In this document: positions 1 to 45,756 of the stretch, one piece after another
How the letters are laid out: every line of letters begins with the position of its first letter
Position numbering within the stretch: position 1 is the stretch's first letter
Assembly: GCA_913063835.1 (NCBI GenBank)
Contig: CAJXZV010000006.1
Coordinates: 1 to 45,756 of the forward strand
Source of the DNA: an uncultured Eubacteriales bacterium
GTDB lineage: Bacteria; Bacillota; Sulfobacillia; UBA995; UBA9673
DNA length: 45,756 bases
Direction of reading: 5' to 3'
The notes under the pieces: model-generated
The model's database searches: none
What the model saw: the letters and a program-made list of their open reading frames with translations, nothing else
Told to the model about the DNA's origin: nothing
Translations under genes and position numbers: made by a program

Positions 1-34
1 GTGACTGGAGTTCAGACGTGTGCTCTTCCGATCT
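1..34 (+). other. Illumina TruSeq read-2 adapter sequence (untrimmed artefact at contig end)
   Basis: Exact match to GTGACTGGAGTTCAGACGTGTGCTCTTCCGATCT, the standard TruSeq index-side adapter; genomic sequence begins at 35. Confidence 0.98.
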
Positions 35-964
35 CAGGTCGCCCTCGTACACGACCTTCCCGACAAGGCCCCCCAGGTTCATCCGCCTGTCCTGCCGGTT
101 GGAATAGCGGGCCCAGTCGACCCAGCGGGTGCGGTCACGAAGCACGTTGACCTGTCGCGCCGCCTGGACAAGCCCGCGATAGTCGAGGTCGAGAGAGACA
201 CCGTGGTGGAAGTAAGCGAGAGACGAAACCCTTCGCAACAGGGCCCTGACCAGCAGGTGGAACTCCGGACGCCTCGCGAACGAGTCCTCGGCCTTGAGCC
301 GGGTCATGGTCCTGAAGTCGACCTCCAAGCGGTCCCGGGGGAGCTCTTCGGCCCAGGCCTTTATCTCCTTCGCCCCCACACACCGCTCCGACACCCCGGC
401 CACCCTCACCTCGCCCGAGTCCGTCGTCCCGTCGAAGACGGTCCAGGACCGGGCGCCCTGCTTCCCTTGCTCCCTCTCTTCCCCCACCCCGCCGGCCTCG
501 CCCGCCCAGACCGGGCCGGCCACCTGCCTCACCTCGGCGAGTTCGAACCCCGCCCGCCGGGGCCCGATGCCGGTCCGTCCGAGCTCCCTGAAGGCCACGA
601 CGAAGTAGGGCAGATAGGATACGCCCCGCCCGATGAGGACCAGGCCGAACTCCATCTCGTCTCCCGGCGCGAGGAAGGTGCGGTCGTCCTCGGGCGGCTC
701 GATGACGAAGGGGCGCGGGATGTCCTTGAAGGTCCGGAGGACCTCCGAGCCCTCCGGCGGCGAGGTCTCGAAGACGTACGCGTACGGACAGGCCTGCCGC
801 AGGGCACAGCCGCCGCAGTCGTCGGCCCGCAGGGCGCAGGCCACCCGGCGGAAGGCGGAGCCGAAGCCCCCGCGCAGGACCGAACCTTTGTACGCCGGCA
901 GGGGCATCGGCTGGCGGGCCACCAGGCGCAGGCGGAAGAGACCCACCTTCAGCTCAGGGAACAC
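35..964 (-). CDS. cas6: CRISPR pre-crRNA processing endoribonuclease, Cas6/RAMP family; 3' end truncated by the contig edge
   Basis: Hand translation of the reverse strand from GTG at 964 is open to base 35 (310 codons): VFPELKVGLFRLRLVARQPMPLPAYKGSVLRGGFGSAFRRVACALRADDCGGCALRQACPYAYVFETSPP...MNLGGLVGKVVYEGDLR. The KGSVLRGGFG motif, CxxCxLxxxCPYxYxFE block and C-terminal GGLVGxVxYEGDL are typical of the PF10040 Cas6 group. Absent from the ORF track because no stop lies inside the window. Confidence 0.8.
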
Positions 965-1961
965 GGCTGTCCGCCACCCCGTAGCGGCCGGCCAGGCCGG
1001 CCACCTCCCGCCGCACATCCCGGACCAGCTCTTCCGGCCCGAGCACCTCGGCCCCCGCGCCGAACGACAACACCCACCTCTTGACCTCGCCGAGGCCCCC
1101 GACCCGCATCCGGAGGACGAGACCGCCGTCCTCGAGCTCCTCCAGCACCTGGCTCGGGTGCCACCGCCGGCCCCTCACGTAGCGGGCCTGCTCGGGACCG
1201 AACCGGATGGCGACTTCCCTCGGGTCGCCCCGCTCTATGCGGAAGCTGTCCCGTACGAACGAGTCGGGCGAGAAGTCCGGCCGTATCTCGAAAGACCTCC
1301 CCGTGCCTCGAATCCACTCGATGCGGTCGAGGGCGAACGTCTTGACCTCCCCGCGCCAGTGGCAGTAGGCGAAGACGTACCACGCCCCGTCTTGGAAGTG
1401 GAGATGGTAGGGGTCGATGTCCCGCTCACTCCACTCCCCGCGGCTGGCCGTGAAGTAGCGGATGCGCACGGTTTCCCTTCTGGACCGGGCTTCGTTCAGC
1501 GTGTGGAAGGTCTCCATCACCTTGCGTTCCTCTCCCCTGAGAGGCTCGATGCCGAAGCTCACCCAGTCCGCAAGTTCCGGTACCTCGTCCGCGGTAATCT
1601 CCTTGGGGAAGAGGTAGGCGAGCTTCGAGAGCGCCCTCGCCACGGCCCGCTCGTAAGGCGTCCCCCGGCACTGGTTAAGGAGCTTCACGGCGAGGAAGAT
1701 CGCCACGGCCTCGCCTTCGGTCAGCTTGAACCTGGGGAGGTCCGGTCCCCCCTTAGCGAAGTAGTAGCCCTTGCGTTTGGGGTCGTAGACGAGGTCGTCG
1801 GCCACGAAGTCCCGGAGCTTCTCGATGTAGCGCTCCGCGGTCCGCCGCGAGCACCCGAAGTGCTCCGCGATGGTCTTGGTGTTCGGATACCGTCCCTTCT
1901 TTATCATGAAGATGAGCTCGATAAGCCGGTGTCCGGTGTGCCGGTCGAAAGCGAACGCCAC
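954..1961 (-). CDS. HTH/WYL-domain transcriptional regulator
   Basis: N-terminal HTH (YPNTKTIAEHFGCSRRTAERYIEKLRD), then WYL-like region (RIRYFTASRGEWSERDIDPYHLHFQDGAWYVFAYCHWRGEVKTFALDRIEWI). GTG at 1961 chosen as start; the ORF extends to 2057. Confidence 0.9.
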   Translation of the reverse strand: MAFAFDRHTGHRLIELIFMIKKGRYPNTKTIAEHFGCSRRTAERYIEKLRDFVADDLVYDPKRKGYYFAKGGPDLPRFKLTEGEAVAIFLAVKLLNQCRGTPYERAVARALSKLAYLFPKEITADEVPELADWVSFGIEPLRGEERKVMETFHTLNEARSRRETVRIRYFTASRGEWSERDIDPYHLHFQDGAWYVFAYCHWRGEVKTFALDRIEWIRGTGRSFEIRPDFSPDSFVRDSFRIERGDPREVAIRFGPEQARYVRGRRWHPSQVLEELEDGGLVLRMRVGGLGEVKRWVLSFGAGAEVLGPEELVRDVRREVAGLAGRYGVADSRVP

Positions 1962-2282
1962 ACGAACCCGCCTCCTCCGACCCGGGCCCTTCGCCCCAGG
2001 CAGGCCCCGGACCGTCCGTGGGAGTCCGGCTGTCCGCCCGGGTCGAGTAGTGTCCACCGCTGTCGATGGAGGTCTTTGCAGAAGGGCAGCGATTTCCTCC
2101 CGAGGGACCCTGTCCCTGGTCGTTGTCGGCTCACCCGGCCCTCCTGCCCGGCGGAGAGGAGGACCGCCCTCTGCGGCGAACGCCTAGCCCCATATCGGAC
2201 CAGACAGACTGGACAGACTGCAGAGCAGAAGGGAAGGGCCTCTGCAGGTCCTTCGCATCCTGGCCCTTATCGCAACGAAAGG

Positions 2283-3101
2283 ATGGCTGTAGACGACGTG
2301 GCCGACCGCAACAGCGACCCCGCCCGGGACGAGGTCCGCTTCACCCCGCGCATGTACCTGGACTACTACTGCCGCACGCGAGGCCTGAGCCTCGAGGACC
2401 TGGGCGTGGCCCCGACGGTCGTCGGGACCTGGTTCCGCTCTGTCACCGATTGGCTGCGGGCCGAGACCGGTGCCGTTAGAGCCGAGAACTGGCCCTACGG
2501 CGCAGGAGGCGGGCACGACCTTTTCACGGCCGACGTCGGAGGAGCCCGCGTCTCCTTCCTGACCTTCCCCGTCGGAGCCCCGGGAACCGTGGCCGTGATG
2601 GAGGAGCTCATCGCCTCGGGTGCCCGGCGCATCATCGGCCTCGGCATGGCGGGCAGTCTCCAGGAGCGGGCCCCCGTAGGAGCCTTCCTTCTCCCAGGGC
2701 AGTGCATCCGCGAGGAAGGCGTCTCCCATCACTACCTCCCCGCCGGTGAAAGGGTGGGACCGGACCCCACCCTCCAGGAGGCCCTCGGACGGGTGCTCGC
2801 CGCCCAAGGCCGCCACGGCCACGTGGGGCCGCACTGGACGACCGACGCCATCTACCGCGAGTTCGTATGGAAGATAGAGAGATACCGGGCCGAGGGAGTC
2901 GTCGGGGTCGACATGGAGACATCGGCCATGTACGCCCTCGGCCGCTTCCACGGTGTCTCCGTGGCCAACCTCCTGGTGGTGAGCGACGAGCTCTGGCGCG
3001 AGTGGCGCCCGGCGTTCCACTCTGACGAGCTCGCCGCGGCGATGAGGGCCGCCTCCAGCGTCCTCCTGAAGGGCCTGGCCGGGCTGGCGGCCGCTCCCTA
3101 G
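2283..3101 (+). CDS. Nucleoside phosphorylase (PNP/uridine phosphorylase family)
   Basis: ATG at 2283 after an AAAGG-type SD; RIIGLGMAGSLQ, VVGVDMETSAMYALGRFHGVSVANLLVVSDEL motifs of PNP_UDP_1. Confidence 0.85.
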   Translation: MAVDDVADRNSDPARDEVRFTPRMYLDYYCRTRGLSLEDLGVAPTVVGTWFRSVTDWLRAETGAVRAENWPYGAGGGHDLFTADVGGARVSFLTFPVGAPGTVAVMEELIASGARRIIGLGMAGSLQERAPVGAFLLPGQCIREEGVSHHYLPAGERVGPDPTLQEALGRVLAAQGRHGHVGPHWTTDAIYREFVWKIERYRAEGVVGVDMETSAMYALGRFHGVSVANLLVVSDELWREWRPAFHSDELAAAMRAASSVLLKGLAGLAAAP

Positions 3102-3144
3102 GCTTTCCTAACCCTCCCCCCTGGTCATACTACCGGCAGAAGAG

Positions 3145-4098
3145 GTGAAACCCCTGGAGAGCGAGAAGCCCGTCCCGCCGGTCAAGATAGGCGTCGTGGG
3201 AACAGGTCACGTCGGCGCGACCTTCGCCTTCACCCTTCTCCTGAGGGGCCTGGCCCGCGAGCTTGCCCTCGTCGACCGCAGGAGGGACAAGGCCGAGGGC
3301 GACGCGATGGACCTCAACCACGCCGTCCCCTTCGCCCGCCCGGTGCGCATCGTGGCCGGCGGGTACGAGACGCTCGAGGACGCGTCCATCGTCTGCATCG
3401 CCGCCGGCGTGGCCCAGCGTCCCGGTGAGGACCGACTGAACCTGCTCCGGAGGAACATCGCCGTCCTGAGAGAGGTCGTCGCGGGAATAACAGCCCACTG
3501 CCCGGAGGCTATCATCCTCGTCGCCTCGAACCCAGTGGACATCCTCAGCTATGCCGCCTGGAAGCTCTCGGGCTACCCGGCCGCCCGGGTCATCGGGTCG
3601 GGGACCATCCTCGACACGGCCCGCCTCCGCTACCTCTTGAGCCGCCACTACAGGGTCGACCCCCGTAGCGTCCACGCCCACATCATCGGGGAGCACGGCG
3701 ACAGCGAGGTCCCGGTCTGGAGTCTGGCGAACATCGCCGGTATCCGCCTGGAGGACTTCGAAGGCTACGAACCCGAGGCCCACCGTGTCATCTTCGAGAA
3801 GGCCCGGGACGCGGCCTACGAGATCATCCGACGCAAGGGAGCCACCTACTACGCCATCGCGGTGGGGCTCGCACGGATCGTGGAGAGCATCCTGCGGGAC
3901 GAGAACACGGTCCTGTCCGTCTCGACCCTTGTCAACGGCTACCACGGCGTCCGGGACGTTTACGTCGGTGTCCCGGCGGTCGTCGGCCGCAATGGGGTCG
4001 AGAGGGTCATCGAGCTGCCGCTGGCCCGCGAGGAGGTCGAGGCCTTCCGCCGCTCGGCTTCAATCCTGCGCGGGGTGCTCGACTCCCTGGACCTGTGA
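3145..4098 (+). CDS. ldh: L-lactate dehydrogenase
   Basis: KIGVVGTGHVGATFAF NAD-binding motif, LVASNPVDILSYAAWKLSGYP, IGEHGDSEVPVWS active site. Confidence 0.92.
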   Translation: MKPLESEKPVPPVKIGVVGTGHVGATFAFTLLLRGLARELALVDRRRDKAEGDAMDLNHAVPFARPVRIVAGGYETLEDASIVCIAAGVAQRPGEDRLNLLRRNIAVLREVVAGITAHCPEAIILVASNPVDILSYAAWKLSGYPAARVIGSGTILDTARLRYLLSRHYRVDPRSVHAHIIGEHGDSEVPVWSLANIAGIRLEDFEGYEPEAHRVIFEKARDAAYEIIRRKGATYYAIAVGLARIVESILRDENTVLSVSTLVNGYHGVRDVYVGVPAVVGRNGVERVIELPLAREEVEAFRRSASILRGVLDSLDL

Positions 4099-4099
4099 A

Positions 4100-4135
4100 G
4101 GACCGCCGCGGTCAGGATAGTGACCGCGGCGGTCC
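4100..4135. terminator. Strong hairpin between convergent genes, candidate transcription terminator
   Basis: GGACCGCCGCGGTCA-GGATAG-TGACCGCGGCGGTCC: perfect 15-bp stem, 6-nt loop; no clear T-tract on either side. Confidence 0.6.
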
Positions 4136-4190
4136 ACAAAGGCGTGAGCGAGTAGCGCTGTGAACCCGGCCGGGCTGGCCGGCTCTTGCC

Positions 4191-5234
4191 TCAGCCGGCG
4201 CTCTCTCCGAGGCCGGCGAGCACGGCGTCGACGTCCACGGCCTCGAGAAGCGTCTCGAGATACTCCAGAAGGGCCGCCCCGCTCTCCTCGTAGCCGGCCA
4301 GGGCCTCGTAGAACGCCGGTGTGAAGTAGAGGCCCTGCGCGTGGGCCGCCTCGAGCTCAGCCCAGGCCGCCTCCTCGGCGCACACGGTCCTCACCGCGAG
4401 AGCCCTCACGAGGCACTCCTCTATATAACCGCCCACCGACGGGTGCTCTCGCGAGATGAGCTCGAGGCCCTTCGCGACGTCGTGCACCGGACGGAAGCGG
4501 GTGAACCCGACGTCGAGCTCGATCTCCCGCAGGGTGTCGGCGATGAGGAAGCGCGCGAACTCCCGGACCAGCTCGTCAGGCCGGAGATCGCCCGGACCCA
4601 GGAGGACGTACAGGACATCCTCGTCGTCGTCATGGTACACGCTGGCGAACCCCGACGGAGCGAGGAGGTTGGGGATGATGTGCACGGCCGAAACGGGACT
4701 CTCCTCTTCTCCCGCGTAGGCGAGGAAGGAGCGGACGGCCTCCGTGGCCGGACCGAGAAGCTCGGCCGCGTACTCCTCGTGAGCCGCCTCGTGCTCCTCC
4801 CACAAGTCCGCCGCATGGGCCGCCCACAGGGCCTTCAGGGCGGCGGAGATGTCGGGTATGATGCCCATCGTCGAACTCGTGCCCATCTCCGGAGGACCGC
4901 CGATGTCCCGGAGGACCATCGCCGCCAGGTTCCCTGCTCCGCCGGAGCCGAGGAAGGTCCTGAACTCAGCGAACTCCTCCGGGTCGACGTCGGCGAGGGC
5001 CTCCCTGGCCGCCTGGCGTACCGGGTGCATGGCCTCACCCGGCTCGCGGTCGTACCCGGCCATGTTCATGCCCAGGAACATGGTGAAGATGCGGGGGTCG
5101 CCCGCCGCGGTCACCGGAAGCTCGGCGGAGGCGACCTTCTCCCTTCCACCGCACCCCGCGAGGACTCCCGCGGCCGACAGGGCGAGCACCGCGGTCAGGA
5201 CGACGGCTCCCGCCCTCAGAAACGCTCCACGCAT
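4191..5234 (-). CDS. Putative lipoprotein of unknown function
   Basis: MRGAFLRAGAVVLTAVLALSAAGVLAGCGG: signal peptide with LAGC lipobox; remainder not recognised. Confidence 0.7.
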   Translation of the reverse strand: MRGAFLRAGAVVLTAVLALSAAGVLAGCGGREKVASAELPVTAAGDPRIFTMFLGMNMAGYDREPGEAMHPVRQAAREALADVDPEEFAEFRTFLGSGGAGNLAAMVLRDIGGPPEMGTSSTMGIIPDISAALKALWAAHAADLWEEHEAAHEEYAAELLGPATEAVRSFLAYAGEEESPVSAVHIIPNLLAPSGFASVYHDDDEDVLYVLLGPGDLRPDELVREFARFLIADTLREIELDVGFTRFRPVHDVAKGLELISREHPSVGGYIEECLVRALAVRTVCAEEAAWAELEAAHAQGLYFTPAFYEALAGYEESGAALLEYLETLLEAVDVDAVLAGLGESAG

Positions 5235-5449
5235 TTGCAGAAAACCCCCCTGAGGTCGCCACGGGGAAGCAAGCCGCCCGGCCGCCGGCCCCCGTAGCCT
5301 GAAGAAGTGACCTGTGAATTGAAATGCACCAATTCTGTGAAGTTCGCCGGTTTCCTCCCTAGAGGGCAGAAATCCTAGACTTCTCCTATACATGGAGCTA
5401 CGACGCAGTGAGATAGGGCGCCTACCGGCGGGTAGGAGGACGCCGGGCC

Positions 5450-8245
5450 TCAGTCCGACGTCTCAAACGGAGCGGATGCCGCAACCTCCCTGGCCGCCGT
5501 CGGAGCCGTCTCCCCCGCTGTCCCCTTCTCCTCTACCGGAGGTTCGAACCTCCGGTCGGCGCCGGTGGGAAGGAGCGGCCCCACGAGCCGCAGCACGGCC
5601 ACCGGGGTCTGCTGACTCCCCTGTCCGAGGGGGTTGTCGCGGAACAGTTCGGTGACCAGGCCCCGGTCGACCCCGCCGCTGTGGCCGAGGACCTCGACGC
5701 TGAGGTCGTTGGCGTCGACCACGGCGACGCCCACCTTCGCGCCGGTCTCACGGCCGAGGAGGGCGGCAAGGTCCTCCGCCACCCCCCCGGGGTCGAGGGG
5801 GGCGAGCTTCGCGTGGCTGTTGTAGGGCGGGATGGTGCCGGGAGTCGGCCCGTCGATGGCCTTGACCGCCTGCCCGGCTATCTTGTAGAAGAGGCCCCTC
5901 ACGCCGACGAGCTTGCCGGCCGCGCCGACGGCCGCCGCAAGGAGGATTCTCGGCAGGCCCACCTGGCGTATGGCGAGCTCCATCGTCTCGGGCATGCCCA
6001 CACCGATACCGTGAGGGTTGCGGTTGACGAACCGCGACAACAGGCGGGCGACCGGCCGAGGCTTGACCTCGGCCAGAGGGAAGGAGCGTCCCTGGCTCAC
6101 GGCCACGACCTTCTCGCTCACGGCCACTATGTCCCCGTCCTGCAGGACGATACGCGAGGCCGGCCTTCCACCCGCGTCCCGGCCGCCCGCTCGGGCCGGT
6201 CCGCCGGCGAGCCCTTCGAGGATGACCTCGGCGAGGTCGTCCCCCGGGTGCACGAGGCGAGTCTTGACCGGCAGGCGGGCGAAGACCTGTTCCCCGACAG
6301 CCGCGAAGAGATGCTTCGTCTCGTTGGCCTCAACCGACAGCACACGCACGGCCCCGTCGTAGCCGGCCCGGGCGGCCGCCTCGGCCCAGGCCCTATCGCT
6401 CGCCCGGATGTGTGACGGCGGTGGCTCACGCCTGACCGAGCCGTCGGTGTCGAAGAACACGCGCAACCAGACCTCGACGTTGATCGCCCGCCAGAAGAAC
6501 ATGGAGTTGTCCAGCCGCCCCGAGCAGGCCCCCCGGAAGGCCTCGAGCACCTTCCTCCCGTGCCAGTAGCGCCGCCCCTGGAAGCCCGGGCTGGCCAGGA
6601 TGCTGCCGAAGGCGGCACGGCGGTTCTTCAGCCACCGGATCTCCGGGGTCGTGAAGCCGACCTTCCAGCGCCTCCGGGCGATCCTGCCGGGGAGCGTCCC
6701 CTTCATGGCCTGCCTGAGGATGAAACGGCTCCAACCGTCCCGGATGATGGCCTTAGGCGGCAGAGCCAGGATGTGGTCGACGAGTTCCTGGTCGAGGTAC
6801 GGGACCCGCGACTCGATGGAGAAGGCCATCGAGTTCTTGTCCTCGTACCGCAGGAGACACGGTAGGCTGTAGGTCGTCACGTCGGCGAGAAGGCGCTCCT
6901 TTAGGTCGTCCTGAGGCCGCCGGTCGTCGGGTTCGCGGACCTCGCGCCGGAAGTCGTCCCGGATGAGCCCGGGTTCGTCGATGCGCCGGCGCGGGCTGCG
7001 GCTGAGAAGGCGCCTCCTTATGAGCGGCCAGAGGACGTCCCGGGCCGCCCAGGCTTCCCTCAGCAGAAGCCCCCAGCGCCGTTCGCGGCGGAGCTGTCTG
7101 AGGTAGACGGCGTGGTAGGGCACGTACCCGGCGATGAGCTCGTCACCGCCCTGGCCGTCGAGGAGGACCTTGACCTTGTCCGCGGCGCCGCGCATGACGC
7201 ACCACTGCGCGTAGGGCCCGGTGCTGACCGTGGGCTCCTCCTGGTGCCAGACGAACGCCTCCAGCTCCCGGACGAACTCGTGCGGGTCGGGGTGGATGTA
7301 GTGGGACTCGGCCACCGTGCCCTCGACGGCCTCCCGGATGTACTCACGCTCGTCGATGGGGTCGTTGTCGAAGACGGCCGAGAAGGTCTTGATTCTCTCC
7401 CCCACCGCCCGGGTCTCCTCTCCGTCCTCCTTGACCAGCTCGTCCATCAGGCGGAGGATGGTCGTCGAATCGAGCCCTCCGGAGAGGCAGGCCCCGACGG
7501 GCACCTCGGCCACGAGCCGCCGGCGGACGGACTCCCGGAAGAGCCGCCTGAACTCGGCCGGGTCGGTCCCGGCCTCCTGACTGAGACGCGGGGTCCAGTA
7601 CCGGCCGGTGGTCATGCCCGAGCCGTCGATGATGGCCCAGGTCGCGGCCTCGAGGCGCAGGATTCCCTTGAAGAAGGTCTCCTCCCGGTGGTCGTGGAGG
7701 CCGTAGCGGAGGTACTCATAGATGACCTGGTCGTTCGGGCCCGTCTCGAGCTCGGGGTCCTGAAGGAGGGCCTTTATCTCCGAAGCGAAGAGGACGCGCC
7801 GGCCGGTCCGGGCGTAGTAAAGGGGTTTGATGCCGAAGTGGTCCCTGGCCAGGACGAGCCTACCCTTCTTCAGGTCCGCCAGGGCGAGGGCCCACATCCC
7901 GTTGAAGCGCCGGAAGCAGTCGCATCCCCATTCCTCGTAGGCGTGGACCACGACCTCGCTGTCCGACTCGGTGCGGAAGACATGCCCGGCCGCCTCCAGC
8001 TCGCGCCGGAGTTCCCGGAAGTTGTAGACCTCGCCGTTGTACACGAGCTGGACCGAGCCGTCCTCGTTGGGCATCGGCTGGTGGCCGCCCGCTATGTCGA
8101 TGATCGACAGGCGGCGGTGCCCGAGGCTCATCCGGTCGGTCTCGAAATACCCCTCGTCGTCAGGACCGCGGTGCCGCACAGAGTCCGCCATCCGTTTGAG
8201 GAGAACGGTGTCACGAGGTCCCCAGAAGCCGACTATCCCGCACAT
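5450..8245 (-). CDS. Asparagine synthase (glutamine-hydrolysing) fused to a C-terminal CofE-like (F420-0:gamma-L-glutamyl ligase family) domain
   Basis: N-terminal MCGIVGFWG Ntn glutaminase Cys, SGGLDST synthetase motif, SRVPYLDQELVDHILALP; C-terminal ~290 aa with LPVKTRLVHPGDDLAEVILE, DGDIVAVSEKVVAVSQGR, AIDGPTPGTIPPYNSHAKLAP, VVDANDLSVEVLGHSGGVDRGLVTELFRDNPLGQG typical of the PF01996 family. Confidence 0.88.
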   Translation of the reverse strand: MCGIVGFWGPRDTVLLKRMADSVRHRGPDDEGYFETDRMSLGHRRLSIIDIAGGHQPMPNEDGSVQLVYNGEVYNFRELRRELEAAGHVFRTESDSEVVVHAYEEWGCDCFRRFNGMWALALADLKKGRLVLARDHFGIKPLYYARTGRRVLFASEIKALLQDPELETGPNDQVIYEYLRYGLHDHREETFFKGILRLEAATWAIIDGSGMTTGRYWTPRLSQEAGTDPAEFRRLFRESVRRRLVAEVPVGACLSGGLDSTTILRLMDELVKEDGEETRAVGERIKTFSAVFDNDPIDEREYIREAVEGTVAESHYIHPDPHEFVRELEAFVWHQEEPTVSTGPYAQWCVMRGAADKVKVLLDGQGGDELIAGYVPYHAVYLRQLRRERRWGLLLREAWAARDVLWPLIRRRLLSRSPRRRIDEPGLIRDDFRREVREPDDRRPQDDLKERLLADVTTYSLPCLLRYEDKNSMAFSIESRVPYLDQELVDHILALPPKAIIRDGWSRFILRQAMKGTLPGRIARRRWKVGFTTPEIRWLKNRRAAFGSILASPGFQGRRYWHGRKVLEAFRGACSGRLDNSMFFWRAINVEVWLRVFFDTDGSVRREPPPSHIRASDRAWAEAAARAGYDGAVRVLSVEANETKHLFAAVGEQVFARLPVKTRLVHPGDDLAEVILEGLAGGPARAGGRDAGGRPASRIVLQDGDIVAVSEKVVAVSQGRSFPLAEVKPRPVARLLSRFVNRNPHGIGVGMPETMELAIRQVGLPRILLAAAVGAAGKLVGVRGLFYKIAGQAVKAIDGPTPGTIPPYNSHAKLAPLDPGGVAEDLAALLGRETGAKVGVAVVDANDLSVEVLGHSGGVDRGLVTELFRDNPLGQGSQQTPVAVLRLVGPLLPTGADRRFEPPVEEKGTAGETAPTAAREVAASAPFETSD

Positions 8246-8360
8246 CGACCCGGTCCATCACCTCTCGGACCTCACTTCGGGATGGCCGGCAACCCATCCT
8301 CCCGCCAGGCTCACGGCTTTTGCTGGTCTCTCGTGCAGGGCCCTGCCAGGAGAGGCAGAC

Positions 8361-9899
8361 TCAGACCGTCTCCTCACCGGCCTCCCGGGCGAACTCGACC
8401 GCCGCGGCCAGCCGCTCGAGGCACAGGTCCCGGCCCAGAGCCGCCATCGTGTCGAAAAGGGGAGGGCTGGCGACGCGTCCGGTGACAGCCGCCCGGATGG
8501 GCTGGAACAGCTTGCGCGCCGAGAGTCCGAGCTCCTCGACGAGCCGCCGCCCCAGGGCCTCCAGCGGCTCGGGCCTCCAGTCGCCGTGGGCCCTGTAGGC
8601 CTCGAGCACCCTGGCGAGGGCCTTCCCGACCCCCGGCGTCCTCAGCATCTTGGACGCCTTCTCGTCCGGCTCGATGCGGCGCCGGAAGAAGAACTCGGTG
8701 GCCTCGACGATCTGGGCCAGAGTCTCGATGCGCTCCTGCTCGAGGGAGACGACCCAAACGACCCGGGCGAAGTCCGACCTCACCATACCCTCCGGCGGCT
8801 CCGGGGGCTCGGCCCCGGCCGGGAGCCGGTCGAGGCCCTCGGCCACGAGCCCGGCCTTCTCGAGGAAAGGCAGGCACCTCCGGGCCAGCTCCTCGACCTC
8901 CATCCGCCTGATGTAGTTCGCGTTCATCCAGGTCAGCTTCTCCGGGTCGAAGACCGACGGGGCCTTTGTGACCCGGTCCAGGGAGAACTCCTCGATTATC
9001 TCCTCGAGGGTGAGGAACTCCCTCCCGTCAGGTGGGGTCCAGCCGAGGAGGGACATGAAGTTGACGATGGCCTCCGGCAGATAGCCCTCGTCGCGGTAGT
9101 TGCCGACATAGGCCGTTCCCTCCCGCTTGGCCATCTTCTCCCGGGTCGGGAGGAGGATGTGCCCCAGGTGCCCGAAGAGGGGCCTCTCCGCTCCGAGAGC
9201 CTCGTAGATGAGGCACTGGACCGGGGTGTTGGAAATGTGCCCCTCGCCCCGGATGACGTGACTTATCCGCATGGTGATGTCGTCGACGACGACGGCGAAG
9301 TTGTAGAGGGGCATGCCGTTGGGCCGGACGATGATGAAGTCGCTGATGGCGTCTGTGGGGTACTCGATGCGGCCCCGGATGAGGTCGTCGATGACCACCA
9401 CGCGCCCCTCAGGGACGGCGAACCTCAGGGCCGGTCTGCGCCCCTCGGCCTCCATCGCCCTCCGTCCGGCCTCGTCGAGCCGGCGGCATCGGCCGCTGTA
9501 CTTGTAGGCCCGGCCCGCCTTCTGGGCCTCCCTCCGTTCGGCCTCGAGTTCCTCAGGAGTGCAGTAGCAGGGGTAGACGTGGCCCGACCCCAGAAGCCGC
9601 CGCGCGAACTCGGCGTAGAGGTCGAGGCGTTCCGTCTGCCGGTAGGGCCCGTAGGGCCCGCCGATGTCCGGCCCCTCGTCCCAGTCCAGGCCGAGCCACC
9701 TCATCTCGTTGAAGATGAGCCGTTCGTACTCCGGCCTCGACCGTTCGCGGTCGGTGTCCTCGAAGCGGAGCACGAAACTGCCCCCGTGCTTCCGGGCGAA
9801 GAGCCAGTTGAAGAGGGCGGTGTGCATGTTGCCGATATGGATGGGTCCGGTCGGGCTCGGCGCTATGCGGACCCGCACGGGCCTGCCTTTGGAGAGCAT
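8361..9899 (-). CDS. gltX: Glutamyl-tRNA synthetase
   Basis: RVRIAPSPTGPIHIGNMHTALFNWLFARKHGG and KMAKREGT (KMSKR-like). Confidence 0.95.
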   Translation of the reverse strand: MLSKGRPVRVRIAPSPTGPIHIGNMHTALFNWLFARKHGGSFVLRFEDTDRERSRPEYERLIFNEMRWLGLDWDEGPDIGGPYGPYRQTERLDLYAEFARRLLGSGHVYPCYCTPEELEAERREAQKAGRAYKYSGRCRRLDEAGRRAMEAEGRRPALRFAVPEGRVVVIDDLIRGRIEYPTDAISDFIIVRPNGMPLYNFAVVVDDITMRISHVIRGEGHISNTPVQCLIYEALGAERPLFGHLGHILLPTREKMAKREGTAYVGNYRDEGYLPEAIVNFMSLLGWTPPDGREFLTLEEIIEEFSLDRVTKAPSVFDPEKLTWMNANYIRRMEVEELARRCLPFLEKAGLVAEGLDRLPAGAEPPEPPEGMVRSDFARVVWVVSLEQERIETLAQIVEATEFFFRRRIEPDEKASKMLRTPGVGKALARVLEAYRAHGDWRPEPLEALGRRLVEELGLSARKLFQPIRAAVTGRVASPPLFDTMAALGRDLCLERLAAAVEFAREAGEETV

Positions 9900-9972
9900 C
9901 CTTCACCATCCTCCGGGCGGGGTTTGGTCGCGTCCCCCGGCACTTCTCGCCCGGGATACTTTTCCCCTTTTC

Positions 9973-11205
9973 TCAGCCGTCCGACGCCCGCTCGGCCCGG
10001 AGCGACGGCCGCCCGCCCTCGACCGCGGCGTCGGCCTCCGGCCGCGCTCTCCCGTCCGAGCCGGCCACAGCCTGCGGCAGGCGGCCGGCGGCAGAGACGG
10101 CCAGCACGGCGGCGACCGTCAGGCAGCCCATCACCCCGAACGTGACCGGAGCCCCGTAGCGCTCGGCCAGGCTCCCGGAGAGGAAGGCCCCCAAAGGGGC
10201 GACCCCGCCGAAGACCTGGAAGTACGCCCCCATCACCCGGCCGCGGAGCTCGTCCGGGACGACCGATTGGACGGTGGTGTTGGAGCTGGCGAGATAGGTC
10301 ACCTGGGCGGCTCCACAGCAGAAGAGGACGGCCGCCGCCAGGGCCGGTGCCCGGACGAAGCAAAGGACGGCCAGTCCGGTCCCGAGCGACAGGGCGCCGG
10401 CCAGGAGCGCTCTCGCCTGGGGGCCGCGCCCGCCGAAGGTGGCCAGGGCGACAGACCCGGTCAGGGCCCCGAGGCCCATCGACGACATCAGGAGGCCGTA
10501 GCCCCCGGCGTCGAGCCCCAGGGCGGCCCTGGCGAAGGTCGGAACCAGAACGTTCCAGTTCAGGGCGAAGGTCGAGACAAGGCCGAGCAGGACGATGATG
10601 CCCAGGACGGCCGGGGTCCGGGCGATGTAGGCCAGCCCCTCCCGCATCTCGCGGCCCACGCCGCGCCGACCCGGTCTGACCCGGTCCGGTGTCGTCATGG
10701 CCGTCAGGGCCGCGATGACGGCGAGGAAGCTCAGCCCGTTGGCCAGGAAGGCCCACCCCGTGCCGACGGCCTTGATGACGAGTCCGCCCAAGGCCGGGCC
10801 CGCGACACGGGCGAGATTGAAGACGGTCGAGTTCAGCGCGATGGCGTTAAGGAGGTCCTCTCTGCCGACCATCTCGACGAAGAACGACTGGCGGGCCGGA
10901 GTATCGAACGACCGCACCGTCCCGACCAGGGCGGCCAGGAGGGCGACATGCCAGAACTCGACCCGGCCCGACAGGGTGAGGAAGGCCAGGACAAGCGCGA
11001 AGAAGGCCAGGCACGATTGTGTCACGAGCAGGATCCTCCGCTTGGGGAGGCGGTCGGCGAGGACTCCGGCGTAAAGGGTGAAGACCAGGAGCGGAGCGAA
11101 CTGGAGGGTCCCGACCAGACCGAGCTTGAACGGTGAGTCCGTCAGGGTGAGGACCAGCCAGGACTGGGCGGTCATCTGCATCCAGCTCCCGACAAGGGAG
11201 ACCAT
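9973..11205 (-). CDS. MFS transporter (EntS/MFS_3-like); true N-terminus probably upstream of 11205
   Basis: 12-TM-like hydrophobic pattern; DRLPKRRILLVTQ and DTPARQSFFVEMVGREDLLNAIALNS motifs. Confidence 0.85.
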   Translation of the reverse strand: MVSLVGSWMQMTAQSWLVLTLTDSPFKLGLVGTLQFAPLLVFTLYAGVLADRLPKRRILLVTQSCLAFFALVLAFLTLSGRVEFWHVALLAALVGTVRSFDTPARQSFFVEMVGREDLLNAIALNSTVFNLARVAGPALGGLVIKAVGTGWAFLANGLSFLAVIAALTAMTTPDRVRPGRRGVGREMREGLAYIARTPAVLGIIVLLGLVSTFALNWNVLVPTFARAALGLDAGGYGLLMSSMGLGALTGSVALATFGGRGPQARALLAGALSLGTGLAVLCFVRAPALAAAVLFCCGAAQVTYLASSNTTVQSVVPDELRGRVMGAYFQVFGGVAPLGAFLSGSLAERYGAPVTFGVMGCLTVAAVLAVSAAGRLPQAVAGSDGRARPEADAAVEGGRPSLRAERASDG

Positions 11206-11480
11206 CTGGCCGAACCAGAAGAGCCGGAAATCGCGGTGGCGCAGGGCCCTGAAGGTCGATACCGTCGTCGGCGCCCCCCAGGTCGCGGACCCGTCCCTCC
11301 GGGGTCGTGTCTCAGGAATGCTTCGGGCCGCGAAAAGTCCTCCTAAGTATACTCTACCGGGGCGTGACGCTCCTTCTGGAAGGAGCCGGGCCCGGGACTC
11401 CGGTCCCGGGCCCGGTGCGGGATCCTCACGTCATCTCCGCGAAAGGTCTGCCCCGCGAAGAGTCCGACCCTGTCTCGGGC

Positions 11481-11714
11481 CTACCCTCCCGCCGGCGGGG
11501 TGATGAGGATGACCTCCTCCCCGTCGGCGGGCACGTAGTCAAAGTCTCTTCGCTTCCCGCCGGCGATGGCCGACATGACGAGGGTCCGGCCGACCCCCAG
11601 ACGTTCGATGATACCGGCCACATCCGTGGGGCCGTCAAGCTCGAGCTCGTAGCGGTCCTTCCTGCCGGGGAAGAACTCCACCGCGTGACCGACAACCCTC
11701 ACCGTCACCTTCAC
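11481..11714 (-). CDS. MoaD/ThiS-family small sulfur-carrier protein
   Basis: 77 aa beta-grasp-like protein ending in ITPPAGG (C-terminal Gly-Gly); next to AOR. Confidence 0.85.
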   Translation of the reverse strand: MKVTVRVVGHAVEFFPGRKDRYELELDGPTDVAGIIERLGVGRTLVMSAIAGGKRRDFDYVPADGEEVILITPPAGG

Positions 11715-11769
11715 CGGTCAGCCGTCCTCCTTCCTGTCGGCTCCGCTCCGACCGGCCCACCGAAGGCCT

Positions 11770-13632
11770 TCAGTCGAGCTCCAGCTTCTCGAGGACGAAG
11801 CCGAGACCGAGCTCCTCCAGCTTGGCCCTTGTGGGCAGCCCGTTCGCGTCCCAGCCGCGGAGTTCGTAGTACTCGTCCAGCATCTTCTCGGCGTTCTCCC
11901 GCGACATGCAGCGCCCTTTTCCGGCACCACTCGGGAGCGGCTCCTCGAGCCAGCGCGGCGGCGGCAGATCCCACGCCCGCCCGAAGTCCGGCCGCTCGCG
12001 CCGGTTGAAGCATCGCGTCAGGTTCCATATACGTTCGGAGATGCGGAGCAGGTCCTCCCACGAGTAATCCCAGCCGGTCACGATGGGGAAGATGTCGGCG
12101 TAATGTTCGAGCTCGAAGCCTATCTCGACCCACTGGAGCCGGCAGAGCCCCAGAGCGTCGAAGAGCGGACGCACGTGCTGGAGCTCGATGACCTTGGCCG
12201 CCTTCCCCTCGATGACGTCCTGCCCCACGGCCGCGTCGTAGGTGATGGCCCACGCCCGGTTGTGGTGGGCCCCTATGTCGGCGGTCATATAGGCCAGCAT
12301 CATGGCCGGGGCGAAACGGGACTCGTAGCCTGATATCTCGAGCCCCTTGATGTGCATGGCGAACCTCTCGGAGCCCTTACCGATGCGCTCGGCGGCCTCC
12401 TTGACCCCCCTGGCCACGAGCTCGCCGACGCCCTCACGCCGCGCTATCCGCTCGAGGAGCCAAGCCACGCCGTCCGCGTCCCCCCACTTGACATCCCGGC
12501 CGACGTCTTGAGGGGTGAGGACGCCCTTCTCGAGGCATTCCAGGATGAAGGCCACCACCGAGCCGCCCGAGATAGTGTCTATACCCAGCTCGTCGGCGAC
12601 ATAGTTGACATAGGCCACCTCCTCGATGTTCCCGATGAGGAGGTTCCCGCCCATGAGGGCGATGGTCTCGTACTCCGGTCCCTCGACGTAGATGGTCCTG
12701 CCTTTGTAGTCGACCTTCGAGTACTTCCCACACGGGATGGGACAGCCCATGCAGCCCTTGTCGAGGATGAGAATCCTGTCCCTGAGGGTGGGACCGTTTA
12801 TCTGCTTGTGCTTCTCGAAGTAGCCGGTATGGAAGTTCTTCGTCGGGAAGGCCCCGATCTCGTTGATCCAGTCCGTCACCCCGGCCGTCCCGTAGGGCGT
12901 CCACTCCTCGAAGCCGGGCTTGGCGAAGCAGGCCTCGTACATCTCCTTGCCCTTCGCCAGGACCCTCTCCGGGTCGGCCACGGGGAAGCCCCGCGAACCC
13001 CGTACGGCCACAGCCTTGACCTTCTTCGACCCGAGGACCGCCCCGACCCCCGTCCGGCCGCACTGCCGGCCGAAGTCATGGGAGACCACGGCATAGGTCA
13101 CCATGTTCTCGCCGGCCGGTCCGATCGTGGCGATCTGGAACTCGCCCCCGAGGTCGTCCTTCAGCATCTTCTCCGCCTCGAAGGCCCCTTTGCCCCAGTA
13201 CTTGCCGGCGTCGCGAATCTCGATCTTCTCGTCATCGATGACGATGAAACAGGGCTCCGACGCGGCCCCCTCGATGATGAGCGCGTCGTAGCCGGCGAAC
13301 TTCAGCTCTCCGGCGAGGTGCCCGCCCATGTTGCCTTCGCCGTACAGGCCTGTCTGGGGGGATTTCGCCCCCATCTCGATCTTGCCGCTGCCCGGCAGGA
13401 ACAGCCCTGAGAGCGGGCCGGGGGCCATGACGACCTTGTTGCCGGGTGACAGCGGGTCGACGCCCGGCTCAAGCTCGTCCCACAGAATCCGCGCCACGAA
13501 GCCGCGGCCGCCGATGTACTCCCGGGCGAGGTCCTCGGGCGTCGGCTCGATGGACACCTCACCCCTCGAGAGGTCCACCCTCACGATGCGGCCGCCGTAG
13601 CCGAAAAGCTTGGTCTCTGCCACCTCGTTCAC
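11770..13632 (-). CDS. Aldehyde ferredoxin oxidoreductase (tungsten/molybdopterin AOR family)
   Basis: GYGGRIVRVDLSRGEVSIEPTPEDLAREYIGGRGFVARILWDE, MAPGPLSGLFLPGSGKIEMGAKSPQTGLYGEGNMGG, CMGCPIPCGKYS. Confidence 0.95.
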   Translation of the reverse strand: MNEVAETKLFGYGGRIVRVDLSRGEVSIEPTPEDLAREYIGGRGFVARILWDELEPGVDPLSPGNKVVMAPGPLSGLFLPGSGKIEMGAKSPQTGLYGEGNMGGHLAGELKFAGYDALIIEGAASEPCFIVIDDEKIEIRDAGKYWGKGAFEAEKMLKDDLGGEFQIATIGPAGENMVTYAVVSHDFGRQCGRTGVGAVLGSKKVKAVAVRGSRGFPVADPERVLAKGKEMYEACFAKPGFEEWTPYGTAGVTDWINEIGAFPTKNFHTGYFEKHKQINGPTLRDRILILDKGCMGCPIPCGKYSKVDYKGRTIYVEGPEYETIALMGGNLLIGNIEEVAYVNYVADELGIDTISGGSVVAFILECLEKGVLTPQDVGRDVKWGDADGVAWLLERIARREGVGELVARGVKEAAERIGKGSERFAMHIKGLEISGYESRFAPAMMLAYMTADIGAHHNRAWAITYDAAVGQDVIEGKAAKVIELQHVRPLFDALGLCRLQWVEIGFELEHYADIFPIVTGWDYSWEDLLRISERIWNLTRCFNRRERPDFGRAWDLPPPRWLEEPLPSGAGKGRCMSRENAEKMLDEYYELRGWDANGLPTRAKLEELGLGFVLEKLELD

Positions 13633-13644
13633 CTCCCCGAGCTC

Positions 13645-14076
13645 CTATACGGCACGCTTCTTCGCCTCGACCCCGGCCCAGGCCACCTCCCCGTCCTCGT
13701 CCACGAGGGCCTGCCGGGGGCAGTACGCGACACACTCGCCGCAGGCGACACACTTGAAGGGAACGTCATCGTCCGGATGGCTGAACATGGCCCCGTGCGG
13801 GCACTCGTCGACACACACCATGCATCCGGTGCAGAGGTCGGCGTCGATCTCATAGTGGCCGTCCACCTTGCGGATGGCCTCGACCGGACACACCTCGGCA
13901 CATACCCCGCACTGGTCGCAGTAGACGATGGAGAACCTCCCGGGAGCCGGGAAGGCGCCCGCCACGCGGACGGCGGAGCGCTTGGGGTTCGGCTGGGAGA
14001 AGTTCTTCATCGAGCACACCAGCTCACAGGCCCGACACCCGGAGCAGAGTTCTTCTCTGGCCGCCAGTTTCATCAT
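13645..14076 (-). CDS. Polyferredoxin with four 4Fe-4S motifs (AOR-associated electron-transfer subunit)
   Basis: Start MMKLAAREELCSGCRACELVC preceded by GGGGGTGAC; further CDQCGVCAEVCP, CTGCMVCVDECP, CVACGECVAYCP. Confidence 0.9.
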   Translation of the reverse strand: MMKLAAREELCSGCRACELVCSMKNFSQPNPKRSAVRVAGAFPAPGRFSIVYCDQCGVCAEVCPVEAIRKVDGHYEIDADLCTGCMVCVDECPHGAMFSHPDDDVPFKCVACGECVAYCPRQALVDEDGEVAWAGVEAKKRAV

Positions 14077-14352
14077 GTCACCCCCTCGACGAGAGTCCGA
14101 GGTAGAAGTTCGAGTCCGCTCCGGGGCTTTCCTTCCCCGCCTCCTGTCCGGGAGACCCGCGGGCTCCGTTCGGCGCAAATCGAACAACGACCGACCAGAA
14201 AATGGTTCGAAAAAGCTTCCTCCTCCACGCCATACGTGGTCTTTTCGCCTGCTAGACGGGGTTTTTCAAAGATACTTCTAACATCTTGCGCCCCGTCGGT
14301 GCAGACACTAGAGCCGGTCGGTGGACCGTGCGGGTGAATCCGAAGAAAGGAG

Positions 14353-14586
14353 GTGATGCGTTTGGCCCGGAGGGGTCGCGGCCTTCTTCCGGCGCACGTC
14401 CTGGACAGGTTCAAATATGAAGTCGCGGAAGAACTCGGCCTCCGCGACGAGATAGAGGCCAGAGGATGGGCGGACATGCCGACAAGGGCGTGCGGCGCCA
14501 TCGGCGGCCACATCGGCGGCAACATGGTCAGGGTCATGATAAGGTACGCCGAGGAGGCTCTGGGGAGAGGCGAGAGACTGCAGTGA
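14353..14586 (+). CDS. Small acid-soluble spore protein, alpha/beta type
   Basis: LDRFKYEVAEELGLRDEIEARGWADMPTRACGAIGGHIGGNMVRVMIRYAEE; AAAGGAGGTGAT SD. Confidence 0.9.
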   Translation: MMRLARRGRGLLPAHVLDRFKYEVAEELGLRDEIEARGWADMPTRACGAIGGHIGGNMVRVMIRYAEEALGRGERLQ

Positions 14587-14648
14587 AACGGACGCGGGCG
14601 GGCGACGGGGACCGCCCGCCTCCTGCTTGGCACGCTGAGAGCACGATA

Positions 14649-15062
14649 TCATCGTCCGATGTTTATCCCTATGGTCCCTCCGACAGCCCCGAGCAGGATG
14701 GCCAGCACCGTTCTCTCGACAAGCACAAGAACCGGGGCCAACTGGTCGAAGAGCAGGAGTCCGAGGACCGAGATGGCGATGATGTAAAAGAGCCCCGTCA
14801 ACCCACCGTGGATGAGACCCGAGACTCCAGCCCGGCGTCCGGCGTACAGGGCCCCCACGAAGAGGCAGAAGAAGCTGACGAGGTTCATCACAAGAGGACT
14901 GTAGACCTCGCTCAACCATCCCTGGTACATCACCAGACCGACCACACCCGAGAGAACGAAGGCGGCCATGAAGGCCAGGACGACCCCGAGGAGGACGCAT
15001 TTAAGCTGAAGACCCTCCCTCGGCCTGGTCATCACTCTCACCCTCTCGTAACCCGCCCGCAT
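14649..15062 (-). CDS. TIGR04086-like membrane protein
   Basis: Four predicted TM segments; GALYAGRRAGVSGLIHGGLTGLFYI pattern; typical small spore-former membrane protein. Confidence 0.7.
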   Translation of the reverse strand: MRAGYERVRVMTRPREGLQLKCVLLGVVLAFMAAFVLSGVVGLVMYQGWLSEVYSPLVMNLVSFFCLFVGALYAGRRAGVSGLIHGGLTGLFYIIAISVLGLLLFDQLAPVLVLVERTVLAILLGAVGGTIGINIGR

Positions 15063-15249
15063 CGCCTACAACCTCCTTCCCGGGCTCGATGCCGCCCGCC
15101 TTCCGGTCCGACTTTCCGACCGGCGGGCGTTCCAGGTGTCCCTCGAGAAACCTATTGACCCGTGTGGCTGTTTATTCGGTGCCTCTGGGCGTCCCGCCGT
15201 CGGTGGAAAGCTGCCTTCGCCCGTGGTCATCGTTTGGAATGGAATTGAT

Positions 15250-15291
15250 AGAAAGAAAGGAGGCGGGAGCGACTTCTTGCACTCCCGCCTC
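15250..15291 (-). terminator. Rho-independent terminator downstream of the second SASP gene
   Basis: Reverse strand GAGGCGGGAGTG-CAAGAAGT-CGCTCCCGCCTC followed by CTTTCTTTCT. Confidence 0.75.
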
Positions 15292-15300
15292 GAGGTCCGA

Positions 15301-15618
15301 CTACCGGTTGTCGGGCTGCCGGTCGGTCTCGCGGCGCCTGACGTACCGAGGACGGTCGAGAGCCGACTCGCGCCTGGTGAACTCCGGGGAACCGGCCCAT
15401 TCGGCGCCGTACTCCTCCCCGGCCATCTCCCGCTCGGCGCGCTCGATCATGCGGCGCACCATGTTGCCGCCGATCCTCCCGACCTCACGGGTGGTCATGT
15501 TCTCCCAGCCGCGCTCCCGGATGTCGTCCTCCAGTCCGAGGTCGCTGGCGACCTCGTACTTGAACCGGTCAAGCGCCGGCTCGGCTTCGGGAAGGACGTG
15601 CCGTCTGCGACGGGGCAT
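15301..15618 (-). CDS. Small acid-soluble spore protein, alpha/beta type, with charged C-terminal extension
   Basis: ALDRFKYEVASDLGLEDDIRERGWENMTTREVGRIGGNMVRRMIERAEREM core plus ~35 aa Arg-rich tail. Confidence 0.9.
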   Translation of the reverse strand: MPRRRRHVLPEAEPALDRFKYEVASDLGLEDDIRERGWENMTTREVGRIGGNMVRRMIERAEREMAGEEYGAEWAGSPEFTRRESALDRPRYVRRRETDRQPDNR

Positions 15619-15854
15619 GCGGACACTCTCCTTTCCGCAGGTCCGGGCCCGGCTGCGGCCGTAGCGTATGTCCTAGAGGACGGTCTTATGTCAAGCAGGT
15701 ACAGGGCCTTTCAGCATCCTTTCCCCAATCCGGTTGACGTTTGCTGATAATGTAATCCCATAAATTGGACCGAAAGCGACAAAAATCGACTCCTCCGGTC
15801 GACAGGGAGTCTTTGGGCAAAGCGTCTACGGGAAAGCCCCAGAGCCCCCCGCGG

Positions 15855-16934
15855 CTAGACCGGCCAGTAGGCCCGCTGGGTCTTGAGCACGGAAGAGATG
15901 ACGAGCCCTCCGGCACGGGCACCCGAACCGCGGGCTCCTCCGCCCTTCCCGTCCCCCTCGGCCCCTTCGCGCCGGCACCCCTCCGGCTCGGCGACAGGGT
16001 CACGCCCGGCGGCCACACTGAGAACGGAGGCCAGACTCCAGCCGAGCCCCACCGGGTCGTAGCCCCCCTCCAGCACGAAGACGACCTTCCCCCCACAGAG
16101 CTCGTCCGCCAGGCCGCACACGACCCCGCTGAGACGGCCGTATCCCCGGGAGGTCAGCTCAAGCCGGCCGAGAGGGTCGAGGAAGTGGGCGTCGAGGCCG
16201 CAAGACACGAGGACGAGTTCCGGACGGAAGGCACGGGCGATGGGGGCGACGACCGAGTCGAAGGCCTCGAGGTAGGTTTCGTCCCCGGTCCCGGCCGGGA
16301 ACGGTATGTTGACGGTGAACCCTTCGCCCTCCCCCTCTCCCGTGTCCGTGATCCAGCCCGTCCCAGGGTAGGCCGGGCTCTCGTGACACGATACGAACAG
16401 GACCTGACGCGAGTCGTAGAAGACCGCCTCGGTCCCGTTCCCGTGATGCAGGTCCCAGTCCACAATCAGGACACGCTCGAGTCCGCGCCTTAAGATCGCG
16501 TGGGCCGCGGCGACAGCCACGTTGTTGAAGAGGCAGAAGCCCATCCCCTCCCCCGCCGTGGCGTGATGGCCCGGCGGGCGTACCAGAGCCACCGCCCTCT
16601 TCGCCTCCCCCCCGAGGACCGCGTCGACCGCGGTGAGGACACCCCCCACGGCAAGGAGGGCGATGTCGTAGCTCTTGGGCGAGACGACGGTGTCGAGAGT
16701 GAGGTAGCCCCCGCCGCCCCGGGCGACCTCCTTGACCCGCTCGATGTGGCGGCTCGTGTGAACCAGGCCCACGTCCTCCTCTGAGGCCGGCGCAGGGCCC
16801 CGCAGCTCGAGGAGGTCGCCGACCCCGGTCTCCTCAAGGGCCTTCCAGACGGCCTCGAGCCGGTGCGGTCCTTCGGGCCAGTTCCCAGGCGCATGCTCCA
16901 GGTAGGCCTCGTCACTGACGGCCAGAACGCGCAT
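15855..16934 (-). CDS. Histone deacetylase / AcuC-family deacetylase
   Basis: ALVRPPGHHATAGEGMGFCLFNNVAVAA, VLIVDWDLHHGNGTEAVFY, VSCGLDAHFLDPLG, VFVLEGGYD. Confidence 0.93.
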   Translation of the reverse strand: MRVLAVSDEAYLEHAPGNWPEGPHRLEAVWKALEETGVGDLLELRGPAPASEEDVGLVHTSRHIERVKEVARGGGGYLTLDTVVSPKSYDIALLAVGGVLTAVDAVLGGEAKRAVALVRPPGHHATAGEGMGFCLFNNVAVAAAHAILRRGLERVLIVDWDLHHGNGTEAVFYDSRQVLFVSCHESPAYPGTGWITDTGEGEGEGFTVNIPFPAGTGDETYLEAFDSVVAPIARAFRPELVLVSCGLDAHFLDPLGRLELTSRGYGRLSGVVCGLADELCGGKVVFVLEGGYDPVGLGWSLASVLSVAAGRDPVAEPEGCRREGAEGDGKGGGARGSGARAGGLVISSVLKTQRAYWPV

Positions 16935-17826
16935 CTGTCTCCCTCCCTCGTCCCTCGTCCCCGCCGGGACCACGGTCGGGTCGGAGGCGGCGGGGTGCCG
17001 GCGGAAGACGCTCCCAGGCCTTCCGGACCTGCTCCCGTCGGGCCAGGAACCGCTCCCGGCTCGGGACCATCCACTCCGCCAGATGCCGGGCAAGATGCAC
17101 GGCGGTGAAGCGGTGGTCGGCTTCCGGCCGGCTGGGATCGTAAAGGCAGAAAGGACACGGGCCCGGTCCCGCCTCTGACCCGGAGGAGGCCTGCAGGGGG
17201 CCGGCGTCCCAGGGCAGGCGGCAGACCGGGCAGACACCGTCTTCCACCGGGAGGCTCCTGTCCTCGAGGACGGCCAGCCCGAGTTCCCGGGCCCGGCCGA
17301 CCGTCTCCGGGTCGAGGAGGACCTCCGCCGGGCCCGGGGCGTAGGCGGTGAAGCCGCCGACGAGCCTGCCTCCGAGGAGCATGGCGAGCTGGCTGGTGAC
17401 CGACAGGGACAGGAGGTCCCATCCCGGCCTCCCGGCGACGGCGATGGCGCCCGCCGGCTTCGGTCGGCGCGTCCCCAGACGCGGGAACTCCATCACGCCG
17501 TGGTCGATGAGGGCCTTGACCTGGGCGGGCGGCCCGAGGAAGTAGGTCGGCGAGGCGACGACGACCCCGTCGTAAGAGGCCGCCGTCCTCAGAAGCCAGG
17601 TGATGTCCGGCGCCTTCCGACAGCCGTCGCCCTTGTAGACGCAGGCGAGGCATCCGTCACAGAACCCCAGCCGGAGGTCTTCGAGGTGGATGATGTCGAC
17701 AAGGGCTCCCCGCTCCGCGGCGGCCTGGAGGGCCACCTTGACCAGGGCTTCGGAGTTGCCGCCCCGTCGCAGAGAGGCCACGACCCCCAGTAGCCTCTTA
17801 CGGCGACCGTCCACCTCAGCGCTCAT
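16912..17826 (-). CDS. Flavodoxin-fold NAD(P)H-dependent FMN reductase / iron-sulfur flavoprotein-like, with Cys-rich C-terminal module
   Basis: LLGVVASLRRGGNSEALVKVAL, FCDGCLACVYKGDGC, VVVASPTYFLGPPAQVKALIDH; CPVCRLPWD...CPFCLYDP. Confidence 0.85.
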   Translation of the reverse strand: MSAEVDGRRKRLLGVVASLRRGGNSEALVKVALQAAAERGALVDIIHLEDLRLGFCDGCLACVYKGDGCRKAPDITWLLRTAASYDGVVVASPTYFLGPPAQVKALIDHGVMEFPRLGTRRPKPAGAIAVAGRPGWDLLSLSVTSQLAMLLGGRLVGGFTAYAPGPAEVLLDPETVGRARELGLAVLEDRSLPVEDGVCPVCRLPWDAGPLQASSGSEAGPGPCPFCLYDPSRPEADHRFTAVHLARHLAEWMVPSRERFLARREQVRKAWERLPPAPRRLRPDRGPGGDEGRGRETDARSGRQ

Positions 17827-18644
17827 CCCGGCCTCACCCGGCGGGGCCGGAACTCCTCGATGGCCGCCCGCGCCGCCTCGACCTCTTGTCGCCTGGCCAG
17901 GAAGCGCTCGCGGCTCGGGTACATCCACTCTTCGACGAACCGGGCCAGGCTCTCCCCGGTGAACCGGTGCGACCCCTCCGGTCCGGCCGGGTCGTGGCCG
18001 CAGAACGGGCAGGGCGTGCGGAGGGCCTCGGGTGGCCTCTTGAGATGGCAGACCGGACAGGCGCCTTCGGGCGGCGGGAGGAGGCGGTCCTCGAGGACGG
18101 CGAGACCGATGTCCCTCGCCCTCTGCAGCACCCCCTCGTCAAGGAGGACCTCGCCCGGCCCCGGCGCGTAGGCCGTCAGACTGCCCACGAGCCTGCCCCC
18201 GAGGAGCAGGGCGAGTTGGTTCGTCACCGGCCGCACGAAGTGGTCCCAGCCGGGAAGCCCCGCCACGCACAGCGTGCCGGTCGGTTTGGACCGCGGGCCG
18301 GGCCGGCGCACGAGGTCGGCCACGGCACGGTCGATGAGGGCCTTGACCTGGGCCGCCGCTCCGAGGAGGTAGGTCGGGGCGGCGAGGATGAGGCCGTCGT
18401 AGGCCGCAACCGTCTCGAAGAGCCACGGGACGTCGTCGTCCTGGACACACCCCTGTCCCTTGTAGACGCAACGGAGACAGCCCCGGCAGAACCCGACGCG
18501 AAGGTCGCTGAGGTAGACGATATCCGTCTCGGCTCCTGCGTCCGCGGCCGCCCCGAGAGCGACACGGACGAGGGCCTCCGAGTTGCCTCCCGCGCGGTGG
18601 GAGGCGACGATACCCAGAAGGCGCTTTCGTTCCGGCATGGTCAT
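17823..18644 (-). CDS. Flavodoxin-fold NAD(P)H-dependent FMN reductase-like, tandem paralogue of the preceding CDS
   Basis: LLGIVASHRAGGNSEALVRVAL, FCRGCLRCVYKGQGC, LILAAPTYLLGAAAQVKALIDR; CPVCHLKRPP...CPFCGHDP. Confidence 0.85.
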   Translation of the reverse strand: MTMPERKRLLGIVASHRAGGNSEALVRVALGAAADAGAETDIVYLSDLRVGFCRGCLRCVYKGQGCVQDDDVPWLFETVAAYDGLILAAPTYLLGAAAQVKALIDRAVADLVRRPGPRSKPTGTLCVAGLPGWDHFVRPVTNQLALLLGGRLVGSLTAYAPGPGEVLLDEGVLQRARDIGLAVLEDRLLPPPEGACPVCHLKRPPEALRTPCPFCGHDPAGPEGSHRFTGESLARFVEEWMYPSRERFLARRQEVEAARAAIEEFRPRRVRPG

Positions 18645-20047
18645 CCCGCCCCGTACTGCCTGTTCTCGGTCGCTTCAGGCCCGGCCGTGCGCAGGGCCGG
18701 CCCTTGGCGGAACTTGGGCGCCGCCGGCCATCTTTCCTGCCGCCTCGGCTCGGGAAGGCGCCCGGCCACAAGAATCCCGACGAGAGCGAAGGCGGCGCTG
18801 ACCGCGAAGACGGCCGGGTAGCCCAGAACGGAGGCCACGGCGCCCCCGACGGCTCCCAAGAAGGCGAAGGGGGCCACAAGGGTGTTCAAAAGACCGATGA
18901 AGGTCGGCCGCTCCGCGGGCGGGGCCATGTCGATGACGAAATTGGTGAAACCGATCCAACTCGCCCCGTAGGTCCAGCCCAGGAAGGCGTAGACGACGGG
19001 GTAGAAGGCCACCGCCGCGGCCCCGACCCCTCCCCCGACGAGGTGGAGGGCCGTGAGGCCGAGGGCCGTGGCCGGGGCGAGGAAGGCGGTGAGGAGGGCC
19101 ATCAGGACCACGACGCGGTTACCCACCCGGTCGCTCAGCCGCCCGGCCAGCCCGCTGCCGACGAGAAGGCCGACCATGTGCGCTGAGACGTACGTGCCGA
19201 CCGCGCCGACGTCCACCCCGAGGTTCTGGCGGGCGTGCAGGACGAAGAAGGGCTGGGACAGGAAGATGAGGGCCATGCAGAACCTGGCCTTCATGAGTCG
19301 GACGAAGTCGGGTGACGAACGCCACACTCCCGGCAGGGACCTGAAGTAGCTCCACACGCTCTGCCGTCTCTTGGGCCCGGGAGAGGGCTTCTCCCTCACC
19401 CCGATGAAGGCGAGAACGGACAGGAGGAGCCCGGCCGCCGTGCACAGGAAGAGGATGGCGTACCGGTCCGGATAGGGAGCGGTGTTGAGGATGTGGCGGA
19501 CGAGGAAGCCCGCTAGGAAGGCCAGGACCCCGCCGATGACCATCTGGTAGCCGAAGAGGCGGCCGCGCAGCTCCGCCGGGATGGCGTCGGCCACAACATC
19601 GGTCCATGGGACCCCGTTCACCCCCTCGCTCAGGGCCGCCAGGAGAAACACGGGCAGAAACAGCGCCAGCGCTAGCCTCGGGTTCGTCCCGGCCAGGTAG
19701 TAGGTTATGGCCGCCATGAGGACCAGTTCGAACCGTTGGAGGAGCGAGTTGGCCACGACGAGAGGCTTCCTGCGCCTGAGGCTCTCGGTGAGGTTGGCCA
19801 CGAAGAGCTGGGGCAGGAACCATCCGAACATGCGCGCGGAGCCGACCAACCCGATGATGAACTTCGAATCGGTGAGGGTGCTCGCGAAGGCCGGCAGGAC
19901 GGTGCTCGAGTCGTAGAAGGCCGACCCGACGGCGAAGAAGATCCCGTCGAGGACGAGCAGGATGAAGTTGCGCCTGAGGTCGGGGTCCTTCGAGGCGGAG
20001 GGGCCCGGACGCTGGCCGACCCGGTTACAGACCGCTGGCTCGGACAA
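18641..20047 (-). CDS. MFS transporter
   Basis: Multi-TM protein; LVGSARMFGWFLPQLFVANLTESLRRRKPLVVANSLLQRFELV, GLAGRLSDRVGNRVVV. Confidence 0.85.
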   Translation of the reverse strand: MSEPAVCNRVGQRPGPSASKDPDLRRNFILLVLDGIFFAVGSAFYDSSTVLPAFASTLTDSKFIIGLVGSARMFGWFLPQLFVANLTESLRRRKPLVVANSLLQRFELVLMAAITYYLAGTNPRLALALFLPVFLLAALSEGVNGVPWTDVVADAIPAELRGRLFGYQMVIGGVLAFLAGFLVRHILNTAPYPDRYAILFLCTAAGLLLSVLAFIGVREKPSPGPKRRQSVWSYFRSLPGVWRSSPDFVRLMKARFCMALIFLSQPFFVLHARQNLGVDVGAVGTYVSAHMVGLLVGSGLAGRLSDRVGNRVVVLMALLTAFLAPATALGLTALHLVGGGVGAAAVAFYPVVYAFLGWTYGASWIGFTNFVIDMAPPAERPTFIGLLNTLVAPFAFLGAVGGAVASVLGYPAVFAVSAAFALVGILVAGRLPEPRRQERWPAAPKFRQGPALRTAGPEATENRQYGAG

Positions 20048-20846
20048 TCTCCAGGCCTCTCTCCTCCAGGGCCTGCACGAAGGGGTTGATGCCGACGAGG
20101 TCGGCCGCGATGTGCCCGGCCACGACGAGATTGGCGCCTTCAGGAGCCTCGGCTCTTATCTTGAGGAGTTCCGGGTAGTCGAGGTGGATGTAGACCAGGG
20201 TGCCCACACCGTGCCGGAAGTAGGCCAGGGCGACGGGGGCCCGGCCGTTGGTCCCGGCCCCGTGGGCGACGACCACCCTCCCGGCCGGGTTCCCAGGGTC
20301 ACCCAACACGACCAGCGGACGCGTGGGCGCCGCCTGGAACTCGGGGAGGGTCATGAGCCCCTCGATGACGTGACCGACCATGGCCCCGGGACCGGCGGCC
20401 GAGACGGCCTCCTGGACGGCCCTCTCCATGATGCGGCGGCCCAGCTCGTCGAGGGGGTTGTGGATGTTCACGTAGGGCAGGCCGAGGAGCCTCGCCGCCG
20501 AGACGGTCTGCCCGTAGTTGCCGGCGTGGTACCGGAGGGTGAGCGCCTCCTTGAGGGGTCTCACCGCCTCTTCAGCCTCGCCCCGCGGGACCCCTGCCGC
20601 CACCATCTGGTCGATGTGCCGGTCAAGAACGTCCGCGTAGCCCTGGACGAAGGGGTTCGGGTGGTGGGCTATGGCCGCGTCGAGACCGAGCTCCCTGGCG
20701 AGGAGGAGCTCAGCCGGCCCGACGTCGATGCCGAAGAGCGCCCTCCGGATGCCGTCACCTTCGACCTGGACGGCGCTGTCGCCGGGGATCTCCCGGAACC
20801 CGACGAGATCGAGCGCCACCTGCATGATCTCTGACGTGGACAGCAT
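20025..20846 (-). CDS. NIF3-like (Nif3/YqfO superfamily) protein
   Basis: ALFGIDVGPAELLLARELGLDAAIAHHPN and C-terminal GTLVYIHLDYPELLKIRAEAPEGANLVVAGHIAADLVGINPF. Confidence 0.7.
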   Translation of the reverse strand: MLSTSEIMQVALDLVGFREIPGDSAVQVEGDGIRRALFGIDVGPAELLLARELGLDAAIAHHPNPFVQGYADVLDRHIDQMVAAGVPRGEAEEAVRPLKEALTLRYHAGNYGQTVSAARLLGLPYVNIHNPLDELGRRIMERAVQEAVSAAGPGAMVGHVIEGLMTLPEFQAAPTRPLVVLGDPGNPAGRVVVAHGAGTNGRAPVALAYFRHGVGTLVYIHLDYPELLKIRAEAPEGANLVVAGHIAADLVGINPFVQALEERGLEIVRASGL

Positions 20847-20919
20847 CGGCCTGTCCCTCCCGGCTCAGCCGCACGGCCCGAAAAGGCGAGCAGTGTGCGG
20901 GTCACGTGGTCGGTAGAGG

Positions 20920-21486
20920 TCATCTGGTCGGTTCATGTATGAGCTCGTATATCTCTTCCAGGACCGCGATGGCCTTGGCCCTCTCCTCGGCCGGAAGGTC
21001 CGCCAGGATACCGGTGAGGTAGCGTACCCGGCTCGCCAGCACCTTGTGGACCATCTCCTCGCCGCGGGGCAGGAGGCGCACCCTTATCACTCGGCGGTCG
21101 TTCTGGTCCCGCTCCCGGATGACGAACCCGCCCTTCTCCATCCGGCTGACGAGGTCGGTCACGGTGCTGCACGCGAGCGACATACGGTCGCAGAGGGCCC
21201 CCATGGGCATGTCCCCGTCCCGGTGGAGGAACAGCAAGGCGTCGAACTGAGGAGAGGTTATGCCGAAATCGGCGAGGATCTCGCGGCCCTTAGTGTAGAC
21301 GACATGACTTATCCTCCGCAGGAGCCTTTCGAAGCGCTCCACATCCTCCCGGAGGGTCCCGGTCGGCCCTTGCCAGCCGCCCCGGCAGAGGGGACAGCTC
21401 TCCCCGGCCTCGTCCCCGGCCTTCCCGACCTCTTCAGCGCCCGTCACCGCTCTCTCCCCCTTCCGACAGGGCGGACGACCCGCCAT
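20920..21486 (-). CDS. MarR-family transcriptional regulator
   Basis: FGITSPQFDALLFLHRDGDMPMGALCDRMSLACSTVTDLVSRMEKGGFVIRERDQNDRRVIRVRLLPRGEEM winged helix; start codon uncertain. Confidence 0.9.
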   Translation of the reverse strand: MAGRPPCRKGERAVTGAEEVGKAGDEAGESCPLCRGGWQGPTGTLREDVERFERLLRRISHVVYTKGREILADFGITSPQFDALLFLHRDGDMPMGALCDRMSLACSTVTDLVSRMEKGGFVIRERDQNDRRVIRVRLLPRGEEMVHKVLASRVRYLTGILADLPAEERAKAIAVLEEIYELIHEPTR

Positions 21487-21594
21487 GTCGGCTATAGCCT
21501 GATTCCACCTGCGGTCCAGCTATCCTCCTGAGACCCTCCGAGCCCCGCCCCGGCGGCCGCCGGAGCGTCCTCCCGCACCTCCGGAGAGACCCGG

Positions 21595-22377
21595 TTATGC
21601 TCCGAGAAGCTCAAGCATCATCTGGGCGTTCGTCGCCGCCTGGCCGGCGTGGCAGTTGTTGTAGAGCACGTAGGTCTTCTCGGTCCTGGCCTCCATGTCC
21701 CTCACCCGGGGCACCCACTCCTCCAGCTCCTCCCGGGTGTAGAGGTAGTCGTAGCGTTCCCAGGGCTCCTTGTGGTCCCACCACTTGGCCCTGTTGCGCC
21801 CATGGAAGCGGACGTAGCCGATGCCGGAGGTCACCACGCTCTCCCGCGGCATGAGCCCCTTCAGGGCCGGTTCGTCCACACAGCAGTACCCGAGCCCGAG
21901 CCGCCTCAATGTCTCGTGGGTCTCCGGACGGACCCACTCCCGGTTGCGGAACTCGACCACGAGGGGGACGTCGGGGTACCGGTCGCGAATCTCGGCGAGG
22001 TAGGAGACCGTCTCCACTGAGGGGCGGTGCTTCCACGGGAACTGGAAGAGGACACACCCGAGCTTGCCCGACTCCTCGAGAGGACGGACCGCCGCCCGGA
22101 ACTCCTCGAAGACCGCCCGGCGCTCCGCCGGGTCGGCCGGGATGTCGTGGGTCATGGACTTGTGGGCCTTGATGAGGAACTCGAACCTGTCAGGGGTCCG
22201 ACGGTCCATGGAAGCCAAGGTCCGGGCGTCGGGCATCCGGTAGTAGCTGAAGTTGAGCTCCACGACGGGGAAGCGCCGGGCGTAGTGGGCCAGCATGTCC
22301 CTGGGCCTCGTCCCCTCCGGATAGAAGGAGCCGACCCAATCCCTGTAGCTGAAGCCGGACGTCCCGACCAGGATCAA
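21595..22377 (-). CDS. DUF72 (YecE-like TIM-barrel) protein
   Basis: ILVGTSGFSYRDWVGSFYPEG, VELNFSYYRMP, FEFLIKAHKSMTHD, YVRFHGRNRAKWWDH, YVLYNNCHAGQAATNAQMM. Confidence 0.92.
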   Translation of the reverse strand: MILVGTSGFSYRDWVGSFYPEGTRPRDMLAHYARRFPVVELNFSYYRMPDARTLASMDRRTPDRFEFLIKAHKSMTHDIPADPAERRAVFEEFRAAVRPLEESGKLGCVLFQFPWKHRPSVETVSYLAEIRDRYPDVPLVVEFRNREWVRPETHETLRRLGLGYCCVDEPALKGLMPRESVVTSGIGYVRFHGRNRAKWWDHKEPWERYDYLYTREELEEWVPRVRDMEARTEKTYVLYNNCHAGQAATNAQMMLELLGA

Positions 22378-23591
22378 GGCCCTTCTCCCCGCCCCCGTCC
22401 GGTGTCTTTCGGCGGCCCGTCCCGGCTCCTGGACAGGAGCCGGGCCCGGACCACGGAACGCTCGCCGTACCTGTCCCTGATTCTATCAACGGCCCTGGAT
22501 ACCCTCTGAAGCTTCTCTCTCGGGTCGAACAGGGTCCGGGGCCCTTCACCGCCGGCCTCGAGGTTCGTGAGCCCGACACCGATGAGGCGCACCTTCACCG
22601 AGGGGCGCCAGTAGGAGGCAAAGGCCGACCGAGCCGCTTCGTATATCTCCTCGGTGAGGTCGGTCGGGGTGGCGAGGGTCCGGGACCGCGTCACGGTGCT
22701 GAAGTCCGCCCTGCGGATCTTGACCGTCACCGTCCGGCCCCGGTAGCCCTCTCGCCGGAGGCGCGCGGCCACGTCCTCCGACAGGGCCAGGAGCGCCCTC
22801 TCGAGTTCCTCGGGGTCGTCCACGTCCCGGGAGAAGGTGGTCTCGCGGCTCAGGGACTTGGGCCCCCCCGCCTCGTCCGGCGGTGTGACCGGGGTATCGT
22901 CGCGGCCGTTGGCCGCGTCATGGAGGTGCCGGCCCGCCACGCCGAACTCACGCTCCAGAAGGTCCACCGGGTACCGGGCGAGGTCGCCGATGGTCTGAAG
23001 GCCCATGGCGCGGAGCTTGGCTGCCGTCCTGGGCCCCACGCCGTGGAGCCGGCCGACGGGCAGGGGCCAGATGAGGCCGGGGACGTCCTCGGCCCGGATG
23101 AGGGTGAGACCGTCAGGCTTCTGCATCTCAGAGCCCATCTTGGCCAGGAGGCGGTTCGGAGCGACCCCCACCGAGCAGGTCAGGCCGGTCTCGGCCCGGA
23201 CGGCCTCCTTGACCTTCCCGGCCGCGGCCACCGGGCCGCCAAGGAGCTTCTCGCAGCCGGTGATGTCAAGGTAGGCCTCGTCGACGGAGGTCTGCTCGAC
23301 AAGGGGCGTGAACCGCTTCAGGACGCTGAGGACGCGCCGCGAGTACTCGCGGTAGGCCCTGTGGTTGGCGCTGACGAAGAGGCCGTCAGGGCAAAGGCGC
23401 TTGGCCTGGACGGTGGGCATGGCCGACCGCACCCCATAGCGCCGGGCCTCGTAGGAGGCGGCTGAGACGACACCGCGCTCTTCGGCCCGGCCGCAGACGA
23501 TGACCGGGCGCCCGGCGAGGGTCGGGTCAAGCACCTGCTCGACGGACGCGAAGAAGGCGTCCATGTCGACATGCAGGACCCATCGGGGCAC
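22374..23591 (-). CDS. dinB: DNA polymerase IV (Y-family)
   Basis: MPRWVLHVDMDAFFASVEQ, VVSAASYEARRYGVRSAMP, QTSVDEAYLDITG, CSVGVAPNRLLAKMGSEMQKPDGL. Confidence 0.95.
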   Translation of the reverse strand: MPRWVLHVDMDAFFASVEQVLDPTLAGRPVIVCGRAEERGVVSAASYEARRYGVRSAMPTVQAKRLCPDGLFVSANHRAYREYSRRVLSVLKRFTPLVEQTSVDEAYLDITGCEKLLGGPVAAAGKVKEAVRAETGLTCSVGVAPNRLLAKMGSEMQKPDGLTLIRAEDVPGLIWPLPVGRLHGVGPRTAAKLRAMGLQTIGDLARYPVDLLEREFGVAGRHLHDAANGRDDTPVTPPDEAGGPKSLSRETTFSRDVDDPEELERALLALSEDVAARLRREGYRGRTVTVKIRRADFSTVTRSRTLATPTDLTEEIYEAARSAFASYWRPSVKVRLIGVGLTNLEAGGEGPRTLFDPREKLQRVSRAVDRIRDRYGERSVVRARLLSRSRDGPPKDTGRGRGEGP

Positions 23592-23597
23592 GGAAAC

Positions 23598-24197
23598 CTA
23601 GTACAGGACCTCCTCGTCGGCGCGTCTGTACTCGCAGGGCCTCTCCGGCCCGAACCAGTGGGCTATCTCGTGCGCCGCCTCCTCGGGGTTCGACGAGGCG
23701 TGGACGAGGTTCCGCACGGCCCGCTTCACATGGTTGGCCGCGACCGCCGAGGTGGACGAGTAGTCGCCGCGGATGGTCCCTGGGTCGGCGTAGAGCGGCA
23801 TCGTGGCGCCGCACAGCTTGCGCACGGTGGCGATGGCGTGCAGGCCCTCCAGGATCACGGCGACCACGGGACCCGAGGAGAGGTAGTCGACGTTCCAGCC
23901 CTTGACCATCTCCCCGATCTTCACCGGGTCGTCGGTCCCGACCTCCGCGACGGGGTCGATGCCCCGGTCGCGGTAGGTCTCGAGAGTCTTCCGCCCCATC
24001 CCCTCTATCCAGTCGGGGGTGTTCGGATAGTGCCTCGCGGCGAACTCCGGCGACGGCACGGTCATCTTGAGGCCCACGACCTTGAGCCCGACCTCCTCGA
24101 ACCGGGCCAGGATGCGTCCGATGAGGCCCCGCCGTACGGCGTCGGGCTTTATCAGGACGAGCGTCCGCTCGATGATGTCGGTCTTGTCGTCGGACAC
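23598..24197 (-). CDS. ndk: Nucleoside-diphosphate kinase, long form with internal insertion
   Basis: GTG start; RTLVLIKPDAVRRGLIGRILARFEEVGLKVVGLKM, SSGPVVAVILEG, GTIRGDYS, NLVHASSNPEEA active-site His. Confidence 0.92.
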   Translation of the reverse strand: MSDDKTDIIERTLVLIKPDAVRRGLIGRILARFEEVGLKVVGLKMTVPSPEFAARHYPNTPDWIEGMGRKTLETYRDRGIDPVAEVGTDDPVKIGEMVKGWNVDYLSSGPVVAVILEGLHAIATVRKLCGATMPLYADPGTIRGDYSSTSAVAANHVKRAVRNLVHASSNPEEAAHEIAHWFGPERPCEYRRADEEVLY

Positions 24198-24295
24198 GTC
24201 TTGGCAGCACCTCCAGGCGTCAAGGGCCGCCGGCCTGCCGGCCGGCAGCCCTCCCGCACGCCCCGCGCGGCGCCGGCCGGCAGCGGGCCGCAGGC

Positions 24296-25381
24296 TCAGA
24301 AGTCCGTCAGGGCGGCGACCGTCTCGGCGTCGAGTCTCCTCATCAGGGCGGTCACGAGCTTCACCGTGTTGTCGTAGTCCTCCAGGCTGAGAAGGGAGGT
24401 GTGGCTGTGGATGTAGCGGGTGGGGACGCTGATGACCACGCTCGGGACACCGGTGCGGTGCAGGTGTATCCGGCCGGCGTCCGTCCCGCCGCGCCCTATG
24501 GCCGAGTACTGGAAGGGGATGTTCTCCTTCTCCGCCGTCTCGACGCACAGTTCGAACAGGCGTCGGCTCGGAATCATGGAGCTGTCGATGATGAGGATGC
24601 TGGGGCCCTTGCCCACCTTGCTGATGGCCTCGTGCTCCCCGACACCGGGGGTGTCTCCGGGGATGTCCACCTCGAGGGCGAAGCCCACGTGCGGGTCGAC
24701 AGCCTCGACACTGGTCTTGGCCCCGCGAAGGCCGACCTCCTCCTGGACGGTCCCGACCCCGTAGATGGTGTTGGGATGCCCGCCGTCCTTGAGGGCCCGC
24801 ATGACGTCGATGAACACGGCTATGCCGATGCGGTCGTCCCAGGCCTTGCCCATGACGAGCCTGCCGTTAGCCGTGAGCTGGAACCGGCTGTCCGGGACGA
24901 CCTGGTCACCCGGACGGACCCCGAGTTCCTCCGAGGCCTCCTTCTCGTCGGCCGCTCCGATGTCGATGAACATGTCCTTCTTCTGGACGACCTTGTTCCG
25001 CTCTTCCTGCCCGAGAAGATGCGGCGGCTTCGAGCCGATGATTCCCGGGACATCGCCCTTCCTGGTCTTGACGACGACCCGCTGGGCGAGCATCACCTGC
25101 TCCCACCAGCCGCCCACGGGAAGGAACTTCAGGAACCCCTCCTTGGTGATGCTGGTGACGACGAAGCCTATCTCGTCCATGTGGCCAGCGAGCATGATCC
25201 GCGGTTCGTCGGCCGAACCCCGTTTCTTGACAATGACACTGCCGAGCTTGTCGGTCGAGACCTCGGCGAGACCGGAGACCTCTTCGCGGATCACCCGCCT
25301 GACCTCGTCCTCGTAGCCTGAGACGCCGGGCGCCTCGCTGAGCCGCCGGAGCATCTCGAGCCGCTCCTGTGACGCTTCCAA
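24296..25381 (-). CDS. M42-family aminopeptidase (glutamyl aminopeptidase/endoglucanase-like)
   Basis: APGVSGYEDEVRRVI, LAGHMDEIGFVVTSI, KAWDDRIG, VGTVQEEVGLRGAKTS, GRGGTDAGRIHLHRTGVPSVVISVPTRYIHSH; TTG start. Confidence 0.93.
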   Translation of the reverse strand: MEASQERLEMLRRLSEAPGVSGYEDEVRRVIREEVSGLAEVSTDKLGSVIVKKRGSADEPRIMLAGHMDEIGFVVTSITKEGFLKFLPVGGWWEQVMLAQRVVVKTRKGDVPGIIGSKPPHLLGQEERNKVVQKKDMFIDIGAADEKEASEELGVRPGDQVVPDSRFQLTANGRLVMGKAWDDRIGIAVFIDVMRALKDGGHPNTIYGVGTVQEEVGLRGAKTSVEAVDPHVGFALEVDIPGDTPGVGEHEAISKVGKGPSILIIDSSMIPSRRLFELCVETAEKENIPFQYSAIGRGGTDAGRIHLHRTGVPSVVISVPTRYIHSHTSLLSLEDYDNTVKLVTALMRRLDAETVAALTDF

Positions 25382-25428
25382 GACCAGACCTCCCTACTCG
25401 TCGGTTCCCTCGGGGCGAGGGTTGATGA

Positions 25429-25470
25429 CCAAACCAAAAGGAGCGACCGGCCTAGACGGCCGCCCGCTCC
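25429..25470 (-). terminator. Rho-independent terminator overlapping the speD stop codon
   Basis: Reverse strand GGAGCGGGCGGCCGTCTAGGCCGGTCGCTCC then TTTTGGTTTGG; the TAG in the loop is the speD stop. Confidence 0.7.
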
Positions 25471-25829
25471 TCGCGTTCAGCGAGCAGGACTCCCCGCTTC
25501 ATTTCCGTCGCGGTCATCTGCTTGGTCTTGAAGAGTTCGGCGATGGCGTTGACCGCATCCCAGGGGTCTACCGACGGGCCGCAGGTGAACACGTCAACGG
25601 CGGCGTACCCGTGCTCGGGCCAAGTATGGACCGCCAGATGAGATTCGGAGATGACGACGACACCGCTGACACCCTGTGGGCTGAACTTGTGAAAGGCTAC
25701 TTCTCTTACCTCGGCTCCGGCCTTGACGGCCGCCTCCACCATGATTCCCCGAACCTTCTCCACGTCGTCCAGGGACTTGGGGTCACAGCCGTACATCTCG
25801 GCCAGAACGTGGCGCCCCAGAGCGTTCAC
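25452..25829 (-). CDS. speD: S-adenosylmethionine decarboxylase proenzyme
   Basis: GRHVLAEMYGCDP, SGVVVISESHLAVHTWPEHGYAAVDVFTCG; GTG start. Confidence 0.95.
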   Translation of the reverse strand: MNALGRHVLAEMYGCDPKSLDDVEKVRGIMVEAAVKAGAEVREVAFHKFSPQGVSGVVVISESHLAVHTWPEHGYAAVDVFTCGPSVDPWDAVNAIAELFKTKQMTATEMKRGVLLAEREERAAV

Positions 25830-26009
25830 CAGGACCAGCCCCCCTGCCGCTATTCTGTTTTGGGTTGCCGGTTAGTCCGGTCCCACCCCATTTGGTAAGG
25901 ATTGCCCAGAGAAGGCAATAGAGACCGCCTAGGAATCAACACAAGCAATTCTAAGGGGAACAACGGCCGTTGTCAACGCCGACGTCGAAATCTGTCACCA
26001 CAGTCCCTG

Positions 26010-27065
26010 CTATCCGTCACCGGTGTCGGCGTACGCCGCGGTCGCCCGACGAGCCGTCGCCGCGGCCGCCACAGCGGTGGTAAGGGCCTTGTTCACCGGT
26101 GTGTCGACACCCACACGGCGCCCCGCGGCGGCGACAGCCCCGTTGAGGTACTCCACTTCGGTCCGCTCCTTCCCGGCTCTGAGGTCGAGAAGGAAGGACG
26201 GCAGCTTGCCTCCGCGCCCTCCGCTCACCTTCGGGCCCACGAGCCGGCGGAAGACTTCCTCCGGCAGGACCCGGGCCAGGAGGGCCAGGAGACGCACCGG
26301 ATAGCCGGGCAGGTCGATGACCGGCACGCCCAGAGCCCGCATCACGCGGAGAGCCTCTCTGAAGGCGGCCCAGTCGAGGTGGAACAGGGCCCTGTCCGAG
26401 ACGACCGTCTGTGGCGGAACGCCGAAAGCGGCACATGTGGCGTTGGCCCACAGGTTGAGGAGGACCTTGGACCACTTGACGGCGTCGGCCCGACCGGTGA
26501 CGCGGACCCTGAACCCCGCCCGGCGCAGGGCGTCGACCAAGCCCTGGTCGGCGGGTGCCGTGTCGAACGGCGCGAGGGCGATGCCGCCGTGCTCCGTGAG
26601 AACGGCCAGGCGTCCGGGTTCGGGCCGGGTGAGGCTGAGGGTGATGGCCCCGGCCATGACCCGTGCGCCCGGCAGCCGCCGGGCGACCGCCTCCTCGGAC
26701 CCCAGACCGTTCTGAAGACAGAGCACCACAGGGCTCGGGGCGTCCCCGAGGACCCGGGAGAGGTCACCGGCGGCCTCCTCGGCATCGTAGGCCTTGACCG
26801 TGAGGATGACCCTGTCCGGAGGGCCGAGAGCGTCCACAGCCTCACGCAGGGTAGAGAAGGCCGGCAGGCGGATGGTCTTCCCGTCCAGGTGGAGACCTGA
26901 ACGGCGGACCGCGTCAAGGTGCTCGCCCCGGCCGACCAGTCCGACCCGTGTGCCCCTGCCGCGGCGGGCGGCCTCGTGGAGCCTTGCCCCGACCATCGAA
27001 CCGACGGCCCCGGCCCCGAGGCAGAGGACGACCCGCGGGACCTGCGGCAGACCGGAGGCGTTCAA
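26010..27065 (-). CDS. panE: 2-dehydropantoate 2-reductase family
   Basis: VVLCLGAGAVGSMVGARLHEAARRG, VILTVKAYD, LCLQNGLGSEEAVARRLPGARVMAGAITL, KWSKVLLNLWANATCA. Confidence 0.85.
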   Translation of the reverse strand: MNASGLPQVPRVVLCLGAGAVGSMVGARLHEAARRGRGTRVGLVGRGEHLDAVRRSGLHLDGKTIRLPAFSTLREAVDALGPPDRVILTVKAYDAEEAAGDLSRVLGDAPSPVVLCLQNGLGSEEAVARRLPGARVMAGAITLSLTRPEPGRLAVLTEHGGIALAPFDTAPADQGLVDALRRAGFRVRVTGRADAVKWSKVLLNLWANATCAAFGVPPQTVVSDRALFHLDWAAFREALRVMRALGVPVIDLPGYPVRLLALLARVLPEEVFRRLVGPKVSGGRGGKLPSFLLDLRAGKERTEVEYLNGAVAAAGRRVGVDTPVNKALTTAVAAAATARRATAAYADTGDG

Positions 27066-27685
27066 CGGCCTTCCTCCGCGGGGTCGACCCTCTGTCCGAA
27101 CCGGAGCTCCTCACCCCGCACCAGGCGTCCGATGTTCGACCGGTGCCGCCAAACGGCGACCGCGAGAAGGACGAGACCCAGGACCATGATGCCGGGCGGG
27201 TGCCCTCGGGCGGGAAGAGCCGCCGCGGCGACGGCGAGCCCGAGCAAGGAGCCCACGGAGGCGTAGCGGGTGACGGCGACCACAAAGAGCCAGCTCGCCA
27301 TCGCAGCCAGGGCCACCACCGGGTCCAGGGCGGCGAGGATCCCCAGGCTTGTCGCCACACCTTTCCCGCCCCGGAAGACCAGGAACGCCGACCAGTTGTG
27401 GCCAGCCACAGCGAGGAAGGCCACGACGGCGAGGGCAGGCGCGGGGAGCTCCAAGAGCCGCCCGGCCAGGACCGGGAGGAAACCCTTGGCGGCGTCCAGG
27501 ACCAGCACCACGGCCGCCCAGCCCGGGCCGAGGACCCGCATCGCGTTGGCCGCGCCGATGTTGCCGCTGCCGTGATCCCTCAGGTCGACCCTCTTGACCA
27601 TCCGGCCCACCAGGAGGCCCACGGGAACGGAACCGGCCAGGTAGGCGAGGACCGCGAGGGCGGGTACGGTGAGGTTCATCGTCAA
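27062..27685 (-). CDS. plsY: Glycerol-3-phosphate acyltransferase
   Basis: LAYLAGSVPVGLLVGRMVKRVDLRDHGSGNIGAANAMRVLGPGWA, FRGGKGVATSLG; ATGA overlap with panE. Confidence 0.93.
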   Translation of the reverse strand: MTMNLTVPALAVLAYLAGSVPVGLLVGRMVKRVDLRDHGSGNIGAANAMRVLGPGWAAVVLVLDAAKGFLPVLAGRLLELPAPALAVVAFLAVAGHNWSAFLVFRGGKGVATSLGILAALDPVVALAAMASWLFVVAVTRYASVGSLLGLAVAAAALPARGHPPGIMVLGLVLLAVAVWRHRSNIGRLVRGEELRFGQRVDPAEEGR

Positions 27686-27781
27686 CCCCTCACCTTCGGA
27701 CCGCGGCCACGCTGGCGACCGCGGCAGGCGGTTTTATACCAGGTCTTAAAGGTTAACTTATTGTGAGCTAGGTTATTCTAC

Positions 27782-29164
27782 CTAGCCGATGGAATTCCTT
27801 CCGCCTGCGCGGTCTCGGAGTCTGGCGGCCAGCAGTTCGACGGGATGGGCCGTCTTGAGGCCTGTGGCCTCCGCTATCTGCCATCTGCAGGCCGGACAGT
27901 CACTGAGGACCACCGGACCTGCGGCAGCGAGGCTGCGGTAGGCCTCCAGGACCCTGGCGCCGGCCGCGAGGGAGAGGTCGTAACCCTCCCTGGTCAGCCC
28001 TGTCAGTCCCCCCATCCCACAGCACCCGTCGGCCGCCGGGCCTGCGTCAAGCCGTCCGGGGACCTCCAGGGACGACAGAAGCGCAGGGAAGAGCTTTCCG
28101 ACCCCGAGGGCCCGGAGATGGCAGGAGGCATGGTAGGTCCAGGGCGTGACGGCGGCCTCCTCGCCGGACGGCGGGGCCCCGTCGTCCCCCCAGTGCCGCG
28201 GACGGTCGAAGGCTTGCTCAAGGCCGACTCTCGCGGGCCCCGCCAGGAACTCCCCGAGGTCCCACACGGCGTCCGCCACGGCCCGGGCGGGTCCGTCCCC
28301 GATGAGCTCGGGAAGCAGGCGCCGCAGGCTCAGTGAACAGCTCGGGCAGGGGCTGACGATGGGCACACCGCCCCCGAGACGGGTCGACAGGTGGTCCAGG
28401 AGACGCGCGTTGGCCTCGAGAGAATCCCTGGCCCGCCCCTCGTCCCCAACGCTGAGGGCCGGCGACCCGCAGCACACCTCCTGCGCCGCGACGACCCGGT
28501 ATCCGGCGGAACGGAGGACCTCCACGGCCGCCCGAGGGACCACAGGGTCGTGGAACCGACCGTGACAGCCCACGAAGAGGATCACGGGCTGTCGGTCCCG
28601 TTCCTCTCTGGGGCGGCGGGTCGCCTCGAACCAAGCCCGGAAGGGCTGGCGGGGCGGTCTCGGAAGCCTGCGCGCCGGGTGAAGTCCCACGAGACGCCCC
28701 GCGAACCCGTCCACGGTTCGGCCCAGCCAGGGGCTCGTGCCGTGGAGGAGACTCCGCGGCCATCTCACGGCCGCCGCGAGGCGCCCGAAGCGCTCCTGGT
28801 CAGCCAGGAGGTCGTCCATCAGGCGGCGGTACCCGCCCCTCGGAAGCCGCCGCGCCAGGGCCTTGGCCCTGCGGGTGAGAGAACTGACCTCGACACCGGC
28901 GGGACACGCCAGGTCGCACAGGTGGCACTGGAGGCACAGACCTGCCCCCAGCCGCTCGGCGTCCCGCGGCCCCAGGCCCGGCTCCCCCGGCCACGGTCCG
29001 GCCAGCAACCGCTCGAAAGCCGGCCCGAGCACCTTGGGACCTGCGAAACGCCCGTCTGAGGAGGCCACCGGGCAGACCGCGACACACGAAGAGCAACCCA
29101 GGCACGCGTCAGGCAAGGGGAGCCGGCGTTCCGACGAGACCCTCCCCCGCACGGCGGCGCTCAC
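27782..29164 (-). CDS. glpC: Anaerobic glycerol-3-phosphate dehydrogenase subunit C (4Fe-4S, CCG domains)
   Basis: CLGCSSCVAVCPVA, CLQCHLCDLACPAGV, CCGSPALS, CCGMGG, CPACRWQI; GTGA overlap with the upstream gene. Confidence 0.85.
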   Translation of the reverse strand: MSAAVRGRVSSERRLPLPDACLGCSSCVAVCPVASSDGRFAGPKVLGPAFERLLAGPWPGEPGLGPRDAERLGAGLCLQCHLCDLACPAGVEVSSLTRRAKALARRLPRGGYRRLMDDLLADQERFGRLAAAVRWPRSLLHGTSPWLGRTVDGFAGRLVGLHPARRLPRPPRQPFRAWFEATRRPREERDRQPVILFVGCHGRFHDPVVPRAAVEVLRSAGYRVVAAQEVCCGSPALSVGDEGRARDSLEANARLLDHLSTRLGGGVPIVSPCPSCSLSLRRLLPELIGDGPARAVADAVWDLGEFLAGPARVGLEQAFDRPRHWGDDGAPPSGEEAAVTPWTYHASCHLRALGVGKLFPALLSSLEVPGRLDAGPAADGCCGMGGLTGLTREGYDLSLAAGARVLEAYRSLAAAGPVVLSDCPACRWQIAEATGLKTAHPVELLAARLRDRAGGRNSIG

Positions 29165-30453
29165 TGCGTCCCCTCCTCCCGGCAGTCGGCGGCGGCCCTT
29201 CCCGCCTGCCAGCCCGTGGTGATCGAAAGCAGGGCGTCCGGCTCGGGGCCGCCGAGCTGCCACCCCGCGACGAAGACGTTCGCCGGCCCGCCCGTCGGGC
29301 ATGGCCGGGAGGAGTCTTGGACCCTCACGCCCCACGAGAGCCAATCCGTTCTCCGGCCGCACGTCTCGAGCCCGAAGATGGGCTCCACCGGTACCGAGCG
29401 CTCCCCCGGGCGGGCCGGGCCCCCGCCGGGGGCCTGCCCGGGCCGCAGGGCCCCTGTCGGTTTCGAGAGCCGGAAAAAGGCCTCGGGAGGCACCTCGAGC
29501 CCTCGGCCGGCGACCCCGCCCGTCGCCAGGACGAAGGCCGCCGCCCTGTAGACCGTGAGCCCGTCCGACACGGCCAGGCACCGGTCTCCGTGCGTGTCGG
29601 CCTCGACGACCCTCCGTCCGAGGTGGAAGGTGGTGCGCCCGTCGGCCTCCAGGCGCCACCGCCAGAGGTGCCAGAACCTCATGCCGGGCAGAGACGGAGG
29701 GACGGCGGGAAGCTCGAAGACGGCCGTCCCGAGGTTCTCGCGGAGGGCCTCGAGGTTCGACCTGAAGCGGAAGAGCCCCAGCACCGGCGGCAGCGCCACG
29801 GCCCGGAACCGCCGGGCCTCACGACCCAGGAGACGGCGCGAGGCCTCCAGGAAACCTTCGAACCATGCCGGGTCGTCGAAGAGGCCTGCGATGCGGACCC
29901 CGAGGCCCCTTCCGGCCGCCCGCCCGAGGCTCACGGTGCGGTGGGCCGTCCGGACGCCCGTCTCGGCGGCGGCCTGCCCGGCGATGACCGCCGCCGGATA
30001 GTCCTCGAGCTCCGTGAAGCCGACGACGAGAAGACCCCCGTCGTCCGCCTGCATGCCGGAAGACGCCCAGTTCCGGAGGTCACCGGCCCAGACCGTCTCC
30101 GGCGCGAGGAGGCACCGGACGGGTCGTCCTGAAGACGACAGGACCTCCATGCCCTCTCGCGCGGCCTCACCCTCGGCCCCACGGCTGCCCCCGCACCCAC
30201 CGTACTCGAGCCCGCAGCGGACGCCGAACTCGATGAAGAAGCGCACGGCGTCAAGCTCCTCGTCACCGGCCGGAGCCTTTCCGGACACGAGACCCGACCA
30301 CATGGCCAGGCCGCCGAAGGACTCGGCCACCACACCGACCCTGGCCCCGGCCGCGGCTGCGGCGGCCGCGGCGACGAGCCCGGCGAGCCCGCTCCCGATG
30401 ACCACGACATCGTAGTCGACGACCCGGGGAGCTCCCCTCCCGACGGCTCTCAC
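29161..30453 (-). CDS. glpB: Anaerobic glycerol-3-phosphate dehydrogenase subunit B
   Basis: YDVVVIGSGLAGLVAAAAAAAAGARVGVVAESFGGLAMWSG; located between glpA and glpC homologues. Confidence 0.85.
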   Translation of the reverse strand: MRAVGRGAPRVVDYDVVVIGSGLAGLVAAAAAAAAGARVGVVAESFGGLAMWSGLVSGKAPAGDEELDAVRFFIEFGVRCGLEYGGCGGSRGAEGEAAREGMEVLSSSGRPVRCLLAPETVWAGDLRNWASSGMQADDGGLLVVGFTELEDYPAAVIAGQAAAETGVRTAHRTVSLGRAAGRGLGVRIAGLFDDPAWFEGFLEASRRLLGREARRFRAVALPPVLGLFRFRSNLEALRENLGTAVFELPAVPPSLPGMRFWHLWRWRLEADGRTTFHLGRRVVEADTHGDRCLAVSDGLTVYRAAAFVLATGGVAGRGLEVPPEAFFRLSKPTGALRPGQAPGGGPARPGERSVPVEPIFGLETCGRRTDWLSWGVRVQDSSRPCPTGGPANVFVAGWQLGGPEPDALLSITTGWQAGRAAADCREEGTQ

Positions 30454-32267
30454 CGGACCTTCTCCTCCCCCTCACGGCCGGGTCGGCCGAAGGTCAGCCG
30501 CTCCAGGGCCGCGGCGAGGGCGGAGAGGCGCGCCTGGCCGCCCCACTGCACGGCGGCGACACCGGTGAGCCGGCCCCGGCGGAAGGCGTCCGTCTCGGCA
30601 CGGACGGCCTCACGGTCAGTCCGCGGCTGGGCCGTGTCCCCCGGCCATCCGGCGCCGAAGAGCGCTCCCGCCAGCCGCTGCGTGCAGAAGATGCCCTGAC
30701 ACCCGCCCATGCCGAGGCGGCAGAGCCGTCTGGCGTCGGACAGCGCGAGACCGGCGTCCAGGAGAGAGACGAGCCTTGAAGAGCTGACGAATTCGCACTC
30801 GCAGACCAGGGAGTCGGCGAGGTCAGGCCGTTCGCGACCGTGCGCCGCCCTCTCCGCTCCGGTCGTCAGCGGTGCCCGAGAGACCGGTGCGGCCGGCGGT
30901 CTCGGCACCGGGGAGCCGAGCCTGGGGACACCCACCTCGGCCGTGCGGCACCGCGCCGGCCTTCCCACGAGCCTACAGACGAGGTCGCCCGTCTCCGCGG
31001 CCATCGCCCTGAAGGTGGTGAACTTCCCGCCCAGGACCGTCACGAGCCCGGGCAGGCCGTCCGTCTCGCCGTGGTCGACCAGAAGGAAGCCGCGGCCGCC
31101 TCCCCGGCCCGCCCCGGGGTCTGTGTGGTCGACCGCCTCCTTCAGCAGAGGCCTCACCCCGGCGTAGGCCCGGAGGGGCGGGACCCGGTCGATGTCCGGG
31201 AGCAGAGCCCGGCCTTCGCACAGCAGGAGCGCCACTTCCTCCGGTTCCGGCAGGAGCCGGCCCGGTCCCGGCACGTTCCCCGAGGTCGTGCCCAGGATGG
31301 TGACCGGACCGTGCGGGACGAGGATGTCGCCGTCGGCCGGCGGCCGCAGCCTGTTCACCACGTGCGACACCAGCCGCGAGTTGAAGATGAGCATCACACC
31401 CTTGTCATGGCCGAGCGGCACGGAAGCCGCCGCGGCCGGGCAGGCGAGGGCCGCCGTCTCCTGTGCCCAGGGCCCCGTCGCGTTCACCACGACCTCCGCG
31501 GTGATCTCGCCCGGCTCCGCCTGCGGGAACCGGCCCTCCGTGACGGCGGCGGCTCTCTCCTCCGTGCCGCCGAGGCCCACGACCTCGACGCCCCGCACAC
31601 CGTCCTCGTCGGTCAGAAAGCCGGTGACCCTGGCCCTGAGGTACACCCGGGCCCCGGCCGCGACCGACGACCAGACGAGCGACCAGAGGAGACCGAACCC
31701 GTCCACGGCGGCGTCGGGGACCCGGTAGGCCTTGAGCACGGTGGAGGTGAGGTGCGGTTCAAGGTCCAGGACCTCGTCCCGCCGCACGGGCACAGGCGAC
31801 AGCCCGGCCCTCCGGCATCCTTCCAGCCAGCGCTCCTCCCAGTCCTCGGGGTCCTCCTCGAGCCTGACGAAGAGCCCCCCGGTCTCTCTGATGAAGGACC
31901 GGGCGACGCTCTTGAGGATGCGGTTCTCGGCGAGACACCCGGCGGCCGTCTCCGGGTCGGTGCCGGCGTAGCGGCCTCCGCTGTGCAGGAGTCCGTGGAA
32001 GGCCCCGCTCGTCCCGGAGGCGAGCCCGGCCTGCTCCACGAGGACGACGTCGAACCCTCTGAGGACCAGGTCCCAGAGGACTCCCACGCCGGTGGCGCCG
32101 CCGCCGATGACGATGACGTCGGCGCGGTCGAAGACCGCCTCACCTTCGGCGAGCCGCCTCACACCTCCCGGCCTGGCGGACCTGCGGCCTGATGTCACGC
32201 CCCTTCCGCTTCTCCTCATGACGCTCCCTTCCACGGGCCCCGTAGCCGGGACCCATAGCTCCGCCAC
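30450..32267 (-). CDS. glpA: Anaerobic glycerol-3-phosphate dehydrogenase subunit A (FAD)
   Basis: ADVIVIGGGATGVGVLWDLVLRGFDVVLVEQAGLASGTSGAFHGLLHSGGRYAGTDPETA; BFD-like C-terminus CRLGMGGCQGIFC; start codon uncertain. Confidence 0.9.
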   Translation of the reverse strand: MAELWVPATGPVEGSVMRRSGRGVTSGRRSARPGGVRRLAEGEAVFDRADVIVIGGGATGVGVLWDLVLRGFDVVLVEQAGLASGTSGAFHGLLHSGGRYAGTDPETAAGCLAENRILKSVARSFIRETGGLFVRLEEDPEDWEERWLEGCRRAGLSPVPVRRDEVLDLEPHLTSTVLKAYRVPDAAVDGFGLLWSLVWSSVAAGARVYLRARVTGFLTDEDGVRGVEVVGLGGTEERAAAVTEGRFPQAEPGEITAEVVVNATGPWAQETAALACPAAAASVPLGHDKGVMLIFNSRLVSHVVNRLRPPADGDILVPHGPVTILGTTSGNVPGPGRLLPEPEEVALLLCEGRALLPDIDRVPPLRAYAGVRPLLKEAVDHTDPGAGRGGGRGFLLVDHGETDGLPGLVTVLGGKFTTFRAMAAETGDLVCRLVGRPARCRTAEVGVPRLGSPVPRPPAAPVSRAPLTTGAERAAHGRERPDLADSLVCECEFVSSSRLVSLLDAGLALSDARRLCRLGMGGCQGIFCTQRLAGALFGAGWPGDTAQPRTDREAVRAETDAFRRGRLTGVAAVQWGGQARLSALAAALERLTFGRPGREGEEKVR

Positions 32268-32279
32268 CCCACCTCTGTC

Positions 32280-33803
32280 CTACCGGTCCTCGGTGTCCGT
32301 GCCCTCCGGCTCCTCCCACTCCCGCGCCCGCGAGACGGCCTTCCGCCAGCCCTGCCACAGACGCTCGCGGACGTGGGGAGGCATGGTCGGAAGGAAGACC
32401 TTGTCCCGGTCCCACAACCCGGCTATCTCGGCCCGGTCCTTCCAGAACCCGACAGCCAGTCCGGCGAGATAGGCCGCGCCGAGAGCGGTCGTCTCGTTGA
32501 CGACGGGGCGCTCGACGGGGACCCCCAGGATGTCGGCCTGGAACTGCATCAGGAACTCGTTCACCACCGCCCCACCGTCGACGCGGAGGGCCTTCAGGGA
32601 GAGACCGGAGTCCTGAGCCATGGCCTCGAGGACCTCCCGGGTCTGGTAGGCGGTCGATTCAAGGGTGGCCCGGACGATATGGGCCCGCCCTGTCCCGCGC
32701 GTGAGCCCGATGATGAGGCCTCGGGCGTAGGGGTCCCAGTAGGGGGCGCCCAGCCCGACGAAGGCGGGGACCATGTACACCCCGCCCGTGTCCGGGACGG
32801 ACCGGGCCAGGCCCTCCGTCTCGGCGGCCGAGGAGACGAGGCCCAGCCCGTCCCGCAGCCACTGGACGGCCGCACCGGTCACGAAGACGCTCCCCTCGAG
32901 AGCGTACGAGACACCCTCGGGAAGTCCCCAGGCCACGGTCGTCAGAAGGCCGTGCTCGGAGTGGACCGGACGCCCTCCGGTGTTCATGAGCATGAAGCAA
33001 CCCGTCCCGTAGGTGTTCTTGACCAGACCGGGTTCGAAGCAGGCCTGGCCGAAAAGGGCGGCCTGCTGGTCGCCGGCGTCCCCGGCGATGGGGATCGCGC
33101 CGCCGAGGAGGCCGGGGTCCGTCACCCCGAAGTCGCCGCTGGAGGGGCGGGCTTCGGGGAGAAGGCTCCGGGGCACGCCGAGAGCCTCGCAGAGCTCGTC
33201 ATCCCAGGAAAGGGTCTTGAGATTGAAGAGCATGGTTCGTGATGCGTTCGAATAATCGGTGGCGTGGACCCTCCCGCCGGTGAGCTTCCAGATGAGCCAG
33301 GTGTCCACGGTCCCGAAGGCCGCCTCACCCTTCGCCGCCTTCGCGGCAACCTCCGGCACCTCGTCCAGGAGCCAGCGGACCTTCGTCCCGGAGAAGTACG
33401 GGTCGATGACGAGGCCGGTCTTCTCCTTGACCACGCCGGAGAGGCCATCGGCCTGCAGTCTCTCGCAGAGGGGAGCCGTGCGGCGGCACTGCCAGACGAT
33501 GGCGTTGTACAGGGGTTCACCGGTCACCCTGTCCCAGACGATCGTCGTCTCGCGCTGGTTGGTGATGCCGACGGCGGCCACGTCCGAGGCCCTGACGCCG
33601 GCCTTCTCCAGGACCGCGCGGGTCACGCGGAGCTGGCTCTCCCATATCTCGTCAGGGTCGTGCTCGACCCACCCCGGCCTCGGGTAGAGCTGGGTGAACT
33701 CCTCCTGGGACTGGGCCACGGGCCGCCCGTCGCGGTCGAACAGGATGGCCCGTGAGCTCGTGGTGCCCTGGTCCAGAGCGAGGACGTACGCGGGCTGGCT
33801 CAC
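32280..33803 (-). CDS. glpK: Glycerol kinase
   Basis: GTG start; [62 protein letters not shown]. Confidence 0.95.
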
Positions 33804-34056
33804 GCTCGCATCCCTCCGGGGAATGTATCTCGAGAACTCTGCCTGGACGGGGCGCGGGGACTGACGGCACCCCCAGGCAAGAGTCCTTATTTGACGCCGG
33901 CGGGCGCCGCTCCTGGCGGCGGGCCAGAGGGAAGGTTCGACATGCCTGGGCGCCAGCTCGTCCATTCATGTTCAACTGGCGTCCGTGATGCATGTTTGCG
34001 CTCCGTCGACCTGACGTGCTATCATTAACGTGCTTTCGTCGAACACGTTCTTGTGT

Positions 34057-34133
34057 CGGGGCGTGGCGCAGTTTGGTAGCGCGCTTGAATGGGGTTCAAG
34101 AGGTCGTGGGTTCAAGTCCCACCGCTCCGACCA
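34057..34133 (+). tRNA. tRNA-Pro (anticodon GGG at 34091-34093), CCA encoded
   Basis: CGGGGCG/CGCTCCG acceptor stem, CTTGA-ATGGGGT-TCAAG anticodon arm, GTGGG-TTCAAGT-CCCAC T-arm, ACCA 3' end. Confidence 0.95.
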
Positions 34134-34143
34134 GGATTTCCTA

Positions 34144-34192
34144 GCGGCCCCGGAGCTTTGCGCAGGTGATGCGGCCACGGCTCCGGGGCCGC
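34144..34192 (+). terminator. Hairpin downstream of tRNA-Pro, candidate terminator
   Basis: GCGGCCCCGGAGC ... GCTCCGGGGCCGC, perfect 13-bp inverted repeat with 23-nt spacer; no obvious T-tract. Confidence 0.45.
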
Positions 34193-34324
34193 CGAGCGAC
34201 CCGCACCGGGCCGGCCACACTCCGTGGTCGGCTCAGCCCTTTGTCGAGGAGGTTTTCTTCCTTGCCGTCTTCTTCCTCAGCGTTCCTCCTGCGCGGCCGG
34301 GAAGAGTCACCTTGCGTCGGAGCC

Positions 34325-36052
34325 GTGCCGGAGCGGGGGTCGGCCGAGCGCTCGACGGCCTTCCCGCTGGAACGACTCACGGCCGTCCTCGCGCTGGCGG
34401 TGGGTGTCGGCGCCGGTCTGTTCGCCGTCCTCTTCCGGGAGATGATAGGGTGGGTCCAGGCCGTCCTCTTGGACGGGGTGGCGGCGCGCGGCGCTCTGTT
34501 CACCGTGCTCACCCCTGCGCTCGGCGGTCTTGTCGTCGGTCCCCTCATTCACTTCCTCGCACGCGAGGCCAAGGGCCACGGTGTGCCGGAGGTCATGGAG
34601 GCCGTCGCCCTGAAGGGCGGCCGCATCCGGCCGCGGGTGGTGGCGGTCAAGTCGGTCGCCTCGGCCATCACCATCGGCTCGGGGGGCTCGGTCGGCCGCG
34701 AGGGACCCATCGTCCAGATCGGGGCAGCCATCGGTTCGACCGTGGGACAGCTCTGCCGTCTTTCGGAGAAGCGGGTGAGACTCCTGGTGGGCTGTGGCGC
34801 GGCCGCCGGCATCGCCGCCACGTTCAACGCTCCGGTGGCCGGGGTCATCTTCGCCCTCGAACTCATCCTCAACCAGTTCACCGCGACCGCCTTCTACTAT
34901 CTGGTCATCGCCTCGGTCGCGGCCTCGGTCATAGGGCGGGCCGTCTTCGGCGACGCGCCGGCGTTCGTCGTGCCCCCCTATTCCATGGTGAACCCCTGGG
35001 AACTCCTCCTCTACGCCCTCTTGGGCGCCGCCGCTGCCCTTGTGGCCCGCCTTTTCATCACCGTCCTCTGTGCGGCCGAAGATGCGGCGGTCCGGGTCAG
35101 GCACGTCCCGGAATGGTCCAAGGCGGCCGTCGGCGGTCTTGTCGTCGGTTCCATCGCCGTCTTCTTGCCGCAGGTCCTAGGGGTCGGATACGAGGCCATC
35201 GAGGCCGTGCTGCACGGGGCGATGCCGCTGGCCCTGGCCGCCGGGTTGGTCCTGGCGAAGATGGCGGCCACGTCGGTCACCGTGGCCTCAGGGGGCTCAG
35301 GAGGTGTCTTCGCTCCCAGTCTCTTCATCGGGGCCATGCTGGGTGGGACCTTCGGTGGGCTGGCCCGTACCCTCTGGCCGCTCACGACCGCGGCTACCGG
35401 TGCCTACGCGCTGGTGGGCATGGGGGCGATGTTCGCCGGGGTCTCCCGTGCACCTATCACCGCCGTGTTGATCATGTTCGAACTCACGAGAGACTACCGC
35501 ATCATCCTGCCTTTGATGATCGCCTGTGTCATCTCGACGGCGGTCTCCGGCCGGCTCGGGCGCGACACCATCTACACCGTCAAGCTGAGGCGCCGGGGAG
35601 TGGACCTCAGGGCAGGCCGCGACGTGGGCGTCCTGGCCGGCCTGCGCGTGGCCGACGCCATGACCTCGCGTCTTGACACCGTGCAGACAGGGATGACCCT
35701 GCGGGACGTCGTGGCCCTCATGCAGGAGACGCGCCACAACGGCTTCCCCGTCGTCGACAGCGCCGGGCGGCTGGCCGGAGTCGTGACCCTCAGCGACGTC
35801 CGCAGGACGCCGATGCCCGGACGCCTGGAGACCAAGGTCGAAGATGTCATGTCCCGGGACCCGGTGACGGTCCTGCCGACCGACACCTTGGCCCAGGCCA
35901 TGCTGAAGATGACCGGCCGGGACCTCGGCCGCCTGCCGGTGGTCTCCCCGGAGGACCCGAAGCGCCCCGTCGGGATAATCACCCGGAGCGACGTTCTCCG
36001 GGCCTACAACCGCGGCCTCCTGGAGCGCGAAAGGGCCCAGGCGTCCGACTAG
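34325..36052 (+). CDS. ClC-family chloride channel/transporter with C-terminal CBS pair
   Basis: GSGGSVGREGPIVQIGA, GCGAAAGIAATFNAPVAGVIFALE, GGSGGVFAPSLFIGAMLGG; CBS repeats after 35640. GTG at 34325 chosen as start. Confidence 0.93.
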   Translation: MPERGSAERSTAFPLERLTAVLALAVGVGAGLFAVLFREMIGWVQAVLLDGVAARGALFTVLTPALGGLVVGPLIHFLAREAKGHGVPEVMEAVALKGGRIRPRVVAVKSVASAITIGSGGSVGREGPIVQIGAAIGSTVGQLCRLSEKRVRLLVGCGAAAGIAATFNAPVAGVIFALELILNQFTATAFYYLVIASVAASVIGRAVFGDAPAFVVPPYSMVNPWELLLYALLGAAAALVARLFITVLCAAEDAAVRVRHVPEWSKAAVGGLVVGSIAVFLPQVLGVGYEAIEAVLHGAMPLALAAGLVLAKMAATSVTVASGGSGGVFAPSLFIGAMLGGTFGGLARTLWPLTTAATGAYALVGMGAMFAGVSRAPITAVLIMFELTRDYRIILPLMIACVISTAVSGRLGRDTIYTVKLRRRGVDLRAGRDVGVLAGLRVADAMTSRLDTVQTGMTLRDVVALMQETRHNGFPVVDSAGRLAGVVTLSDVRRTPMPGRLETKVEDVMSRDPVTVLPTDTLAQAMLKMTGRDLGRLPVVSPEDPKRPVGIITRSDVLRAYNRGLLERERAQASD

Positions 36053-36072
36053 CGGCGCGCCCCCGGCGCCTC

Positions 36073-36732
36073 CTACAGAAGCCTCACCCCGTTGATGACC
36101 AGCTCGAAATCGCAGCCGAGGAAGCTCGCGGCCCGGCGGCACAGGACCATCCGCGTTAGGAAAATTTCAAAATAATCCATAACGGGCGATATCTTCGTAT
36201 CAATCTTGATTTCCAGCGTGATGGCCTTGCGCCTGTCATCGACACGCAGGAACGAGTGTTCTGCGGCGTAATTGACCCTGTCGTGGATGTCGAAGGAGGC
36301 CATCTCCGGGTTGCGCACGCGGCTCCGGTGAACGTCGGACTTGTCGGCGAGAAGGAGCGCCGCGGCCAGGTTGTTCACCGGCACCCCCACGTCCTCACCG
36401 TGGTTCCCTATGGCCGCGACCACCATGGCCGTCTCCGACGGAGGCATCCCCAGCCGGTCGAGCACGCGCAGGGCCACGAGCCCGCCAATCTGCTCGTGGT
36501 TCTGGCGGCTGATGACGTTGCCGATGTCGTGAAGGTAGCCGGCGATGGCCGCCAGCTCCGCCTCGCGGCCGGGGTGCCCCAGCCGTTCAAGGATGTTGCG
36601 GGCGATGTTCGCGACCAGGGCCGCATGTCTCTGCCCGTGCTCGGTGTAGCCCATGGCCGCCAGGACCTCGTCACCGCCGCTGAGGTAGGCCTGGACCTCG
36701 GGGTCCTTCTTCACCTGCTCTAATGTTACCAA
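36073..36732 (-). CDS. HD-domain metal-dependent phosphohydrolase
   Basis: YTEHGQRHAALVANIARNILERL, AAIAGYLHDIGNVISRQNHEQIG, GNHGEDVGVPVNNLAAALLLADKSDVHRSRV. Confidence 0.85.
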   Translation of the reverse strand: MVTLEQVKKDPEVQAYLSGGDEVLAAMGYTEHGQRHAALVANIARNILERLGHPGREAELAAIAGYLHDIGNVISRQNHEQIGGLVALRVLDRLGMPPSETAMVVAAIGNHGEDVGVPVNNLAAALLLADKSDVHRSRVRNPEMASFDIHDRVNYAAEHSFLRVDDRRKAITLEIKIDTKISPVMDYFEIFLTRMVLCRRAASFLGCDFELVINGVRLL

Positions 36733-36847
36733 GGATCTTCTCCTCTCCCCTGTCGAAGGGCCGAAGAGCCGCTGGACCCCCGGACGGGGCTTCCACCGGC
36801 TCTTAGGTCCCTGCCACCGGCACAGGCCGGTCGACCGCTTTCTATTC

Positions 36848-37180
36848 TTATAGCAGGGCGTCGATCTTACGCTCGAGGTCCTCTTTCGGCATGTAGCCGA
36901 CGAAGCGCTCGACCGCCTGCCCGTTCTTGAAAAGGATCAGCGTCGGGATGCCCATGACCTGGTACCTCTGGGCCGTCGCCGGGTTCTCGTCGACGTTGAC
37001 CTTGGCCACGGACAGGCGCCCCTCGTAATCCTTTGCCAGCTCCTCGACCACCGGGGCTATCATCCGGCACGGCCCGCACCAGGGGGCCCAAAAGTCCACC
37101 AGGACCGGGATGTCGCTCTCGAGGACCTCTCTGTCGAAGCTGTCATCCGTGACCGTCAGGAGTTCTCCGTCCTTCGTCAT
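36848..37180 (-). CDS. trxA: Thioredoxin
   Basis: VLVDFWAPWCGPCRMIAPVVEELA, VNVDENPATAQRYQVMGIPTLILFKNG. Confidence 0.96.
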   Translation of the reverse strand: MTKDGELLTVTDDSFDREVLESDIPVLVDFWAPWCGPCRMIAPVVEELAKDYEGRLSVAKVNVDENPATAQRYQVMGIPTLILFKNGQAVERFVGYMPKEDLERKIDALL

Positions 37181-38166
37181 CTGCCGTTCGTCCTCCTTCG
37201 CTGGTGCTCTTCCTCGGCGAGGTCCCTCTCCGCCGTCATGGCCGCGAGGGCCCCGTCGGCCGTGGCCGTGACCACCTGCCGGAGCTCCTTGGCCCTCACG
37301 TCCCCCGCCGCGTAGACCCCGGGAAGTCGGGTCCTCATCGCCCTGTCGGTGATGATGTAGCCGTTGCGGTCGAGGTCGACCTCCCCCTCAAGGAACCCCG
37401 TCTCCGGGTCGAGTCCGATGTAGATGAACACCCCGTCGACCTCGACCTTCTCGGGGGGACCGCCCGCGGGGCCGCGGACCGTCACCGCCCTCACGGCGTC
37501 GTCCCCCTCAATCTCGACAGGGATTCTTCCCATCATCGTCTCCACGTTCCCCAAGGCCAGAAGCCCCCTCACGAGCGCCGGCGCCGCCCGGAACCGGTCC
37601 CGCCGGTGGACGACGATGACCTTGGAGGCCAGCTTGGCGAGGAACGCCGCCTCGCTGACGGCCGAGTCGCCCCCGCCGATGACCATCACCCGCCGCCCTC
37701 GGAAGAACGGGCCGTCGCACGTGGCACAGTAGGACACGCCTCGGCCGAGCAGTCGCTCCTCACCCGGGATCCCCAGCCGGCGGGGACGGGCCCCCGTGGC
37801 GAGGACGACCCTCCGGGCCCTGTGCCCCGCGACCGTCTTCACGGGTGAACCCAGGTCCAGGTCCTTGCGCCCGGCTTCCCCGACGAGGAACTCCGCTCCA
37901 AGGCGGCGCGCCTGCTCGTACATCCTCGCCGCGAGTTCGGCGCCCTCGATCCCGTCGGGGAACCCGGGGTAGTTCTCGACACGGTGGGCGGTCGCCATCT
38001 GTCCGCCCATCTGTCCGCGCTCGATGACGGCCGTGTCAAGGCCGGCCCTGGCTCCGTAGATGGCCGCCGTCAGCCCGGCCGGCCCGCCCCCCACCACGAG
38101 CAGGTCCCACACACGCTCCTCGGAAGCTCCGTTCCGAGGCAAACCCTTCACCTCCCGGTGAATCAC
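37177..38166 (-). CDS. trxB: Thioredoxin-disulfide reductase
   Basis: LLVVGGGPAGLTAAIYGARAGLDTAVIERGQMGGQ, CATCDGPFF redox motif, GVYAAGDVR; ATGA overlap with trxA. Confidence 0.95.
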   Translation of the reverse strand: MIHREVKGLPRNGASEERVWDLLVVGGGPAGLTAAIYGARAGLDTAVIERGQMGGQMATAHRVENYPGFPDGIEGAELAARMYEQARRLGAEFLVGEAGRKDLDLGSPVKTVAGHRARRVVLATGARPRRLGIPGEERLLGRGVSYCATCDGPFFRGRRVMVIGGGDSAVSEAAFLAKLASKVIVVHRRDRFRAAPALVRGLLALGNVETMMGRIPVEIEGDDAVRAVTVRGPAGGPPEKVEVDGVFIYIGLDPETGFLEGEVDLDRNGYIITDRAMRTRLPGVYAAGDVRAKELRQVVTATADGALAAMTAERDLAEEEHQRRRTNGR

Positions 38167-38477
38167 GAGAACTTCAAGAACATCTCCACCGCTTCCTTCG
38201 CCCTGGACACCCTGTCCTCAGGAGTGTCCGAACGCTCGTCCCGGAAGCATCTCTCCATGTGCAGAGCGATCATGAGCACTCCGACCCTGTTGACGGCCTC
38301 CCGGACGGCCGCCAACTGGACCAGGACCTCGGGGCAGCCGCGGCCCTCCTCTATCATCCTCTGCACTCCGCGGACCTGCCCCTCTATCCGCCGCAGTCTC
38401 CGGACGAGGTCGGCGTCTGTCACGAGCCGACCGTCGTGCGTCGGTCCGTCAGAGTCCACCGGCGTCCCTTCCCTCAC
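38163..38477 (-). CDS. csoR: CsoR-family (DUF156) metal-responsive repressor
   Basis: LVRRLRRIEGQVRGVQRMIEEGRGCPEVLVQLAAVREAVNRVGVLMIALHMERC; Cys/His/Cys spacing 25 and 4. GTG at 38477 or 38423 preferred over the ORF start at 38555, which reads through the operator. Confidence 0.88.
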   Translation of the reverse strand: MREGTPVDSDGPTHDGRLVTDADLVRRLRRIEGQVRGVQRMIEEGRGCPEVLVQLAAVREAVNRVGVLMIALHMERCFRDERSDTPEDRVSRAKEAVEMFLKFS

Positions 38478-38497
38478 GAGCCCCCACGGCTTGGATG

Positions 38498-38515
38498 GAT
38501 ACCCCCCTGGGTATC
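38498..38515. promoter_or_regulatory. CsoR-type operator-like palindrome
   Basis: GATACCC-CCCT-GGGTATC, 7-bp arms around a C-tract, just upstream of the likely csoR start. Confidence 0.6.
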
Positions 38516-38984
38516 TTCCCGCCCCAAGTCTACCCCTCCCGACCGCCGCCGTCAAGTCCGCGCATTCCCTCAGCTAGAATCTAACCCAACGGGTCCGGCT
38601 CTGTCAGACAGGAAGAACACCAAGTATGCCTCCGTGGTCGTCCCGCTGCCGGGAAGCGCTCGACTGCTGTTGCGCCCAGCGTCTTCATCGCCACGCGGTC
38701 CCACCCGGTGGGGCACCCTATGAGGCACCTCGTGGTCTACTCCGACCGGGAGGTCCTCGACGGTCTCGCGTCGGTCAGCCTTTCGACCCTCGCCCGACGT
38801 CCGAGGGAGAGGAAGCGCTCCACCTTGAACCGGTCGTGCCGGACATTAGGCTCGCGGACAAGAAGCGAGACGTTGTCGGATTAGACCCGCATAATGGAGG
38901 GATTGGGAATCGGGACCAAGAAGCTTTCCGGTCATGCATGGACGAGTGGCTTATGTGCGCGGGTGGCCTTCCAGGAGGTGTACC

Positions 38985-41255
38985 ATGTCGAATAGACCGC
39001 TGGTCTGGGTGACCGGTGACTTGACCGTTGACTGGCAATGGATCGAGCCGGCTCCGGAGCAGCCCGCTCCCGATCTAGAAGGAGAAGGGTGGTGGGGTGA
39101 GCGTCATGTGAGCGTCTCCTCCTATCCAGGGGGAGCCGCTCTGCTAGGTCGTGTGCTTCAAGAGGTTTCTTCTTGTGACAACGAGTCGTTTGAGGTCAGC
39201 TATCCCGAGCCGCCTGAGTCCCCAACCCCGACCGACCAACATTACCATCATTCGTATATGTCATGCAAGAACTACAACAAGTCTAACCAGGCTGAATCTT
39301 CTCTTTGGCGCGTTGCCAAGCCCGGGGGAGTTGCCCGGGCCTGGGAAACGCCACAAGACAGTCGCGAGGAGGACAATTCAGACAAGGCGAAGGTCGTCGT
39401 GGTGAACGATGCGGGCTTGGGTTTCCGGGGGAAGGAGAAGGGGAGGTGGCCCGCCGCGGTACGGCGCCCGGGGAGCGAGGAGGAGGGACCATGGTTCGTG
39501 CTCAAGATGGCCCACCCAGTCGCCGAGGGCCACCTGTGGGAGCATCTTATCTGTAAGTGCCCCGAACGGCTCGTGGTCGTCGTGGCGGTCGACGCCCTCC
39601 GTTACGGAGATGTGCATATCAGCCGAGGGGTGTCCTGGGAGCAGACAGCCTCCGACGTACATTGGGAGTTGCTTCAAAACTCCAAGGCGAAGTCTCTGGC
39701 CTGCTGTGCTTATGTCGTAGTCTCTTTTCCGACCGTCGGAGCCTTCTTGCTGTCTCGGCGTCGTGCAGACTCTGACCCTAAGGAGATGAAGCCGGAGGGC
39801 CGAATTTTCTTCGACCCCGAGCATATCGAGGATACCTGGGCCGAAGTTCATCCCGGTAGCATGGTGGGATACACAACATGCATGGCGGCGGCCATCGCGT
39901 ACAAAATCGCCACCAGCGATCAAGTAGACATACACGTCATTTCCGATGGGGTTCAGGCCGGCCTTCGGGCACAGCGAGCCCTACACGAGAACGGATATGT
40001 GGAGAGAAGGCGAGGCGACACACTCGTGGGGCTGGCCCCACCCTATACGGCTGTCGCCAAGGCTATCCGGAAAGCTGTTTCGGAGTTGCAGTTCTCGTAC
40101 GCGGAGATGCCTGAACAGCAACCCAGGGAGCAGTCCTCGAAAGGGCAGTCCTCGAAGCAGTCCTCCAACGCGCGGCCGGGGTGGTGGACCATCCTGAAGG
40201 AACGGTATAAGGATGAGGAACAGGATAAGGAAGATGCGCTTTTGCGTGTGGCCACGGAGATCGTGCAGGAGGGACCCGAGGAAGCACTCAAGCACGTTCC
40301 GCTGGCCCGGTTCGAGCGACTCGTCACCGTAGATAGGCGCGAGATAGAAGGGTACCGGAATGTGCGTCGGCTGATCGTCGACTACCTCCAGCGGCGTACC
40401 GCCACGGTCCCTCTATCCATCGCCGTTCTCGGACCACCCGGCGCTGGTAAGTCCTTTGGTGTGCGTCAGGTAGCGCGCTCCGTATCCAAAGACATAAGAA
40501 TCATCGAATTCAACATAGCCCAATGGACCGACCCGGAGGAACTCTACGAGGCTCTGCAACAGGTTCGAGACGAAGCCCTGTCAGGGAAGATACCTCTCGT
40601 GCTGTGGGATGAGTTTGACTGTAACCTCGGAAACGTCAAGCTGGGGTGGCTGAAGTACTTCCTTGCACCTATGCAGGACGGGTACTTCCAGCGGGGCGGA
40701 CACCGCCATCCTCTCGGGAGATCCATCTTCGTCTTCGTTGGAGGCCAATTCTCTTCCATGAAGGAGCTGGAAGAAGAGTCATCACGGTCAGATTCGTCAA
40801 ATGCAGGAGGTTCAAAGGTAAGAGACTTTGTCAGCCGCCTTAAGGGCTACGTGGACGTGATCGGTCCCGACCCCATCCCCGCTACCAAGAGCTCCTCCGA
40901 ACATGAAGAAGATAGGGGTGATAGGGAAGATAAGGAGTACGTCCTCAGACGTGCTCTCGTCCTCAGGAACATCCTGGAGTACCATGCCCCACACCTGTTT
41001 TCAAAACGTGACAGCAAAGACCTCCCCATAGCCCCCGGGGTCCTGAACGCCTTCTTGTCCATCCCCGAGTACAAGCACGGCACCCGCTCAATGGAAGCCA
41101 TAGTAACGATGAGCCTTCTGGCCGGGAGGAAGCGGTTCGAGCGTTCGTGCCTGCCGGCTGAAGCCCAGCTCGACCTTCATGTGGACGGTAAGGAGTTCCT
41201 GAAGCTGGCGCAGAACCCGGCGGTGGGCACGCCGGCAGAGAAGACCTCCTGTTGA
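38985..41255 (+). CDS. Ribokinase/PfkB-like domain fused to AAA+ ATPase domain, function unknown
   Basis: ATG after CCAGGAGGTGTACC; N-terminus VWVTGDLTVDW...SYPGGAALLGRVL and PGSMVGYTTCMAAAIAY; AAA Walker A LGPPGAGKS, Walker B LVLWDEFD, sensor-like FVFVGG; codon usage less GC-rich than neighbours. Confidence 0.75.
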   Translation: MSNRPLVWVTGDLTVDWQWIEPAPEQPAPDLEGEGWWGERHVSVSSYPGGAALLGRVLQEVSSCDNESFEVSYPEPPESPTPTDQHYHHSYMSCKNYNKSNQAESSLWRVAKPGGVARAWETPQDSREEDNSDKAKVVVVNDAGLGFRGKEKGRWPAAVRRPGSEEEGPWFVLKMAHPVAEGHLWEHLICKCPERLVVVVAVDALRYGDVHISRGVSWEQTASDVHWELLQNSKAKSLACCAYVVVSFPTVGAFLLSRRRADSDPKEMKPEGRIFFDPEHIEDTWAEVHPGSMVGYTTCMAAAIAYKIATSDQVDIHVISDGVQAGLRAQRALHENGYVERRRGDTLVGLAPPYTAVAKAIRKAVSELQFSYAEMPEQQPREQSSKGQSSKQSSNARPGWWTILKERYKDEEQDKEDALLRVATEIVQEGPEEALKHVPLARFERLVTVDRREIEGYRNVRRLIVDYLQRRTATVPLSIAVLGPPGAGKSFGVRQVARSVSKDIRIIEFNIAQWTDPEELYEALQQVRDEALSGKIPLVLWDEFDCNLGNVKLGWLKYFLAPMQDGYFQRGGHRHPLGRSIFVFVGGQFSSMKELEEESSRSDSSNAGGSKVRDFVSRLKGYVDVIGPDPIPATKSSSEHEEDRGDREDKEYVLRRALVLRNILEYHAPHLFSKRDSKDLPIAPGVLNAFLSIPEYKHGTRSMEAIVTMSLLAGRKRFERSCLPAEAQLDLHVDGKEFLKLAQNPAVGTPAEKTSC

Positions 41256-41581
41256 CTCCGAGCCGGACCCCGCGGCCCCGTCTGTGGTCAGGATGACGAC
41301 CCTCGAGCCCTCCACCAGGATGGCTGAGGTGACGAAGATGCCCTCCTTGAGTCCCGCCTGCTCCCGGAGCGATTCCAATGGCGACCATCTGCTATCGACT
41401 CGACCATCCCGAACGTCTCGCTCACGAGGTTGCCGTTCTCGTCGAGCTCCCGGATGACCACCCGTGCAGCCCTTTCCTTTTCGACAGGCTCACCTTCCCC
41501 GTCGAGGTAGTAAACCTCAGCGACTACGCCCCCGCCGGGCGTCTTCGCGCCGTCCTTCGGCCGATGGACCTCCTTTGTCAT
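41256..41581 (-). pseudogene. Small frameshifted/truncated hypothetical gene at the border of the AAA gene
   Basis: ATG at 41581 with GGAG SD; MTKEVHRPKDGAKTPGGGVVAEVYYLDGEGEPVEKERAARVVIRELDENGNLVSETFGMVESIA in one frame, coherent continuation LESLREQAGLKEGIFVTSAILVEGSRVVILTTDG in another frame. Confidence 0.55.
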
Positions 41582-41700
41582 GACGTCATCTCCTGCTCCA
41601 TGGGCCTGGTGCGAGGTGACAACCCGGCCCGTCAGCCTGCGCCTGTGTGTAGAGTGCTTGGCGGCAACGCCTGGGAAATCCTCTACGGGTGAGCGGAGAC

Positions 41701-42525
41701 TCACCTCGACCCCCGGCGGCTGCCGAGCCGGCCTCCGACGACGGCCCTGAGGCGCCTCCTCCTGACAGGGGTGCGGTGCCGCCGGGCGACCTCCACCGCG
41801 TGCGCCACGGCCGCGGCGTGGGCCTCGGTCTCCACCCGGTCGTCCAGGGGCGGGAGGGTGACGCCCTCCCCGTAGCGGCGGACGACGGCCCGCCGGATGA
41901 GCCAGTCGGCGAGCCACGGGTTCTTGGGCAGCACAGACCCGTGAAGATAGGTGCCGACGACGTTGCGGTACACGGCCCCCTCCGTCCCGTCCTCCCCGTT
42001 GTTGCCATGGCCCACCAGGACCTCCGCCAGAGGCCTCACCCCCGGCCCGAGATAGGTGCGGCCCGAGTGGTTCTCAAAACCGACCAGGGTCCGGGTCTCC
42101 TGGCCGGCGAGCAAGCTCCCGGCGACAACGTTCCCGATCATCCTCTTCCTCCCGGCACGGGTCTCCACGTCGAGGATTCCTATGCCGGGCAGGCGCTCCC
42201 CCGTCCCGGTCTCGTAGAACCGTCCCAGGAGCTGGTAGCCGCCGCAGATGGCCAGGAAGGGGACCCCGTCCTCCACGGCCTCGGCCAGGGCCCCTCCCTT
42301 GACCCGCTGGAAGTCCTCACAGATGAGCCTCTGCTCCTTGTCCTGGCCCCCACCCATGAAGAGGATGTCGAAGGCGGTGAAATCCACCGCCTCTCCCAGC
42401 CCGACCGCGGTGAGGCCGACCTCGATGCCCCGCCACTCGGCCCGCCGGCTCAAGGCGATGACGTTCCCGCGGTCCCCGTAGAGGTTCATGAGGTCCGGAT
42501 AGAGGTGGCAGATCTCCAGCCTCAG
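41701..42525 (-). CDS. gatD: Lipid II isoglutaminyl synthase glutaminase subunit GatD (CobQ-like GATase)
   Basis: LRLEICHLYPDLMNLYGDRGNVIALSRRAEWRGIEV, DILFMGGGQDKEQ, FLAICGGYQLLG, GTYLHGSVLPKNPWLADWLI; CTG start inferred, 4-bp overlap with murT. Confidence 0.88.
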   Translation of the reverse strand: MRLEICHLYPDLMNLYGDRGNVIALSRRAEWRGIEVGLTAVGLGEAVDFTAFDILFMGGGQDKEQRLICEDFQRVKGGALAEAVEDGVPFLAICGGYQLLGRFYETGTGERLPGIGILDVETRAGRKRMIGNVVAGSLLAGQETRTLVGFENHSGRTYLGPGVRPLAEVLVGHGNNGEDGTEGAVYRNVVGTYLHGSVLPKNPWLADWLIRRAVVRRYGEGVTLPPLDDRVETEAHAAAVAHAVEVARRHRTPVRRRRLRAVVGGRLGSRRGSR

Positions 42526-44021
42526 GTCTTCTCCGCCTCCCAGAACGGCGGGGCGTACCCGCGCCGGCTGATGATGTCCCTCAGCTCGAGCATCGCCGTG
42601 TAGGTGGGGGTGACGAGCAGGGTCTCCCCTCTCGCCGTCGCGGTCAGGGCCCTGTCGAGGGCTTCGGACAGACCCGGGACCACCCGCACGCACGCCTCCG
42701 GCACCCCCGCGTACTTCAACCGGAGGGCCATGTCGTGGGCCCGGAGTCCGGAGACGACGATCTCCCCCACCCGTGCCCCGCGCTCCGCCAGGAGCTCGAA
42801 GTCGACGTCCCACAGCCAGGAGATGTCCGTGCCGTCCGCGTACCGGTCGTTGATGGCGATGAGGAAGTTCCGGGGGCCCTCCCCGCCTGCCTCGCCCGCC
42901 CCGTCCGCGGCGGGGGCGTCGCCGAGGAGGGTCTCCAGGACCTGGTTGAACCCTGTGGGGTTCTTGACCAGGGCCAGGAGCACGTTCCTCTCCTCGACGG
43001 GGATGACCTCCATGCGTCCGAACGAGGCCCCGGCCCGCTCCAGGGAAGCCGCGGCGCGGCTCAAAGGGACGCCGAGTTCGAGCGCGGCGGCCAGAGCCGC
43101 CAGGGCGTTGTAGACGTTGTACAGGCCCGGCACCGGCATGGCGACCCGGACCTCTCCCTCCCCGCGCACCGACAGCGTGAACGAGGCCCCGCGGACCCCT
43201 CCGAGCCGCACCGCACCGGCGCGCACGTCGGGGGCCGGACGTCGGAAATCGCCTCCCGGGCACGCGTAGCGCCCGAGGTGCCCGTAGTAGAAGACGCTGT
43301 AGTCCAGCTCCCGACCACAGGCAAGACAGTGCCGCTGCTCCCTTGTCTGGGTCATCGTCCGCTTCCCGCAGCGGTCGTCTTCAATCCCGTAGAAGACCAC
43401 ACGCTCCCCCCTCCCCCGCCCCAGAGCGGCGACGAGGGGGTCGTCCGCGTTGAGCACGACGAAGCCGCGCCCCCCTACGGCGTCGATTCCCCGCCCCACG
43501 AGCGAGACGGTCGTGTCGAGCTCACCGTAACGGTCCAACTGGTCCCGGAAGAAGTTGGTGACGACGATGCCGAGAGGTCTGAGCTCCCGCACCGCCTCGG
43601 GCACGGTGGCCTCGTCGACCTCCATGAGGGCGATGTCCGCCCTCCGCCGGGCGGCCGCCGCGTCATCAAGGAAGGCCGACGTGAGGCCTTCCTTCAGATT
43701 GGCGCCGGAACGGTTGTGGACGAGGCGGTAGCCGGCATCCTGCAGGATGGTCGAGAGCAGGCGGGCCGTCGTGGTCTTCCCGTTGGTCCCGGTGATGACG
43801 ACGCTCCCCCACCGCAACTTCCCGGCCAGCCGCCGGAGAAGCGCGGGCTGGATCCTGAGGGCGACGCGTCCCGGGAGGGACGAACCCCCATGACCCAGCC
43901 TGCGGCTCAACTTCAGAACGGCTCTGCCGGCCCACAGGGCCAGAAGGTCACGCACGGTCGGAAGCACAGCCCCCGTCAGGAGCCCCCAGCCGCTGGACAC
44001 AGAAGAGGACGGGTGTAGCAT
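42522..44021 (-). CDS. murT: Lipid II isoglutaminyl synthase subunit MurT (Mur ligase family)
   Basis: VVITGTNGKTTTARLLSTILQDAGYRLVHNRSGANLKEG, NFFRDQLDRYGELDTT, CLACGRELDYSVFYYGHLGRYACPGGDFRRP, AINDRYADGTDISWLWDVDFE. Confidence 0.92.
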   Translation of the reverse strand: MLHPSSSVSSGWGLLTGAVLPTVRDLLALWAGRAVLKLSRRLGHGGSSLPGRVALRIQPALLRRLAGKLRWGSVVITGTNGKTTTARLLSTILQDAGYRLVHNRSGANLKEGLTSAFLDDAAAARRRADIALMEVDEATVPEAVRELRPLGIVVTNFFRDQLDRYGELDTTVSLVGRGIDAVGGRGFVVLNADDPLVAALGRGRGERVVFYGIEDDRCGKRTMTQTREQRHCLACGRELDYSVFYYGHLGRYACPGGDFRRPAPDVRAGAVRLGGVRGASFTLSVRGEGEVRVAMPVPGLYNVYNALAALAAALELGVPLSRAAASLERAGASFGRMEVIPVEERNVLLALVKNPTGFNQVLETLLGDAPAADGAGEAGGEGPRNFLIAINDRYADGTDISWLWDVDFELLAERGARVGEIVVSGLRAHDMALRLKYAGVPEACVRVVPGLSEALDRALTATARGETLLVTPTYTAMLELRDIISRRGYAPPFWEAEKT

Positions 44022-44085
44022 GTCCCGGGTGCTCCCGGACCTCTCACGGTCACCCGACCGCTGGAGGGCTTTCCCAGACGGCGGT

Positions 44086-44892
44086 CTAGCCCTCTTCTCC
44101 CGAGCCCGGCGTCTGGGAACCGGACTCCTCCTCGGCAGGTTCTCCCGGCTCCCCGGGTTCAGGTTCCCCGACCGCGTCGTCCGCCGCCTCCGGACGGCCG
44201 GCGGCGTCGTCCTGCACGTACCGGAACCTCACCGCCGGCGCCCCCTGCCTCACCTGGACCTTCGGCCTCGAGGGCCCGGGCGCGGGCTCCTCTTCGGGTA
44301 CGGACTCCTCTTCCTCTTCGTGCTCCTGTTCCTCCCCACCGGCTTCCAGGGGAGGTCGCTCGGGCTCGAGAGTCACATCCTCCAGCCCCTCGGCCGCGTC
44401 GACCGGGACCTCTTCCCCGGTCTCTTCACCGGCAGGGTCCTGCCCGCCCTCTTCCGACGCCTCCGGTGTCGGTTCCAGGACCTCCTCGGGAAGGGTCGTG
44501 TCCTCGCCCCGGTCTTCGTCCCGGTCCTCGCCCCCGTTCTCCTCAGGGTCCTGGCCCTGAGCGCTTCCGCTCTCGGCGGAACAGGAGCCCACCTCGCCCG
44601 ATGTGTCCCCGCGAGCGGCCGGCTCGGCCCGCGGCGAACCAGGGAGCGGCTTGCTCCAGAAGCCTCGCCTGACATGGAACTGAGGCTCCATGTCCCGGTC
44701 GAGATGCACCTCGTAAAGGACGTGCCACTCCTTGCTCCCGCCGCCTGGACCCGGCTTGGGCTTCGTCTCCACCACGACGGCGCGGACCACCCACCCGTCG
44801 TCGGTCGGGGTCGCGTCCAGATAGTGGGCGGCCTTGCCCAGGACCTCGTTGATGTAGCCCAGGGCCCTCCTGCTCAGTGTCTCCTCTGTCAA
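44086..44892 (-). CDS. Hypothetical protein: short GvpO-like N-terminal domain plus long Glu/Pro-rich acidic tail
   Basis: ALGYINEVLGKAAHYLDATPTDDGWVVRAVVVETKPK...WHVLYEVHLDRDMEPQFHVRRGFW resembles the GvpO pattern; the rest is low-complexity acidic. Confidence 0.5.
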   Translation of the reverse strand: MTEETLSRRALGYINEVLGKAAHYLDATPTDDGWVVRAVVVETKPKPGPGGGSKEWHVLYEVHLDRDMEPQFHVRRGFWSKPLPGSPRAEPAARGDTSGEVGSCSAESGSAQGQDPEENGGEDRDEDRGEDTTLPEEVLEPTPEASEEGGQDPAGEETGEEVPVDAAEGLEDVTLEPERPPLEAGGEEQEHEEEEESVPEEEPAPGPSRPKVQVRQGAPAVRFRYVQDDAAGRPEAADDAVGEPEPGEPGEPAEEESGSQTPGSGEEG

Positions 44893-45136
44893 CCGACGCC
44901 ACCTCCCCTTCCGGCCGGCCGCCTGGCCGCACCGGACGGTTCCTGCGAGGCCGGTTCATTATATGAGCAGGTCCAACACCGTGATTACCCCCCGGAGGCC
45001 CGCCCGCGACCCAGGGGCGCCCCGGGGCGGCCGGCCCACTGACGCATGACGGCCGGCCCGTGAGGGCCGGCCGCCGCCACTTCCTCGGGCTTCCCGGGGT
45101 CGGGGCCGTCCTACCCTGCGAGAGCCCGCCGCCGGA

Positions 45137-45756
45137 CTAGATCAGGATGCAGATGAGCCCACCGCTCCCCTCGTTGATGATCCTCGTGAGGGTCTCCTGG
45201 ATCTTCGCCTGGGCGTTCTCCGGCATGCGGAAGAGCTTGTTCTCGATGCCCTCCCTCACGAGGTCCTGCAGGGACTTGCCGAAGATGTCCGACTCCCAGA
45301 TCTTCTTCGGGTCGTCCTCGAACTTCTCCAGGAGGTACTTCACCAGCTCCTCGCACTGCCGCTCCGTGCCGATGATCGGGGTCACTTCCGTCTCCACGTC
45401 GGCGCGGATGAAGTGGAGCGACGGGGCGCTCGCCCGCAGCCTCACCCCGTAGCGCCCGCCCTGGCGGATGAGCTCCGGGTCCTCGAAGGTCATCTCGGAG
45501 ACCCGCGGGGGCACCATCCCGTAGCCGACCGTGCGCACGTCCTCCAGGGCCTCGCGGATGACGTCGAACTCCTGCTTGGCGTGGACCAGGTCCTTGATCT
45601 GCCGCAGGAGGTCGTGCTTGCCGCCGATGGCGAACCCGGTGATCTCCTCCACCGTCTTCCAGAAGAGGGCCTCTGTGGCCTGGAGGTCCACCGTCGCCAC
45701 GCCCGTGCCCATCTCCATGCTCTCCAGGGTGGCCTTCTCGATGAAATCGTAGCCGG
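45137..45756 (-). CDS. spoIVA: Stage IV sporulation protein A, C-terminal part (5' end beyond the window)
   Basis: ATLESMEMGTGVATVDLQATEALFWKTVEEITGFAIGGKHDLLRQIKDLVHAKQEFDVIREALEDVRTVGYGMVPP...GSGGLICILI. Confidence 0.95.
   Translation of the reverse strand, partial: GYDFIEKATLESMEMGTGVATVDLQATEALFWKTVEEITGFAIGGKHDLLRQIKDLVHAKQEFDVIREALEDVRTVGYGMVPPRVSEMTFEDPELIRQGGRYGVRLRASAPSLHFIRADVETEVTPIIGTERQCEELVKYLLEKFEDDPKKIWESDIFGKSLQDLVREGIENKLFRMPENAQAKIQETLTRIINEGSGGLICILI

Follow-up and report, generated by a model that had tools for sequence, protein, structure and literature searches.

A predicted pseudokinase-AAA+ protein of solitary occurrence and its RyR- and SLOG-associated family

The Thoeris system pairs a TIR protein (ThsB) with a SIR2-SLOG protein (ThsA), and the title of a PDB entry recovered among our Foldseek matches describes 3'cADPR bound by the SLOG domain of ThsA. 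RyR-domain proteins of phages, the anti-Thoeris RyDEP, are viral single-domain evasion proteins that bind or cleave the cADPR isomers 2'cADPR and 3'cADPR, and the RyR pocket is conserved across PF02026 (2026 preprint, PMC13232231). Bacteria also encode RyR domain proteins (PF02026), such as WP_264051538.1 of a Methylobacterium plasmid. The ribokinase/PfkB fold is represented by HldA, ribokinase and nucleoside kinases. Described AAA+ proteins include ClpB-D2/Skd3, NtrC and BrxL, the last of which is a phage-restriction AAA+ protein.

We analyzed a 756-aa protein encoded in a window of 45,756 nucleotides (the entire stretch of DNA under study) and compared it with each of these systems. It has the same pseudokinase and AAA+ body as WP_264051538.1, being 35% identical across the two thirds of the query that the alignment covered, but lacks the RyR domain of proteins of that type. 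Residues 1-358 share the ribokinase/PfkB fold, whereas the GAGD motif and any Pfam match are missing and other residues are conserved. Fold and Walker motifs are shared with ClpB-D2/Skd3, NtrC and BrxL, but the sequence relationship stops at the AAA+ module and the partner domains differ. The family to which the protein belongs, named RK-AAA in this analysis, is a ribokinase-fold pseudokinase fused to a predicted AAA+ ATPase, as judged from sequence and a structural model. Most members have the RyR fold found in RyDEP; the window protein does not. Family operons resemble Thoeris in that they pair TIR with a SLOG protein of ThsA-SLOG-like fold, but in the operons examined ThsA was absent and an AAA+ pseudokinase was central instead, and the window has neither a ThsB TIR nor ThsA. 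No Pfam, NCBIfam or PADLOC model fits the RK-AAA body, and the best PADLOC match of the window protein, QatA (E 0.056), was confined to the P-loop. No assay of an RK-AAA member, either for defence or of its biochemistry, was found. The work of Burroughs et al. on nucleotide-centric systems, in NAR in 2015, may mention RyR/SLOG neighbourhoods already, and an earlier description of RK-AAA is possible.

The window gene and the RK-AAA family

The gene and its surroundings comprise the following features.

38556..41715, no strand: variable slot between gatD and csoR that holds other genes in same-family genomes (comparison with relatives)
38973..38979, plus strand: Shine-Dalgarno sequence AGGAGGT, 5 nt ahead of the ATG
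38985..41255, plus strand: coding sequence of the 756-aa ribokinase-fold pseudokinase and AAA+ protein, stop codon included (ORF calling, structure prediction, Foldseek)
38985..40058, plus strand: predicted ribokinase-fold domain, residues 1-358 (Foldseek match to HldA 4e8w, E 3.5e-9; profile search)
39828..39881, plus strand: putative pseudo-active-site segment, residues 282-299 (E282, G291 and G295 conserved; GAGD Asp in 0/62 sequences)
40107..40184, plus strand: low-confidence Ser/Gln-rich linker, approximately residues 375-400 (pLDDT <50 at 388-398)
40185..41216, plus strand: predicted AAA+ module, residues 401-744 (sequence, model, Foldseek, tree)
40431..40454, plus strand: Walker A GPPGAGKS, residues 483-490 (family alignment)
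40596..40619, plus strand: Walker B LVLWDEFD, residues 538-545 (family alignment)
40728..40745, plus strand: FVFVGG (family form FVFAGG), residues 582-587 (family alignment)
41255..41581, minus strand: short ORF with native base composition, apparently frameshift-broken near 41380 (reading frames, third-position GC)

The first-pass annotation, made from the sequence by eye, had proposed a 756-aa ORF with a strong Shine-Dalgarno sequence, and this was confirmed. The preferred start codon, an ATG at 38985, follows AGGAGGT, and the stop lies at 41253-41255; a protein of 773 aa would result from the alternative ATG at 38934, also in frame. The 2.27-kb frame is open throughout. The gene has no adjacent co-directional gene, in agreement with the earlier statement that it has no operonic partners, and no conserved RNA near it was matched in Rfam.

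An AlphaFold2 model built from an alignment of 62 homologues was confident (mean pLDDT 89.4, pTM 0.91). Against the PDB, Foldseek placed the HldA heptose kinase first (4e8w, E 3.5e-9), followed by nucleoside kinase and ribokinase, and returned NtrC1, ClpA, BrxL, Skd3 and ClpB as AAA+ matches, so the model and Foldseek agree with the architecture first suggested, a ribokinase-like N-terminus joined to AAA+. Profile searches against PDB sequences and Pfam PfkB detected no kinase relationship for the N-terminal domain, and the ribokinase-fold claim therefore rests on structure. Walker A and Walker B are both intact on the AAA+ fold. R618, R656 and R701 are invariant in the alignment, and the single-chain model does not place an arginine finger or sensor 2.

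Scanning genome contigs with the single window sequence gave 0 matches; an alignment-based scan confirmed 160 relatives, 80 of which were taken as loci for comparison. These 80 loci come from 18 or more named phyla, among them archaea, and the best ~20 align with the window protein over approximately residues 3-744, that is, over both domains, at 36-43% identity. Phage records yielded no family match, and matches in the viral fold library were limited to generic AAA+ proteins. A very divergent member on an IMG/VR contig of 117,624 bases (L091) was the only one found among viral contigs.

The C-terminus is the variable part of these proteins. Among 85 classified members it carries RyR in 62, a SLOG-like domain in eight, both in one and neither in 14, several of the 14 being cut off at contig ends. 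RyR is firmly assigned in relatives, by PF02026 and by a profile match to ryanodine receptors at E 1e-34. Complete members without RyR recur (L009, from a Streptomyces plasmid, L058, L065, L043 and L039), and parsimony requires at least seven changes of C-terminal type across the family.

Neighbourhoods of RK-AAA genes

Genes at the loci were called by a simple longest-ORF method, and near genes (within three genes) were contrasted with far genes (five or more genes away). Seeds for the partner profiles came from these very loci, mostly from near genes, so that the following counts, and partly the near/far contrast, are biased upward: at least one SLOG, RyR-TrkA channel, TIR or DUF4062-STAND gene lies within three genes at 36 of 81 loci, the other 45 being without these partners; by partner, the loci number 19 for SLOG, 14 for TIR, 13 for RyR-TrkA channel-like and nine for DUF4062-STAND-TPR; and near versus far genes number 19/402 versus 0/444 for SLOG (p 6e-7), 17 versus 1 for TIR (p 3e-5), 14 versus 1 for the channel (p 2e-4) and 11 versus 2 for DUF4062 (p 0.007). 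The best example is L031, where RK-AAA-RyR, SLOG, TM-TrkA_N-RyR and TIR genes are all co-directional and tightly packed, with gaps of 12 bases at the first junction and 52 bases at the third and a one-base overlap at the second. At L031:13255-15084 a 610-aa channel-like protein with TrkA_N and RyR domains is encoded, which, by its domain content, is possibly an RyR-gated bacterial ion channel.

SLOG is either fused to RK-AAA or encoded next door, which constitutes a gene-fusion link. A model of a neighbouring SLOG protein (pLDDT 86.8) matched YpsA first (E 8.8e-8), then DprA and LOG-like proteins; a further match of its predicted fold, at E 1.8e-3, was the structure of the ThsA SLOG domain with 3'cADPR.

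Other arrangements were observed. Directly 3' of one RK-AAA gene, L040:11646-14222 encodes a fusion of RelA/SpoT synthetase-like, prokaryotic TRPM-type SLOG (LSDAT_prok) and RyR domains (Pfam-tested), and L079:3448-6018 encodes a similar 857-aa protein, probably RelA/SpoT-SLOG-RyR. L053 is a variant whose SLOG protein has a weak SLATT 2TM match. On Methylobacterium plasmid pA, L010:1876-8124 encodes, in divergent orientation near an RyR-type RK-AAA gene, a 2082-aa SIR2-like/TPR protein; a transposase and a helix-turn-helix gene lie between the two.

The first-pass annotation had suggested that the solitary gene is a candidate conflict or regulatory system. The link to conflict-type genes holds for the family, but no defence enrichment was found around solitary members (Clostridia, Chlorobi, SLOG-fused), whose neighbours are mixed: among 139 of these, PADLOC matches were few and mostly generic. 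Solitude likewise describes the window copy but not the family, which is often multi-gene. The clostridial and Chlorobi members are conserved within their groups, and the genes around solitary members are metabolic about as often as they are anything else, as would be expected if RK-AAA had a physiological role outside immunity, as a regulator that remodels proteins through AAA+ and senses a nucleoside or a redox/NAD metabolite in many soil and sediment anaerobes. We consider this rather unlikely, given the absence of a conserved housekeeping neighbourhood, the patchy distribution (a homologue in 6/397 other genomes of the phylum) and the association with TIR, SLOG, SLATT and DUF4062-STAND genes. 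A role for the family in conflict signalling is the reading we prefer.

The window copy and its genomic slot

The gene occupies a lower-GC island, as had been noted by eye. Its entire length has a GC content of 58.7%, the lowest for a stretch of that length in the window, and a scan of all 45.7 kb placed the lowest-GC 2,271-base interval, overlapping the gene, at a start of 38801 (58.4%; mean 68.4%, sd 3.0). GC3 is 0.68, versus 0.81-0.90 in csoR, trxB, trx, HD, gatD and murT. The count of 22 G/C in 60 reported for 39241-39300 is exact, though this 60-mer is an extreme one.

One flank carries HD, thioredoxin, thioredoxin reductase and CsoR-type repressor genes, the other GatD, MurT and then SpoIVA; from SpoIVA, the host is presumably a spore-forming Bacillota-type lineage. 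Elsewhere in the window, a tRNA gene at 34057-34130 lies immediately 5' of a gene for a CLC-type chloride channel with CBS domains, named by inspection of its translation. The order murT-gatD-...-csoR-trxB-trx-HD is kept in two same-family genomes that lack the window gene, with a small unnamed ORF in the slot of G001 and an AlkZ-like glycosylase plus a UPF0259 membrane protein in that of G002. An AlkZ-like DNA glycosylase was recorded at L112:4996-6372, in the same slot of a same-family genome. The gatD-csoR slot may be an insertion hotspot. A conserved housekeeping neighbourhood in relatives, the alternative raised in the first-pass annotation, was not found. A homologue of the window gene was present in 0/100 related genomes. 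No convincing terminal repeats flank the gene, and there is no integrase among the identified flanking genes. Foreign composition and absence from relatives, both features of a mobile island, are present, and together with the variable slot they support horizontal acquisition.

The broken gene that had been reported at the border is plausible. The minus-strand ORF at 41255-41581 shifts frame near 41380, with coding-type third-position GC in both halves; a homologue was found in 0/20 relatives, so the evidence for the break comes from the reading frames themselves. It probably has no connection with the imported gene.

In the AAA+ tree the window protein is nested in an RyR-bearing clade (SH-aLRT 89, quick tree), and it has therefore probably lost an RyR domain. 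No RyR was found in the protein or in the window frames, and no remnant was seen 3' of the stop. Its branch length is 0.87 versus a median of 0.28, and it deviates at 8/92 highly conserved columns, the Walker A motif and the acidic residues of Walker B being spared. Its own genome yielded no RyR (positive controls G221 and G483 gave signal), no TIR_2 and no SLOG partner, and none of SLOG, RyR-TrkA, TIR or DUF4062 is adjacent to the gene. With these absent, the window copy is predicted to be unable to run the full pathway outlined below, unless its components are encoded in the few percent that the assembly lacks.

The long branch, the missing RyR and partners and the apparently broken gene alongside could mark a decaying passenger, imported and no longer working after loss of its sensor domain and partners. 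Such decay appears unlikely: the frame is fully open behind a strong Shine-Dalgarno sequence, both Walker motifs and the invariant residues are retained, several other members deviate at as many or more conserved columns, and complete RyR-less members recur. The window copy is a fast-evolving derivative and a weak representative of RK-AAA; the family is the finding.

The pseudokinase domain and the proposed switch

Replacement of the catalytic GAGD, noted in the first-pass annotation for the window protein, proved to be conserved across a large family: the motif is absent from 62/62 aligned homologues, while D12, D142, K174, R206, S217-W218-E219 and E282 vary little or not at all. The uniform absence of GAGD and this second, nearly invariant residue set indicate that the N-terminal domain is, by sequence, a family-wide pseudokinase and not the product of local decay. 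A conserved but different residue set in a kinase fold suggests ligand binding without phosphorylation. An active kinase with a different acidic residue as base (e.g. E282) would be compatible with the ribokinase fold, with E282, which is invariant, and with D142, which is nearly so. Such a kinase is highly improbable, however: all 62 sequences lack the GAGD motif together with its Asp and anion hole, and profile searches detect no similarity to PfkB. The earlier proposal of a dead sugar-kinase fold as sensor for an AAA+ motor stands insofar as a dead ribokinase fold is fused to AAA+, but the usual sensor in the family is the C-terminal RyR/SLOG, which is absent here.

Because RyR and SLOG domains bind cADPR-type signals, we propose, with even confidence for and against, that RK-AAA is an ATPase switch in ADP-ribose-type conflict signalling and that the window gene is an acquired solitary member, a stand-alone ligand-gated ATPase. 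Under infection or stress, a nucleotide of the ADP-ribose type would be made by TIR or a comparable enzyme encoded within the operon or close to it. The RyR/SLOG domain would bind this nucleotide, either in cis or in neighbouring SLOG and RyR-TrkA proteins, and the pseudokinase pocket would recognise another small molecule, which is probably a nucleoside or a sugar-nucleotide. The AAA+ ring, by binding or hydrolysing ATP, would then license or reset an effector, which may be a membrane channel or a TIR/STAND protein. What the analysis itself shows is the fold, the missing kinase motif, the intact Walker motifs, the domain architectures and neighbourhoods of the family and the marks of horizontal acquisition, whereas we infer the ligand, oligomeric state, direction of regulation and antiviral purpose. 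Having lost its RyR domain and all partners, the window copy would act only via its pseudokinase pocket and predicted ATPase; its own function is uncertain, since it is fast-evolving and has no RyR domain and no SLOG or TIR partner.

A more tentative reading, which we hold to be possible and somewhat doubtful, is that RK-AAA represents an undescribed, multi-phylum class of immune signalling: ADP-ribose signals made by TIR would reach an RyR-gated TrkA-type channel by way of a pseudokinase-AAA+-RyR/SLOG switch, a prokaryotic counterpart of RyR/TRPM logic, with the window copy as a sensor-less stand-alone offshoot. A hitherto unnamed ATPase family is tied to RyR and SLOG, both linked to ADP-ribose immune signals, and to an RyR-bearing channel-like protein. 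If this reading is true, it would give bacteria a ligand-gated channel system parallel to animal RyR/TRPM signalling, with the pseudokinase-AAA+ protein as its control unit.
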